Origin: a virus
Length of the DNA: 54,619 nt
Direction: 5' to 3' (one strand)
IMG/VR virus record: IMGVR_UViG_3300044634_004299
Location: 1 to 54,619 of that record
Numbering within the stretch: the stretch's first letter is position 1; each line of letters begins with the position of its first letter. A model generated the notes under the pieces. The model was given only the letters and a program-made list of their open reading frames with translations. It made no database searches and was not told the origin of the DNA. The position numbers and the translations under genes were made by a program. This document shows, piece after piece, positions 1 to 54,619 of the stretch.

Positions 1-49
1 TAATATTAGCATTTTATTCCAATATGTTAAAAAGTTATACCTGATATAA
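1..49 (+). CDS. 3' end of the gene that begins at 54423, if the molecule is circular
   Basis: Base 1 completes the split codon left at 54618-54619, and the frame then runs 15 more codons to a TAA at 47-49. This makes an 81-residue product with the 65 codons at the right edge. The stop lies inside the terminator hairpin at 32-57, which is what a true gene end looks like. The joined protein is basic and unrecognised. That the frame stays open across the join and closes at a terminator is the main evidence that this window is a circular or circularly permuted unit. Confidence 0.6.
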   Translation, partial: NISILFQYVKKLYLI

Positions 50-57
50 CTTTTTTT
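32..57 (+). terminator. Rho-independent terminator of the edge-spanning gene
   Basis: An 8-bp perfect stem (AAGTTATA at 32-39, TATAACTT at 45-52) with a 5-base loop runs into a T-tract ending at 57. The stop codon of the gene crossing the edge (47-49) is inside the 3' arm. It would close the rightward operon starting near 53.7 kb and insulate the origin from it. Confidence 0.75.
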
Positions 58-63
58 AATATC

Positions 64-301
64 TAAAGTAATACATTAAGATTAACCTTTTATTAACCTT
101 TATTAATAAAAGGTTAATAAAGTTATCCACAGTTTATTAACAACTTTATCAACAACTTACCAACATGTTAATAAACTGTGGATAACTTGTTAATATCCTG
201 TTTATAAAATGTTAATGAATGTTAATAACTTTATTAATGATTTATTAATAAAGGTTAATAATATGTTAATCTTAATGTATTACTTTAAAAGTAATACATT
301 A
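64..301. other. Candidate replication origin: nested inverted repeats with GTTAAT repeats
   Basis: A 238-bp block made almost entirely of A/T with nested inverted repeats. The outer 23-bp arms match perfectly (64-86 against 265-287). Inner 23-bp arms (120-142 against 166-188) carry two DnaA boxes. A 14-bp palindrome closes the right side (273-286 against 288-301). Between them the hexamer GTTAAT, mostly as GTTAATAA, recurs many times in both orientations, like iterons and an easily melted element. DnaA boxes in an AT-rich non-coding segment are the classic signature of a DnaA-dependent origin. That it fires in this phage is inference. Confidence 0.7.
120..188. promoter_or_regulatory. Pair of inverted DnaA boxes in a 23-bp inverted repeat
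   Basis: TTATCCACA at 123-131 and its complement TGTGGATAA at 177-185 both match the DnaA-box consensus TTWTNCACA. They sit in perfect 23-bp arms separated by 23 bases (143-165). Opposed boxes could load host DnaA in mirror orientation. No DnaA homologue is encoded here, so the host protein would be used. Confidence 0.75.
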
Positions 302-361
302 CAAATTGTATTGTTAATATTTTACTTTAAGAGTTGAGTTTTAAGAGCTTTACATTAAAAG

Positions 362-412
362 CAATACATTTTGTATTGTATTAATGATTTATAAACAATA
401 CAAAATGTATTG
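362..412. repeat. Paired 17-bp palindromic sites, with a third partial copy at 571-586
   Basis: CAATACATTTTGTATTG (362-378) and CAATACAAAATGTATTG (396-412) differ only in the central bases and are each near-palindromic. A third copy, imperfect at its end, is at 571-586. Repeated near-identical palindromes of this size next to an origin look like binding sites for a dimeric regulator or initiator. No repressor gene was recognised in the window, so the ligand is unknown. Confidence 0.55.
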
Positions 413-585
413 TTTTATTGATTAAAAGGGTTAATTTTAATGTTATTTTAATGAATGTTTTAATCATTTTAAGAGCCTTCTAAGAGCTGAAACCCCAGCA
501 ATTCCCAAACCTATTTAATCATTTCTCATAATTCTACAATATTTTTACTATGCATTTTTGTTAAAAAAAACAATACAAAATGTAT

Positions 586-654
586 CATACATAAATGCAT
601 AATTTTATTGAATTATGTATTTTTTATTGCAATAAAATTATGTGTTTATGTATG
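586..654. repeat. 25-bp inverted repeat with an 19-bp spacer
   Basis: Arms 586-610 and 630-654 pair at 23 of 25 positions around a 19-bp spacer (611-629). The arm ends carry ATTTTATTG/CAATAAAAT, and similar A/T-rich words (AATAAAATT, ACAAAATTATTT) recur to about 730 and again at 1850-1890 and 44955-44990. It may be a cruciform or a protein-binding element of the origin region. No gene is visible between 302 and 1327. Confidence 0.5.
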
Positions 655-836
655 ATTTTATACACAATTTTTTTATACTTACAATAAAATTTTTTACCCT
701 TTTTTATTACAATAAAATTATTTATTGTATGTTAAAATATTACAGTGCAATAAATAATTTATACATATTATTATATATAAAAAATTTTTTAAAGGTTGAG
801 AATATATTGAGAGTGTTTTGAGAAACAAAAGAAAAC

Positions 837-895
837 GGGGGGGGTGTTAAAAATTTTTAAAAAGGATGTTTTAAAAAATGGGGGGTGGGAGGGGG
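837..895 (+). other. Isolated G-runs, potential G-quadruplex
   Basis: G8 (837-844), G6 (880-885), G3 (887-889) and G5 (891-895) lie within 59 bases of otherwise A/T sequence. Four runs of at least three G satisfy a quadruplex-type pattern if the 35-base loop is allowed, or locally if the G6 run splits. In a genome this AT-rich the runs are conspicuous. Their position between the DnaA-box origin and IR-L suggests a replication or transcription-pausing role, but that is inference. Confidence 0.45.
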
Positions 896-1157
896 TATAA
901 GACCCACTTAAATTAAAAATTTAAAATTAAAATTATCCCACCGCCGATTTTAAAATTTTTGATAGTTTTTAATAAAAAAGAAAATGTATGATAAAAACAT
1001 AGCAAAATTTTTTGATATTTTAACTTTTGAGATGGTTTACAGTAATTTTATATATAACCATAGCTAAAAATATTCAAAACTCGTTGTAGCTATAAAATAA
1101 TCCAAAATTTAACTATATTACTTTTTTGATATCTAAAACAGTCCCAAATTGTTTTTG

Positions 1158-1430
1158 GGACTAGGGAAAGTGGTTATTTTTAAGTTATTTTAGTAAAAAA
1201 ACCTTGTAAGTCCCAACTGTTAGTTGGTTTTTTTACTAGGGAAAAGGGTGTATAATTCCTTAAAAGTCTTGTAATTTATTAGGTTTTTTACTAAAGAAAG
1301 GGTGATTTACACCTTTGATTTTATTTTAAACCCTTGTATTTCCTTGGTAAAAAGTTCTAGTGAAAGGGGATTTGACAGTAAAATATCCAAAAAAAGGGTA
1401 GGAAATGTAGGAATTTCCTAGAAAGGGATA
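1158..1430. repeat. Degenerate tandem array built on CTAGGGAAAGGG
   Basis: Five imperfect copies of a CTAGGGAAAGGGTG-like word occur at about 1161, 1237, 1291, 1357 and 1418, spaced 54-76 bases. They are interleaved with a second recurring word (CTTGTAA/CTTGTAT at about 1203, 1268 and 1333). The last two copies are part of IR-L and so occur again inverted in IR-R. No open frame of note is present. Iteron-like binding sites are the simplest reading. Confidence 0.45.
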
Positions 1431-1788
1431 TAGTTAAGCTATCTAATTGGTGCTTTTTTTTACTATATCTTTTTTCAGTCACTTTTCACCAGAATTTTTT
1501 TTCCAAAATTTTTTTTACTACTCCTCTTATATAGGGACTTGTTTTTTGGATTCTAGGGATTTACAGGGTTCTTCACTTTCCACTCTAGGAAAAATAAGGG
1601 TTCGTTTTAGGGTGTTTTTTGGAAAAGTCAAAAATCTACTCTAGGGATTTCCAATACTTTACATTTTCAAAAAAGGGTGTTTTTGGAAAAAAGACTGGAA
1701 AATGAACCCAGTAAAAATCAGGGTTCATTTTTTATCTAAAGTGTGGTTTGTGGAAAATGAACCCTTATTTTTCCTAGAGTTGATTTTT
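1328..1788 (+). repeat. IR-L: left copy of a long inverted repeat, partner at 44459-44954
   Basis: Reading this segment forward matches the reverse complement of 44459-44954 almost throughout, with long identical blocks and several small indels. Conserved blocks include GGGTAGGAAATGTAGGAATT, the ATATAGTTAAGCTATCTAAT segment and TCCTCTTATATAGGGACTTG. Inside it a 21-bp word beginning CTCTAGGAAAAATAAGG is present at 1583-1603 and inverted at 1759-1779, so each copy is itself foldable. An open frame inside (1447-1644) is not conserved in the partner copy, so I treat the repeat as non-coding. By eye identity is high, but I could not compute it. Confidence 0.85.
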
Positions 1789-1958
1789 AGAATTTTTAGG
1801 GTATTTTTTTAGGATATTTTTTAGTAAATTTTTTATATTTCCAACAAAATTTTTTAGCATTTTTCATTCCAACAAAATTATTTTTATATTACATAAATGT
1901 ATAAAAATAGTATGCAATAATGTTAAATGGTTTTTTAATACAATGTATAACAATAAAA

Positions 1959-2024
1959 TATAATTTGGTGATTTAAAATCAAACAAAACAATCTTTTAGC
2001 ACATAATTTTCTTGATTTTAAATC
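1959..2024 (+). promoter_or_regulatory. Possible promoter -10 and 13-bp inverted repeat ahead of the left operon
   Basis: TATAAT at 1959-1964 has no good -35 element at the right distance. Just downstream GATTTAAAATCAA (1970-1982) and TTGATTTTAAATC (2012-2024) form a perfect 13-bp inverted repeat with a 29-base spacer, suitable as an operator or leader hairpin. The first gene of the operon follows at 2090. Confidence 0.35.
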
Positions 2025-2089
2025 ATTCTTAGGTTATAGTTATTTTATCTTAAGTATTTTTTATAGTTTAGAAAATGAGGAAAGTTGAT

Positions 2090-2482
2090 ATGAGTAGTCT
2101 AAAGGAACTCACAGTTGGAGACCTTAGAAGTAAGATAGACAAAGACAAAACATATGATGAAGATGGTTTTGTAGTTGAAAAACAAGAAAATAACCATAAC
2201 AATGTTGATTTGGAAGAATTAAAAAAATTATCTAAGATTGATAATTCTAATTATGAGTTAGAAAAATTTAGCGAATCGGTTTTACACATAGAACAAAAAA
2301 AGGTAGAACAATACGAATGCTTGCTATCACTAACAGAATTGTTAATGATAGACTTAAAAGAAGAAATTGATTGTTGTAAAGCTAGTAATTTACCAGTTCC
2401 AAAATCAGTTTATGAAAAAGCTAAGAGATTAGCTGATATATTAACACCAAGACAATTAGGAGGAAATAAAAAAAATGGATAA
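2090..2482 (+). CDS. Hypothetical protein, 130 residues
   Basis: I do not recognise this protein. I place the start at the ATG at 2090 because AGGAAA sits at the right distance before it; an in-frame ATG at 2075 lacks a good site. The sequence is charged and mostly helix-forming, with many Glu and Lys and no membrane segment. Its 3' end overlaps the next gene by 8 bases and contains that gene's AGGAGG binding site, so the two are translationally coupled. The junction sequence ACAATTAGGAGGAAA recurs at the end of the next gene, a sign of duplication here. It is the first gene of the left operon, downstream of IR-L. Confidence 0.7.
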   Translation: MSSLKELTVGDLRSKIDKDKTYDEDGFVVEKQENNHNNVDLEELKKLSKIDNSNYELEKFSESVLHIEQKKVEQYECLLSLTELLMIDLKEEIDCCKASNLPVPKSVYEKAKRLADILTPRQLGGNKKNG

Positions 2483-3284
2483 AAATAAGTTTAAAGTTGC
2501 TATAAGCAATAATGAGGGATATTACCTTATTAACTTTTGTTATGAAAAATTAACAGAAGAACAAAAAGATACAGCATTTGATAATGCAATAAATAATAAC
2601 AAAGGACACTACCTTTTAGAATATTGTTATGAAAATTTAACAGAAAAACAAAAAGATATAGCATTTGTTAATGCTATAAATAATAATAATGGATGTTACC
2701 TTATTAAATTTTGTTATGACAATTTAACAGAAGAACAAATAAAAATAGCATTTGATAATGCTATAAATAATAATATGGGATATTCCATATTAGGGTATTG
2801 TTATGACAATTTAACAGAAGAACACAAAAATAGAGCATTTGATGATGCTATAAATAATAATATGGGAAATTTACTTTTAAGATTTTATTATGAAAAATTA
2901 ACAGAACAACAAAGAAAGATAGCATTTGATGATGCTATAAATAGTAATGAGGAACATCAACTTTTAAATTATTGTTATGACAATTTAACAGAAGAACAAA
3001 TAAAAATAGCATTTGATAATGCTATAAATAATAACAAAGGACACTACCTTTTAGAATATTGTTATGAAAATTTAACAGAAAAACAAAAAGATAAAGCATT
3101 TGATAATGCTATAAATAATAATTGGGGATATTACCTTTTTAAATTTTGTTATGAAAATTTAACAGAAGAACAAAGAAATAGAGCATTTGATAATGCTATA
3201 AATAATAATATGGGATATTCCATATTAGGGTATTGTTATGACAATTTAACAGAAGAACAAATAAAAATAGCAAAAGACAATTAG
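2475..3284 (+). CDS. Repeat protein with nine 29-residue units
   Basis: The 269-residue product is nine tandem units of 29 residues plus a short cap at each end. The unit consensus is roughly AFDNAINNN-G-YLL, an aromatic-Cys-Tyr segment, then NLTEEQ-K-I. It looks like an alpha-helical solenoid unit, but I cannot assign it to ankyrin, Sel1 or another named family. Units 2 and 7, and units 4 and 9, are nearly identical in DNA sequence and lie 435 bp (five units) apart. This points to a recent five-unit block duplication. There is no signal peptide or membrane segment. The AGGAGG binding site is strong. A partner-binding scaffold is plausible; the partner is unknown. Confidence 0.85.
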   Translation: MDKNKFKVAISNNEGYYLINFCYEKLTEEQKDTAFDNAINNNKGHYLLEYCYENLTEKQKDIAFVNAINNNNGCYLIKFCYDNLTEEQIKIAFDNAINNNMGYSILGYCYDNLTEEHKNRAFDDAINNNMGNLLLRFYYEKLTEQQRKIAFDDAINSNEEHQLLNYCYDNLTEEQIKIAFDNAINNNKGHYLLEYCYENLTEKQKDKAFDNAINNNWGYYLFKFCYENLTEEQRNRAFDNAINNNMGYSILGYCYDNLTEEQIKIAKDN

Positions 3285-3297
3285 GAGGAAACAAAAA

Positions 3298-3759
3298 ATG
3301 GATAACATAGAATTTGAAAATGCTATAAATAATAACAAGGGTTATTATTTATTAAAAGATTGTTTTTCAAAATTAACAAAAAAACAAATAAAAATAGCAT
3401 TTGATAATGCTATAAATTATAACGATGGGGTTTATTTATTAGTTCATTGTTATAATAATTTAACAAAAAAACAAATAAAGATAGCTTTTGATAATGCTAT
3501 AAATTATAACGAAGGTCACTATTTATTAGTTCATTGTTATAATAATTTAACAAAAAAACAAATAAAGATAGCATTTGATAATGCTATAAATAATGAAAGA
3601 GGTTGTTATTTATTATGTAATTTTTATGAAAATTCAACAGAAGAACAAAAAAAGATAGCATTTGATAATGCTATAAATAATAACAACGGTAGTTTTTTAT
3701 TAAAATATTTTTATAGCAATTTAACAGAAGAACAAATAAAAATAGCAAAAGATAATTAG
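3298..3759 (+). CDS. Second 29-residue-repeat protein, five units
   Basis: This 153-residue paralogue of the preceding gene has five of the same 29-residue units and ends with the same IKIAKDN tail. Units 2 and 3 are near copies of each other. Many Glu positions of the first protein are Lys here (LTKKQ in place of LTEEQ), so the two surfaces have opposite charge. That could favour pairing of the two products, which is inference. The start has an AGGAGG site, and the upstream junction repeats the ACAATTAGGAGGAAA sequence seen before 2475. The pair therefore probably arose by in-place duplication. Confidence 0.85.
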   Translation: MDNIEFENAINNNKGYYLLKDCFSKLTKKQIKIAFDNAINYNDGVYLLVHCYNNLTKKQIKIAFDNAINYNEGHYLLVHCYNNLTKKQIKIAFDNAINNERGCYLLCNFYENSTEEQKKIAFDNAINNNNGSFLLKYFYSNLTEEQIKIAKDN

Positions 3760-3769
3760 GATAAAGAAA

Positions 3770-4087
3770 ATGTATAACAGAATAATAACAAAATTTGATT
3801 TTCAAAATCATGATGAAACTATATTAAATGTTAACAATATTAAGAATTTGAAATTTATAAAAAACAAAGATGATACTTACAATATGTATATAGAAGATGA
3901 TTTGTTTTTAGAAAATGTAAGTTTGGATAACAAAAATCACATAAAAAGTTTCATAAAAACAGGTCACAAATGCGATGGTTTTAAAGGCTCTATGTTTTCT
4001 AACGGTTATGAATATGTAGAAATGTTAATACAAACTAATTTTTTAAAATTAGCGGCTCTTTATTTTATAGATAGGGTTGATGAATAA
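3770..4087 (+). CDS. Hypothetical protein, first member of a three-gene family
   Basis: The 105-residue product is weakly similar to those at 4510 and 4899. Shared features are an N-terminal NRII segment, an N-N-KFxKF/I strand pattern, a YIDD/YIED turn followed by a hydrophobic strand, and a C-terminal Tyr-Glu followed by a hydrophobic strand. It looks like a small beta-rich domain with no recognised function. The start follows AGGATAAAGAAA. It sits between the repeat proteins and a pair of small membrane proteins and is probably co-transcribed with both. Confidence 0.7.
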   Translation: MYNRIITKFDFQNHDETILNVNNIKNLKFIKNKDDTYNMYIEDDLFLENVSLDNKNHIKSFIKTGHKCDGFKGSMFSNGYEYVEMLIQTNFLKLAALYFIDRVDE

Positions 4088-4088
4088 A

Positions 4089-4316
4089 ATGTTTAAAGAT
4101 AAATTAGAAAAAATTAAAGAAAGTTTAGGAAATAGTATTTACAACATGTTTGAATGGATATTTAAAAATTTTCCATTCATAGTTATTGTATTGTTTGGTT
4201 CTAGTATTATGATTATTGGTATTCAAGGTTGCGAAGATGAAGAAAAGCGGTTGAAGAAAATAGAAAATAGAATAGAAAATTTAGAAAATAAAAATGATAA
4301 AATTAGGAGAATGTAA
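4089..4316 (+). CDS. Small membrane protein with C-terminal coiled coil
   Basis: A 75-residue product with one hydrophobic segment (about residues 25-45, FPFIVIVLFGSSIMIIG) followed by a charged heptad-like tail rich in RLKKIENRIENLENK. The start at 4089 is chosen by analogy with the paralogue at 4318, which also begins MFK; an ATG at 4080 is possible. The tail is shared with the next gene, so the two may form a mixed coiled coil at the inner membrane. Single-pass proteins with coiled-coil tails occur in phage lysis (spanin) and superinfection exclusion roles, but nothing here decides the function. Confidence 0.65.
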   Translation: MFKDKLEKIKESLGNSIYNMFEWIFKNFPFIVIVLFGSSIMIIGIQGCEDEEKRLKKIENRIENLENKNDKIRRM

Positions 4317-4317
4317 A

Positions 4318-4506
4318 ATGTTTAAAAAATTATTGAAGAACTTATTTTTATGGTTACTGGTTATACTAACACCTGCTATATTTTTATTTATTGTAGCTTT
4401 TATATGTGTAATTACAGGATATGAAACTCCAGAAGATTTATTAGAAAAGAGATTAAATAAAATAGAAAATAGAATAGAAAAATTAGAAAATAAGAAAGGT
4501 TTATAG
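4318..4506 (+). CDS. Small membrane protein, paralogue of the preceding gene
   Basis: The 62-residue product has a hydrophobic segment at about residues 9-32 (LWLLVILTPAIFLFIVAFIC) and a tail with the same RLNKIENRIEKLENK heptads as the upstream neighbour. The ATG at 4318 is preceded by AGGAG at a good distance and overlaps nothing, whereas an in-frame ATG at 4294 has no site. It follows the upstream stop by one base and is probably coupled to it. Confidence 0.65.
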   Translation: MFKKLLKNLFLWLLVILTPAIFLFIVAFICVITGYETPEDLLEKRLNKIENRIEKLENKKGL

Positions 4507-4509
4507 AAA

Positions 4510-4902
4510 ATGTGTGATTATAATTCCTTAATGATATTAGGTTTAGCTTGTTTTATGGTATTAGCTTGGTTGTTTTTATTGGTAGATAATAAGGATAATT
4601 TGGATAAAACGAATAGAATTATAAAAATAAAGTATGGTTTAAAAGTTTCAAAAACACTAATGATAAATACTAGTAATGTGGGAGTTTTTAAATTCATAGA
4701 AAATAATGGTTCTTATGAATTTTACATAGATGATATTTTCTATTTAAGTTGTATAGAAAAAGAAAAAAAACAACAAATAGAATGTTTTTTACAATATGGA
4801 GAAACTAGCGACAGAAACTATACAAAATATGAAACTATTGTTTTGTGGGTTATAAATGAAAAATTAGCAAGTTTAACTTATACAGGTATTATAAAAAAAT
4901 GA
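4510..4902 (+). CDS. Membrane-anchored member of the three-gene family
   Basis: The 130-residue product starts with a hydrophobic segment (about residues 6-26, rich in Leu, Ala, Trp and Phe). The domain also found at 4899 follows, with matching NRIIKI, N-TSNV, FYIDD, ECFLQYGET, TKYET and YTGIIKK blocks. The membrane anchor is missing in the other two members, so this is a membrane version of an otherwise soluble domain. The stop TGA overlaps the next start (ATGA at 4899-4902), which couples translation. Confidence 0.75.
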   Translation: MCDYNSLMILGLACFMVLAWLFLLVDNKDNLDKTNRIIKIKYGLKVSKTLMINTSNVGVFKFIENNGSYEFYIDDIFYLSCIEKEKKQQIECFLQYGETSDRNYTKYETIVLWVINEKLASLTYTGIIKK

Positions 4903-5198
4903 ATAGAATTATAAAAATAAATTATACAGAAGAGTCAGAGATAATATTTGTAAATACTAGCAATGTTAAATTTTTTAAAATCATAAAAGATACTACTTTT
5001 CATGACCTTTATCAATTTTACATAGATGATGTTTTTAGGATTAGTTTTATATCAGAATCAATAAAAGAAAAAATAGAATGTTTTTTACAATATGGAGAAA
5101 CTAGAGAACATCCTCACACAAAATATGAAACTATTATTTTGAAGATTATAGATAAAAAAATAGCGAGTGTAAGTTATACAGGTATTATAAAAAAATGA
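4899..5198 (+). CDS. Soluble paralogue of the preceding protein
   Basis: The 99-residue product is clearly homologous along its length to residues 32-130 of the preceding protein, including identical ECFLQYGET and YTGIIKK blocks. It arose by tandem duplication with loss or gain of the N-terminal membrane segment. It overlaps both neighbours by four bases (ATGA), so the three genes from 4510 to 5776 are translated as a chain. Function unknown. Confidence 0.75.
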   Translation: MNRIIKINYTEESEIIFVNTSNVKFFKIIKDTTFHDLYQFYIDDVFRISFISESIKEKIECFLQYGETREHPHTKYETIILKIIDKKIASVSYTGIIKK

Positions 5199-5776
5199 TT
5201 AAAATATTAGCAGGGTCACACGGTGTAGGTAAAACCACACAATTACAAAAAATAAAAACACATTTTGAGAAATCAAAAAAAGTAATATTTATAGAGGAAA
5301 TTAATACAGCACTAGCTAATTTAGGGTTAGCAATAGATGGTAAGGGTAAAGACTTTGATTTTGTTATGCAGACACAGTTAATAGCACTTAATCTTGGTAT
5401 TGAGGTTTTAAGCTTATTAAAAGAAAGAAAAGAAAATGTTTATATGGATAGATGTTTCTTAGATACTTTTGTTTATACAATGTATTTCTTCTTTAAACAA
5501 AAAGAAAATAGCGAATCATCTTCTTTGATTTTTAATATTATAAAAAATATTATTGAAGAAAAGATTTATTTATTAAAAAATGGTGTTAATATTTACATCT
5601 TAGAACCAAGCAAAGAGTTTTTTGACAGTAACGGTAGGATGGATAGAGATTCTCAGTTAGCAATACACGGTATTTACTTAGAAACAATAAAAAAAATGGG
5701 TGTTCCACATACAATAATAAAAACAACTAATGAAAATTTTAATAATATATCTAATTTTATAATATGTGATAAATGA
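5195..5776 (+). CDS. P-loop nucleoside/nucleotide kinase-like protein
   Basis: The 193-residue product has a Walker A motif GSHGVGKTT at residues 7-15 directly after the first beta strand, and a conserved Asp-Arg pair (MDRCFLDTF, residues 84-92). Both are typical of deoxynucleoside, thymidylate and NadR-type kinases. Length fits such enzymes. The substrate cannot be told from the sequence; a role in phage dNTP supply is a reasonable guess. It is the last gene of the tightly overlapping chain that starts at 4510. A second thymidylate-kinase-like protein is encoded at 49845. Confidence 0.7.
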   Translation: MIKILAGSHGVGKTTQLQKIKTHFEKSKKVIFIEEINTALANLGLAIDGKGKDFDFVMQTQLIALNLGIEVLSLLKERKENVYMDRCFLDTFVYTMYFFFKQKENSESSSLIFNIIKNIIEEKIYLLKNGVNIYILEPSKEFFDSNGRMDRDSQLAIHGIYLETIKKMGVPHTIIKTTNENFNNISNFIICDK

Positions 5777-5782
5777 TTTGTT

Positions 5783-5811
5783 TTGACAAAAATTGTAAAT
5801 GGTTTTAATAT
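5783..5811 (+). promoter_or_regulatory. Sigma-70-type promoter for the 5850 operon
   Basis: TTGACA at 5783-5788, a 17-base spacer and TAATAT at 5806-5811. The first gene of the next group starts at 5850. A good promoter in the only gap of this stretch suggests a new transcription unit. Confidence 0.65.
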
Positions 5812-5849
5812 TAGGTATTGATTAATTTTTAATTAGGAGAAAATAGGAA

Positions 5850-6320
5850 ATGGTAAAGGTTGAATTTTGTTTAGTTAGCTTGTTTGAAGAAATTAAAAAA
5901 GTTTGTATAAAAAAATGGGTTGTTGAAAATTTTGAAGAATTAGAAAAATGTAATAGTTTCTTTGAGGCTAAGGAATATTACCAAAATGAATTGATTAATA
6001 TTAAAAATGATATTGTTAGATATTTTGTTTTATATAATAATCTTTGGGAAAATAGTTATGAAAATTTTTTAAAAAGTGAATGTTACACAGGGGTTGTAAC
6101 ATTTTTATCACAGTTTGGTATAGAATTAGATGTGAGAATGAACGATGACGGAACTAATTATGAATATAATACAGAAACTGACGAAGAAAATGTAAAATTT
6201 TTAGAATTATTAAAAACCATTTCAACTGAAATATCTTTAGTGATTTTTCATAATACATCTTTGTTAAAAAAATTAGAAGGAGAAACAGAATCTAATTTGA
6301 AATCTCATATAAAAATATAA
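5850..6320 (+). CDS. Hypothetical protein, 156 residues
   Basis: Not recognised. It is an acidic, mostly helical-looking soluble protein with a central FGIELDVRMND strand segment. The start follows GGAGAAAATAGGAA, a leader repeated almost exactly before 6336, 6825 and 9591. These genes seem to share one translation-initiation style and possibly one origin. Overall layout (helical N-terminus, beta-like middle, helical C-terminus) resembles the products at 6336, 9591 and 10282, but sequence similarity by eye is too weak to call a family. Confidence 0.7.
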   Translation: MVKVEFCLVSLFEEIKKVCIKKWVVENFEELEKCNSFFEAKEYYQNELINIKNDIVRYFVLYNNLWENSYENFLKSECYTGVVTFLSQFGIELDVRMNDDGTNYEYNTETDEENVKFLELLKTISTEISLVIFHNTSLLKKLEGETESNLKSHIKI

Positions 6321-6335
6321 AGGAGAAAATAGGAA

Positions 6336-6821
6336 ATGGAAAAGTTTTTTGAAGATTTTTTAAAAAATAATATAAAAAAAATGTATAACAAAGAAATTTT
6401 AAGTCGTTTTAAACTTTACATGAGTGAAAAAAGACTAAGTAATATTTTTACAAAAGAAACTTTTATATCATATATTAAAAATATTGATTATCACACAAGA
6501 GTTATACTTTTTGAAGATATAATAAAAGACACAATTAAAGATTTGATTGATAAAGTTGTAAATGAAGAAAAAGGTTATGATAATTTTGTAAAAAGTTGTA
6601 AATATAAACAATATATTAATAATTTATTATCCTATGGATTAGGTTTAACAATACTATATTGGGGAGAACGTGATACACCATTTGGAACAGCGTATGAAAG
6701 AAAATTTATAATAGGGTATCAAAATAAAAATTATGGATTATTATTTAATAAAATTATTAAACAACTTAGTTTTTTGTTTGAAGAAACTAATAACCAAAAA
6801 AAATTAAAGGAGAAAAAATAG
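6336..6821 (+). CDS. Hypothetical protein, 161 residues
   Basis: Not recognised. Lys/Glu/Asn-rich with long predicted helices in the first 90 residues, then a YGLGLTILYWGERDTPFGTA beta-like segment and a C-terminal helix. The start has the GGAGAAAATAGGAA leader shared with the neighbours, and spacing from the upstream gene is 15 bases. No signal peptide, membrane segment or catalytic motif is visible. Confidence 0.7.
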   Translation: MEKFFEDFLKNNIKKMYNKEILSRFKLYMSEKRLSNIFTKETFISYIKNIDYHTRVILFEDIIKDTIKDLIDKVVNEEKGYDNFVKSCKYKQYINNLLSYGLGLTILYWGERDTPFGTAYERKFIIGYQNKNYGLLFNKIIKQLSFLFEETNNQKKLKEKK

Positions 6822-6824
6822 GAA

Positions 6825-7487
6825 ATGGAAACAACTAAAATAGTTTATGACGAAAAATATACTAGAGGTATGCAAATTTTAGATTATATAAAAGAAATGA
6901 AATTTGAAAATGTAAGAGTAGACAGTTTATATGGTGCGCCTTTTTACTATGTTAATAACATTAAAAATGTTTGTAAACTTCACGGTTGTATAAGTGTGTC
7001 AATAAAAATAGAAAGTATAATTTTCAAAGATGATACTTTAACACTTATAACAAAGGGTGATATCATACAATTTCACAATGTTAAACTTATGGATGAAGTT
7101 GCCTTAAATGGAAACAAAAAAGTAAAAGTAAAAATAGAACTAGATTTATTAGTATTTGTTGATAAAAGTTTTGAGAATCACGTTATTTCTATAGAATTAC
7201 CTGATGAAAAAAACAATAGGTTTATAGCGGTTTATGATTCCATTGTAAATGTAAGAGAAATAACAAATGTAGAAAAACAACATGAAAGTTTAGTAATTTT
7301 TAGCAGAACAGTAAACGATATTGTTATAACACCTTTTAAGGAGGAGGAAGTTGAAGATACAGGTATGTTTAATTCATACAGTGTGTTTTATACTATAGAA
7401 GATGATAGTTTAATAGATACCTTCTATAATAAAATAATAGAATTTCTAGGTAACAAAGAACAAATATTGAAGATAGGTGATTATTAA
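6825..7487 (+). CDS. Hypothetical protein, 220 residues
   Basis: Not recognised. The middle (about residues 45-150) alternates hydrophobic and charged residues as beta-rich proteins do, with short helices at both ends. No membrane segment or known motif. The start follows GGAGAAAAAATAGGAA. It lies three bases after the previous stop and one base before the next start (7489), in the operon read from the promoter at 5783. Confidence 0.7.
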   Translation: METTKIVYDEKYTRGMQILDYIKEMKFENVRVDSLYGAPFYYVNNIKNVCKLHGCISVSIKIESIIFKDDTLTLITKGDIIQFHNVKLMDEVALNGNKKVKVKIELDLLVFVDKSFENHVISIELPDEKNNRFIAVYDSIVNVREITNVEKQHESLVIFSRTVNDIVITPFKEEEVEDTGMFNSYSVFYTIEDDSLIDTFYNKIIEFLGNKEQILKIGDY

Positions 7488-7488
7488 A

Positions 7489-7755
7489 ATGATAAATAAA
7501 TTATTCACAAAAATATTAAGATGTAAATATTACTATTACAAGTTTGACGAATCACTATTAGAAGATAGTATTTATGATAAATTGGAAATAGAATATAAAA
7601 ATTTATTTGAAAAAAATAAAGACAAAATGAGTGATTCTGTTAGAAATAAACATCAAGGACTTTTAGATATGGTAGGTTTTGATGAAAAATATATTAAATA
7701 TTTAACTGTTGAGAAAAAACAAATGGATTTTTTTAATACTGTTGACAAAAATTAA
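7489..7755 (+). CDS. Hypothetical small protein, 88 residues
   Basis: A Lys- and Tyr-rich small protein without a recognised domain. I use the ATG at 7489; a GTG at 7477 in the same frame is possible but would overlap the upstream gene. Its last codons (7742-7755) contain the -35 element of the small-RNA promoter at 7742-7770, so the end of this gene doubles as regulatory DNA. Confidence 0.6.
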   Translation: MINKLFTKILRCKYYYYKFDESLLEDSIYDKLEIEYKNLFEKNKDKMSDSVRNKHQGLLDMVGFDEKYIKYLTVEKKQMDFFNTVDKN

Positions 7756-7770
7756 TAAATAGTTTACAAT
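7742..7770 (+). promoter_or_regulatory. Promoter of small RNA 1
   Basis: TTGACA (7742-7747), a 17-base spacer and TACAAT (7765-7770). The 23 bases from the -35 to the end of the spacer are repeated exactly at 7861-7883, so two small transcripts are driven by duplicated promoters. Confidence 0.7.
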
Positions 7771-7776
7771 TTATAT

Positions 7777-7858
7777 TGAATCTAATTATTACCGATACGA
7801 TAATTAGATTTACTCTTTCCTTAAACTCCAAGTAGTTAGTGCCTACTTGGAGTTTTTT
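7777..7858 (+). ncRNA. Small RNA 1, about 80 nt
   Basis: The predicted transcript begins near 7777. It folds into an 11-bp perfect hairpin (7779-7789 with 7800-7810) and ends with a 13-bp terminator stem (7823-7835 with 7843-7855) flowing into a T6 run. There is no ribosome binding site or open frame. The arrangement of promoter, one structured element and terminator within 120 bases is that of a free-standing regulatory RNA. Its target is unknown. Confidence 0.65.
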
Positions 7859-7860
7859 AT

Positions 7861-7889
7861 TTGACAAAAATTAATAAATAGTTTATTAT
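7861..7889 (+). promoter_or_regulatory. Promoter of small RNA 2 (duplicate of the 7742 promoter)
   Basis: TTGACA (7861-7866), the same 17-base spacer as the promoter at 7742, and TATTAT (7884-7889). The -35 and spacer are an exact copy of 7742-7764; only the -10 region differs. Confidence 0.7.
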
Positions 7890-7895
7890 TTATTT

Positions 7896-7990
7896 AAGTT
7901 GGTGTTATTAGAGTTTTCTTCCTAATTTCGCTAGTAACACTAGCTAACTAAAAAAAAAGAGGGGATTGTGTAAACTTCCCCTCTTTTTTT
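7896..7990 (+). ncRNA. Small RNA 2, about 95 nt
   Basis: Starts near 7896. A 10-bp stem (7902-7911 with 7931-7940, one G-U pair) is extended by a short outer helix (7897-7900 with 7946-7949). It ends in a strong terminator: AGAGGGGA (7958-7965) pairs with TCCCCTCT (7977-7984) and is followed by a T-run. A run of A before the stem makes the terminator work in both directions. No open frame. Confidence 0.65.
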
Positions 7991-8050
7991 ATCATAAAAT
8001 TTTTCTGTTAATCAAGAAAAACTTATACAACCTTACCTAATCCTAGGAAT
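7951..8050 (-). ncRNA. Leftward small RNA 3 sharing the bidirectional terminator
   Basis: From the leftward promoter at 8057-8085 transcription would start near 8050 and stop at the same terminator stem (7958-7984), whose leftward strand also ends in a T-run (complement of A51-58). The region has no open frame in this direction. The 3' part of the RNA is antisense to the 3' end of small RNA 2. Confidence 0.45.
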
Positions 8051-8056
8051 AGTTAA

Positions 8057-8085
8057 ATTGTAGAATAAAAAATTAAAATTGTCAA
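8057..8085 (-). promoter_or_regulatory. Leftward sigma-70-type promoter
   Basis: On the minus strand TTGACA (8085-8080), a 17-base spacer and TACAAT (8062-8057). It is back to back with the rightward promoter at 8105, and the two -35 elements lie in an inverted AATTGTCAA/TTGACAATT pair. A single protein bound between them could control both. Confidence 0.55.
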
Positions 8086-8104
8086 GATTTGATGTTTTTT
8101 TTGT

Positions 8105-8134
8105 TTGACAATTGAAAATAATATGTGGTAGTAT
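8105..8134 (+). promoter_or_regulatory. Promoter for the zinc-ribbon gene at 8178
   Basis: TTGACA (8105-8110), an 18-base spacer and TAGTAT (8129-8134), 44 bases before the ATG at 8178. Its -35 is part of the inverted pair shared with the leftward promoter at 8057-8085. Confidence 0.65.
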
Positions 8135-8177
8135 GATTTATATTATTAACACCAAGGTAATTAGGAGAAATTGGGAA

Positions 8178-8885
8178 ATGAAAAAATTTGTAATAAGTAA
8201 TTCATTAACAGAAAAATACAAAACTAAAAAAGAGATGTTAGAAAAACTCTTTTTTAAAGGTAATGAAATTAATATCATTACGACAATATATAATGAAAAA
8301 GATATTTTAAATAAAAATGATAATTTATTTTTAAAGAAAAAACCTTTAAAAAACGAGGATGGTAAAATAACAATTGGTTTATCAAACACCGATAACAAAA
8401 ACCGTTCTTTAGAATTTAATAGAGAATGTAACTGTTACACTTATAAATTAAATGTCAATCTAAAAAAAATCAAAACAATTGAATTAGAAAATTTATCAAT
8501 AAATTCAAAATTTAATCCACAGAATCATATGGATGATAGTATAAGTGATATAGAAAGAAGTTACAATGAAAATAAAGATAAATTTTATATGAAAACCAAA
8601 GGTGGTGAAGAAATTGAATTTAAAGGTGATATTTTAATAAATGATTATGAAAATAAAACAGATGATTACAGTTTACAGCAATATCCAAATGGGTGGAATA
8701 ATTTTAGCACAAGTTATTCTTTCATATGCAGGAGTTGTAATCTTTGGTATAGTTTTAGTATGAACAACCATTGTAGATGTGGTGATAAATTTGAAGATAA
8801 TATTTTAAGAGTTAAGTATGATGAAGTTAAATCAAAAAGTTACGAAAACGAAAGATATTTTTTAACAAAATATAAAATAAATTAA
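8178..8885 (+). CDS. Hypothetical protein with C-terminal zinc ribbon
   Basis: The 235-residue product ends with a Cys cluster: C184-R-S-C187 and, twelve residues on, C199-R-C201. This is a probable structural zinc knuckle. The rest is charged and unrecognised. The start at 8178 follows AGGAGAAATTGGGAA; an in-frame ATG at 8112 would overlap the promoter and lacks a binding site. Zinc ribbons of this size usually bind nucleic acid or protein, so a regulatory role is possible but not shown. It stands alone behind its own promoter. Confidence 0.7.
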   Translation: MKKFVISNSLTEKYKTKKEMLEKLFFKGNEINIITTIYNEKDILNKNDNLFLKKKPLKNEDGKITIGLSNTDNKNRSLEFNRECNCYTYKLNVNLKKIKTIELENLSINSKFNPQNHMDDSISDIERSYNENKDKFYMKTKGGEEIEFKGDILINDYENKTDDYSLQQYPNGWNNFSTSYSFICRSCNLWYSFSMNNHCRCGDKFEDNILRVKYDEVKSKSYENERYFLTKYKIN

Positions 8886-8897
8886 CCAAAAATTAAA

Positions 8898-8935
8898 CTT
8901 ATTAAATTAATATAGTAATATATTAATTTAATAAG
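8898..8935 (+). promoter_or_regulatory. Perfect 16-bp A/T hairpin ahead of the 8951 gene
   Basis: Arms 8898-8913 and 8920-8935 are perfectly complementary with a 6-base loop. There is no T-run, and the AAGGAG of the next gene follows at once. It may be an operator, an mRNA-stabilising 5' stem or a weak terminator for the upstream gene. Confidence 0.45.
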
Positions 8936-8950
8936 AAAGGAGAAATTAGG

Positions 8951-9055
8951 ATGATAGAAAGAGATGTTTACAGTGAAAACGCAGATTCTATAAATGAATT
9001 TGTAGAAGTAAGAAGATTAAACTTGTATATAGATTTTTCGCAGGAAGAAGAATAA
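8951..9055 (+). CDS. Hypothetical 34-residue peptide
   Basis: ATG at 8951 follows AAAGGAGAAATTAGG, one of the best binding sites in this region, and the frame is open for 34 codons to TAA at 9053-9055. The peptide is acidic (ends SQEEE). The next gene starts three bases after the stop. The strong binding site and tight spacing argue that it is translated. Function unknown. Confidence 0.55.
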   Translation: MIERDVYSENADSINEFVEVRRLNLYIDFSQEEE

Positions 9056-9058
9056 AAA

Positions 9059-9322
9059 ATGGATTTAAAAATAGATGGTAAAAACAATAAAAACAAAACT
9101 TTCAAAGTAGATTTTTCAAAAGAAGAAATTATTTTAAAAAGCTACTTTGAGTTATATTTTTTTAATGTTAATGATGTCTCCAAACAAATAGAAGAGATAA
9201 CAAAAACAATGTTAGAAAATGGTTTTTACTTATCATCTAGTAAATTTAATATGTATAGTAAAATGAATAAATTTTATTATAGAATAGTTTACAGGATGGT
9301 TGTAAATGTTGAAAATAACTAA
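9059..9322 (+). CDS. Hypothetical protein, 87 residues
   Basis: Not recognised. Starts with a short charged segment and has alternating beta-like and helical stretches with several Phe and Tyr. The ATG at 9059 has only a weak GAAGAAG site and probably relies on coupling to the 34-residue peptide just before it. It overlaps the next gene by 17 bases. Confidence 0.6.
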   Translation: MDLKIDGKNNKNKTFKVDFSKEEIILKSYFELYFFNVNDVSKQIEEITKTMLENGFYLSSSKFNMYSKMNKFYYRIVYRMVVNVENN

Positions 9323-9587
9323 AGAAACAAAAATATACAGTGAAAAAAAAATGAAACTGAGATTAAAATACAAAATAAATTATTTTGTAACAAGAAATTT
9401 TAAATTGTTATTAGATAGTATTGATGTTTTTGAAAAAACACATGATATACTAATAAATTTAAAGAATAAGAGTTCAATTTGGGTTATATCCAATTTTGAT
9501 AATGAGATTTACCAGAAAGAACTTTTTAAAGGGTTTTTAGAATTTATAAAAACCCAAGATATTAAAATAAACTACAAGGAGAAATAG
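9306..9587 (+). CDS. Hypothetical protein, 93 residues
   Basis: A strongly basic protein (many Lys) of unknown function. It overlaps the end of the preceding gene and has a GGATGG site before its ATG. Its last codons carry the AAGGAG site for the gene at 9591. Size and charge would fit a nucleic-acid-binding protein, but no motif supports that. Confidence 0.6.
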   Translation: MLKITKETKIYSEKKMKLRLKYKINYFVTRNFKLLLDSIDVFEKTHDILINLKNKSSIWVISNFDNEIYQKELFKGFLEFIKTQDIKINYKEK

Positions 9588-9590
9588 GAA

Positions 9591-10202
9591 ATGATAGAAA
9601 ACTTAAGACTTAGTTATAAGCTAAATAACAAAATGAAACAACAAACTTCACTTAAACCAACGGAAGATTATAATGTAATAAAAATAATTGAAAAAAGAGT
9701 GGAAAAATTTAAAACATTTTTGTTTCACTTTATAAATGAAAAAATGGGTAAATTTATTTTACCTGACTATAATTTAAAAAAAGAAATTCAAGAGTTTTTT
9801 GTAGAAACAGATGCTAAATATTGCTATATTAATAACACAAAAGAAACTTTAAAAGATATATTTGATGAAATATTTGATGAATTAGTTAAAAATAGTGCCG
9901 TTTCTGTAACAGGTTTCATTGAATATATCATAGCAAGTAATCAAGATTTGGATTTTCATGATTGCGAGGTAGAACCTCAAATTTCAGAAGACGGTAGAAT
10001 AATTTGGTCTTATGAGTTTATTTTTGGAGATAGACAATATGCTTTATTTTCTGATATAACTAAAAAAGCCAAAAACGATATGCAATCTATTATTGATAAA
10101 ATAGTAGAAAATGAAGAATTGTTTAAAGGTGAAGTTATATCTTTAATAGATGAAACTGATAATAAATTAAATGCAATCATTAACAATTTTATAAACAAAT
10201 AA
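9591..10202 (+). CDS. Hypothetical protein, 203 residues
   Basis: Not recognised. Helical N-terminal half, then an acidic segment with ED/DG turns and beta-like strands (about residues 125-155) and a helical C-terminus. The start follows the GGAGAAATAGGAA leader used by 5850, 6336 and 6825. Its last codons plus the downstream terminator recur as a non-coding relic at about 10811-10945, showing that this gene end was once duplicated. Confidence 0.7.
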   Translation: MIENLRLSYKLNNKMKQQTSLKPTEDYNVIKIIEKRVEKFKTFLFHFINEKMGKFILPDYNLKKEIQEFFVETDAKYCYINNTKETLKDIFDEIFDELVKNSAVSVTGFIEYIIASNQDLDFHDCEVEPQISEDGRIIWSYEFIFGDRQYALFSDITKKAKNDMQSIIDKIVENEELFKGEVISLIDETDNKLNAIINNFINK

Positions 10203-10213
10203 TATACATATAT

Positions 10214-10255
10214 ATTCCACCCAATTTAACTAAAAAAGATTGGGTGGAATTTTTT
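10214..10255 (+). terminator. Rho-independent terminator
   Basis: A perfect 12-bp stem, ATTCCACCCAAT (10214-10225) with ATTGGGTGGAAT (10239-10250), then five T. It ends the unit containing 9591. A related stem occurs at 10895-10925. Confidence 0.75.
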
Positions 10256-10281
10256 AATAAATTTAAATAGGATAAATATAA

Positions 10282-10749
10282 ATGGAAAAATATTATAATA
10301 TAAAAGATGAATTACAAACTACTTTAACTAGTATTCTACTTAGTCAATTTGAAGAAAGTAGGGGGTTTGATATAGAACTACCTGAACCACCTTATCATCC
10401 AGTTTATTATCATAGTGAAAAAATATACAAAACAAATCATTATTATTTAGTTAGAGCTTTCAGGTTAATAAATATACCTGAAAAAGATAATTATATAAAA
10501 TTAACAGTTAAAACACCTTTTGTTTTTTCTTCATTAGATGATGAAGAAAAAGAAATATTATTAAATTATATTTGTGATAACCTGCAATTAGATTTAAATA
10601 AATATGATAGTGAAGTTAGTATATCTAATTTCGTAACAAAATGTATTATTCATTTAATAGATGAGTTAAAAAAAATTTTTGAAGAAAAACTAAAAAAATG
10701 GGAAAATAAAATCTTAAACCAAGAAACAAATTTTGAAATAAACATGTAG
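10282..10749 (+). CDS. Hypothetical protein, 155 residues, with an open extension past its stop
   Basis: Not recognised. An acidic N-terminal half with a Pro-rich turn (ELPEPPYHPVYY, residues 34-45) and a helical C-terminus. It ends at a TAG (10747-10749), after which the same frame stays open for 20 codons with a heptad-like charged helix (ending KLQKNK) to a TAA at 10810-10812. Either the stop is a recent mutation or it is sometimes read through. The start follows AGGATAAATATA. Confidence 0.65.
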   Translation: MEKYYNIKDELQTTLTSILLSQFEESRGFDIELPEPPYHPVYYHSEKIYKTNHYYLVRAFRLINIPEKDNYIKLTVKTPFVFSSLDDEEKEILLNYICDNLQLDLNKYDSEVSISNFVTKCIIHLIDELKKIFEEKLKKWENKILNQETNFEINM

Positions 10750-10810
10750 TTATTAATAAAAAAAATTCAAGAACTAGAAATTGAGTTAAACAAATTACAA
10801 AAAAATAAAT

Positions 10811-10945
10811 AATTTTATAAACAAATAATATAATTTGTGCTATTATATATTAGCACAAGTAAAAGCTTTGAAAGAGTAGCTTAACCAAACTCTACCACCC
10901 AACTTCACCAAAAATGATTGGGTGGAATTTATTAATAATTTTAAA
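10811..10945 (+). repeat. Relic duplication of the 9591 gene end and terminator, with an inserted hairpin
   Basis: AATTTTATAAACAAATAATATA here copies the 3' end of the gene ending at 10202 and the bases after it (10186-10207). The block ends with a stem CCACCCAA/TTGGGTGG (10895-10902 with 10918-10925) like the terminator at 10214. About 60 extra bases in between fold as an 8-bp hairpin (TTGTGCTA 10835-10842 with TAGCACAA 10851-10858) and a weak AAGCT/AGCTT stem. The insert may be a short structured RNA. The terminal stem lacks a solid T-run. Confidence 0.5.
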
Positions 10946-10958
10946 TAGGAGATGAACG

Positions 10959-11274
10959 ATGAGAAATATATTTTTAATGATAGCTGTATTTTTTTGTTTT
11001 ATCAACTATAAAAATAATATTTACTATAACTAATATTATAGATGGTATATATTGGATATGTGGATACAATAAAGTAGAATTACCCAGTGGAACATTCCAA
11101 AGATATCCAAGATACATTTACCTAACAAATAATGAGTTGAAAATATATAAAAAACAAAAATTAGAAGAAGAGGAAAGGAAAAAGAAAACACCACCTCCTC
11201 CACCAAGAAACTTAAATGCAACTATAAGTAAAAAAATTATAATAACAGATATATATAATATAAAAGGAGAATAA
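10959..11274 (+). pseudogene. Membrane-anchored small protein interrupted by a one-base shift in a T7 run
   Basis: ATG at 10959 with an AGGAG site opens a hydrophobic peptide (MRNIFLMIAVFFCF) that stops after 24 codons. The +1 frame is open from just after the T7 run (about 10993-10999) to TAA at 11272-11274. It encodes a continuing hydrophobic segment, then NKVELPSGTFQRYPRY, then an EEEERKKK stretch and five Pro. Removing one T gives a single 104-residue protein: membrane segment, charged linker, Pro-rich part. It may be a pseudogene, a sequencing error, or a gene expressed by slippage on the T-run. The next gene starts three bases after. Confidence 0.55.
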
Positions 11275-11276
11275 AA

Positions 11277-11846
11277 ATGAGACAAGACAAAGATAATGGA
11301 TGTTATTTTGTAATAAACGAAATAGAAGATTACAAAATAAACATAAATGATTATAAAGGTGATGATATAACTACTTATATCAAAAATTGTATAGAAGAAT
11401 TTTATAAAAAACATGATGAAGACTTTGAAGAACATAAATCATGGTCTTACTGGAATGATTTAGTTTATAATTTAACTGATATTAAAAAAATGATTATATC
11501 TGCTAATAAAGATATACAATTACAGTTTGAAATAGATTTTGAATTAGATTGGTATATTACTGGTGAAGATGGTGCTTTAAAAACAGGTGACTATAAAATA
11601 ATAGATGTAAAACATTGTGATATCAAATACGATAAAGTTAATGAAAAGTGGGTTGTAACACCTTATTATCCTAAAACAAATCACATTAATTTAGATGAAT
11701 TGATTAAAAAAATAAACACTAGTTTAGAAGTCAAAAACGAAATAATAAAAAACCTATCCCAAACTATAATAAACATTACTAAAATCTACGGTATATACAA
11801 AGATTTAAACATAAAAGATTTAGAAAAACTTATAGAAACATTATAG
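11277..11846 (+). CDS. Hypothetical protein, 189 residues
   Basis: Not recognised. Acidic, with a central segment of alternating hydrophobic residues (QLQFEIDFELDWYITGED) and a helical C-terminus. It has an excellent AAAGGAG site. It is the last rightward gene of the left arm and faces the terminase gene, only 16 bases separating the two stops. Confidence 0.7.
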   Translation: MRQDKDNGCYFVINEIEDYKININDYKGDDITTYIKNCIEEFYKKHDEDFEEHKSWSYWNDLVYNLTDIKKMIISANKDIQLQFEIDFELDWYITGEDGALKTGDYKIIDVKHCDIKYDKVNEKWVVTPYYPKTNHINLDELIKKINTSLEVKNEIIKNLSQTIINITKIYGIYKDLNIKDLEKLIETL

Positions 11847-11862
11847 AAATATTATGAAAAAA

Positions 11863-13287
11863 CTATTGTATGTTATCTAACAAAACAACACTAACATTAC
11901 TAGATTTTATAGCTTCTGTAATCGCCCAAACTAAAGCATCTGCATTATCAGGACTTCCTACAGCTTGGTAACCATCAGTAGAAAACCTTAATAATTGCTC
12001 CTCTATTATTGTTGTGTTGCAACAATGAAAAACCCTACCCATAGCATATAAAGAAGAAACAGGTTCAGCTCTAGTTACTTTATTTTTTACAGCTTTCACT
12101 TCTTTTATATTTACAAAAATATTTCTGTTCCTAATTGTATTAGCTATCATATCTCCACCCTGATTAGTTTCAATAACCACTACAACACCATACTCTTTAT
12201 ATTTTTGGTATAATTCATCAATCTTTATACTCCATTCATCAGGAGAATAATTACCTGTTAAATCATCAATAACAAAATAGTTATAATTATCGTGACTACT
12301 AGTTATATTATTAATATCATTCCTTTTATTTTTACCAACAACAACTATTCCTGTTTTATCACTTTTTTTACTATTACTAATTGCAATATCTAACCCAATG
12401 TAAACTTTCTCAAAACTAACTGGTAAAACAGCTCGTTTAAAGTAATCTTGTTTAAACATACCAAGATACATATTGCTTTTAGGTTCACCATACCATTTAT
12501 GTTGAAACTCTGGGTCGTTAGCTAATCTTTCAGCTTCCATCGTCTGTAGTAGGTTTTTGTTTTGGAATCTTTCTTCAACATCTACAATATTTACATGTAG
12601 TATCTTACTTTCATCCTTATATAATTTAACATATTTAATAACATCGTCCTCTGGTAATTGAGGATTTAAAGTGAATATGAAACCAACATCTTTTGAGAAG
12701 TTTGTCCCTAAATCAAGATTAACTCCCATTCCCTTTAAGAAACTTAAATGTTGTTTAGTTAAAGAAACAGAAGTTGACCTAGCACTAGGTATTATGATAT
12801 CTAAAGCTCTTTTTTTTAGATATTGTGATTCTTCAAACCAAATATACCTAATATTAGTCATGGACTTAATACTGTTTAAGATAGATTCTTTATTTTCACT
12901 AGAATCCCCTTTCTCCCTTGCACCAGTAAACATTATCTCCACACCATTAGATTTATTTAATATTTTTTCATTGGTTATAGTATACATATCCTGTATCATA
13001 GCACCATTAATCAATTGCATAAACATTTCATGCAAAGAATCTTTAGTAGTTTTATTTAATTCCCTTAAACATAATATTTTACAAGGGTCTTTTAACGAGT
13101 TTGCTATACTAAGTAATATTGTTGCTGCGGATTGTGATTTACAAGAACCCCTACCACCTTTCATAACAAGGAATTTGTGACTAAGTCCTAATTCATTATC
13201 TTTATTAACAACCAAACAATCTTCAAAAACTTTTGGTATATCAAACATTAATAAAGGTAAATTTTCTTTAGTTATATTTTTTACCAT
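11863..13287 (-). CDS. terL: Terminase large subunit
   Basis: The 474-residue protein is the DNA-packaging motor: ATPase plus nuclease that cuts concatemers and drives DNA into the prohead through the portal. The ATPase domain has Walker A GGRGSCKS (44-51) and Walker B IRYIWFEE (146-153). The nuclease domain has three acidic positions in the usual order: D300 (GLDIA), E373 (ETNQGG) and D450 (DNADALVW). Length is typical. It follows the small-subunit candidate with no gap and is transcribed leftward, away from the portal, whereas most phages keep terminase and portal in one operon. Confidence 0.93.
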   Translation of the reverse strand: MVKNITKENLPLLMFDIPKVFEDCLVVNKDNELGLSHKFLVMKGGRGSCKSQSAATILLSIANSLKDPCKILCLRELNKTTKDSLHEMFMQLINGAMIQDMYTITNEKILNKSNGVEIMFTGAREKGDSSENKESILNSIKSMTNIRYIWFEESQYLKKRALDIIIPSARSTSVSLTKQHLSFLKGMGVNLDLGTNFSKDVGFIFTLNPQLPEDDVIKYVKLYKDESKILHVNIVDVEERFQNKNLLQTMEAERLANDPEFQHKWYGEPKSNMYLGMFKQDYFKRAVLPVSFEKVYIGLDIAISNSKKSDKTGIVVVGKNKRNDINNITSSHDNYNYFVIDDLTGNYSPDEWSIKIDELYQKYKEYGVVVVIETNQGGDMIANTIRNRNIFVNIKEVKAVKNKVTRAEPVSSLYAMGRVFHCCNTTIIEEQLLRFSTDGYQAVGSPDNADALVWAITEAIKSSNVSVVLLDNIQ

Positions 13288-13818
13288 TTAGAAAGAACTC
13301 AACTTCTCAATAATTTTACTTTTTATACCCAACTCTTTTAAATCAAAAGTTTCTAATAAGTCTATTTTTATTTTATCACAAACATAGTCCTTATCATTAT
13401 CTAAAATGTGTAATAATAAATTTTCAGCTTTATCTTTATTTCTGCTAGTTATTAGTTGTAGTCTAAAATCAAAATGAGGTTTAAAACCATTTTTTACTAA
13501 ATCTTCATTAATAGAATCTTTTAATTCAACCCAATCTTCCAATATATTTACACCCTCAGGATGTAGCAATTGTTCTAAAGTATCTAATAAAATCCTTTGT
13601 TCTTGTTCGTATGAAAATTTTTTTAATCTATCAATTATATCACTAACTGTTTGTAATCTTTTCTTTTCCCTAAACTTATAAGCATTTAATTTAGAAACGT
13701 TTTTTTGTATTCTCTCATAATTCCTATCCCTTGATTCCATTGCTAAATCAATTAAAGTTTTTTGAGAGATATTCAAGTTTATATCAACTTTTTTTAAATT
13801 CAAAAAATTATATTTCAT
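13288..13818 (-). CDS. Probable terminase small subunit
   Basis: The 176-residue helical protein lies directly upstream of the large terminase in the same operon, the usual place of the small subunit that recognises phage DNA. Residues 20-60 could hold a helix-turn-helix (NISQKTLIDLAMES), followed by long charged helices for oligomerisation. I see no decisive signature, so the call rests on position, size and predicted helicity. The start follows AAGGATAAAAA, the same leader as the divergent portal gene. Confidence 0.55.
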   Translation of the reverse strand: MKYNFLNLKKVDINLNISQKTLIDLAMESRDRNYERIQKNVSKLNAYKFREKKRLQTVSDIIDRLKKFSYEQEQRILLDTLEQLLHPEGVNILEDWVELKDSINEDLVKNGFKPHFDFRLQLITSRNKDKAENLLLHILDNDKDYVCDKIKIDLLETFDLKELGIKSKIIEKLSSF

Positions 13819-13848
13819 TTTTTATCCTTATTTTTTATGATATTATGT

Positions 13849-13878
13849 ATTATAACATGTAATGATAAAAAATGAAAA
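13849..13878 (-). promoter_or_regulatory. Leftward promoter of the terminase operon
   Basis: On the minus strand TTTTCA (13878-13873), 18 bases, TATAAT (13854-13849), then ACATAATAT. The same -35, spacing, -10 and downstream bases recur in mirror orientation at 14092-14130 before the portal gene. Confidence 0.6.
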
Positions 13879-13893
13879 TTTTTATTTTTATTA

Positions 13894-13922
13894 TTGACAA
13901 TAGTAAAAATATATTTTATACT
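13894..13922 (+). promoter_or_regulatory. Promoter of the structured RNA
   Basis: TTGACA (13894-13899), 17-base spacer, TATACT (13917-13922). It is a different promoter class from the TTTTCA pair that flanks it, so the RNA is likely expressed on another schedule than the terminase and portal operons. Confidence 0.7.
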
Positions 13923-13928
13923 ATATTT

Positions 13929-14070
13929 AGTTGGTTAGTTACGACATTCGTTGATAAAGGCGAGCTTATGCTCCGATTCCTGAGACTCACTTAATTAACC
14001 AACTACAAGTTAATTCTCATAGTTAACTTCCTTTATTAAACTGGGTCTCTTTTTGAGACCCTATTTTTTT
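13929..14070 (+). ncRNA. Structured RNA of about 140 nt between terminase and portal
   Basis: Starting near 13929, the RNA closes with a 12-bp helix (13929-13940 with 13993-14004, one G-U pair). Inside are small hairpins at 13941-13951 (ACGA/TCGT) and 13962-13973 (GAGC/GCTC). After the closing helix comes a 7-bp hairpin (14007-14013 with 14023-14029) and the terminator. Its interior is far richer in G and C than the surrounding DNA and holds no open frame. Size and place next to the packaging genes recall the phi29 packaging RNA, but there is no sequence evidence for that role. An antisense or regulatory RNA is equally possible. Confidence 0.7.
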
Positions 14071-14071
14071 T
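14043..14071 (+). terminator. Terminator of the structured RNA
   Basis: GGGTCTC (14043-14049) pairs with GAGACCC (14055-14061) around five T, followed by TATTTTTTTT. A textbook rho-independent terminator. Confidence 0.85.
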
Positions 14072-14091
14072 AAATTCAAAAAAATTAAATA

Positions 14092-14121
14092 TTTTCATTT
14101 TTTATTATTTTATGCTATAAT
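14092..14121 (+). promoter_or_regulatory. Rightward promoter of the portal/head operon
   Basis: TTTTCA (14092-14097), 18 bases, TATAAT (14116-14121) with TGC directly before the -10, then ACATAATAT. The portal ATG follows at 14152 after AAGGATAAAAA. It mirrors the terminase promoter at 13849-13878. Confidence 0.6.
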
Positions 14122-14151
14122 ACATAATATTATAACACATAAGGATAAAAA

Positions 14152-15462
14152 ATGAAAATATTTAATTTCTTTAAAAGAAAACAAGTTGAGTTTAACGAAG
14201 TTAAACAAGATAGAATAGAAGAATGTGTTGAGAAAAACAATGCTTTAGATTCGTTAATTTATGAAACATTAATACATTATAACGAAGACTACAACTTAGA
14301 CCAAAAGGATTTAAGCGAAGAATCAAATATTAAACTAGTAGCTAATACTTTATATTACTACAATAAAATAAGCAGTATTTTATCTACAGCGATGCAGTAT
14401 GTAACCGATAATATATGTAACATAGAATTTTTATCAAAAGATGGTATAACAATGAAATTTACTAAACCAATGGTTCAGGATTTCATTTTAAGCGGTAATA
14501 TGTTTTTTTTATATAAAAAAGAAAATAAAAAAATAGATTTTATAGATATTAAATTTACAGATGTTTCACTTTATTATAAAAATGAAGATTATACTACAGT
14601 TAATTATTATTACTATAAAGGTAATTTCTACAATATTTACGGTGATTTTGTAAAAAGAGAACCAAATAGCGAATTTAAACATCCAACAGGATATAGATTA
14701 ATGCTTATTAGGAATAAAACAATCTATAACAAACATTTAGGGGTTAGTGAACTCTTACCAATAGTTACAGATTTACAAGTTCAAATATTCGGTTTATTAC
14801 ATAATAAAAGTTTACTCAAAAATTCTGGTTCTAGTAGCGGTATTTTGACTATGAGTAATTTTTTACCAGAACAAACAATATTAGATATAAAGAACAACTT
14901 TAATAAAATACACAGTGGTTATTCTAATGCTGGTAAAACATTAATGTTACAGGGTGTAGAAAATATTGAATATAAACAATTATCAAAATCAAATAAGGAT
15001 ATGGATTATGGTAATTTGAATGAAAGTATCATAACAACTATTTTAAATAAGTTTAAAATTTCACCTGCAATGGTTGGGAGAAGTAATCATGATACACATA
15101 ATAATAGTTCTGTTGGTTTTTCTAACTTCTGGAGTTTTTGTTGTTTACCTATTTTGAAAGCTTTTGAAATACAATTTAACGAAAATTATTATGGTTTAGA
15201 TAAAACTTTTAAAATGAATGCTAAAACATTCCCTATAGAATCCTTAAAAACAATGATAGATACATTAAACTTAGCTGTAGAATCTAATGGTATAACAATA
15301 AACGAAGCTAGAAAATGGTTTGGTTTAGAAGAATTAGTAGGTGGTGATATTATATTTAGTAAAACTACAGGTAATCCAGTAGCATTTAAAGAGAGTGAAA
15401 AAATACCTAAAGATGCACTTTTACCAAACTATATTAAAGCTAAAGGAGTTAATAAACAATGA
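14152..15462 (+). CDS. Portal protein, HK97/phage_portal type
   Basis: The 436-residue protein would form the dodecameric ring at one capsid vertex through which DNA is packaged and ejected. It resembles the HK97-type portal family in layout: a Lys-rich N-terminus, VQDFILSGNMFFLYK, a HLGVSELLPIV segment (the usual GxSpl region), then a helical core with GRSNHDTHNNSSVGF, and an Asn/Glu-rich clip and C-terminus with NEARKWFGLEEL. Length fits the family. It heads the rightward structural operon behind its own promoter and AAGGATAAAAA site. Confidence 0.85.
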   Translation: MKIFNFFKRKQVEFNEVKQDRIEECVEKNNALDSLIYETLIHYNEDYNLDQKDLSEESNIKLVANTLYYYNKISSILSTAMQYVTDNICNIEFLSKDGITMKFTKPMVQDFILSGNMFFLYKKENKKIDFIDIKFTDVSLYYKNEDYTTVNYYYYKGNFYNIYGDFVKREPNSEFKHPTGYRLMLIRNKTIYNKHLGVSELLPIVTDLQVQIFGLLHNKSLLKNSGSSSGILTMSNFLPEQTILDIKNNFNKIHSGYSNAGKTLMLQGVENIEYKQLSKSNKDMDYGNLNESIITTILNKFKISPAMVGRSNHDTHNNSSVGFSNFWSFCCLPILKAFEIQFNENYYGLDKTFKMNAKTFPIESLKTMIDTLNLAVESNGITINEARKWFGLEELVGGDIIFSKTTGNPVAFKESEKIPKDALLPNYIKAKGVNKQ

Positions 15463-15839
15463 GGAGATTAGAAAAGAAAAGAAGTTTTGAATACAATAGG
15501 GTTTTAAAAGAAATAAACATAAATACATTGTTTTCAATTGACAGGGAATTCTTCAACAAATTAGCTATTATAATAAATGAAAATTTAAAAAAGTATAGTT
15601 TACAAATTTATAATTTAGTGGGTGGTAAAATTATTTGTAGTTTAAACCCATATGATGAGAGGAGTTTGTATTCAATTATGGTTAGAATGGGTGTTAAAAA
15701 TCCAGTAATGTTTTTAAAGGAATTGTATTTACAAAGTTTAGATACTATAGATAACAATATCTTATTAAAAAATTTATTCTTTAATAAGATTGATGATTTT
15801 AATGTAAAAAGTTGCAATAATTACTCAATTACATTATAA
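15459..15839 (+). CDS. Hypothetical protein between portal and capsid
   Basis: A basic 126-residue protein with no recognised domain. It overlaps the portal gene by four bases and has an AAAGGAG site. Position between portal and protease-capsid genes could suit a head-assembly factor, but nothing in the sequence shows it. A capsid promoter follows immediately. Confidence 0.65.
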   Translation: MRRLEKKRSFEYNRVLKEININTLFSIDREFFNKLAIIINENLKKYSLQIYNLVGGKIICSLNPYDERSLYSIMVRMGVKNPVMFLKELYLQSLDTIDNNILLKNLFFNKIDDFNVKSCNNYSITL

Positions 15840-15861
15840 TTATACATAAATGTATTTTTTG

Positions 15862-15913
15862 TTGACAATATTATACAAATGTGTTGACAATATTATACAA
15901 ATGTGTTTATAAT
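15862..15913 (+). promoter_or_regulatory. Capsid-gene promoter with duplicated -35
   Basis: A 22-bp sequence starting GTTGACAATATTATAC occurs twice in direct tandem (15861-15882, 15883-15904). The second copy supplies TTGACA (15884-15889), which with an 18-base spacer meets TATAAT (15908-15913). The first copy may serve as an extra binding site. An independent strong promoter here fits the need for abundant capsid protein. Confidence 0.65.
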
Positions 15914-15945
15914 TAAATATAATAAATAAAAACAGGAGTTTTGAA

Positions 15946-17997
15946 TTGGAAAAAATTGAATTTAATTCTAGGATTGAATTATCAAAAGATTTACAAGAAA
16001 ACGAAGATATATCTTTTTCTACAGTAATGATAGATACTAGCGAAGCTAAAGGGCACGATATGTCTGTTTCTTTTAATGCACTTAGGGATTTTCAGGTTAA
16101 GTTTAAAGAAAATGATAGAAAATTAAAGTTGTTAAAAGACCACAACGAAGTTGTAGACTCTGTGATAGGTTACATTGAAAAAATTGAAACCAACGAAGAA
16201 GATAAATCTTTAGTTGGATATGGTAAAATTTTAAACTTAGATTCTAACAAAGATTTATTGAAAAAAATAAAAGCTGGAGTTTTAGATTCTTTTTCAATAG
16301 GATTTGAAGTTATTGAAAGTTCTTTTAATAAAGAAAAAAGCTTTAGAACAATAGAAAAATTAGAAATTTACGAATTAAGTTTAGTAGTAGAACCTGCTAT
16401 TAAAAATGCTAAACTTATTAACATAAACCTTAACAAACAAAAGGATAAAAACATGGACGACGAAGTTAAAAAGTTGATTGATGATTTAAAACTCAGCAAT
16501 ACAAAACAATTAGAAGAATTCAAAAAAAAGAGTGAAGAGGAAAAAATTGAGTTGAAAAGTCAACTTGAAGAATCTATTTCACAATTAAGTAAAAGAAATA
16601 GTGAAAGAGAAAATGAAATTTTGGAAAACTCTACTCAATTTATGAGTAAAGAAGAACAAGAACAAGTTACAAAAGATATTGTTGACTTGGCTTTTACAAA
16701 ATTTCTCCTCACAAAACAAAACTCTAATTCTTTGAAAACTGAATTTGAATTAAACGAATCAGTTATAAAAAACATAAACGAAGATGTAACTAAAATTGTT
16801 GGTAAAAGTAAGGTTAACTACTTAGCTAAAGTTGGTGAGAAGTTAAGTTTTGGTATGGATGGAACAGCTGGTGATTTAGTGTCCTCACATGATATTAACG
16901 CACATTTAGCAAACTATATCGTAACTGTTTTAAACGGTAATGGGTTGTTAGAAAATAGAACTGTTACTAATCCTGTTTTTGGTTTAATTAATCTTAAAAG
17001 GGGACAAAAACTTAGTGCTATGCCTAAAGTTTGGAACTTTTCACACTTAAATATGGTTGCTGGTTACGTTAGTGAAAATGGTAAACCTGATATGATGTTA
17101 GGTTCTAGGAATAGAAAAGAATCTAGTGTTTCTAAAATGGGAATTGGTTATAATGTAACAAAAGAAGTTATGTTAGCAACAGATTTTAAACTTTCTTCTG
17201 TAATGACAGAAATGGAAAAATCTTTTGATAGGGGGCTTATGGAAGCTATTTTGTTCTATAGAGCGGATTTAAACGGTTTTGACAGAACTACAATGCTTCA
17301 ATCTTTATTGTTAGAAAATTATAAAGACGACACAAGTTTACAATTAAATCAAATGAATAACATTGAAACATTAGATGTTGACAAGTTGTCTGTTTTTGAT
17401 TTAAGAAAAATGTTAGCATATCAAGGTGCAGGAAATAACTTTGATTTCACATTTTTAGTAGATTCAAAAGTTTTCTATAAAATCCAACTAGACACTTTTG
17501 AAGAACTTAAAAAAAATATAAATGCTAGTATGCAAGGTGTTTATAACATAACTAATCCAATTGTCAACCCTACTACTGGGGCACACGAGTTCGGTGGTTT
17601 TACATTCTATGTAGTTGGAGAAGATTACAAAAGGTCTATTAACGAAGATTTACCTAATGACAACAACAGGAAAGTTCAAGCAGAACTAGGTAACCTTTTA
17701 CCAACAGTTCCAAAAGGAAATCCTAATAACATTTTACCACAAGGCTTAACATTAATCGCAGTTAGAGGTAGAGACTTTAAAGAGTTTAATGTTGAAACTG
17801 GAAGTGTTAGAAGTTATGTTGAGATTGACGGTTTAAGAGATGGGACAATGTATTTTACCAAGTTCAAACATGTTTCAGCAATTCACTTAGAACCTAATAG
17901 ATTGTTTAGGATATTTAATAAAGGTTTTTCTCCAGCAAGTTTAAATACTAAAATTGTTACAGAAACTCAAACATCAACAGAAAAGAAAGGTAAATAA
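15946..17997 (+). CDS. Prohead protease fused to major capsid protein
   Basis: One 683-residue frame carries two head functions. Residues 1-165 resemble the HK97-type prohead protease with candidate catalytic residues H66 (KDHN), S117 (FSIGF) and E143 (YELSLVVEPA). Residues about 175-245 are a charged coiled coil that would act as scaffold, and about 290-683 are the HK97-fold capsid body. The start is TTG with an AGGAG site. An in-frame ATG at 16453 has its own AAGGATAAAAAC leader, the same kind used for the portal and terminase genes. It would give a 514-residue scaffold-capsid product without the protease, so most capsid subunits probably come from that internal start. Confidence 0.85.
   Translation: MEKIEFNSRIELSKDLQENEDISFSTVMIDTSEAKGHDMSVSFNALRDFQVKFKENDRKLKLLKDHNEVVDSVIGYIEKIETNEEDKSLVGYGKILNLDSNKDLLKKIKAGVLDSFSIGFEVIESSFNKEKSFRTIEKLEIYELSLVVEPAIKNAKLININLNKQKDKNMDDEVKKLIDDLKLSNTKQLEEFKKKSEEEKIELKSQLEESISQLSKRNSERENEILENSTQFMSKEEQEQVTKDIVDLAFTKFLLTKQNSNSLKTEFELNESVIKNINEDVTKIVGKSKVNYLAKVGEKLSFGMDGTAGDLVSSHDINAHLANYIVTVLNGNGLLENRTVTNPVFGLINLKRGQKLSAMPKVWNFSHLNMVAGYVSENGKPDMMLGSRNRKESSVSKMGIGYNVTKEVMLATDFKLSSVMTEMEKSFDRGLMEAILFYRADLNGFDRTTMLQSLLLENYKDDTSLQLNQMNNIETLDVDKLSVFDLRKMLAYQGAGNNFDFTFLVDSKVFYKIQLDTFEELKKNINASMQGVYNITNPIVNPTTGAHEFGGFTFYVVGEDYKRSINEDLPNDNNRKVQAELGNLLPTVPKGNPNNILPQGLTLIAVRGRDFKEFNVETGSVRSYVEIDGLRDGTMYFTKFKHVSAIHLEPNRLFRIFNKGFSPASLNTKIVTETQTSTEKKGK
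16453..17997 (+). CDS. Major capsid precursor from an internal start (same frame)
   Basis: ATG at 16453 is codon 170 of the fused gene and is preceded by AAGGATAAAAAC at optimal spacing. Translation from here gives scaffold plus capsid body (514 residues). In HK97 the protease and capsid are separate genes and the capsid is made in large excess; internal initiation would achieve the same from one frame. This is inference from the binding site. Confidence 0.55.
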   Translation: MDDEVKKLIDDLKLSNTKQLEEFKKKSEEEKIELKSQLEESISQLSKRNSERENEILENSTQFMSKEEQEQVTKDIVDLAFTKFLLTKQNSNSLKTEFELNESVIKNINEDVTKIVGKSKVNYLAKVGEKLSFGMDGTAGDLVSSHDINAHLANYIVTVLNGNGLLENRTVTNPVFGLINLKRGQKLSAMPKVWNFSHLNMVAGYVSENGKPDMMLGSRNRKESSVSKMGIGYNVTKEVMLATDFKLSSVMTEMEKSFDRGLMEAILFYRADLNGFDRTTMLQSLLLENYKDDTSLQLNQMNNIETLDVDKLSVFDLRKMLAYQGAGNNFDFTFLVDSKVFYKIQLDTFEELKKNINASMQGVYNITNPIVNPTTGAHEFGGFTFYVVGEDYKRSINEDLPNDNNRKVQAELGNLLPTVPKGNPNNILPQGLTLIAVRGRDFKEFNVETGSVRSYVEIDGLRDGTMYFTKFKHVSAIHLEPNRLFRIFNKGFSPASLNTKIVTETQTSTEKKGK

Positions 17998-18001
17998 TAT
18001 A

Positions 18002-18514
18002 ATGTATAATAATAATTCTTTAATTGGAAAATACAGATTTCAAAAAGCTTCATTGGGTGATTTATCAACCATCGCGATAGGAACACCTGTTTACAGCGAT
18101 GTTAAGGTGGATTACAGACCTCCTTTTATGTTTGTTTTGGATTTTACAAGTTCATACTCAGCGATGACAGTAAATGATAAAATTAAGTTTACAGGTGAGT
18201 TTCAATATGCTAAAAATCAAGCGTCTTTAAAAGCTGATGGCTGGAAAGAAATGTTAACATTTTCTAATCAAGACAACTACAATGCGGTTGTTATGACAAA
18301 AGATAAGTTAACAAGTGTTGGTAAAGACAACTTCCAATTTACAGTAGCACACGCTTACAACCCTAACCCAATGTCAGTTGATATGGTTATTTTTGTAAGA
18401 ATAAAAACTGAATTGTTAAGTGGTGTAGCACCTAGTGTAAACCCTGTAGCTTTCTTAGTTTCTAATAATGCAATGAATAAATTTGAAAACAACAACCCTG
18501 TTAACAATCAATAA
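18002..18514 (+). CDS. Virion protein candidate downstream of capsid
   Basis: The 170-residue protein is rich in beta-prone and small residues, lacks Cys and ends in an Asn-rich tail, as capsid decoration or head-stabilising proteins often do. I use the ATG at 18002, just after the capsid stop; an in-frame earlier codon at 17954 would overlap the capsid gene. Position right after the major capsid gene is the usual place of a decoration protein. No specific family is recognised. Confidence 0.6.
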   Translation: MYNNNSLIGKYRFQKASLGDLSTIAIGTPVYSDVKVDYRPPFMFVLDFTSSYSAMTVNDKIKFTGEFQYAKNQASLKADGWKEMLTFSNQDNYNAVVMTKDKLTSVGKDNFQFTVAHAYNPNPMSVDMVIFVRIKTELLSGVAPSVNPVAFLVSNNAMNKFENNNPVNNQ

Positions 18515-18525
18515 CAAAAAAGGAG

Positions 18526-18551
18526 ACCCTCTTGTTGAAAAACAAGGGGGT
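18526..18551 (+). promoter_or_regulatory. 11-bp hairpin with GAAA loop overlapping a ribosome binding site
   Basis: ACCCTCTTGTT (18526-18536) pairs with AACAAGGGGGT (18541-18551) around GAAA. The 3' arm holds the G-run that serves the ATG at 18557, and no T-run follows. It may protect the 3' end of capsid mRNA and hold down translation of the next gene, which would set the large step in expression between them. Confidence 0.5.
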
Positions 18552-18556
18552 ATTTC

Positions 18557-19051
18557 ATGTTTTTAGAAAGAACCAAATACACAGAATATGTTTTAACAGA
18601 AAAAGATAAAGAAAAAATTATAAATTATGGTAAAATTTCTTTTCCAGATAGTTTAGATTTAGATTCCGCACATGTTTTTTGTCAAGATGTTTTATTTAAC
18701 CACACAAGGTTAATATTGGGTTTTGGTTACTTTAGACTTACTAGAAATTGCAGTATCCAAGAGAATCAGTGCTTTACTAATATTCAACACAAACAAATAA
18801 TAGATGTAGATATAGAAATACCAGTTGTAAATAATGAAGTTATTGTTTTTCAAAAAATTAAAAATTTAAAAAATATTTATGATGAAAGATTGCAAAAGAT
18901 AAACTTTAATACTGTTTATACTGCTGGAATTGTAGATATAAATAATGAATTAGAATTACTAGACAACTATTTAAGAATGGTAGGTTTATATCTTAACGGA
19001 ACTTGTAATTACATACATCCAATAATAAAATACAAAGGAAGTATACTTTAA
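18557..19051 (+). CDS. Hypothetical structural protein, 164 residues
   Basis: Not recognised with certainty. A soluble mixed alpha/beta protein between capsid and fibre genes in the head region; head-tail connector proteins of about this size often sit here. Its start codon lies just behind the hairpin at 18526-18551, and its last base is the first of the next gene's ATG. Confidence 0.55.
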   Translation: MFLERTKYTEYVLTEKDKEKIINYGKISFPDSLDLDSAHVFCQDVLFNHTRLILGFGYFRLTRNCSIQENQCFTNIQHKQIIDVDIEIPVVNNEVIVFQKIKNLKNIYDERLQKINFNTVYTAGIVDINNELELLDNYLRMVGLYLNGTCNYIHPIIKYKGSIL

Positions 19052-21510
19052 TGTTTAAGAAAATCACAAAAACACCTGTAACACCTTTACCAATTGATAG
19101 TAACAGCTTTACAGCTAGTGAATGGAATAGTTTAAATAATGAGGTTTATAATTTATTTAAAAACTATTTCCCAGAACCAGACTATTTTTTTAACACTATA
19201 CCAAGCGAAGCTGGTATAGAAGATGTAACACCGTATGCTTTACAATCATTAGATATGTTAAAAAATTTAGATAATGACGATACTTATTACATAGATGAGG
19301 ATAGTTTTGAATATGTCCCATATGGCGACTTACAACAACTTTATAAATTTAAAATATATAGTGGCAAAAAAAATAAAAACAATGTATTAAACACAAACGA
19401 TACTAATAATTTAATACAACAAAGAACACCTAATATTATCAAATTTCACAAATTTGATATACCATTTTTTTTAGATTCAAATAACGAACCTTATATTAAA
19501 AAAGATACTGACTTTGATATAACAATAGAGTCTGATGATTTTTTATTAACTGGAGTTACTTTAGGTGAGGTAAACATTAACACAAAACAATATTATGAAT
19601 CTGTTGGAGATTATGTATATGATATTACTTTAAAAAGGAGAGATAATACATCAATTTATGACTTTTTAAAAAAGGAATCTAATGGTTCTTTTGATTACAC
19701 TTTAAATGAGTATAAATACTTTGATGATAATGAAGGTATTTTTAGTTCTTTATTTAAAATTAAAAGAACAGATAATCCATATGGTTCTCAAGAATATAAC
19801 TTATTCCTTACTTCATATTGTATTGATGGTTATAGGATGATACAATTTGGAGCAGATAATAATATAAATTTTGGTTTTAGTATTGATGGTGAAAATTTTA
19901 CTAGAATAAATTATAAGTTGACAAATGATGAAATTGTTTTTTATGAAAAAGGAATTAGTGGTGATATATCATTAAAAATTGATAGTAATAGTATATTAGG
20001 TTCACCAACAACTGATATATCAAATGATTATAATTTTGTTTATAAAAAATATGTTGATGATGCTATTGCTAATAATACAGGCAGTTTTGATTATTCTTTA
20101 GAGGAATATAAATATTTTGAAGCAACTAAAGACACCGAACAAGCTTTTATGATTCAAAGATATCCACAATATATAGGAACTTATGATACTGAATATAGAT
20201 TATTTATAAGAAGTGATTACATTAGCAACAAACACGATATAATGGAACTTACTAATCAAATGCTTATATTTGGTAAAGCAGATTATCAAGATGCAGAATA
20301 TATAGATAAACAAAACCCCGATGATGTTTATTTAAGTATATCTAAAGATGCTATAAGAACTAACAGAAATTATTATTATATTGGTAATTATGGTGATGAT
20401 GATGTTTTAGTCCCAAAATGGTATGTTGACGAAGCTATTGATAATATTGGTGAACTAGTAATAACTGAAAATCTTGATATGAAAAATTTTAATATAGTGA
20501 GGTTAGCAGAACCTGTAAATCTACAGGATGCAACAACTAAACTATATGTTGACACAGTTATAGATGAAAGAAGTTTTGATTATTCTTTAAATGAATATAA
20601 ATTTACTGGTTATGACAATATCACACCTGCTGTTACAATAAGAGTTACCCAAGATGGTTTTAATTATTTTCAAAATATATACTCTTTATGTTTTTCACCA
20701 GCTACAGCTAATGGAAATGTTACAACACATTCCATATTAAACAATATGGGGTTATTTTTAGGTAAAATGTTAACCACTGATTATACTAGTCCATATGATT
20801 TTGACAAAACAAATGATTACATAAATCTTGTAAATTATGGGGAATATAATGAAAGCTATATAGAGTTATTTAATAAACCTAGTAACTCTAAAATAAAAAT
20901 ATCTGGTGATTATATATTAGGCGATGCAAACACTAAAATAACTAATGATTACAATTTTACTACTAAAAAATATGTTGATGAAAAAATAGGAGTAATTTTT
21001 TGTTCTTCTAGAAAATTAATACAACAAAACACAAATAACAAAACACTAGCAGGGCAATCTTTCTATAGACCTATTGATTTTTGTAATATTCTTGCAACTG
21101 GTGGCTATGAAAATAGTAAATCTTTCACAAAACAAGGAAATACTAATTCTGTTTTAAAAGAAACTAATATGGTTAATGGGTATCAAAGGCAATTAGTTAT
21201 AGGTATATCATTAGGGCACAATAACACCATGTCAAGTAAAAAGGTAGAGTGTTCCGTTGCTTTAAAAAGAGGTGATGGAACTTTTGTAAGGGGTGGTAAT
21301 TCTATGATTTTTTATGATACACAAACTAGATTACAAACATCAACAACACTGACTGTAACAATAGATACTGCTGATGCTTTTGTTAGTCAAGGTTGGTATT
21401 TGGAAATTCAAAACCTAAATGATGCAAATGATGGAGGAAGTGTATTAACATTTTCTACTATTGATATTTTAATCAATGTAGTTCAACTTCCTAAATTAGC
21501 AGGTGTATAA
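19051..21510 (+). CDS. Fibre protein with KKYVDE-type repeats, possible head fibre
   Basis: The 819-residue protein contains several copies of the phage-fibre repeat ending in KKYVD/KLYVD: TKLYVD, KYVDDAI, WYVDEAI and KYVDEKIG, at about residues 330, 460, 500 and 640. It also has three copies of SFDYSLNEYKY at about 213, 344 and 508. Such repeats form trimeric fibre shafts. The C-terminal 170 residues are distinct and could be a tip or chaperone domain. It is encoded between capsid and connector genes, far from the tail fibre at 34481. This suggests a head-attached fibre or a second receptor-binding protein. Confidence 0.75.
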   Translation: MFKKITKTPVTPLPIDSNSFTASEWNSLNNEVYNLFKNYFPEPDYFFNTIPSEAGIEDVTPYALQSLDMLKNLDNDDTYYIDEDSFEYVPYGDLQQLYKFKIYSGKKNKNNVLNTNDTNNLIQQRTPNIIKFHKFDIPFFLDSNNEPYIKKDTDFDITIESDDFLLTGVTLGEVNINTKQYYESVGDYVYDITLKRRDNTSIYDFLKKESNGSFDYTLNEYKYFDDNEGIFSSLFKIKRTDNPYGSQEYNLFLTSYCIDGYRMIQFGADNNINFGFSIDGENFTRINYKLTNDEIVFYEKGISGDISLKIDSNSILGSPTTDISNDYNFVYKKYVDDAIANNTGSFDYSLEEYKYFEATKDTEQAFMIQRYPQYIGTYDTEYRLFIRSDYISNKHDIMELTNQMLIFGKADYQDAEYIDKQNPDDVYLSISKDAIRTNRNYYYIGNYGDDDVLVPKWYVDEAIDNIGELVITENLDMKNFNIVRLAEPVNLQDATTKLYVDTVIDERSFDYSLNEYKFTGYDNITPAVTIRVTQDGFNYFQNIYSLCFSPATANGNVTTHSILNNMGLFLGKMLTTDYTSPYDFDKTNDYINLVNYGEYNESYIELFNKPSNSKIKISGDYILGDANTKITNDYNFTTKKYVDEKIGVIFCSSRKLIQQNTNNKTLAGQSFYRPIDFCNILATGGYENSKSFTKQGNTNSVLKETNMVNGYQRQLVIGISLGHNNTMSSKKVECSVALKRGDGTFVRGGNSMIFYDTQTRLQTSTTLTVTIDTADAFVSQGWYLEIQNLNDANDGGSVLTFSTIDILINVVQLPKLAGV

Positions 21511-21582
21511 ATGAAAACACTAATAAAAGTAATAATTTTTATAGCTAAAATTATTATAAAAAGTAAAAATAAAAACAAATAA
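21511..21582 (+). CDS. Possible 23-residue hydrophobic peptide
   Basis: ATG directly after the fibre stop opens 23 codons for a hydrophobic, then Lys/Asn-rich peptide. There is no strong binding site except coupling to the upstream stop. Small holin-like or leader peptides look like this, but chance cannot be excluded. Confidence 0.3.
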   Translation: MKTLIKVIIFIAKIIIKSKNKNK

Positions 21583-21603
21583 AATATAAGGTTAAATTAA
21601 AAA

Positions 21604-22029
21604 ATGGAAATAATACTAAAAAATAAAAAATACATATTTATCCCAACAACTTTTTTATCAATAACATCTATAATACTTGTTATTACATTTTATATTCTTG
21701 ATTATAAAATTGAATTTAATATAAAAAAAGAACAACAAATGGGTTTTTTTGAAAATAAACTTAAAGAAAATGCTTTATTAGTTTATAAAGACAGACCTAT
21801 ATATGTAATAAAAGAAGAAGATATAAATTTTTTACAGGAAAAATTAAATCAAGGTTATATTGATTATAACGGTGAAGAAAAGAAATTTATTTATATAGAC
21901 AATAGAAATAATTGTGATAAAATAGATAAAGACGGTATCTTACAATACGCAGATGCTGACGACAAAGTGTTATACAAACACTACAACTGTATACCCCAAA
22001 CTCAAAAAATAAAAAAAATGGATGCATAA
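21604..22029 (+). CDS. Single-pass membrane protein, 141 residues
   Basis: A hydrophobic segment at about residues 12-32 (FIPTTFLSITSIILVITFYI) is followed by a soluble acidic/Lys-rich domain of about 105 residues. An anchored protein in the middle of the head genes is odd; it may be a moron or a lysis/exclusion factor. No family recognised. Its binding site is poor. Confidence 0.6.
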   Translation: MEIILKNKKYIFIPTTFLSITSIILVITFYILDYKIEFNIKKEQQMGFFENKLKENALLVYKDRPIYVIKEEDINFLQEKLNQGYIDYNGEEKKFIYIDNRNNCDKIDKDGILQYADADDKVLYKHYNCIPQTQKIKKMDA

Positions 22030-22032
22030 AAA

Positions 22033-22458
22033 ATGGTTAAAAAAGTAAAAAGTCCTTGTGAAGATGTTTCGGTAGCATCTAAAGTAACAAACTATGATGA
22101 TTATAATAAAATGCAGAAATTTCAAATGTATTCTTTAGATGAGAAAGAGGATGATATAGAAAATTTCTATGAAAAAAGAAAAACAAGTTTTGTTGGAACT
22201 GTTTTTGGTGTAATAGTAACCGTTAACCCATCATTAAATATAGGTGGTAAAAAGAAAACAATTAAAGCATATGGTGAAAAAGACTATACACACAGAGTTA
22301 AAATAAGATATAAAAAAGTTCTTGATGAAAAATATATATATTTAACTAATGAAAAATATATTTGGGAAGTTAAAAGAACAGATAGAGATGTTTTAGATGA
22401 TACTTGTTTTTTACAATTAAAACTTTTAGGGTATGAAAATTTAAATGCAAACAGGTAA
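22033..22458 (+). CDS. Head-closure (head-tail adaptor) protein candidate
   Basis: The 141-residue protein ends with a beta-rich segment (about 90-135: HRVKIRYKKVLDEKYIYL, then KYIWEVKRTDRD and LQLKLLGYE). This resembles the small barrel of HK97/SPP1-type head-closure proteins. Its position, just before an HK97-gp10-like gene, matches the standard order of connector genes. It overlaps the next gene by 14 bases. Confidence 0.5.
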   Translation: MVKKVKSPCEDVSVASKVTNYDDYNKMQKFQMYSLDEKEDDIENFYEKRKTSFVGTVFGVIVTVNPSLNIGGKKKTIKAYGEKDYTHRVKIRYKKVLDEKYIYLTNEKYIWEVKRTDRDVLDDTCFLQLKLLGYENLNANR

Positions 22459-22906
22459 AACAAATATTGTTTATATAAAACCACCTGTTTCACTAGAAGA
22501 AGATATAAAAAGAGAATCTAAGAAATTTTCATTAAATTTTCAAAAAAGTTTTACCAATCTTAGAAACAACATACATAAAAATTTTAAAAATGAGTATGAA
22601 AGTGGTAAAAAAACAGGTAGGTTTTATGATGTTACTTTTATATCTCCAAGTGTTAAGAAGTTACACAGGGCTAGTGCAGAGGGTGAAACACCAGCAAAAA
22701 TAACAGGTGAGTTGTTGAGAAGAACACAATATGAAATAAAAAATGACAAGGAATCTAAATCATTAACAATAATAGATGGAACAGAAAAATCTTACTCTTA
22801 TTTTTTGGAATTTGGGACTAGGAAAGTTAAACCTAGGCTAGGTTTTAAACAAGCTATAAATAAATCACAAGATAGATTTTATAAGGATTTAATAGAATAT
22901 GAATAA
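22445..22906 (+). CDS. HK97 gp10-like neck/tail-completion protein
   Basis: The 153-residue protein has the family hallmark near its C-terminus: SYFLEFGTRKVKPRLGFKQA (about 117-136), with the Y-x-EFGT turn followed by the Pro-rich strand and helix. An upstream ITGELLRRT helix also fits. In HK97-like phages this protein joins head and tail. Start and stop overlap its neighbours. Confidence 0.75.
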   Translation: MQTGKTNIVYIKPPVSLEEDIKRESKKFSLNFQKSFTNLRNNIHKNFKNEYESGKKTGRFYDVTFISPSVKKLHRASAEGETPAKITGELLRRTQYEIKNDKESKSLTIIDGTEKSYSYFLEFGTRKVKPRLGFKQAINKSQDRFYKDLIEYE

Positions 22907-23969
22907 TAAATATCTTTTAACATCTATAATACATAATTTGGGTATATTTCAACCAAAAAACTACATAAAATATCAATACAGTTATACTATTGATAAAGTT
23001 GTGGAAAATAAATTATATTTAAAACAATTGGTTAATAAAGCAAGCACAAAAATAAAACAAGGTAGTTCTTTGAAAGTTGGTAATAATTATTTATTTCAAA
23101 TTTCAAAAACATTTACCGCTACTAGTTATAATCCACATATTCAACAAGTGGTTACAACAGATTTATTTATATATCCAGATGAAAAAGATAAAAAATATTC
23201 TTTTATAGAAACAACAAAAACTTCACTAGAAAAAAACAATTTTGTAGAAAATTTTTTAAAAAACACTAGTCCATATGGTATATGCAAACTGATAATTAAT
23301 AATAAAGAAGAATTTTTTAATTATGAAAAATTTTTAACAAACAATGAAGTTAAATTAAGAATCAAACTTAACACTGAAGATAAAACTTTAAATATAGCAT
23401 ATTTAATACTAATTGATACAGCAAATTACAGTGGTGTTTATGTTATAATGAGTGATGAAAAGGGAATTTACATAGAATCTAACTCACCTTTTACAAATGT
23501 ATTAGACTACGATTTAGAAATATTCAATGCACCTTATATTTACAATAAAACAATTGAAGACGATGTTTTTAAAGATGAAAAAATTGATGATAAAGACCCA
23601 ACAATAATTCATGTTTTAGATTTTGGAATCGTAGTTTCTAGTAACGGCGATAGTAATACAACCGAATCAACAACAAAAATAACAGGTAAAGTTTCACTTT
23701 TCTTCCATATAAAAATTGATGATGATAGTTTGGATGGTGGTTTTGAGTTACAGAACTTTATACAAAAAGAGTTACCAATAGTTATAAATACAATTACAGC
23801 AATTGATACTGACGAATTAGAAGTAAATAAAATAAGAGTTGTAGATAGTAAGATTGTTTATAATAATGGTTTAAGGGTTATATATACAGTATCTTTAGAG
23901 TATGAAGAATCTATAGAAACATTAGTTTCATCACAAATAAAAGATTTTAATTATTTGGTGATAAAATAA
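22899..23969 (+). CDS. Hypothetical protein in the connector region, 356 residues
   Basis: Not recognised. Mixed beta-rich protein with a C-terminal part (about 255-356) of strands and helices. It lies where a tail-terminator gene is expected but is about twice as long as usual. It could be a fused neck protein. A promoter follows directly (23971-23999). Confidence 0.55.
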   Translation: MNNKYLLTSIIHNLGIFQPKNYIKYQYSYTIDKVVENKLYLKQLVNKASTKIKQGSSLKVGNNYLFQISKTFTATSYNPHIQQVVTTDLFIYPDEKDKKYSFIETTKTSLEKNNFVENFLKNTSPYGICKLIINNKEEFFNYEKFLTNNEVKLRIKLNTEDKTLNIAYLILIDTANYSGVYVIMSDEKGIYIESNSPFTNVLDYDLEIFNAPYIYNKTIEDDVFKDEKIDDKDPTIIHVLDFGIVVSSNGDSNTTESTTKITGKVSLFFHIKIDDDSLDGGFELQNFIQKELPIVINTITAIDTDELEVNKIRVVDSKIVYNNGLRVIYTVSLEYEESIETLVSSQIKDFNYLVIK

Positions 23970-23970
23970 T

Positions 23971-23999
23971 TTGATTTTTATGTATTTATGTATTATAAT
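23971..23999 (+). promoter_or_regulatory. Promoter of the tail operon
   Basis: TTGATT (23971-23976), 17 bases, TATAAT (23994-23999), just before AAAGGAG and the TTG start at 24030. Confidence 0.55.
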
Positions 24000-24029
24000 A
24001 TAACAATAATGTAACAAAGGAGAATTGAA

Positions 24030-26189
24030 TTGCCTTATCCATATATAAACTCTAGTTTAACTACAAAACAAGAAACAAATAAAGATATTGAAATAAAAAC
24101 TTTATATGTGAAAAAGTGGGAATCTAACTCAACTAACCCAAAAAATAAAGTTTTTAAAGTATATGAAATTACCGACCCCTTTAACGAACTCAAACAAATT
24201 TATAGCAATTGGAAATCTAACTTTGATTCTTTTGGGTTGACAGAAACACCTGCTTTAGATTTTATTGAAATAGAACAAAAACAATTAGTTCCATCAACAG
24301 CTTTAATGTCAATACAAAAAGATTTATTCGGTAAACCAACAAAAAGAATTCAAATAAAAAAATCAAACACACCAACTGGCAGTGATTATAGATTTAGAAT
24401 AACATTTGACAATAATGCTACAATTTTGACTAAAAGCTATAAAATTTCATTAGAGGGTTTATTGTTTACAGAACCTGAAATAAATAATGTTGTTTTAACT
24501 CCTACAGATTCAATAACTAAAATCTCAGAAAAAGTTTCACAATATTTAACAGACAATAATATAGAACATGATTTAGACCCATTTGCACCTTATATTGATA
24601 TTAAAACCTACAATCTCAATAAATTAGAATTAAAATTCATAAATGTTTTTGGAGAAACAGTAGATATATTAACACCAGAAGAATTATTAGAGTTAAACAC
24701 AGTTAAAACAACTATAACAACTTATCCAGACACAACTTTAACTCTTAGTTCTACAAGTTTTACACAAGATTTAGTTTTTACATCTCCTGCAGGACAAATT
24801 CAAAGTGAGTTTAAAACAGCTTTTGAACTTTTCTTAACACAAAATAACATACAATATACAGTATCCTTTTACGATTATACATTTACAACAGATGATATAG
24901 CTAGTGAAATAAACATTACACCATCAGACCCATTTAAAATAGATGTAGACGATTTAGATATAAACCCAGTTTACAAAAATGTATCTGTTATTTTTTCTTA
25001 TACAGATGTTTACGGTGGTTATTCAATTAAAACTTTAACTGTAAATTTAGTTAAACAAACAGATAATCAAACAGACGACCAAACTTTACAACAAATTTTG
25101 ACACCAACATTTATACAAAAAATAGGTAATGGTGTTATATTAAATGGTGTCTTAACAATTACTTCAACATATGGTTTTAACAACACACCTTTAACATCTA
25201 ACAACCAAGATATATTAATAGATGGTTTTAAGGATGGTGTTAGGGATGGTTTTTCATATAATGAATATATCCCTAGTGGTGTTTATGAAAACATTGTTTT
25301 TGATTCTAATTTGTATAACAATATACTTGAACCAACTAATGATAGTGATAAACTTATAAGAGCTAATGTTTTTAAAGAGATAAACGAATACATAAAATCA
25401 AAACAAGATACAACACCAATTCAAGATTTTATCGGTTTTGTGAATTATGGTAATTTTAAAGGTGCTGTTGAAGATTTGGATAGAGAGTTAGATAGGTTCA
25501 AATTTGACAATAAAAGTTTTGTCGCACTCGTTAGTTTTAATAATTTAGGAAATGTAAGTAATTATTGGAATTTAGGAATAGAAACCGCTTTAATAAGAGT
25601 TGCTAGGTTATCAACTGGTTCATATATTAAAAATATAATGCAACCAAGTGCAGGAGAAGATAATTTTACAGGTGGTTACCACTTAATTAATGTCCCATAT
25701 CATAACACATTTTCTAATGGTTTTTACAAATTTGACAGCACTTTAATAAGTAATTCAACAGATAATTATTTAAGACAAGGTGATAGAAACCTAACAAGTG
25801 TAACTTTTGATGAAAATAACAACGTTGTATTTTTAAACGTATTTACAACTTCTTTAGAAGAAAAATATAAAAAATTAGAAGTTAGAGACTTAGAAATATA
25901 CTGGAGAAAATTTAGCGAAAGGTTAATAAGAAACAAATTAGCACAAAACAAAATTGCTTCAAAAGGTATACCATCAAAAGGGACTTACTCTTTAGAACAA
26001 GTAAAAGCTTATGTTATAGGATTGTATCAAACACTTTATAACATTGGTATTGTTGATAATCCTAATTTATTTGCTTCCACTTTAAATATAAGTTATGATG
26101 CTAAAACAGGAACTTTATATTTGAAAAATTATATGATAACAACTATTAATGGAATTGACTTTGTAAGTAATTCTGGTATTTTAATTTAA
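24030..26189 (+). CDS. Tail sheath protein candidate (contractile tail)
   Basis: The 719-residue protein precedes a tail-tube-like gene, chaperone pair and tape measure, exactly where Mu-like and other myoviruses encode the sheath. Its C-terminal third (about 470-719) has the mixed alpha/beta layout with RDLEIYWRKFSERLIRN helices and a final domain ending in IDFVSNSGILI. The N-terminal 350 residues are strand-rich and could be surface domains. I see no unmistakable sheath motif, so the call rests on position, size and the baseplate genes downstream. It starts with TTG after AAAGGAG. Confidence 0.6.
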   Translation: MPYPYINSSLTTKQETNKDIEIKTLYVKKWESNSTNPKNKVFKVYEITDPFNELKQIYSNWKSNFDSFGLTETPALDFIEIEQKQLVPSTALMSIQKDLFGKPTKRIQIKKSNTPTGSDYRFRITFDNNATILTKSYKISLEGLLFTEPEINNVVLTPTDSITKISEKVSQYLTDNNIEHDLDPFAPYIDIKTYNLNKLELKFINVFGETVDILTPEELLELNTVKTTITTYPDTTLTLSSTSFTQDLVFTSPAGQIQSEFKTAFELFLTQNNIQYTVSFYDYTFTTDDIASEINITPSDPFKIDVDDLDINPVYKNVSVIFSYTDVYGGYSIKTLTVNLVKQTDNQTDDQTLQQILTPTFIQKIGNGVILNGVLTITSTYGFNNTPLTSNNQDILIDGFKDGVRDGFSYNEYIPSGVYENIVFDSNLYNNILEPTNDSDKLIRANVFKEINEYIKSKQDTTPIQDFIGFVNYGNFKGAVEDLDRELDRFKFDNKSFVALVSFNNLGNVSNYWNLGIETALIRVARLSTGSYIKNIMQPSAGEDNFTGGYHLINVPYHNTFSNGFYKFDSTLISNSTDNYLRQGDRNLTSVTFDENNNVVFLNVFTTSLEEKYKKLEVRDLEIYWRKFSERLIRNKLAQNKIASKGIPSKGTYSLEQVKAYVIGLYQTLYNIGIVDNPNLFASTLNISYDAKTGTLYLKNYMITTINGIDFVSNSGILI

Positions 26190-26199
26190 GGAGTTAATT

Positions 26200-26604
26200 A
26201 TGACCGATAAAATAGCTGATGTAAAAACAATTACTGTTGATGGAGATATTGTAGCTTATGTTCCAGAATCTTTATCATACCCACCTTACATAGCATCTAC
26301 AAAAACAATAATGGATACTACTACTAATTTAACTTCTACAAAGTATGAAGTTAAAGATTTATCAGCAGAAACAGACAGCACTGTTTCTTTTCAAATGGTT
26401 TCAACATTAAACAATAAAACATTATTTGAAACTTGGAGAAAAAAACATAATGAGGGTGGTAAATTCATAATCAATCTGTTTACAGGAACTGATTTAAACG
26501 AGGGTATATCTTTTACTCTTGATGGTGCTAGTTTGGTTCAGGAAAAAACAGATATAATGAAAGAAATATTTGATGTATCATTTAAAGGAAACGAGGTAAA
26601 ATAA
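26200..26604 (+). CDS. Tail tube protein candidate
   Basis: The 134-residue beta-rich protein has the size and order of contractile-tail tube proteins: DGDIVAYVPESLSYPP near the start, then strands, a WRKKHNEGGKF helix-turn and strands at the end (DVSFKGNEVK). It lies directly after the sheath candidate and before the frameshifted chaperone gene. It has an AAGGAG site. Confidence 0.6.
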   Translation: MTDKIADVKTITVDGDIVAYVPESLSYPPYIASTKTIMDTTTNLTSTKYEVKDLSAETDSTVSFQMVSTLNNKTLFETWRKKHNEGGKFIINLFTGTDLNEGISFTLDGASLVQEKTDIMKEIFDVSFKGNEVK

Positions 26605-26606
26605 TC

Positions 26607-27331
26607 ATGGAAGAACAATTAGAACACTTAAAGAAATTTGATGAAAAAAGAATTATAAACTTACCTTATAATTTAGATTATTCAAGGGGAACTAAATTAG
26701 ATAAAATAGTTCAATTTAAAATTAGTGATAAAATTAAAATAGCTTCAGTTCAATTAGAGATGATGGTTTTAAAAGCAGACTATGTGGATGCTATACAACA
26801 AGTGTTCTCTAACCTAAACTTAGATAATATAAACAACATTAAGGACAGTGTTGAAATAAAACAGGAAGAAATTAAACAAGAAAATATTGTTGATTTCAAC
26901 ACACTAGTTTCATATGGTGAAAGGTTATTACAACATTACTCAAAAAAAGAAAATCCAGTTACAACATTAGCTAAATTTAATTCAAAAATAAAGAGTTATT
27001 ATGTTTATGATAGTTGCGATGAGGAAAATGTAAAACTTAATGATGAGATTATAAGTTTGATTAACAACGATTGCACCATTGTATTAGGTTTAATAGGAGG
27101 GTTAATTAACTATTTTTTGGATTTCAAGAGGTAATAACAGTTAGGTTATCAAGTATAGAAAAAATAATATTAAATGAATATACTTTGGAATTTTTTATAA
27201 ATTTTATAGCAGATAATAGGTTAGATAATGTAACAAACATATATAATTTTAATGTAAGACAATTTGTAATAACATTAGCTTTTTGTATAGAAAAAAGTAG
27301 GAGATTGCAAAAAGAGGTAAAAAATGTTTAA
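26607..27331 (+). CDS. Tail assembly chaperone pair with programmed -1 frameshift
   Basis: The zero frame (26607-27134) encodes a 175-residue helical acidic protein. At 27113-27119 the heptamer T-TTT-TTG fits the X-XXY-YYZ slippery pattern. The -1 frame is open from there, with no stop, to TAA at 27329-27331, overlapping the tape-measure start. Slippage gives a fusion of about 241 residues. This gene pair with a frameshift just upstream of the tape measure is conserved across tailed phages (lambda G/GT, Mu gp41 region). The chaperones coat the tape measure during tail assembly. Confidence 0.8.
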
Positions 27332-29114
27332 TGTAACTGAAAAAAAAATTCTTTATCAACTCATAGCTAATGAAAACATTGTAAAAACAATGCAAAGAAT
27401 TTCACAATCAGCACAGGGTTTAAATAATGATTTAAATAGAGTTGGTAGAAACATAACAAACAATTTCTCCAACATAAACTCTATGATAACAAAAACATCT
27501 AATAATTTTGAAAAAATGAGAAAAACAATGATGAGGTTATCATCAGTTGTATTTCTACCACTAGCTTTTATGGGTTCTAGGGAATACCTAAGAAGTGAAA
27601 AAGCTATAGCTATGTATGATGTTATACAAGATAAAGCTTTAACACTACAAGAAAAAAAGAATGTTTATAAAAATGCTACAAACATTGGTAAAATGACAGG
27701 GCAGTCTCAATCTTCAATAATTGAATTAGCAACAGAGTTAGAAAAAGGAGGTTTAAAGAGTGCTATTTTAACTGGAACTAAAGGTTCTGTTTTAGAAATG
27801 GCAACTAAAATTAAAGCTATAACAGGACAAACTTCACAAGAAGTAGGTAATATGTTATTATCTATAATTTCAGCTTATGGTTTAAAAAATTTATCAACAC
27901 AAGAATTAGAAAAGAAATTACCAGTTTTAGTTTCTAAATATATAAAAGCTGCTAATCTATCAAAATTTAACTATAGTGATATTGAATCACTTACAAGAAA
28001 ATCACCCAACGTCCTTAAAATGGCTGGTTTTGATGAAGATTATATTATTGCTATACAAAGTGTGTTATCAAACTCAACACAACCATCAGTTACTGACAGG
28101 GCTTTAGCTTCTTCAGTTCAAAGGTTATCTAATCTTCCTTATGGTGCTAAAAACTTTCTAAAAAGATATACTGGTATTGATGTAAATAAACTTAAAAAGA
28201 GTGGAACATCAATGCAAGATATATTCCAAAGTATTTTGAAGTCTGTAGATGTGATTGCTAGTTTAGATATTAAAAATTTTGACCCTAACGACACTAATTT
28301 TAGAAATTTAATGAAGTTTTCAAAAATGAGTAGGAAACAATTTAAAGAATTAGATTCTAAAGAATTTAAAAACATAAGGGACAATTTCTTAACAGAATTG
28401 CTATCACAAACTTTCGGTAAAGACTTCTCCCCTAAAATGTCAAATTTAGCAACAAATATAAAAAGTATTTTAGATGCTACAACTGAAATAAAGAAAATAA
28501 AAGACGACGAGTTATTACAAGAAACCTATAAAAGAAGTTTACCACCATTACAAAAAGCTTTTAGTAAACTTGGTGTTAGTTTTAATGAATTCTTTAATAA
28601 TTTAATGAAAGCTGGTTTAGAAGATAAAATAATAGGTTTATTAGAAAAGTTGACAAAATTTTTTGATTATTTAGCTAAGGATGATAAACTTTTGAAAAAT
28701 TTAGCTGAAATTACTGCAGGTTTTACCCAATTAATGGTTGTTTTGGGTGGTATTAGTATACTTTTTAAAACTTATGGCTTAATATCAGGTGTTGTTGGAA
28801 CAGCTGGTAAAGTTGGTAAAGCTTTAGGAAAAGGTGGTAGAAGTGCAATGAAATTCCCAGTTAAAAATCCTTTGGTAATGTTAGGTGTTGCTGGTGCGGT
28901 AACAGGTGGTGCTTTATTAAACGAATATGGTTTACTAGATAGACCAAAACAATTTATAAGTGATTTATGGGATAATTTAAGTAAAAAGTTTAGTGATGAT
29001 GCTGAAAAGAAGAAGACCGATATAAATGTTAATATACAAACAAAAGAAGTTTCTGTAACAAATAATGACAATTATAATGTTGATGTGAAGTTGGGGGAAC
29101 AAAGTGGTTTCTAA
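27324..29114 (+). CDS. Tape measure protein
   Basis: The 596-residue protein has a long helical N-terminus with coiled-coil heptads and a central region of the phage tape-measure type (FMGSREYLRSEKAIAMYD at about 75-92, TGQSQSSIIELATELEKGG at about 125-143). It also has two C-terminal hydrophobic stretches (about 467-495 and 510-530) separated by a Gly-rich segment. It sets tail length and is ejected with DNA; by the usual scale of about 1.5 angstrom per residue the tail would be short, near 90 nm. It follows the chaperone frameshift and has an AGAGG site. Confidence 0.85.
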   Translation: MFNVTEKKILYQLIANENIVKTMQRISQSAQGLNNDLNRVGRNITNNFSNINSMITKTSNNFEKMRKTMMRLSSVVFLPLAFMGSREYLRSEKAIAMYDVIQDKALTLQEKKNVYKNATNIGKMTGQSQSSIIELATELEKGGLKSAILTGTKGSVLEMATKIKAITGQTSQEVGNMLLSIISAYGLKNLSTQELEKKLPVLVSKYIKAANLSKFNYSDIESLTRKSPNVLKMAGFDEDYIIAIQSVLSNSTQPSVTDRALASSVQRLSNLPYGAKNFLKRYTGIDVNKLKKSGTSMQDIFQSILKSVDVIASLDIKNFDPNDTNFRNLMKFSKMSRKQFKELDSKEFKNIRDNFLTELLSQTFGKDFSPKMSNLATNIKSILDATTEIKKIKDDELLQETYKRSLPPLQKAFSKLGVSFNEFFNNLMKAGLEDKIIGLLEKLTKFFDYLAKDDKLLKNLAEITAGFTQLMVVLGGISILFKTYGLISGVVGTAGKVGKALGKGGRSAMKFPVKNPLVMLGVAGAVTGGALLNEYGLLDRPKQFISDLWDNLSKKFSDDAEKKKTDINVNIQTKEVSVTNNDNYNVDVKLGEQSGF

Positions 29115-30180
29115 AATAAAAACATACCCTTTTATTTTTGGTAGTGAATCTTACTTCTTTTGTGAAAAAGTAAAAGTAACACACGGTTATATAAGAAGTG
29201 AATACATTTATCCAACAGGTGCAAAAAATAGGTTTACACAAAACATAGCAATTTCTCCAGAAAGAGTTGAGGTTGAGGTTATGTTTGCTGGTGAAAATTT
29301 TGAAACTAAGTATAGGAACTTTTATAAAAATGTTGTTTTAAACAGTAAACCGCAATTATTAGTATTACCATTTTTAAATCTATCAATACCAGACTGTATT
29401 GTAGCAAAAGAAGTTCAAACAACAGCTAATAATAAAGAATTTGGTTTGATAAAATGTAATGTTGTTTTTATAGCTGTTTCAAAAAATATAGAAAGTTTTA
29501 ATATAATTGAGAAAATGAATAACTTAAAAAATAATATAAATGCAATTGTGGATAAAGTTTTTAATTTATATAAATATATTAATTTAGCATTAAGTTCAAC
29601 ACAGTTATTGCTAGCATATGTAAACGACTTAGTTAATATAGTTAAATCACCTGTTAAATCAGTGATTGCTATAAAAGATAAGGTAGAGACTAAGAAGCTA
29701 TTAAAAGATATAATTAATAATGGTAACGAAGATTATATTGAAATTGCTGTAAATGAAGAGGTTAAGAAAACTAATAATTTTGATGAAAAGTCTAGTGAAT
29801 TTTTTATAAACTATAAAACACTTATTGATTCAACTATTTTTTATAAATTTTGTTTAAATACACAATCAAAAGTATATTCAAAATCATCCCTTTACGATGA
29901 TTTACTCACACTTGACTACAAATACTCTAAATTGAAAAACAATATATCAATTGTTGATTTACAAGTTTTTATTGATAATATATATGAATATACCTATACC
30001 TTTATAGTAAACACATTCTCTTCAATAGTAGTTAACGAAGTTGAAATAGAAGATTTAGACTACTATTTATACACAGCAAAACTATATTTATCAACAGAAA
30101 GATTACCTGAATTATTGAGTCTTAATAAAACAACATCTTTATATAAAAAAAATGGAGTTTTAAAATACTTAAATGAGTAA
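29104..30180 (+). CDS. DNA-circularisation N-terminal-like tail protein (Mu gp43-type)
   Basis: The 358-residue protein begins with a segment like the DNA_circ_N family: FIFGSESYFFCEKVKVTHGY, then TQNIAISPERVEVEVMFAG (about 39-57), then PQLLVLPFLNLSIPDCIV (about 80-97). These are strands known in Mu-type baseplate hub-adaptor proteins. The rest is helical. It starts with GTG behind GGGGG inside the end of the tape-measure gene and overlaps the hub gene. Order tape measure, this, hub matches Mu. Confidence 0.7.
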   Translation: MVSKIKTYPFIFGSESYFFCEKVKVTHGYIRSEYIYPTGAKNRFTQNIAISPERVEVEVMFAGENFETKYRNFYKNVVLNSKPQLLVLPFLNLSIPDCIVAKEVQTTANNKEFGLIKCNVVFIAVSKNIESFNIIEKMNNLKNNINAIVDKVFNLYKYINLALSSTQLLLAYVNDLVNIVKSPVKSVIAIKDKVETKKLLKDIINNGNEDYIEIAVNEEVKKTNNFDEKSSEFFINYKTLIDSTIFYKFCLNTQSKVYSKSSLYDDLLTLDYKYSKLKNNISIVDLQVFIDNIYEYTYTFIVNTFSSIVVNEVEIEDLDYYLYTAKLYLSTERLPELLSLNKTTSLYKKNGVLKYLNE

Positions 30181-31870
30181 TGGCGCAAAAGTATACATTT
30201 ACATAAATAAAAACTTCTTTATAAAAGAATATTACGAAGACAAAGATAAAACTATAGATGAGGTTTTATCTATTTATGGTGATGATAATTACGATATTTA
30301 TAATACCAAATCAACTAATATGACTAAATATGAAGTTTTCTTTCAGTCTTTAAGGTATTACTCTTCTTTAAATGCTATGGCTAACACATTGTATTTAAAA
30401 TCCTGTTACATACCAGATTTAAAGAATGATATAATTAAAGAGAATAAAAATTTATATGCTGAAAAAATTGATTTACTTTATTATCAACAATTGCAAGATA
30501 TTTTACAAGACAACCACTTAATGACTTTTGAATTAAACGGAGAAAGAATGTTAACTGGTTTTATAGATAAAAGTATAATAGATGTTAAAACAGTAAATGC
30601 TAGTGGTTCTCAAAATGCTATAAATTTTGATTTAAATATATATGATTCAACTTTTGACTTAGTTAAAGATAGACTTAGCGATGAGAAAGACGCGACGACC
30701 GCAGATAACATACTTGATGTTATAAAATCTTCTTGCTATGTTAATTTAAATGATTCCGATTCTAGCGGAGAGGGTGGGATTTTCCTTTATCCACTTCCAA
30801 TAAGATTACAAAAAACTTTAAATTACGAAGATTTAAATATATCAAATAGTGAGACCAGAGGTAATATAGGTCAATCTTTAAGTGATTACCTACAATCTTT
30901 AGCTAAAATAAAAGGTTTAGTTATAAGGGGTAATGGTTTAGGTGGTATAGATATTTTCTCATTAAACATCAGTGATGATACTTATAATATAATGTTTGAT
31001 TATACAGCTGAACTTTTAACAAAACAGGAAAATAATAATAACAAAAATGTTATTTTACAAAAAATAAATGAAATAAAAGCTTCTTCAAAATCTTTTGAAG
31101 AAAAAACAGAAGAAATAAATTCACTTAGTAAAGAGTTGTTATCAATAAATGCAATAATAGATAAAGTTAAAACAAGTAACGAGGTTTATATAAGGAAGTT
31201 ACTTTATGTAAATGAAATAATATCCTTTAGAATTACAAATAATCACAACAGTAGTTATGATTATTATAGAATATTTGAGGGAACAAGTAACTTAGAAAAA
31301 GCTGTTACAATAAAAACAACCAAGTCTTTAAGGTTTAATAGAAATATAATAAATAAAAATGTTAATATAATAGATTTAATAAACAATATTAACGATGCTG
31401 ATTATAAAAAAGGTGATATTGAAATTCCTAGTGATTTTGAAGCTGGTAATAATGAATATAATGCTTACATTAGGAGAAAAAGGGGTTATTCTAAGATAAT
31501 AAAAGAGGGTGATATTTTAGACGGTTTTGATGATGAAAAATATAGTCTTGATTTAATAAACCAATCTTCAAAAATAGCTTCTATGGAAGATTCAGCAGTT
31601 GTTGTTGATGTTTTAATAGAAGTTTTTTACAAATACAAATTTAAAATAGGTGATTTTATACAAATTGTTAAAGACGAAATTTTTATACCATACGATTTTT
31701 CCTATCAGTCTTTCGTTTATAATGATGATGGGAAAAAAGTTTTAAGAAGAATAAATTACTATCTTTTATCAAAAGTTGAATTTAACTTTTCAATAACTGG
31801 TTATACAGTTAGGTTACATTTATCTTATAGGGATGCTTTTACAAAATATGCTATGAGGGAATCAAGATGA
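30173..31870 (+). CDS. Baseplate hub protein (gp27/gpD-like)
   Basis: The 565-residue protein has a region typical of baseplate hubs: QSLSDYLQSLAKIKGLVIRG followed by GLGGIDIFSLN (about 240-270), the sheet-helix layout of the late-control/gp27 family. A coiled-coil insertion (about 280-330) and a C-terminal beta barrel with KIGDFIQIVKDE follow. Position between the circularisation-like protein and small baseplate genes supports this. Confidence 0.7.
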   Translation: MSNGAKVYIYINKNFFIKEYYEDKDKTIDEVLSIYGDDNYDIYNTKSTNMTKYEVFFQSLRYYSSLNAMANTLYLKSCYIPDLKNDIIKENKNLYAEKIDLLYYQQLQDILQDNHLMTFELNGERMLTGFIDKSIIDVKTVNASGSQNAINFDLNIYDSTFDLVKDRLSDEKDATTADNILDVIKSSCYVNLNDSDSSGEGGIFLYPLPIRLQKTLNYEDLNISNSETRGNIGQSLSDYLQSLAKIKGLVIRGNGLGGIDIFSLNISDDTYNIMFDYTAELLTKQENNNNKNVILQKINEIKASSKSFEEKTEEINSLSKELLSINAIIDKVKTSNEVYIRKLLYVNEIISFRITNNHNSSYDYYRIFEGTSNLEKAVTIKTTKSLRFNRNIINKNVNIIDLINNINDADYKKGDIEIPSDFEAGNNEYNAYIRRKRGYSKIIKEGDILDGFDDEKYSLDLINQSSKIASMEDSAVVVDVLIEVFYKYKFKIGDFIQIVKDEIFIPYDFSYQSFVYNDDGKKVLRRINYYLLSKVEFNFSITGYTVRLHLSYRDAFTKYAMRESR

Positions 31871-32283
31871 CTAGTAGAATTTTTTTTCTGGAATACACTG
31901 GAGAAGTTAGGGGTGATTATCACATATTTAAACAAAAAATAAGTGAGAATAAAAATGTATCTTATAGGGAATTTAAAATATTAAAAGGTTCTATTTTCTC
32001 CATTTTCAACTTTACATTAGATAACTACATTATAGGTGAGATATACCTAACCTTAAATATAAACACAAGTTATTTTGTTTTTCCAATGACTACTGGTTTA
32101 AAAGATATCAACAAAATTATAACAGAAGAATTTGTTTTAAATAATGGTAAGATAGATTTATTGAAAATTAATGAAAATGTGATAAAATATAAAGATAAAG
32201 ACGTTTTTGTTATTGACGATTACGAAATTGTAGATAGTCAAGGTTTACCATGTGTTATAAGGAAAAAGTTAAATGGAAATTAA
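31867..32283 (+). CDS. Baseplate component, position of the spike/gp45 gene
   Basis: A 138-residue beta-rich protein without a recognised motif. In Mu-type order the gene here is the tail spike or its adaptor. I see no beta-helix or metal-binding tip, so it may be only the OB-fold-like part. It overlaps neighbours on both sides. Confidence 0.5.
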   Translation: MTSRIFFLEYTGEVRGDYHIFKQKISENKNVSYREFKILKGSIFSIFNFTLDNYIIGEIYLTLNINTSYFVFPMTTGLKDINKIITEEFVLNNGKIDLLKINENVIKYKDKDVFVIDDYEIVDSQGLPCVIRKKLNGN

Positions 32284-32608
32284 AGGTGTAATACCAAAAA
32301 TTACTTTAGATATTGGTTATAGTTTTTACGATGGTGATTTAGTAATAACCGATAATCCTGAAGCTTGGTTTAGAAATTATATAGAAACACAACAACCTTA
32401 TAAAAATGGTGACTTTTACGATTCTGTTGTTCCTGATTTTGATGTAGGAGTTGATATAATACGGTTATCAAAACAAAATAAAATAGATAACAAAACTATA
32501 AATAATATACAAGTTAATTTAAAAGAAAGAATCTTAAAAAATAATCCAGAAATATTAGGTATAGATGTTTCTTTAAATAATGGAGAATTTGTAATAAATG
32601 TCAAATAA
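32273..32608 (+). CDS. Baseplate wedge protein, gp25/gpW-like
   Basis: The 111-residue protein has the gp25-like order: strand-rich start (DGDLVITDNPEAWFRNYIET at about 20-39, resembling the xxAWxxNR-type helix) and a C-terminal KERILKNNPEILGIDV segment matching the end of gp25-like proteins. gp25 is a core wedge protein that starts the sheath. Its place before the baseplate J gene is the standard one. Confidence 0.7.
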   Translation: MEIKGVIPKITLDIGYSFYDGDLVITDNPEAWFRNYIETQQPYKNGDFYDSVVPDFDVGVDIIRLSKQNKIDNKTINNIQVNLKERILKNNPEILGIDVSLNNGEFVINVK

Positions 32609-33905
32609 TATAGACTATCAACAATTACTTATAAATAAATTAAAAGTAAAACTAGGCTCACAATACATTCCTGAAAAAGGAGGTGTTTTGACTGTTTGGA
32701 GTTCTGTTTTTGGTGCAGTTCTAAACAACCTATCTACAAGAATTGATTATTTAAAATCATCAACATTTTCTTATACAAGTCTAAGTGGTGATGACTTAGA
32801 TAAAAGGGCTAATGAGTTCTACCTAAACAGAATTGAAGCTTCTAAATCATACGGAGATGTTATTGTTTATAATAATAGTTTACAAAACGATTTAACTATA
32901 ACAGATACAATAACAATAAACAATGCTTATAATTCTAATGAAAGTTTTACATTAAATCAACAATTATTTTTTTACACCATGTTTGTTTATGACTTAAACA
33001 ACATTGAACTAAAACCAAAGAATGGATACAACCTTTTACCAGTTGGTTTAGAATGTAAAATTATAATAGATGGTGTTACTAAAGATTGTCAAATTATTAG
33101 TTCTTCTCCTTATAAAATGAAAATTGCTGTAAATATTGATGAGACTAGTATAAACAATTTCTTTGATGTTACCATTTCTTTTTTTGGTTGTATAACGAAC
33201 TTTACATCTATTAATACTGGTAAATCACAAAACCAAAAACCAAACTCAGTAATGAGTATCACAGGTGATAATCCAAATAACTTAAAATTTATTTCTAGTT
33301 GTGTTGGTTTTACGGGTGGTAGTGATTTAGAAAACGACGAACACCTAAGGGAAAGAATAAGACAATCTACAAATGGTGTTATATCTTATTTTTCCAAAGA
33401 TTCAATTGTTTTAGATATATTTTCAAATTTTCAAAACATAACAAGGGTTGGTGTAAAAACACCTAGTAACGAAGCTGAAAAAGGTGTTGTTAAAGTTTAT
33501 GTTTATGATGATGGTGCTTATGGTGGTGTTGTAAACGAAGAACAAGTAAAACAAATGAAAGATTATTTATTAAGTATAAAACCTGCTTCTATTTTAGATG
33601 ATGATGTGATTGTTAGATTACCTTTTAAATGTTTTGTTAGTTATAAAATAAATAACTTCTCACCAAAAACTAACACTATGGAGAAAAGTATTATAAGGGA
33701 TTTAAAAAATTATATTAATAATATAGCTATAAATACATCTAATGATTACAATATTGATAAAAATTTATTAATAGCAAATTTAATTACTAACACTAAAGAT
33801 ATACAAAACAGTAATTTAACTTCTATTGATGTGGATATATCCTTGGATAACATAACAGATAATATTGATAATGATGGTGTTGTTTATGAGGTTATAAATG
33901 ATTAA
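32598..33905 (+). CDS. Baseplate J-like protein
   Basis: The 435-residue protein fits the baseplate J family: LSGDDLDKRANEFYLNRIEA near the start (about 71-90), the FTGGSDLENDEHLRERIRQS signature (about 236-255), the IKPASILDDDVIVRLP strand segment and a C-terminal helix. It forms the outer wedge of a contractile baseplate, triggered on receptor binding. It is followed by the gpI-like gene. Confidence 0.85.
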   Translation: MSNNIDYQQLLINKLKVKLGSQYIPEKGGVLTVWSSVFGAVLNNLSTRIDYLKSSTFSYTSLSGDDLDKRANEFYLNRIEASKSYGDVIVYNNSLQNDLTITDTITINNAYNSNESFTLNQQLFFYTMFVYDLNNIELKPKNGYNLLPVGLECKIIIDGVTKDCQIISSSPYKMKIAVNIDETSINNFFDVTISFFGCITNFTSINTGKSQNQKPNSVMSITGDNPNNLKFISSCVGFTGGSDLENDEHLRERIRQSTNGVISYFSKDSIVLDIFSNFQNITRVGVKTPSNEAEKGVVKVYVYDDGAYGGVVNEEQVKQMKDYLLSIKPASILDDDVIVRLPFKCFVSYKINNFSPKTNTMEKSIIRDLKNYINNIAINTSNDYNIDKNLLIANLITNTKDIQNSNLTSIDVDISLDNITDNIDNDGVVYEVIND

Positions 33906-34479
33906 TATACAAAGTTATTTCCCAATTAATTATAACTACCTTTATAAAAAACAGTATAACGGTGATAATTTTTCTAAAATGCTAGAAAGTTTCCAAGAAG
34001 TTACCGATGAATTTATAAAAAATGATTTAGGTAGATTATATGATATGGATTTAAAATCTAGTTATATGAGTGATTTTTTAAATCTAAAGCAACTGAGTTT
34101 TAACTTTTTAGAAAGTGATAATTTTAAAGAATTATTTGACAAAATTTACTTACTAAATAAGTTTTTAATAAATAAAAAAAATAACAATATAAATTCTATA
34201 AACGATTTTTTAAAACAATTTGGTATAAATTTAAAAATAATTGATGGTAAAAACGAAGTTATAGTCTCTAATCAATTACCTAAAAAAATTGATTTTGATA
34301 AGGTTTTTGATTTTTATTTTGATGAAACTTTTACGGCAAATGTAGATACAATGTTTTCTCAAGAGTTAAGTTTTGAATTTTTCCCCAAAGAAAGTTACGA
34401 AAATGTTTTGATAACTAATTTTTTATTTACATATTTAAGAAAAATAATACCAGCAACTAGTTATATAAGGATAGCTTAA
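33898..34479 (+). CDS. Baseplate protein gpI/Mu gp48-like
   Basis: The 193-residue protein follows the J-like gene with an 8-base overlap, the conserved place of the gpI family that links wedge and fibre. It has a helical first half and a strand-rich second half (INLKIIDGKNEVIV, then FTYLRKIIPATSYIRIA). Similarity is weak but position strong. Confidence 0.6.
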   Translation: MINIQSYFPINYNYLYKKQYNGDNFSKMLESFQEVTDEFIKNDLGRLYDMDLKSSYMSDFLNLKQLSFNFLESDNFKELFDKIYLLNKFLINKKNNNINSINDFLKQFGINLKIIDGKNEVIVSNQLPKKIDFDKVFDFYFDETFTANVDTMFSQELSFEFFPKESYENVLITNFLFTYLRKIIPATSYIRIA

Positions 34480-34480
34480 A

Positions 34481-35632
34481 ATGAGACAGATTGATAAAAA
34501 AGAAAATAATAAACAACCACCAACCGACCCATTATTGTTAAAATACTTCTTACAAGCAGACGATTTCAATGCTGTTTATCAAGAGTTAAGTAATACTTTA
34601 ATTAATTTCAATCAACCATACGAAAATGAAAACATTTCTTTATATAAACTTTTATTAGCTAACATTCCTATTGAAATTGAACCAGACGGCTACGATACAG
34701 ACACTACACAAGTAAATAAAATACTTTATACACTTAAATTCAAAGCAGATATTAAAAAAGCTTCTTTAACAACACCAAATACAAATTTGGTAACTGGTTT
34801 TAAATATGTTTGTAAAAAGAGTTATACAAATTCTTCAATTACTTATCCTGCTTTTGAAACTTTTGATGGTAAAACTGTTTATTATATTATAAAAATATAT
34901 AATAAAGACGACAATTCACAAATTTTAAATCAAACAAACGAGAAATCTACTGCAACAACAGGTATGTCAACTGCATTATTAGCTAGTTACTATAAAAATT
35001 TTGAAAATTTTGGTAAGTATATACCTAACTGGTTTGATAACATGTCTTATAAAACAATATCAAGATTAACAAATTTTGGTGTTATATTTAATTCTTTTTT
35101 AAACCCTACACAAATGCAAGAAATAAACGACAAACAATTTATTCAAGTAAAAAAAGATGTTAATAAAGCTATAAAATTCAACGAACATCCGTTAACATAC
35201 AAGTATCTTTCTCAATTGAACTTGCCTATTTTAAGACACAATACTAGTGAAAAAGAAATTTATTTTGAAGTTTTAGATTTCTATGTTAGAAACGAAGTTG
35301 GAAATATTAATAATTATCCAATTGGAACTTTTTTTGAGGGTAAAGTTGGGGTTCACAGTCACCAAACAGGTAATTTCAACATAAGTGCTAAGTCAACAAA
35401 CCCTAATGGATTTGAAAGTTTTGATGGTGGGGGTGAGGGTAACGAATATACTAATAATGTTGGCGGACCTAGAAGAAAAACAGTTGAAGTTTCAGGAACT
35501 GTTAATGGAGATTCAGTTGAAACAAATAGAATAAAGAGATTTGGTGAAACTACTTATACAGATACGACTAATAGTTATTTAGAAAACACACCAAACTCTA
35601 TACCATTTTATACATATATGTATGTTGATTAA
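34481..35632 (+). CDS. Tail fibre / collar-type protein
   Basis: The 383-residue protein is the last gene of the tail operon. Its C-terminal part contains HSHQTGNFNI (about 290-299), a His-x-His tip motif found in phage collar and fibre proteins, and a Gly-rich SFDGGGEGNEY segment typical of flexible or fibre-tip loops. It is the main receptor-binding candidate. Its stop overlaps the stop of the convergent helicase gene. Confidence 0.7.
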   Translation: MRQIDKKENNKQPPTDPLLLKYFLQADDFNAVYQELSNTLINFNQPYENENISLYKLLLANIPIEIEPDGYDTDTTQVNKILYTLKFKADIKKASLTTPNTNLVTGFKYVCKKSYTNSSITYPAFETFDGKTVYYIIKIYNKDDNSQILNQTNEKSTATTGMSTALLASYYKNFENFGKYIPNWFDNMSYKTISRLTNFGVIFNSFLNPTQMQEINDKQFIQVKKDVNKAIKFNEHPLTYKYLSQLNLPILRHNTSEKEIYFEVLDFYVRNEVGNINNYPIGTFFEGKVGVHSHQTGNFNISAKSTNPNGFESFDGGGEGNEYTNNVGGPRRKTVEVSGTVNGDSVETNRIKRFGETTYTDTTNSYLENTPNSIPFYTYMYVD

Positions 35633-37119
35633 ATACTTTTAACAAAATCATTATACATATCTATTGTTAGTTGTCTACCTTTTAGAAGTTCAAGTAATCT
35701 TTCTTCAAAGGTTTTCTTATAGATTAAATCGTAGATAAAAACTTCTTTGTGAGGGGAACCTATCCTAGTTAACCTACCCAACAACTGTATTCTTTTAGTT
35801 ATACTTGATTCTGTTTGATATATTATTAAATTATTACAAATTTTAAAATTATCTAAACCAACACCAACAGAATCAATTGTTGCTACACATATATCGTTTT
35901 CTTGCATTAAGGAATCATCACCAAGAAACCTAAAAACTTTGAAATCTGTTTCTGTTCTTATTAAATCATAAACCCTATTAGCTGATTCAACATTATAACA
36001 AGTAACTAAACATTTACCAGTTGTGAAATCTATATTATAAAGAATATCAAACATTTCTTTATCTTTATTTAAAACATCGTTAGATATTCTTTTAGCAACC
36101 CTATTTTCTTTAGAAATTTTAAAATCATTCAACAATTCTTTTATGGAGTATGTTTTTATATCAAAATATATACAACCCGCAATGGCTCTAAGTAACATTA
36201 TCTTTTCTTGAGTATTAACTACTCTTTGTGTATCAGCTATCTCCAAAACCTTATCTTTTTTGAGATTTTTTTGTATCTTTACAATACAATCATCTAATTC
36301 AATGTATATTTGTTTTTCATTTACTTTAATATCATTATCTACACCTACAACATCGTTAAAGAATGCTCTATTTGATAATTCATACAAATTATCATAGAAA
36401 ATAGACTTCATAAAATCTGTTTTAAATTCATTACTGAAACTGGTAAAATTTCCTTTATCATATCTAACTATTTGTGTTTTAAGGAAGTATGATTTAAACT
36501 CATATAAACTAAGTTCGCCACTCTTTTTTCTACCTACAGTTTCTCCTAAGTGGTCTTTAAAAAAAATACCATTTAGGTAACAAGCTATACCAATACAATT
36601 TATAGTATTAGCAATTGTTGTTGCTGATGAGAAAACACAATTACCCTTTAATCTACCTAAAACACCCATTGTTCCTTTAGTTTCTGTTTTTTTTGTTTTA
36701 GAATTAAAAGAAGTTGTTTTTTTACCTACTAAGTTATTATAAATCATAGATTTATCATTGTTTAAATATTTATGGAATTCATCAAAAATGACAAAACAAT
36801 TTTCCAATTTATCAATAACAAAATTTAAACCATATTTTGATAAACTATTAAAACTCATAACAAATATGTTGCTTTTTTCCCTATCTATATCAAAAACATC
36901 TTTTATAATATTAACATCTTCTAAAACATCTTTTAATTGTTTGATTATATTTTTAATATTAATAGCTAAGGTTATAAATATAATGTTTTTGTAACCTTGT
37001 TCTATTGCTAGATTTACAGTTCCATAAGTTTTTCCTGTTCCAGTATCCCAATACAAAAATGTTTTCTTTTCTATATTGGTTTGGTGTGGTAATAGTTTAA
37101 AAGATTCTTTGAATTTCAT
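35629..37119 (-). CDS. SF2 DNA helicase/ATPase
   Basis: The 496-residue protein has LPHQ (10-13), Walker A DTGTGKT (25-31), a DEFH box (113-116), SSATT as motif III and QLLGRLTRIG (445-454) as motif VI, the full set for an SF2 helicase close to DEAD/DEAH and SNF2 types. I start at 37119, where GGAGAAAAATT precedes the ATG, rather than at an upstream in-frame codon at 37146. It belongs to the leftward replication/recombination cluster and probably remodels replication or recombination intermediates. Confidence 0.85.
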   Translation of the reverse strand: MKFKESFKLLPHQTNIEKKTFLYWDTGTGKTYGTVNLAIEQGYKNIIFITLAINIKNIIKQLKDVLEDVNIIKDVFDIDREKSNIFVMSFNSLSKYGLNFVIDKLENCFVIFDEFHKYLNNDKSMIYNNLVGKKTTSFNSKTKKTETKGTMGVLGRLKGNCVFSSATTIANTINCIGIACYLNGIFFKDHLGETVGRKKSGELSLYEFKSYFLKTQIVRYDKGNFTSFSNEFKTDFMKSIFYDNLYELSNRAFFNDVVGVDNDIKVNEKQIYIELDDCIVKIQKNLKKDKVLEIADTQRVVNTQEKIMLLRAIAGCIYFDIKTYSIKELLNDFKISKENRVAKRISNDVLNKDKEMFDILYNIDFTTGKCLVTCYNVESANRVYDLIRTETDFKVFRFLGDDSLMQENDICVATIDSVGVGLDNFKICNNLIIYQTESSITKRIQLLGRLTRIGSPHKEVFIYDLIYKKTFEERLLELLKGRQLTIDMYNDFVKSI

Positions 37120-37128
37120 AATTTTTCT

Positions 37129-37178
37129 CCAAATAAAAAGCACCAATATTTTATTTATATTGGTGCTTAATTTTTTTT
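37129..37178. terminator. Bidirectional terminator-like hairpin
   Basis: Perfect 12-bp arms AAGCACCAATAT (37138-37149) and ATATTGGTGCTT (37157-37168). The right side has eight T (37171-37178) and the left strand has TTTTTATTT. It lies between the exported-protein gene and the helicase gene. Confidence 0.6.
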
Positions 37179-37623
37179 ATCTAACCATACTTTCAATAGT
37201 AACCCTGTCTTTTTTAGCTTGTTCCTCAATAGATTTTCTTGATTCTTCTGTTACTTTTATTTGCAATTGATGGTAACTAGTTAAAATATTTTCTTTTTTT
37301 AAATCAAGAGTTAAAGCATGTATTATACTCATTTGATAAATTAAATCTGTTTTAAATTCTTCAAAAGATTTAACTAAATTTTCATCCCATTTTACAGCAC
37401 AAAAACTATAGGTAATAACATTACCTAACTCTTTTTCTGTTAATTTAGAATTTTGTTCTTCATCTACATAATCCACATAAGTTTTATAAAGATTAGTTTG
37501 TGTTATTATATGTGTGTTATCGTCTTGCTCTATATCAACACAATAAACCCTTGTTTGTGAAGCATAGCTATCCAAACTCATTAATAAAAATACACCTAAA
37601 CATAATAATACTTTTTTAAACAT
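37177..37623 (-). CDS. Exported protein with Sec signal peptide
   Basis: The 148-residue product begins with a classical signal peptide (KK, then VLLCLGVFLLMSLDSYAS; cleavage probably after A22). No lipobox precedes the cut. The mature part is helical and acidic then Lys-rich, with two Cys. It would act outside the cytoplasm, as superinfection-exclusion, envelope-modifying or lysis-assisting proteins do. It pairs with the membrane gene just upstream (37971). Confidence 0.7.
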   Translation of the reverse strand: MFKKVLLCLGVFLLMSLDSYASQTRVYCVDIEQDDNTHIITQTNLYKTYVDYVDEEQNSKLTEKELGNVITYSFCAVKWDENLVKSFEEFKTDLIYQMSIIHALTLDLKKENILTSYHQLQIKVTEESRKSIEEQAKKDRVTIESMVR

Positions 37624-37656
37624 TTTTTTTCTCCTTTTTAAATTGTTTAAAGTTTA

Positions 37657-37971
37657 TTAACTCTTTGTTGAGTCAATTTTTAAAATTTCTTTGTAATTGT
37701 TTTGTATTATTTGCAAAAACAACTCATCTCTCTTTTTTTGTATTTGTTCTAAAAATTCAATATTTATTTCTTTAGAACAAATTGTATTTTTTTCTTTTTT
37801 GTCTTCTTTTTCTTTATATATATCACTTTGTGATATATACTTTTCATTGTATTTAAATTTAACACAATGATATTCTTTTTTGTAAAAAATTTTAATTACT
37901 ATTAGAGTTATAATATTACTTAAACTAGTTATTATAACTAAAAATAAAATAAACTTAAGAATTTGTTTCAT
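37657..37971 (-). CDS. Small single-pass membrane protein
   Basis: The 104-residue product has a hydrophobic N-terminal segment (about 4-27, ILKFILFLVIITSLSNIITL) and then a Lys/Glu-rich helical tail with two Cys. ATG at 37971 has an AGAGG site; an in-frame TTG at 37977 is less likely. It overlaps the upstream helicase gene by 17 bases. With the exported neighbour the layout recalls i-spanin/o-spanin pairs, but the neighbour lacks a lipobox, so this stays a guess. Confidence 0.6.
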   Translation of the reverse strand: MKQILKFILFLVIITSLSNIITLIVIKIFYKKEYHCVKFKYNEKYISQSDIYKEKEDKKEKNTICSKEINIEFLEQIQKKRDELFLQIIQNNYKEILKIDSTKS

Positions 37972-39619
37972 TTTCAACCTCTATTTTAAATGTTTTTTTA
38001 TGTATATTTATTATATTTTCTAGAACAGAATTATAAAATATATACTTTTCTTTTAATGAACCCCTATTCATTCTACCTAAAGTTTGCATAATGAACTTTA
38101 CAAATGTTTTTTTCTTTAGAGTTTCTAACGATAAGAATTTTCTATCAAAACTTCTTATTGTTGTTTGTATATATAACATTTTATTTATTTCAAGTAAAGA
38201 AAAATCGTTGTATACAATGTTATTTGGTGTATACGGTGTTATCAATTCTTCTTTTTTAAAGTCAAGAAAGTAGAAAAACTCAAACTCTGTAAAATCATTG
38301 CTACCAATTAATTTTGGAGAAGTTAAATAAAGTATCTCGTGATTCGGTGATAAACTACTACCTAATTCCTTTAAAACCTTATTCATTATAGTTTTTGTTG
38401 GTGTTATAAATAAGGTTTTGTGTTCTCTAAATTTATTAAAATCACTATAACAGCTAATTTTAAAATCTTTTATTTCATCAACATTTACATAATTGTATTC
38501 AATATTCTTCTTCATTTTATTTGAAGTAAAGAATTTATTTATTTCGTTTTCTTCAAAATCACCAAATATAGTAGCAGATAAACCAATTATTTTAGACTGA
38601 TTCGCTACTAAAACTTCATATGCTGGAAATGTTATATCTAGATAACCACCAGCTACAACTTCTTTTTCAACATCATCTACAGGAATTTTCTTAGCTAAAT
38701 CGTATTTGTAATGGAAAATATAACCGTTTATATCTAGTTCTTTTGGAAGTAAATAACAAAAATTATCATTACCTTTATTATATTTATAATCATTTATAGT
38801 TGTTATTTTTAATATGGTAACATTGCTATTTATTTCAGCTAAACTATCAAAACTATAACCCCAAACTTTAATATTACTTATATGTAAAAGGTTAGTAAAA
38901 GATTCTTTATTTCTAACTTCAACAAAACAAGAACTGTCTACTGTGTAAAATTCACCGTTTACTTGAAATATTTTATTTTCGTATTTATCTTTAAAATCCT
39001 GTTCCAATACTTCGTCGTATTCTTTATCAATCAAAACTTTCAATAACCTATCATTAGTTATAGGTTTTTTAAACATTATATCATTATTAATAAAGAAAGT
39101 TGATGCTAATATACCTAAGTTAGAGTCTAACTCGTCTATGAAGATATTATCACAGCTATTTATAAAATCTAAATAACAACTAACAACTCTTGATTTATCA
39201 ACATACGAATTCAAAACAAATCCAAGATTATATTGTGTTATTAACACTATATCTGCTATCTCAATAGGTGTGCTTAGATTTATCAAACCTAGATAGTAAT
39301 TAGCTAGTTTTTCTTCTATATTCTCTAAATCTTCTTCTTTATAAAGATTACCAATAGATAATTTTTTACAAACAGAACTAGGGATGTGAATTTTATGTTC
39401 TTTGAGAAATGGAGTTAATTTTATATCGTATAAATCAAAATCGTATCCAAAAAGTTTAACTAACTCCTTTAAAACATCATCAACATTAGATAAATTAGGA
39501 ACAATTATCATGTGTTTTTGGTTCTTATTTTCTTTTATATATTTACACATTGAATAAGTTTTACCCTCTCCTGTGTGTAAATTATTAATTACTGCTTTTA
39601 TTTTATTAAAATCAATCAT
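37955..39619 (-). CDS. Second SF2 helicase, probable relative of the C-terminal domain of the replication protein
   Basis: The 554-residue protein has TGEGKT (16-21), IDELD (Walker B, D162-D165), GLSATIFG (motif III, S348-T350) and QTLGRMNRGS (motif VI, 512-521). Motif wording and spacing are closer to the helicase part of the 45040 protein (GTGKTYAMCK, IDEADESL, QVFGRLMRG) than to the 35629 helicase. They are likely paralogues, with one copy fused to polymerase and primase and one free. Confidence 0.8.
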   Translation of the reverse strand: MIDFNKIKAVINNLHTGEGKTYSMCKYIKENKNQKHMIIVPNLSNVDDVLKELVKLFGYDFDLYDIKLTPFLKEHKIHIPSSVCKKLSIGNLYKEEDLENIEEKLANYYLGLINLSTPIEIADIVLITQYNLGFVLNSYVDKSRVVSCYLDFINSCDNIFIDELDSNLGILASTFFINNDIMFKKPITNDRLLKVLIDKEYDEVLEQDFKDKYENKIFQVNGEFYTVDSSCFVEVRNKESFTNLLHISNIKVWGYSFDSLAEINSNVTILKITTINDYKYNKGNDNFCYLLPKELDINGYIFHYKYDLAKKIPVDDVEKEVVAGGYLDITFPAYEVLVANQSKIIGLSATIFGDFEENEINKFFTSNKMKKNIEYNYVNVDEIKDFKISCYSDFNKFREHKTLFITPTKTIMNKVLKELGSSLSPNHEILYLTSPKLIGSNDFTEFEFFYFLDFKKEELITPYTPNNIVYNDFSLLEINKMLYIQTTIRSFDRKFLSLETLKKKTFVKFIMQTLGRMNRGSLKEKYIFYNSVLENIINIHKKTFKIEVENETNS

Positions 39620-39620
39620 T

Positions 39621-40772
39621 TTACACCTCTAAAATCTTGGTTATTTTTGATAATGGTGTAAAATTAGATATATCACCGTTTTTCATAAGACAATTGTTGT
39701 TTAAAACGAACCAACAAACATCCAAGTTAGAATGTTTACCTTTAACAAAATTAGGTCTTTTGTTATAACCAACAAAAGATGTATTATCAAAATAATTAAA
39801 TAAATCAATTCTACCAATAGAACTAAAAGAAGAACAAGGTAATAATAACATTGATGTTATGTTAATGTTTTCTGTAAATTTATCTTCGTTTTTTTTCCAT
39901 ATATCAAATTTTCTTTTTTCAAATTCTTTATGGAACTCAACACAAAATTCTAAAAAAATATTTTTATTACTGTAAGGGGGATTCATAACAATAAGAACAT
40001 CCAACTTACTATTTATGTCTTTAATTTTTTTACTTAGTTTTGTTTTATCATAAATGAAATTAACATAATCGTTAATATTTTCTTTTTTTAATTCAAAATC
40101 AACCAAATCACTAGCAAAATATGATATTTTACTAGTATCAGCACCACCATCATTTAAACATTTTTTAAAACAATTAAATAAATTATCTTTATTTTCACCG
40201 ACACCACAACAAACATCTATGAATAAAATTTCATTTTCATATTTTTTAGTAGGTTTATTGGTATCAAACATGTAGTGCCCTATCAACTCACTATACATAT
40301 AATCAAAAAAAGCTTTAGCATGCTTTTCAGGAGTAATAAAATGTTCTCCTACAAACTCTTCTTTTTTTTCTCTCAATTTATTAAAAACATTTTCCATAAT
40401 TTTACTCTCCTCTAATTTTAAAAGTTGTATTTCACTTCCTATTTTATAATTTTTATAGAAAGATTCAGGTGTGTCAAAACCGAAATCTTGACAATTTCTA
40501 ACTATATTTTTACCATTTTTAGATAAAAATATTTTTTTATTTGGTATTATATAATCTTCATTTTCTGTGTTTATTTCATTTTCTTTAGTTATTTTATAAA
40601 CACCATATTCAACTACTTTATAACTTTCTATGAAACAATCGCTATTATTTGTAAAAATTTTTATTATAGTATTTTTTTTAATACCTTTAATATTTAAATT
40701 TTGTATTATTTCTTTTCTTTGTGATAAAAGAAAACCAGTATAAGCATTAAAACCAATTATTATATCAAGCAT
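39621..40772 (-). CDS. N6-adenine DNA methyltransferase
   Basis: The 383-residue protein has the SAM-binding motif DVCCGVGE (from D186) and the catalytic NPPY (264-267) in the order typical of type I/II gamma-class adenine methyltransferases. The N-terminal 150 residues may serve target recognition. No restriction subunit is nearby, so it probably protects phage DNA from host restriction. GGAG precedes the start; it lies one base from the helicase gene. Confidence 0.85.
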   Translation of the reverse strand: MLDIIIGFNAYTGFLLSQRKEIIQNLNIKGIKKNTIIKIFTNNSDCFIESYKVVEYGVYKITKENEINTENEDYIIPNKKIFLSKNGKNIVRNCQDFGFDTPESFYKNYKIGSEIQLLKLEESKIMENVFNKLREKKEEFVGEHFITPEKHAKAFFDYMYSELIGHYMFDTNKPTKKYENEILFIDVCCGVGENKDNLFNCFKKCLNDGGADTSKISYFASDLVDFELKKENINDYVNFIYDKTKLSKKIKDINSKLDVLIVMNPPYSNKNIFLEFCVEFHKEFEKRKFDIWKKNEDKFTENINITSMLLLPCSSFSSIGRIDLFNYFDNTSFVGYNKRPNFVKGKHSNLDVCWFVLNNNCLMKNGDISNFTPLSKITKILEV

Positions 40773-41128
40773 ATAGGTTCTCCATTACTTTTTTCTATGT
40801 ATCTTTTGAATATTGTTCTAAAGATATCTTTATTAACGGTAAGCAGATACTCTATTTTATTATTTTGGTTGAAGTATATATCGCCTTTAATGTAACTAAG
40901 ATTTAATTTCAAAATACTTTGTAATTTATTAATCATAATATCAATAAATTTTGTTGTTATCTGTATTCTTTCTTTTTCTAATATAATAAAATAAGAATCC
41001 TCTATAATAACGAAATTTATTCTTTCTTTTTTATTTATTGTTATGGTTTTTTTTTCACCATTTAAATTTTCATATTTTATTGTAGTGTTACTTTTAAAGT
41101 TACAAACAACAAATTTTTCTTCTTCCAT
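40760..41128 (-). CDS. Hypothetical protein, 122 residues
   Basis: Not recognised. A Lys/Ile-rich alpha/beta protein. The start is the ATG at 41128 behind GGAGATTAGGAAA; an upstream in-frame start at 41161 would read through the terminator-like stem at 41150-41181. It overlaps the methyltransferase start by 13 bases. Confidence 0.6.
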   Translation of the reverse strand: MEEEKFVVCNFKSNTTIKYENLNGEKKTITINKKERINFVIIEDSYFIILEKERIQITTKFIDIMINKLQSILKLNLSYIKGDIYFNQNNKIEYLLTVNKDIFRTIFKRYIEKSNGEPICLI

Positions 41129-41149
41129 TTTCCTAATCTCCAAAGTAAT

Positions 41150-41181
41150 AATCAACACCATTAATTAAAATGGTGTTGATT
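41150..41181 (-). terminator. Hairpin between 41197 and 41128 genes
   Basis: Perfect 13-bp arms (41150-41162 with 41169-41181) and a 6-base A/T loop. The leftward strand is followed by TATTACTTT, not a strong T-run, so it may only attenuate or stabilise the upstream message. Confidence 0.5.
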
Positions 41182-41196
41182 ATAGTTGTTTATTTT

Positions 41197-42168
41197 TTAT
41201 TTTTTATTTTTTAATATAGAAGCAACCTTGAGTATAAGTTTAACCCTCTCTTTAAACCTTTCCTCATACTCCTCTGGTGTAATTGACTTTTCTACAAAAA
41301 GTTCTTCGCCGTCAATTATATTCATTTTATCTAACATAAAAGAATAAGCTTTATAACCACCAAAATCATAGATAGTTTTTTTCATTGAAAATTCTACAGA
41401 TGCAGAAACATCTTGTAGTTTCTTCTTTTTACCACCATGAAGCAATTGTATTTCACCATTACTTAATGTAACACCAATTATATTTTCTTCGGTAACCATT
41501 TTTGCATGGTTATCACCGTTTATATAAGAGTTACCACTATAGTAATGGAAGCATACTTCATACTTTCCATTAATATTTATAAGGAAAATCCCTTTTACAC
41601 AGTTCTTAACAACAAAAGCATCTGTCTTACTTTCATCATATTCTGTTGTGTAGTTTCCGTCTAAATCTTTCTTTAGATAAGTCACAAACTCATCATAAGT
41701 TTTATTAGGAAATCTCGTTGCTTCTACAGGTATTTTGTTTGCTGTAGATTTCTTCAAATAAATTGGTAAAGAGTTTTCTTTTAATCCATCCCCAGTATCT
41801 TTATTAATCCTTTTAAATTTTTTATATTTTATAAACGTTAAAGGTGTAATTTTAAAATCATTTACTAAAATTATTTTTTCGCCAATAATTACATAAATGT
41901 CGCCAGTCTTTAAACGAACATCTTCGTTTTGAACTGCAGTTTCTAAAATTGACGAAGAACCAGCTTGTTTAACACGGATGTTGTGGAATTTCAATCCTAA
42001 ATCTTCTTCAGTATAACCATCTTCTTCATCAAAGATGATTTCTTCTTCTCCAAAAACTGATTTTTGTAAACTGTTTTCTTCAGTAGTTAAAATTGTTTTT
42101 TCTAAAACTTCTTTTTCTTTTTTTTCTTTTTTTTCTATTTCTTTTTTTATAATATTTTTTAAATTCAT
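41197..42168 (-). CDS. Hypothetical protein, 323 residues
   Basis: Not recognised. The first 40 residues are extremely rich in Lys and Glu, followed by an acidic FDEEDGYTEEDLG stretch and a beta-rich body with FHYYSGNSYINGDNH. The C-terminus is helical and basic. It has its own promoter and a good AGGAAA site and stands between the nuclease genes and the adenine methyltransferase. A role as an abundant DNA-binding or single-strand-binding protein is conceivable from context only. Confidence 0.6.
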   Translation of the reverse strand: MNLKNIIKKEIEKKEKKEKEVLEKTILTTEENSLQKSVFGEEEIIFDEEDGYTEEDLGLKFHNIRVKQAGSSSILETAVQNEDVRLKTGDIYVIIGEKIILVNDFKITPLTFIKYKKFKRINKDTGDGLKENSLPIYLKKSTANKIPVEATRFPNKTYDEFVTYLKKDLDGNYTTEYDESKTDAFVVKNCVKGIFLININGKYEVCFHYYSGNSYINGDNHAKMVTEENIIGVTLSNGEIQLLHGGKKKKLQDVSASVEFSMKKTIYDFGGYKAYSFMLDKMNIIDGEELFVEKSITPEEYEERFKERVKLILKVASILKNKK

Positions 42169-42235
42169 TTTAAATTTCCTTTCTAAAAATTTTTTTTGAT
42201 ATCAGTTAATTATTTGTTTTTAACTAACTAAAATT

Positions 42236-42264
42236 ATTATAAATCTTTTATTATTTTAAAACAA
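42236..42264 (-). promoter_or_regulatory. Leftward promoter of the 42168 gene
   Basis: On the minus strand TTGTTT (42264-42259), 17 bases, TATAAT (42241-42236), about 70 bases before the ATG. It is back to back with the rightward small-RNA promoter at 42275-42303. Confidence 0.55.
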
Positions 42265-42274
42265 GAAAAAAAGT

Positions 42275-42303
42275 TTGCTTTTTATAAAATAATATTGTAT
42301 TAT
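42275..42303 (+). promoter_or_regulatory. Promoter of the 42310 small RNA
   Basis: TTGCTT (42275-42280), 17 bases, TATTAT (42298-42303). Confidence 0.5.
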
Positions 42304-42309
42304 ATAAAT

Positions 42310-42383
42310 AACAAGCACCGAGGCTGCAAGAGACTAGCACGGAGGGTCGTGGTTTATATACTAGTTAAATATAAACTTTTTTT
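42310..42383 (+). ncRNA. GC-rich small RNA, about 74 nt
   Basis: The segment 42314-42352 is far richer in G and C than its surroundings and is non-coding. It forms a CACG/CGTG hairpin with a 6-base loop (42338-42341 with 42348-42351). Then a terminator stem GTTTATAT/ATATAAAC (42352-42359 with 42369-42376) runs into T7. AGCACCG at 42314-42320 could pair instead with CGGTGCT at 42390-42396, beyond the terminator, so read-through would change the fold. It runs into the nuclease gene on the other strand, whose 3' end it would overlap if extended. Confidence 0.55.
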
Positions 42384-42394
42384 GAAAGGCGGTG

Positions 42395-42724
42395 CTATTT
42401 TATTATTTCATTAATAATAACAAAAATATTATTTGATTTTGTTTTTTTACCACAATGTGATTCTAAAAAAAAATAATCATCCGAATCAGTTAAAATAAAA
42501 TTATTTTTATATTTATGTATTAGTGATTGATTCTTATAAATCTTATTAACTCTTTTTATTTTCAGTTCAACACCATACCTTTTACCATCTTTTAGTAAAG
42601 ATATATCTGGTTGTCCTGTATTAGATTCTTCTCTTAAAGTAAAATCAATCTCTTTTACTAATTTACAACTTTTTATAAAAAAATCTCTAAATTTCTTTTC
42701 ACTGGAAAACTTCTTCTTTACCAT
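42395..42724 (-). CDS. VRR-NUC-like nuclease
   Basis: The 109-residue protein has the PD-(D/E)xK core of VRR-NUC enzymes: TGQPDISLL (P39-D40), then GKRYGVELKI (E53-x-K55), with an N-terminal helix before it. Stand-alone VRR-NUC proteins are structure-specific nucleases common in phages, possibly acting on branched DNA. It overlaps the upstream gene by 26 bases. Confidence 0.75.
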   Translation of the reverse strand: MVKKKFSSEKKFRDFFIKSCKLVKEIDFTLREESNTGQPDISLLKDGKRYGVELKIKRVNKIYKNQSLIHKYKNNFILTDSDDYFFLESHCGKKTKSNNIFVIINEIIK

Positions 42725-43148
42725 ATTTTTCTACTAATCTAACTAAACTATATTTTTGTATTAACTTCTCTAGGTTTAATTTACTTTTTAAGAAGTAAAA
42801 CATTTCTGTTATGTTCTTATAACCCTCTTTAACCATAAGTTGCTCTAGGTTAAAGATTTTGTAGTTATTTTCATAATATTTCATCATTATAAAAAAAGGT
42901 AAAGTGTTTATAAGATTGTTCCTACCCCTGTATCTCATGTTATATTTTTCTTGGTTTAAAATTTTTTTTATATCAAGAAAAACAAAACCGAAATCTTCAT
43001 CTAATGTTTCAAGTTTTATGTCTTTGTAATTAGTGAAGTGTAAACAATCACTCCTTTTAAAGAAGTGATTGTTTGCTTGTATATTAGCTCTAAAAAACTC
43101 AATTGTATCTTTGTTTATTAGAGGTTTTATCCTTTTTATTAACTTCAT
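42699..43148 (-). CDS. Hypothetical protein, 149 residues
   Basis: Not recognised. A basic helical protein with several aromatic residues, between a RecB/RecE-like exonuclease and a VRR-NUC-like nuclease. The binding site is weak, and it lies two bases after the exonuclease stop. Confidence 0.6.
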   Translation of the reverse strand: MKLIKRIKPLINKDTIEFFRANIQANNHFFKRSDCLHFTNYKDIKLETLDEDFGFVFLDIKKILNQEKYNMRYRGRNNLINTLPFFIMMKYYENNYKIFNLEQLMVKEGYKNITEMFYFLKSKLNLEKLIQKYSLVRLVEKYGKEEVFQ

Positions 43149-43150
43149 TT

Positions 43151-44164
43151 TTAAAAACCACTTGTTTTTTCTATCTCGTTTTCTTCTGCTTCAGTTAATT
43201 TTGGTTTTGTTGAAGTTAACTCTAAGTTATAAAATTTCTCCTTAAAAGTATACTTATCTTCACCCTTGTAAGAAACCATTTCCATAACATTTTGTGTAAC
43301 TTCTTCATAATTTTTTTCATAATCAGGAATCATGAATAAAACATCATTAATGTTATTTTTACCAACAGCAATATAATAGCTGTTTATTTCATAATCTTTT
43401 GCTACTTTGTGTTTACCAAAGAAGTTATTGTTATTATGAATGTAAACCATTGTTAACCATTCGTAATATATTGCTTGGTAAATATTTTTTGTTGAACCAA
43501 AACTATAATGATTACTATAATCATTAGTTGTAGCACAAGTTTTTATATCACCTATTAAAATTTCTACGACTTCGTCTTGTTCGTTTTTAATTAGGTTTAC
43601 TATATCTAATTTACCTTTTAATGTAAATTTATCATTTTTCATTATTATTTGAAATTCTGTTAATTTGTTTTTTAAAGAATCACCAATTGTTTTTTTATAA
43701 AGTTGATGGTTTTTTACAGAATCACTTAATCTTTTAACTAACTCAAATTCTTCTGTTGTTAAAAAAGTATTACCATTGAAGATAATTTCTTTTAAAACAG
43801 GTTCCATTTCTTTCATTTTTTTATTGTAATAATGGGTAGTATTCCCATCTGGTATTATTTCTTTAATGATAACATCATCAAAAAAAGATTTAGGTTCTAA
43901 TAACATTTTATGAACCGCTGTTCCAATTCTTAAACTATCACTAGGAATAGTTATTTTATCCAAATCTTTTTCTCTAAAAACATTTATATTATTTTTTAGT
44001 TTTTCATGGTTTTTTGGATTAAAACTAGTGTTTTCCCACCAAGTTTTTTTACTAAAACTACTTGATACAAAATTTTTATATTCTGTTCCAGAAGTAGCAT
44101 TTTTAATATTGTGGTATTCTAAATCTTTTAGAATTGTTTTTTTTATTTTTAAATCTTTAACCAT
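43151..44164 (-). CDS. RecB/RecE-family PD-(D/E)xK exonuclease
   Basis: The 337-residue protein has the family motifs in order: GTAVHKMLLEP (H85), KGKLDIV (D187), GDIKTC (D206-x-K208) and YQAIYYEW (Q230-x3-Y234). These belong to the Cas4/RecB/YqaJ superfamily close to RecE-like phage exonucleases. It would resect DNA ends for recombination-dependent replication. A partner annealing protein was not recognised. It is the first gene of the leftward cluster and has an AAGGAG site. Confidence 0.8.
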   Translation of the reverse strand: MVKDLKIKKTILKDLEYHNIKNATSGTEYKNFVSSSFSKKTWWENTSFNPKNHEKLKNNINVFREKDLDKITIPSDSLRIGTAVHKMLLEPKSFFDDVIIKEIIPDGNTTHYYNKKMKEMEPVLKEIIFNGNTFLTTEEFELVKRLSDSVKNHQLYKKTIGDSLKNKLTEFQIIMKNDKFTLKGKLDIVNLIKNEQDEVVEILIGDIKTCATTNDYSNHYSFGSTKNIYQAIYYEWLTMVYIHNNNNFFGKHKVAKDYEINSYYIAVGKNNINDVLFMIPDYEKNYEEVTQNVMEMVSYKGEDKYTFKEKFYNLELTSTKPKLTEAEENEIEKTSGF

Positions 44165-44233
44165 TTTTTTCTCCTTATTTCAAAATTAAATGGTTAAAGG
44201 AATGTTAACATATGTTTTATAAAAATTCAATAG

Positions 44234-44275
44234 TAAAAAAAAAATAGGTTGTTAATAGAAAAATTAACAACCTAT
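44234..44275 (-). terminator. Leftward terminator between IR-R and the exonuclease gene
   Basis: Perfect 13-bp arms (44244-44256 with 44263-44275) are followed leftward by about ten T (complement of 44234-44243). It would stop any transcript leaving IR-R leftward before it enters the exonuclease operon. Confidence 0.65.
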
Positions 44276-44458
44276 AGTTAAGTAGAGTAAAAAACATACG
44301 ATTTATATTAAATTTCTTTAATAAAACAATGTTAATAATACAAATATACTAAAACTTTTTTTATTTAAAGTCAAGTGGAAAAATAATAAAAAATATTTTT
44401 TTTAAAAAATATAAATTTTTAAAAAAATCAACTCTAGGAAAAATAAGGGTTTTTATCA

Positions 44459-44954
44459 AAAAATCAACTCTAGGAAAAATAAGGGTTCATTTTCCACAAA
44501 CCACACTTTAGATAAAAAATGAACCCAGTAAAACACAGGGTTCATTTTCCAGTCTTTTTTCCAAAAACACACTTTTTTAAAATGTAAAGTATTGGAAATC
44601 CCTAGAGTAGATTTTCAATTTTTTTCAAAAAGTTTGGAAAACGAACCCTTATTTTTCCTAGAGTGGAAAGTGAAGAACCCTGTAAATCCCTAGAATCCAA
44701 AAAACAAGTCCCTATATAAGAGGAGTAGTAAAAAAATTTTGGAAAAAAATTCTGGTAAAAAATGACTGAAAAAATGACTAAAAAAATTCTAAGAAAAGTT
44801 ACTAAAAAAAGATATAGTAAAAAAAAGCACCAATTAGATAGCTTAACTATATCCCTTTCTAGGAAATTCCTACATTTCCTACCCTTTTTCTGGATATTTT
44901 ACTGTCTAATCACCTTTCACTAGAACTGTTTGCTAAGGAAATCCAAGGGTTTTT
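44459..44954 (-). repeat. IR-R: right copy of the long inverted repeat, partner at 1328-1788
   Basis: Reverse complement of IR-L with several indels; the main extra is about 35 bases in the 44760-44815 part. The 21-bp word starting CTCTAGGAAAAATAAGG is at 44468-44488, inverted at 44643-44663, and an extra nearly identical copy at 44432-44452 lies just outside, 36 bases away. It fills the space between the leftward exonuclease cluster and the rightward replication gene. No conserved open frame. Confidence 0.85.
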
Positions 44955-44974
44955 AATAAAATTATTTTTTGTTA

Positions 44975-45003
44975 GTGACAAAATTATTTTTTTTGTTTAT
45001 ACT
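44975..45003 (+). promoter_or_regulatory. Promoter of the replication protein gene
   Basis: GTGACA (44975-44980), 17 bases, TATACT (44998-45003), 37 bases before the ATG at 45040 and directly after IR-R. Confidence 0.5.
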
Positions 45004-45039
45004 TTATGAAAGTGTAAAAAATTAGGGTTTTTTAGTAGA

Positions 45040-48000
45040 ATGAATAAATTATTTTTTGATATTGAGATTTTAAGCAACGATAAACTGAGACTTGGTTTAT
45101 TGGATGAAAATGGTGTTTTTGAAATATTGGATTTTGATAACCTTTATTCATTCGGTCAGTATTTGGTTACTGATTTCATTTACAAATACGACAAAAACAT
45201 TCTTGTAGGTTATAACAACGAGGGGTTTGATAACAAGCTTTTACAGTATTCAATAATGATTTTAGACCCTAATAAAGCAGTTTATAAAAGGTCACCGCAG
45301 TTCATAACAGATGTTCTCATAACTGCAAATAACAATAAGAAAATGGAAGCTTTAAAGCTCCAAGATGAAAAATATTACAAATCTGTTTTATTTTACAAAA
45401 ATAGTGGTGAATTAGACAAACTTTACTACAACCAACTACCTTTCATAGACCTAATGAATTTCTTTAAAGGTGGTGCTAGTAAAGAGGGTTCTTTAAAGTT
45501 TTATACAGCTAAATTTTTAAATAAATCTTATGATGATTCGCAGGATTTTGATTCTGTAGAATATTTAAAAATGGACTTAGAAAATACAAGGGATTTGTAT
45601 AATCTAAAAAAGGATGATTTTGAAGTAATTTTCACAGCTTACAACTTGTTAAACATTGATATTAGGGGTTCTATAAAGGAACCATCTTTAGCTGGTGCTT
45701 ATCTAAATAAAAATTTAATTTTCAATGATAATTTCAAAAATAAATTTAAAAAAGATTTTGAGAATCACCCTATTTTTTACGATATGATAAATTCAGTAAA
45801 AAAGAAAGAAATTAACTATCTAGGTTACAATGTTGAAGTTAACGAGGGTGGTATCCACTTCTCAAAAACAAATGGTTTTTCTTATAAAAAAGAAGAGAAT
45901 CAGGACTACTATATTTACAACATAGATGCTACCTCATTTTACCCATACACATATATTCAAAACGGTATTTTTGAAGAATCATCTACAAAAAAAATAAAAG
46001 AGTTTCTTGAGAAAAGAAAAATTGCTAAAAAAAGCGGTGATAAAAAAACAGATTCTGCATACAAACTAGTCCTAAACAGCTTATACGGTAAAATGTTTTC
46101 TAGATGGGATGAAACAAAAACCACAGCACACGTAACATTTTATACACAATCGGCTATTCTTTCTTTTATAGAAAAAATGAATAATGACGGTTTTTTAGAT
46201 GATTTAATTGATATTAATACAGATGGTATAATAATAAAATCAAGAAAAAAAATTGAAGAATCAGTTATAGAATTTACAGACCCATTAACAAAATTAATTT
46301 ATTCTTTTGAAGTAGGGGAAGTTGATTATCTTTACTATAAAGATTCTAACAACTATATTGTAAATTTTGTTGGAGAAGATAAAACAAAATATAAAGGTTC
46401 TTGGGTTGAAAATGCTAGTTGCCACAGTTCCATAAACCTTATCTTCTTTAAAAATATTTTAGATGGTATTTTAAAAGAATCACCCATTGAAGAATTTAAA
46501 GATATTTGGTTTAAGGGTATAACCAAAGAAAAAACAAGTGATAAAACAGCAACATACCATTTTGACTATGTTGATTTTACAAGAAACGAACAATTTTCTT
46601 TTGAAAACCCAAACATTATACAAAAGACAGTTTTATATGGTAAAGATAAAGATTTACCACCTAAAAGATTCTTTAAAGGTTATATAACCGATGAGGAAAA
46701 ACTTTTTGTTATAGAATCTATAAAAAAGGATTTCTTCCAAAAAACATCCAGTGTTTTTTATGGTGCAGAATCAGATAAAAAAAATAGTAGGGCGGTTATC
46801 GCTAAAACAAACTTTGTTTTATGTGAAAAAAAATATATAAAAATATTTTCCGAATCACTTTCAAAAAATATATTCATTTTAGATTTTGATAATAAAACTG
46901 ATTCTATTGAAAATATACAAAATGCTATAGATTCTTTTAAAAGTTTCATTAAAGAAAAAAATATTTTATTTGAAGAAGAAGTATCTTCTTCTGGTAAAGG
47001 TTATCACATAATCTTATCAAACTATAAAAAAGATTTAACAGAAGAAGAAATAAAAAATAAAATAAAAGAAATAAAAACCCCAGAATGTGAAATTGAGTTA
47101 AGATATAATAACGGTGATGGGACAACTCTTTCTTGGGATGTTTCTAGATTATCTAAAGAGAGAAGAAGATTTATTCATGATTTAATAACAACTAAAGAAG
47201 ATGTTGTTATTAAAACTGTTGCTAAACAAAAAACTAAAAAGAAAGAGGGTAAAACCCTAATAAATGATAAACATTTATCAAAAATAAAAAAGATAGTTGA
47301 AAATTCTAATTTAGGTTATGTTTACGAATCAATTAAAGATAATACAGACTTAGTTTTTAAATGTCCTCACAATCATAAAAAAACAAACTCAAAAACTGAA
47401 ATATATTATTCCAAGGAAGAAGATAGATATGTAGCTAATTGCTTTGCTTGTAATTCAAACGAAGAAGAACTAACAGTGTTAAACAAATTAAGAAGTGTTA
47501 TAAACACAGTTATCATAGAGAAAGTTGAGGAACAATATAAGTTAGAAGAAAAAGCTGCAGATTGTAAATTTGTAATTGATAAGAGCGATGTAGGGACTGG
47601 TAAAACTTATGCAATGTGTAAGGATGTCAAAAATCTAATAGAATCAGGTGAAAAATGTTTTATTATTGGTAATAAAACAACAACAAGTGAAATGATTCGT
47701 AACCAACTTTTAGAATTAGGTGTTATGGACGGTGATATTTTCATATGTGCTTCACCAGATAACGCTACTGATAATTGGAGAAATTTTGTTGAGGTTTTTG
47801 AAGATAAGGGTTATAAAATAATAATAGCTATTTATAGTTATTTTCAACTTTACTATGAAAATACAAAACAATTTAAAAAATATAATAATGAAGCTGAATT
47901 AACCAACTATTTATCAAACTACACTTTATTAGCTGGTTTATCTAATTATTGCAATAACAATTCTGTTAACCTTTTTATAGATGAAGCTGACGAATCACTT

Positions 48001-49401
48001 TCAAATATTTTAACACTTAAAATAAAAAATCCTATAATTTTTGGTAAAAAAGATAAAAAAACTAATTTTTGGAATTATTCAAATAAAAGTGATTCTCAAG
48101 TTTTGGGTTTTTGTGAATTACAGAAAGATTTGTTTTTTATAAATCCTAAAAAAAATGATGATGAAAATAAAGAAACTGCAGATTTTTTAAACCCTATAGA
48201 ATTTAAAAATAAAAATAAATTATCTGTTTTCTCTTTTGAAAATAGTTTTTTATGTAGACAAAATGAGGTAGAATACCAAGGCTCTAATAAGGATATGTTA
48301 AAATTTGGTGATATAACACTAAAGGTAGAAAAACCAAAAGAATATGGTAGGTCTCATTTAAAAGTTGAATTAATTAAAGCTAAAATTAACTTAAATAAAA
48401 ATGAAGTATACCAAGAATGTTTTTACAATCTTTTAAAAAATGAACTAATATTAGAAAATAAATTTTTTACAAAATTTCTTATAAACACAAATTTTAAATC
48501 AATAAAAATATTAACAGCAACCGAATCAAGGTTACAGGACTATAAATTTTATAAAGATTTTATTGATTTAAAAAGAGTTATATATATTGAAAATAAAACA
48601 TCATTTAAGCACAATTTTAAAGCTTACAGGATGGATATAACAACTGGTGGTGCTAATACTAACGAAACATCTTATAACTGTGTTAAATCAATAGAAAAAG
48701 AGAAAAATTCAAAAAACTTACTTGTTATGGGAAATAAAGAAAATACTAAGAATAGGTTTGATAGTGGTAAAATACCTTTACCTAATAGCAGGTTTATAGA
48801 ATTAAACAAACACTATAAAAGGGGTTATGATGGTGATTTCTTCAACGACAACGGTATAAAAACAATCATATCTTATGTTAAACACTCTTCCCTTAGGGGT
48901 AATAACAATTTTGGAGAAATTAACAATGTAGTTCTTGCTTTTAGTTCATATGTTGGAGATTACAACCAAGATGGTTGTTTTGGTGACTTTAAAAGTATAT
49001 ATAATGGTAATCATGGTAAAATTCTAAAAGACTTGATAAAACAAGTATTCGGTAGACTTATGAGGGGTAATCCTGATAAAAAAATATATTATGAGTATGC
49101 TGTAAATAAAAAAGAAGAACCAACAGAATCTTCCATTTTATTAGAAAAATTAATAAAAGAGTATGATATAGAAATAGTTGATTTAGATTTGAAAGAATCA
49201 CTTAATTTTTTTAGTAATGTAAAATTAGACGATTTAGAAATAAAAAACGAATCACTTAAAAAATATGAAAAATACGAAAAAGAATTTTACGATGGAAAAG
49301 AGTTATTAAAGAAAATAAAAAAAAATCCAAGTAAAAAAAACAAAGATAATATAAAAAGTTTATATAATAGTTTAAGGAAAAAGTATAATGGTAGTATTTG
49401 A
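45040..49401 (+). CDS. Fused DNA polymerase B - AEP primase - zinc module - SF2 helicase
   Basis: A 1453-residue protein in one frame. Polymerase B: ExoI FFDIE (D7, E9), ExoII NNEGFD (59-64), ExoIII YLKMD (175-179), motif A DATSFYP (from D296), motif B K342-LVL-NSLYG (to 350), motif C NTDG (393-396). The first motif C Asp is Asn here. Primase of archaeo-eukaryotic type: DFD (615-617), SGKGYH (651-656), D700 and R703. Zinc-binding: C775, H777 or H779, C801, C804. SF2 helicase: GTGKT (852-856), DEAD (981-984), QVFGRLMRG (1335-1343). It would synthesise, prime and unwind phage DNA in one chain. The ribosome binding site is weak. Fusion or assembly error are the alternatives; the frame is uninterrupted, so real fusion is likely. 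Confidence 0.9.
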   Translation: MNKLFFDIEILSNDKLRLGLLDENGVFEILDFDNLYSFGQYLVTDFIYKYDKNILVGYNNEGFDNKLLQYSIMILDPNKAVYKRSPQFITDVLITANNNKKMEALKLQDEKYYKSVLFYKNSGELDKLYYNQLPFIDLMNFFKGGASKEGSLKFYTAKFLNKSYDDSQDFDSVEYLKMDLENTRDLYNLKKDDFEVIFTAYNLLNIDIRGSIKEPSLAGAYLNKNLIFNDNFKNKFKKDFENHPIFYDMINSVKKKEINYLGYNVEVNEGGIHFSKTNGFSYKKEENQDYYIYNIDATSFYPYTYIQNGIFEESSTKKIKEFLEKRKIAKKSGDKKTDSAYKLVLNSLYGKMFSRWDETKTTAHVTFYTQSAILSFIEKMNNDGFLDDLIDINTDGIIIKSRKKIEESVIEFTDPLTKLIYSFEVGEVDYLYYKDSNNYIVNFVGEDKTKYKGSWVENASCHSSINLIFFKNILDGILKESPIEEFKDIWFKGITKEKTSDKTATYHFDYVDFTRNEQFSFENPNIIQKTVLYGKDKDLPPKRFFKGYITDEEKLFVIESIKKDFFQKTSSVFYGAESDKKNSRAVIAKTNFVLCEKKYIKIFSESLSKNIFILDFDNKTDSIENIQNAIDSFKSFIKEKNILFEEEVSSSGKGYHIILSNYKKDLTEEEIKNKIKEIKTPECEIELRYNNGDGTTLSWDVSRLSKERRRFIHDLITTKEDVVIKTVAKQKTKKKEGKTLINDKHLSKIKKIVENSNLGYVYESIKDNTDLVFKCPHNHKKTNSKTEIYYSKEEDRYVANCFACNSNEEELTVLNKLRSVINTVIIEKVEEQYKLEEKAADCKFVIDKSDVGTGKTYAMCKDVKNLIESGEKCFIIGNKTTTSEMIRNQLLELGVMDGDIFICASPDNATDNWRNFVEVFEDKGYKIIIAIYSYFQLYYENTKQFKKYNNEAELTNYLSNYTLLAGLSNYCNNNSVNLFIDEADESLSNILTLKIKNPIIFGKKDKKTNFWNYSNKSDSQVLGFCELQKDLFFINPKKNDDENKETADFLNPIEFKNKNKLSVFSFENSFLCRQNEVEYQGSNKDMLKFGDITLKVEKPKEYGRSHLKVELIKAKINLNKNEVYQECFYNLLKNELILENKFFTKFLINTNFKSIKILTATESRLQDYKFYKDFIDLKRVIYIENKTSFKHNFKAYRMDITTGGANTNETSYNCVKSIEKEKNSKNLLVMGNKENTKNRFDSGKIPLPNSRFIELNKHYKRGYDGDFFNDNGIKTIISYVKHSSLRGNNNFGEINNVVLAFSSYVGDYNQDGCFGDFKSIYNGNHGKILKDLIKQVFGRLMRGNPDKKIYYEYAVNKKEEPTESSILLEKLIKEYDIEIVDLDLKESLNFFSNVKLDDLEIKNESLKKYEKYEKEFYDGKELLKKIKKNPSKKNKDNIKSLYNSLRKKYNGSI

Positions 49402-49840
49402 AAAGGAAAAAATAGGTGTTGAATACACCTTAGATTTCTTTAATAACTTAGAGGAATTTAAAAAAACTTTTAATAGAAAAGCATTTTATACTACTATGAT
49501 GTGTAATAAAACATCAGGTGAAATCATACCTACTATAAGTAAAATATGTGGTTTATACAATAGCAAAAAAGATAAACCACTTGTAATTTATTTAGATGGA
49601 ACAATAGAAGATTTTAAAAATTCAATTTTTAAAGTAACACCACAAACATTAAAATACATTGAAACAACACAAGCTTTAAAATGTAAATACATGCAAGGAT
49701 TAAATTATACTAGATTTAAAAAAAATAATTGTGTAAAATTTACTACAAGTTGGGATATCTTAATGTATAATTATTGTGATTCTCAAATTGATATAATTGA
49801 AAAAAAATATAATCAAAACTTTATAAAAATAGGAAAATAA
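49388..49840 (+). CDS. Hypothetical protein, 150 residues
   Basis: Not recognised. A basic alpha/beta protein with several Cys. Its start overlaps the end of the replication gene by 14 bases, so it is translated together with it and may assist replication. Confidence 0.65.
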   Translation: MVVFEKEKIGVEYTLDFFNNLEEFKKTFNRKAFYTTMMCNKTSGEIIPTISKICGLYNSKKDKPLVIYLDGTIEDFKNSIFKVTPQTLKYIETTQALKCKYMQGLNYTRFKKNNCVKFTTSWDILMYNYCDSQIDIIEKKYNQNFIKIGK

Positions 49841-49844
49841 TAAA

Positions 49845-50609
49845 ATGGTTTTTTTTAAAAAAAATAATTACAACCTTGATAGAATTAGATGTTTCTGCAT
49901 TGAGGGAGACGACGGAGTAGGTAAAACAACATTTATAAAAAATATTATGAGAAATTCTGGTAACAGGAGATTCGCATACATCCACATGCCAAGTAACATA
50001 ACATACTTGGTTGATAAAGACTATGACCCATATTTAACACACTTTGATAATTTCTTAAAAAATATGAATAATTATAAAGATTTTACAACCACAATGAATC
50101 AGGAATGTCTATTACAGTCAGTAGCAGTAGGTTACAACATACTTACCACAATACTTACGACTAGCTATATAATCATACAGGACAGGGGTATTATAAGTAA
50201 TATTGTTTATAAAAATTACAAAAAAGTAAAAGATAGAATACATTATAGGAATATTGATAATAAGATTAGTCAAAGTTACGATTTTATAAAATACCATGTA
50301 ACTAACTTTGAAGATTTTATAGACAGAACCTTACATGTTATTCTAGATAGCAGGACTTTTAAAACAGACAAAGGGGATACTTTATTTTTAACTAATAAAA
50401 ACTTAATGAGATTCCATAAAAATTTCACAGTAAAAAAAGAAAGTGATAGAATTAAAAACGGTTATTTAGATTTCTTATACTATTACAAAAAGAATTCAAA
50501 AAAAGAATTTAACTTCACTAAAACAATTGTCGTTGGTAAATATTTCTACTATAATAAAAAAATGGATATAAATAAACTAAAGAAAGAATACCATAATCAA
50601 AATGTTTAA
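49845..50609 (+). CDS. Thymidylate-kinase-like P-loop kinase
   Basis: The 254-residue protein has the P-loop GDDGVGKTT (21-29) after FCIE, the conserved Asp-Arg (QDRGIIS, D113-R114) as in thymidylate kinases, and a C-terminal helical lid region. dTMP kinases usually have E-G-x-D-G-x-GKTT, which matches EGDDGVGKTT here. It probably supplies dTDP for phage DNA. It sits in the replication operon. Confidence 0.75.
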   Translation: MVFFKKNNYNLDRIRCFCIEGDDGVGKTTFIKNIMRNSGNRRFAYIHMPSNITYLVDKDYDPYLTHFDNFLKNMNNYKDFTTTMNQECLLQSVAVGYNILTTILTTSYIIIQDRGIISNIVYKNYKKVKDRIHYRNIDNKISQSYDFIKYHVTNFEDFIDRTLHVILDSRTFKTDKGDTLFLTNKNLMRFHKNFTVKKESDRIKNGYLDFLYYYKKNSKKEFNFTKTIVVGKYFYYNKKMDINKLKKEYHNQNV

Positions 50610-50910
50610 GGATACTCCTGATTTTATTAGATTTAAGAAAGGTGACACTTCTTTAAACTTTAATTTTCTAGCAAAATTAGGTATAACAAGAAGTATAAAA
50701 AGAAGATTAATGTATATATCAAGTCAAAGAGTTTATGTAGTTATTATTTTGACAGATATTAAATCAATATACTTAAAAAAATCAAAAACAGGTGAAGCTT
50801 GCTATTATTTGTGTTCCCCAGCACAGGACGGAGAAAATATAGATATTGTTTTTAATTATATTTTAACTTATATTAAAGATACTAGTAAATACAATTATAT
50901 AATAATTTAG
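50602..50910 (+). CDS. Hypothetical protein, 102 residues
   Basis: Not recognised. A basic, Lys-rich alpha/beta protein that overlaps the kinase gene by eight bases. No motif. Confidence 0.6.
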   Translation: MFKDTPDFIRFKKGDTSLNFNFLAKLGITRSIKRRLMYISSQRVYVVIILTDIKSIYLKKSKTGEACYYLCSPAQDGENIDIVFNYILTYIKDTSKYNYIII

Positions 50911-50931
50911 AAAATAGGAGAAATATTAGGT

Positions 50932-51327
50932 ATGGTAAAAGTTTTAATAAAAAACAGGATTTATAAAAATTATAGATGTTTAACATTTTTTGAGTATAAT
51001 TTTCAAGGTAAAAGTTTTGTAGTTCAAATTACAAAAAGAGTTAGAACTACAGCAGATAATGGACGACCTTTATATCCAATGAAACCAATAGATATTGTTT
51101 ATGAAGATAAAGAAGATATAAAAAATATATCAAAACTAACTCTTTGTTATTTAAAAGACAAAGACACTTATTTAATAAAAGTCCAATACGACGGTTACGA
51201 AATATCAATTTATTCAAATGAATTTGTTGAAAATAGTTTGAAACAAGGTAAAAAGTTACTATTTAAACATTATGAAAATGATATTGATAATACTATAGAT
51301 AAATACGATTTTGAATGTGAAATATAA
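50932..51327 (+). CDS. Hypothetical protein, 131 residues
   Basis: Not recognised. A basic N-terminus and acidic C-terminus with alternating strand-like segments. AGGAG precedes the ATG. Part of the operon that starts with the replication gene. Confidence 0.65.
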   Translation: MVKVLIKNRIYKNYRCLTFFEYNFQGKSFVVQITKRVRTTADNGRPLYPMKPIDIVYEDKEDIKNISKLTLCYLKDKDTYLIKVQYDGYEISIYSNEFVENSLKQGKKLLFKHYENDIDNTIDKYDFECEI

Positions 51328-51355
51328 AACAAAATAAGTTAGGAGAAGAAATAAA

Positions 51356-51760
51356 ATGAATAAAAATATTAAATTTGAAAACAGGTTTATAGAACCTATA
51401 CAAAAAGGAACTCAAATTTACACAGTTAAAAAAAGTGTAAATTTCAATAAAGGAGAAATATTAAATTGTTTGGATAAAAGTGATAAACAATTTGGTAAAA
51501 TTGAAATTTTAGATATAGGTGAATTTGATAATTTCTTGTTTGCTGTTGATAATGCTGATATGACTTTTATGAAATTAAAAGATAAAAAAGATTTATCAAC
51601 AGGATATGATAGACAATATGCAACAAAAAAAGAGTTGGGTTTTATGAATAGGAATGCAATAGATTCGTATTTTAAAAATTATTTTGGTAAATATTATCTT
51701 CCAGATGGTGAGATAAATAATAGATTTGGTTATTTAATAAAATTTAAATACTTAGGTTAA
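51356..51760 (+). CDS. Possible ASCH/PUA-like domain protein
   Basis: The 134-residue protein starts with KFENRFIEPIQKGTQIYTVK, close to the ASCH opening (a strand, then a turn with Gly-Thr and a TxR/TVK strand), followed by FNKGEILNCLD and FGKIEIL strands. ASCH/PUA-like domains bind RNA or modified nucleotides. The match is by eye and tentative. Last gene of the operon, followed by a terminator. Confidence 0.5.
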   Translation: MNKNIKFENRFIEPIQKGTQIYTVKKSVNFNKGEILNCLDKSDKQFGKIEILDIGEFDNFLFAVDNADMTFMKLKDKKDLSTGYDRQYATKKELGFMNRNAIDSYFKNYFGKYYLPDGEINNRFGYLIKFKYLG

Positions 51761-51768
51761 TTAAAAGT

Positions 51769-51792
51769 GTGGTGATTCTTTAGAATCACCAC
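51769..51792 (+). terminator. Terminator-like hairpin between convergent genes
   Basis: GTGGTGATTC (51769-51778) pairs with GAATCACCAC (51783-51792) around four bases. It sits between the ASCH-like gene and the HU-like gene on the opposite strand and can serve both. T content on either side is modest. Confidence 0.6.
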
Positions 51793-51800
51793 TAATTGTT

Positions 51801-52091
51801 TTATCTATTTATTTTTTTTATATCGTTTCCACTCAATGAAACTTTTACAATATTCATATTTTTAACATTTATTTTTTGTTTGGTTTGGAAGTCCATTCTT
51901 AAACCTCCTTTTAAAACTTTATTTTTAAAGTTTATAAAACTTTTTATTTCTATGTCTTGCCCTTTTTTGCAAGATTCCATTACGAAGTTTTTGAATTCTT
52001 CAATAACTGAAACTACATCTTTATATTGTAGATTAGTTTTTTTAGCAATGTATTTTGCTAAGTCTGTTCTATTTAAAATTTTTTTATCCAT
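51801..52091 (-). CDS. HU/IHF-family DNA-binding protein
   Basis: The 96-residue protein has the HU layout: an N-terminal helical body (LNRTDLAKYIAKKTNLQYKD), then a QDIEIKSFINFKNKVLKGG strand-turn, a short arm region and a C-terminal NMNIVKVSLSGN. Length fits. HU-like proteins bend and wrap DNA; phage copies compact DNA or support origin melting. AAGGAG precedes the start. Confidence 0.85.
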   Translation of the reverse strand: MDKKILNRTDLAKYIAKKTNLQYKDVVSVIEEFKNFVMESCKKGQDIEIKSFINFKNKVLKGGLRMDFQTKQKINVKNMNIVKVSLSGNDIKKINR

Positions 52092-52134
52092 TTGCTTTTC
52101 TCCTTGTTTGAGTTAAATATAATTACATATACAC

Positions 52135-53169
52135 TTAAAAATAAATTTTGTCAAATAACTTCCTAACCATTAAAGGTGGTATACTCTCACCTATCAATTC
52201 TCTAACAAAATGTTCTGTATAAATATCATTTACAACAATTTTATCAATAGGTATAGTATGTAATATCATCAATTCCAGCAAAGTTAAAACCCTAGCATCA
52301 CTATATAAACCATTCTCTAACAACCTACCATAATGGCAATTAGCACCAGAAGATATAGTAGTATTAGTAGTTGTTATAGTATGGTGTGGTTTATCAAAAT
52401 AAGTCCTTTTATAAGTGCTTCTAAAAGCTTTTATTCTTCTACCATTTGTTTTAGGGTAGAAATCCAAATTATCCATTGCACTTTTACCAGTTGGGGTATG
52501 TTTTATACACTCTATTAGTTGTTTGTTTGCTACATCTAGTGCTTTATGATATTTTATACCAGAATCACAACCAGCTTCTAAACTAGGTAAATGACCTATA
52601 GCTTCTCCAACAGTAACTATTTTTTCTTTGTTTGGCAATTCCCAACTCAAACCTTTTCTATAGATTCGGTAAAATAATCTTTTTCTTTTTTGTGGGACAC
52701 CATATTCACTACAATCCAAAACATCATACTCAACATTATACCCTAATTTATCAAATTCAGTTTTAAGGTGATTCGCTAAATCAACACCATTTATCATAAC
52801 CTTATTTATTTGCATTACATTTTCTATCAAAACATAATCAGGATAAACTATTTTACAATAGTCTATCACCCTTAGTGTTAAGAAATTTCTTTTATCTAAC
52901 ATGTCCCTCCTACCAATAAGACTAACACCTTGACAAGGTGGGGTAGCAATGAGAAATTTAACATCATTTCTAAGTGATTCTTTAACAACACTATCAAAAA
53001 TATCATTATCCAAGATATCACCACAAATCATATTATTTTCTGGATGGAGAACTTTATAATAATTAGACCTTTTACGAATCAGTTCGTTAGCAACAACAAT
53101 TTTTAACGAATCAGGTAGCATTAATTCTGCAATACCGCAATTAGAAAACAAACTACAACCATTAATCAT
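52135..53169 (-). CDS. C5-cytosine DNA methyltransferase
   Basis: The 344-residue protein has motif I FSNCGIAEL (8-16), motif IV PPCQGVS with catalytic C79, motif VI IENV (E116), motif VIII-like CSEYGVPQKRKRLF, and motif X IGESIPP near the C-terminus. All are in the order of dcm/HhaI-type enzymes. I start at 53169 behind AAAAGGAATAAAAAA; an in-frame ATG at 53205 is possible. No cognate restriction enzyme was recognised, so it probably masks sites from host restriction. Confidence 0.9.
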   Translation of the reverse strand: MINGCSLFSNCGIAELMLPDSLKIVVANELIRKRSNYYKVLHPENNMICGDILDNDIFDSVVKESLRNDVKFLIATPPCQGVSLIGRRDMLDKRNFLTLRVIDYCKIVYPDYVLIENVMQINKVMINGVDLANHLKTEFDKLGYNVEYDVLDCSEYGVPQKRKRLFYRIYRKGLSWELPNKEKIVTVGEAIGHLPSLEAGCDSGIKYHKALDVANKQLIECIKHTPTGKSAMDNLDFYPKTNGRRIKAFRSTYKRTYFDKPHHTITTTNTTISSGANCHYGRLLENGLYSDARVLTLLELMILHTIPIDKIVVNDIYTEHFVRELIGESIPPLMVRKLFDKIYF

Positions 53170-53242
53170 TTTTTTATTCCTTTTTAAAAAATTATATTTT
53201 ATCATTATAACACAACTTAATTTTAAAAGGAGAATAGGAAAA

Positions 53243-53668
53243 ATGGATAAAGAAGATTGGGAAATAATACCTAAAGTTAAACCCGTAAAAACTAAAAAAG
53301 AAACTATAATAAGTCAATTATTATATAATGGAAATATAGATTCTTCCATAGAATATAAAAGGATTTTTGATTTATCAGGTGGTTATTTTTATTTTGATAT
53401 TGAATTGAAAAAATTACCACAACAAGCATACGGATTATTATTATGCTTATACGGTGATTCTATATATGATTTAAAAACAGAACATAAAAATACTTATAGT
53501 GGTAATTTTTTTTGTGAGGTAGATGTTATTAATGGTATAAAACATACTTTTATCAATTTTAATGTTAAACATTTAGGTAATTTCATAAAAACGAAAGCTG
53601 GTTTAGAGGTTGACGATGGTTCGTATGACTACGAAAAATTACTTATGGATGGTAAAATAAAAAAATAA
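53243..53668 (+). CDS. Hypothetical protein, 141 residues
   Basis: Not recognised. A central strand-rich segment (GGYFYFDIELKKLPQQAYG) sits between basic ends. AAAAGGAGAATAGGAA precedes the start. It is divergent from the methyltransferase gene, from which it is separated by about 70 bases. Confidence 0.6.
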   Translation: MDKEDWEIIPKVKPVKTKKETIISQLLYNGNIDSSIEYKRIFDLSGGYFYFDIELKKLPQQAYGLLLCLYGDSIYDLKTEHKNTYSGNFFCEVDVINGIKHTFINFNVKHLGNFIKTKAGLEVDDGSYDYEKLLMDGKIKK

Positions 53669-53691
53669 TTTATTGAATTGCATTTTTATTG

Positions 53692-53720
53692 TTGACAATA
53701 AAATAAATGTGTAATATATT
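53692..53720 (+). promoter_or_regulatory. Promoter of the last operon
   Basis: TTGACA (53692-53697), 17 bases, TATATT (53715-53720), 75 bases before the ATG at 53795. Confidence 0.65.
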
Positions 53721-53794
53721 ATATTCATAAAGCAATAAAGCTTTATAAAACAATTTTATATATATAAATCAAAATTTACTAAAGGAGTTTAATA

Positions 53795-54418
53795 ATGATG
53801 CAAGATTTAATATCATTTAAAAAGGATAAAGAGTATTATTATATTACTTTATTTAACATAAAGAGTAATGTATTTAATACAACTCATTATTCTTGTTGGG
53901 ATAGTTTAGTAGTTAAATTAATTACTAATTATGAAAGTTTAAATAGCAGGCTTCAAGACTATACTAATGATAAAGCAGAAGCATATACATATAATAGGTT
54001 GTATCCTAAGTATGATGCGGTTGCAAAAACATTATCATTTAAGATAGTTAGAAGATTATCTAATGAGGGGTTAAAACAAAAATTAGATATGGAAGAATTA
54101 TCATTATCTCAAAAAATAACTCAAAAATTCGTTGATTTACAATTTTATAATAAGAGTTGTGATGATACTTGTTGTGATGATTATTGTAATCAAGATTCAT
54201 ATCATGATAAAAACGGGTGGTGTGAGGATAATAACCCAACTATTTTTTTACACGATGGAGCAGTCGCTAAATTTAACAAGGAAAAAGATAAATATCTTAA
54301 ATTGTTAGAATTTACTGATTTTGAAATATATGAATTAGATAATGATTCATATAGAAAAACATTAAATATTAAATTTAAAAGAAAAAATAAAGATACAATT
54401 AAAATTATTAAGGAATAA
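53795..54418 (+). CDS. Hypothetical protein with a Cys cluster
   Basis: A 207-residue protein, unrecognised. It has a Cys/Asp-rich stretch (about 142-162, with CDDTCCDDYC and a later WC) that may bind a metal. AAAGGAG precedes a double ATG. The next gene follows four bases later and crosses the edge. Confidence 0.65.
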   Translation: MMQDLISFKKDKEYYYITLFNIKSNVFNTTHYSCWDSLVVKLITNYESLNSRLQDYTNDKAEAYTYNRLYPKYDAVAKTLSFKIVRRLSNEGLKQKLDMEELSLSQKITQKFVDLQFYNKSCDDTCCDDYCNQDSYHDKNGWCEDNNPTIFLHDGAVAKFNKEKDKYLKLLEFTDFEIYELDNDSYRKTLNIKFKRKNKDTIKIIKE

Positions 54419-54422
54419 AAAA

Positions 54423-54619
54423 ATGGATAACCTTAAATCTTTTTGGATATATGGGGATAATACTAAAAAAAGAATATTCCCAAAATGTAAAAAAAATGGA
54501 ATAGTTAATTATAATATGGGTTTTGAGTATCATAAATATACTTTAGAATCTTTAAGCAAGCAAATCAACGATATTATAAAGATAATTATATCTAACGGTT
54601 ATGAGGTAGATATTTATAA
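54423..54619 (+). CDS. Hypothetical protein, open at the right edge (continues at 1-49 if circular)
   Basis: ATG at 54423 follows AAGGAATAAAAAA, and the frame is open to the last base, ending in a split codon. Sixty-five codons are present; 16 more follow at the left edge for a total of 81 residues. Basic, unrecognised, with no membrane segment. It is the partner of the Cys-cluster gene in the same operon. Confidence 0.6.
   Translation, partial: MDNLKSFWIYGDNTKKRIFPKCKKNGIVNYNMGFEYHKYTLESLSKQINDIIKIIISNGYEVDIY

Follow-up and report, generated by a model that had tools for sequence, protein, structure and literature searches.

A phage reading frame that likely joins a family B DNA polymerase, a primase, a zinc ribbon and an SF2 helicase in one chain

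The window analysed here is an entire IMG/VR record of 54,619 bp, of the linear class and with about 24% G+C. Genes of the baseplate type, together with TerL, portal and head protease/major head protein, mark it as coming from a tailed phage, one with a contractile tail should the match to a baseplate wedge hold; searches with TerL and portal found no close relative. On the plus strand, positions 45040..49401 form one open frame, from ATG to stop, that encodes 1453 aa. Log-odds derived from the phage's own codon usage lie between 0.16 and 0.35 in this frame, in 100-codon windows all along the ORF, and are negative in the other two frames over its whole length. Nowhere in the ORF, the domain junctions included, does a ribosome-binding site precede an in-frame start codon, and the matches to a Shine-Dalgarno sequence plus start codon inside it are all out of frame. 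The uniform frame, together with this lack of an internal start, thus leaves no trace of a hidden or lost gene boundary, and the following gene overlaps the stop (at 49388) in the style of a compact operon. The ORF is a real, unusual fusion, in agreement with the first-pass annotation, which had described a single 1453-residue chain without a stop and read in it a polymerase, a primase, a zinc module and a helicase.

The N-terminal part, residues 1-560 (45040..46719, plus strand), corresponds to a family B DNA polymerase (PolB) with a 3'-5' exonuclease. It matches phrog_1252 'DNA polymerase' over residues 2-486 (E = 7.7e-30), and comparison with four phage and plasmid PolBs showed that the exonuclease residues (ExoI D7/E9, ExoII N59/D64, ExoIII Y175/D179) and the polymerase motifs (A, D296-YP302; B, K342..G350 including N346; C, N393-TDG396) are invariant, motif C reading NTDG here and in all aligned relatives. 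In the PDB set, a profile built from the five aligned PolBs matched E. coli Pol II (E = 4e-11); a Pfam search alone missed the PolB domain of the 1453-aa protein. With the acidic residues of ExoI-III and motifs A, B and C present in the order typical of phrog_1252 PolBs, residues 1 to about 560 are confirmed, at the level of sequence, as a proofreading family B polymerase. With only 39 residues between motif A (ending at 302) and motif B (starting at 342), the spacing is too short for the TPR1 insertion that protein-primed PolBs carry between these motifs, so the polymerase should need a nucleic-acid primer.

At the other end of the chain, residues about 826-1354 (47515..49101, plus strand) carry the motifs of an SF2 helicase in order: I, DVGTGKT (850-856); II, FIDEAD (979-984); III, TATES (1159-1163, in a stretch from 1157 to 1163); IV, at ~1227-1234; and VI, QVFGRLMRG (1335-1343). 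None of 20,000 shuffles reproduced the ordered ladder of motifs I, II, III and VI. In a search of the single record, ResIII matched at 47515-47856 (residues 826-939) with E = 3.5e-5, which is under the curated cut-off, and its two other in-record matches are both helicase ORFs. Furthermore, phrog_18535, a 'primase' family, matched the record only at this helicase region (E = 2.5e-5). Motifs and profile together confirm the predicted SF2 helicase. The profile of UL9-type origin-binding helicases, Herpes_ori_bp, gave no match at E <= 10, in a weak test in which no control genome passed the cut-off. An AlphaFold model of residues 760-1453, made without an alignment, was too poor for use (pLDDT 33).

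On the minus strand, the phage encodes further replication and recombination proteins. A stand-alone SF2 helicase of 554 aa (37955..39619) shares the same motif ladder and 26% identity end to end with the C-terminal helicase and is likely its paralog; ResIII scores 26.1 bits on it, above the cut-off, and the Smith-Waterman score between the two is modest (z = 2.7, with 7 of 300 shuffles as good). A third SF2 helicase of 505 aa (35629..37146) matches phrog_62 'DNA helicase' (E = 9e-28) and ResIII (in-record E = 5e-7), and 43151..44164 encodes an exonuclease VIII (RecE)-like recombination nuclease (phrog_412, E = 4e-11). Since the phage encodes two or more helicases besides this one, the 1453-aa protein need not work alone, and the two described here could be the replicative helicases.

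Between polymerase and helicase lies a probable archaeo-eukaryotic primase (AEP) core, residues 606-735 (46855..47244, plus strand). An hhhDhD motif I, FILDFD (612-617, with DFD at 615-617), is followed after 31 residues by SSSGKGYHI, in which SSSGKGYH (649-656, with SGKGYH at 651-656) fits the SxxGxH of motif II, at a suitable spacing. This motif series did not arise in any of 20,000 shuffles. Among 2010 ORFs from the neighbourhoods of other phage PolBs it occurs in 4, and the three of these that were examined further all match phage primase families. For comparison we used GP55 of lactococcal phage 1706, which was purified by Zhang et al. (2025) and has helicase, primase, polymerase and 3'-5' exonuclease activities (PMC12205980). 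Aligning the whole chain with a profile of the GP55-family AEP by hhalign placed the best local match at residues 646-688, a weak match (E = 0.05, probability 1%) that 2 of 100 shuffles equalled; a second AEP profile, of three sequences, returned noise. No curated AEP profile matched the 1453-aa protein (Pfam, NCBIfam, and Prim-Pol and PriS searched within the record), nor did the Herpes_UL52 profile. The third catalytic acid (motif III) may be E686, as GP55 suggests, or D700. An alignment-free AlphaFold model of residues 572-845 reached a pLDDT of 40, and Foldseek with this low-confidence model returned only small ferredoxin-like folds, with no significant match.

The AEP region is followed by a zinc ribbon at residues 761-815 (47320..47484, plus strand), where C775, H777 or H779, C801 and C804 fit a C-x(1,3)-H...C-x2-C pattern. 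The DnaG zinc-ribbon profile did not match this module and phrog_8634 'DNA primase' matched the region weakly (E = 0.04); we assign the ribbon at the motif level. Of the four domains in the first-pass annotation, the polymerase and the SF2 helicase (GTGKT, DEAD, GRLMRG) are thus borne out, the former strongly and the latter well, and the cysteines and histidines of the zinc module are in place. For the primase, the proposed DFD and SGKGYH motifs are present and specific, whereas an AEP profile match is absent; D700 and R703 are there as described, their part in motif III being unsure. Profile searches recovered the polymerase and the helicase and left the AEP and the DnaG-type ribbon unmatched. 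The annotation had named a failure of HMMs to find the AEP as grounds for abandoning its reading. Such a failure did occur, but it is not decisive, because the same Pfam search also misses the biochemically proven AEP of GP55.

Replication proteins that unite these activities were already known, contrary to the earlier statement that known fusions join only two of them. HelPrimPolB is a group of PolBs named for SF3 helicase-PrimPol-PolB fusions (PMC7544198, 2020), and GP55, whose helicase depends on UTP or dTTP and which forms dimers (PMC12205980), has been characterised biochemically; it is covered by phrog_4210, and 252 phage records in the phage collection match it over at least 80% of its length. 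Like GP55, the 1453-aa protein would place a helicase, an AEP primase and a PolB with 3'-5' exonuclease on one phage polypeptide; the two are of similar size (1317 versus 1453 aa) and have similar AEP motif pairs (IVLDFD...SKSGGGIH in GP55, FILDFD...SSSGKGYH here). They differ in architecture: GP55 runs from an SF3 helicase through an AEP and an alpha-helical domain to PolB, and the protein described here from PolB through the AEP and the zinc ribbon to an SF2 helicase. It therefore departs from the HelPrimPolB arrangement, in which an SF3 helicase is N-terminal, the AEP central and PolB C-terminal, and full-length sequence similarity to GP55 is absent (best BLASTP E = 0.015, over 51 residues).

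Other relatives of the design are more distant. PREX of Apicomplexa likewise combines a primase with a helicase, a 3'-5' exonuclease and a polymerase on a single polypeptide (PMC6523293). By contrast with the phage protein, its polymerase belongs to family A and its primase and helicase are N-terminal. The primase and helicase of PREX are of the Toprim/DnaB (T7 gp4-like) type. Polinton-like viruses join a PolB to a helicase in Tlr1 and OmPLV, in Tlr1 likewise with PolB N-terminal and helicase C-terminal, but the PolB is protein-primed, the helicase belongs to SF1 and no AEP is reported in the chain (PMC12721341). Phage AEP primase-helicases (e.g., L078, phrog_8841) have an AEP followed by a helicase, and their genes lie close to one for a PolB of the type seen here, although their chain has no polymerase and their helicase is of the DUF927/AAA type, not SF2. 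At least 80 viral relatives of the polymerase were retrieved. The stand-alone phrog_1252-type PolBs, such as those of Alteromonas phage R7M, a Megaera plasmid and Vibrio phages, have a homologous polymerase/exonuclease, mostly at 21-33% identity over the matched stretches, with the NTDG of motif C in aligned members; those measured are open frames of about 480-820 aa and, unlike our protein, have no fused primase or helicase. In L020, L031 and L078, a PolB of this type has a separate AEP primase nearby, indicating that the functional pairing recurs; in the 1453-aa protein it is fused. The all-in-one idea is thus not new, and the 'minimal one-polypeptide replisome' of the first-pass annotation is of a known kind, in a phage with at least two more helicases. 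What sets the present protein apart is its architecture: the mirrored order, an SF2 in place of an SF3 helicase, and the added zinc ribbon.

We looked for further examples of this architecture. A tblastn search of phages and plasmids found no relative of the primase-helicase half. Neither a relative of the C-terminal half nor a second fusion was found in IMG/VR and GTDB genomes by a combination of patterns and tblastn (whole protein, C-terminal half and two-helicase alignment), in a profile search of 40 records holding PolB relatives, or with DNA patterns for FGRLMRG, DVGTGKTY and NSLYGKMF; the matches that these scans returned trace to SNF2 helicases, to other P-loop ATPases or to chance. Within these limited scans no second PolB-AEP-zinc ribbon-SF2 protein was found, which does not by itself prove rarity.

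Three other explanations bear on how the fusion is read. It is very improbable that sequencing or assembly error joined adjacent polymerase and primase-helicase genes: the fusion is known from a single IMG/VR record and the limited scans yielded no second copy to confirm the junctions, yet the one-frame coding signal is uniform across all 1453 codons, the junctions have no in-frame start with a ribosome-binding site, and the following gene overlaps the stop as in a compact operon. The nature of the middle region leaves more room for doubt. It could be an AEP that has degenerated, or an RRM-like linker domain unrelated to AEPs, leaving a polymerase-helicase fusion primed by the host or by another phage protein, as the silence of the AEP profiles, the ambiguity between E686 and D700 and the small ferredoxin/RRM-like core of the low-confidence model would allow. 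We consider this unlikely, given that motifs I and II are intact, correctly spaced and located as expected, that the signature is specific in shuffles and among phage ORFs, and that Pfam is blind to the proven AEP of GP55 as well. Furthermore, neither a Toprim primase nor a DnaB helicase was found elsewhere in the record, which may be incomplete, with searches that both matched in 14 of 14 control genomes; the AEP is therefore the only primase candidate seen. From its motifs, we regard residues ~606-735 as a likely AEP, and the 1453-aa protein is probably the phage's only recognisable polymerase and primase.

Whether the protein instead belongs to the HelPrimPolB (GP55) family, diverged and with its domains rearranged, and is not a separate invention, was addressed with a PolB tree. 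There its PolB groups with the stand-alone ones (support 91), its branch being very long, and an AU test did not reject a joint clade with HelPrimPolB (p = 0.076). The same set of activities and the match of phrog_1252 to both PolBs would also suit a rearrangement, but the mirrored order, the SF2 motor, the zinc ribbon where GP55 has its alpha-helical domain and the lack of full-length similarity speak, with the tree, against it, making this origin quite improbable. Separate assembly is likely from the architecture, and the PolB tree leaves it unproven. Most likely, the fusion is the counterpart of GP55 in mirrored order and driven by an SF2 helicase, and we lean towards seeing in it a second class of all-in-one replicase that evolved independently in phages and was assembled by convergence, with an SF2 motor, not an SF3 AAA+ one.

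Taken together, the gene probably encodes the phage's replicase in one chain, built from PolB, AEP, zinc ribbon and SF2 helicase and assembled separately from HelPrimPolB/GP55. The open frame, the polymerase and the helicase motifs with their profile match are established from the sequence, and the AEP and zinc ribbon at the motif level; how such a protein might operate is inferred. The central AEP would synthesise the primers that PolB needs, and the N-terminal PolB would extend and proofread them; the zinc ribbon probably assists the AEP, in template binding or primer hand-over, and the C-terminal SF2 helicase would unwind the duplex ahead of synthesis and so provide strand displacement. By analogy with GP55, the protein may dimerise, one copy priming while the other extends. 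The fusion may have arisen when a stand-alone phage PolB was joined to an AEP-zinc-SF2 helicase module. The biochemistry of GP55 indicates that a one-chain design of this kind can work (PMC12205980).

If the protein is active, the one-chain replisome has been built by phages on more than one occasion, from different helicases and with the domains in opposite order. Comparing it with GP55 could then show, from an independent case, whether domain order matters for primer hand-over and for the coupling of helicase and polymerase, and what a zinc ribbon contributes relative to an alpha-helical domain. It could also be a candidate enzyme for primer-free isothermal DNA amplification.

The SF2 helicase domain at the C terminus of the fused replicase resembles a separate 554-aa SF2 helicase encoded at 37955-39619 (-), and the motifs GxGKTYxMCK, NxFIDExD, and QxxGRxxRG are common to both; for the 554-aa ORF we found no PHROG match. 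The two helicases may have arisen by duplication inside the phage. A third, ResIII-type helicase (phrog_62) is encoded at 35629-37146 (-), which brings the number of SF2 helicase cores in the phage to at least three.

A short distance downstream, the replicase gene is followed by a deoxynucleoside/thymidylate kinase-like ORF (49845-50609, +), perhaps a nucleotide supplier. The 323-aa product of 41197-42168 (-), which has no family match and whose gene lies close to those for the recombination nuclease and the helicases, is a candidate single-strand binding protein. The window also encodes a C5-cytosine DNA methyltransferase (52135-53205, -; PF00145, E = 6.5e-41) and a second methyltransferase-like ORF (39621-40772, -; phrog_799). 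The non-coding record start (positions 1-200) contains the DnaA box-like sequences TTATCCACA and TGTGGATAA and is a possible replication origin.

Across the ten window genes counted, nearly all arginine codons are AGA or AGG, with a single CGT the only CGN codon; no tRNA genes were found in the whole window. Searches with TerL, portal, and replicase returned no close relatives for any of the three. In three other phage loci, stand-alone archaeo-eukaryotic primases (AEPs) are located near PolBs of the fusion's type (L020:10271-11071; L031:9461-10033; and L078:15319-18177, the last with a DUF927 helicase), and these represent the unfused form of the PolB-AEP partnership in the fusion.
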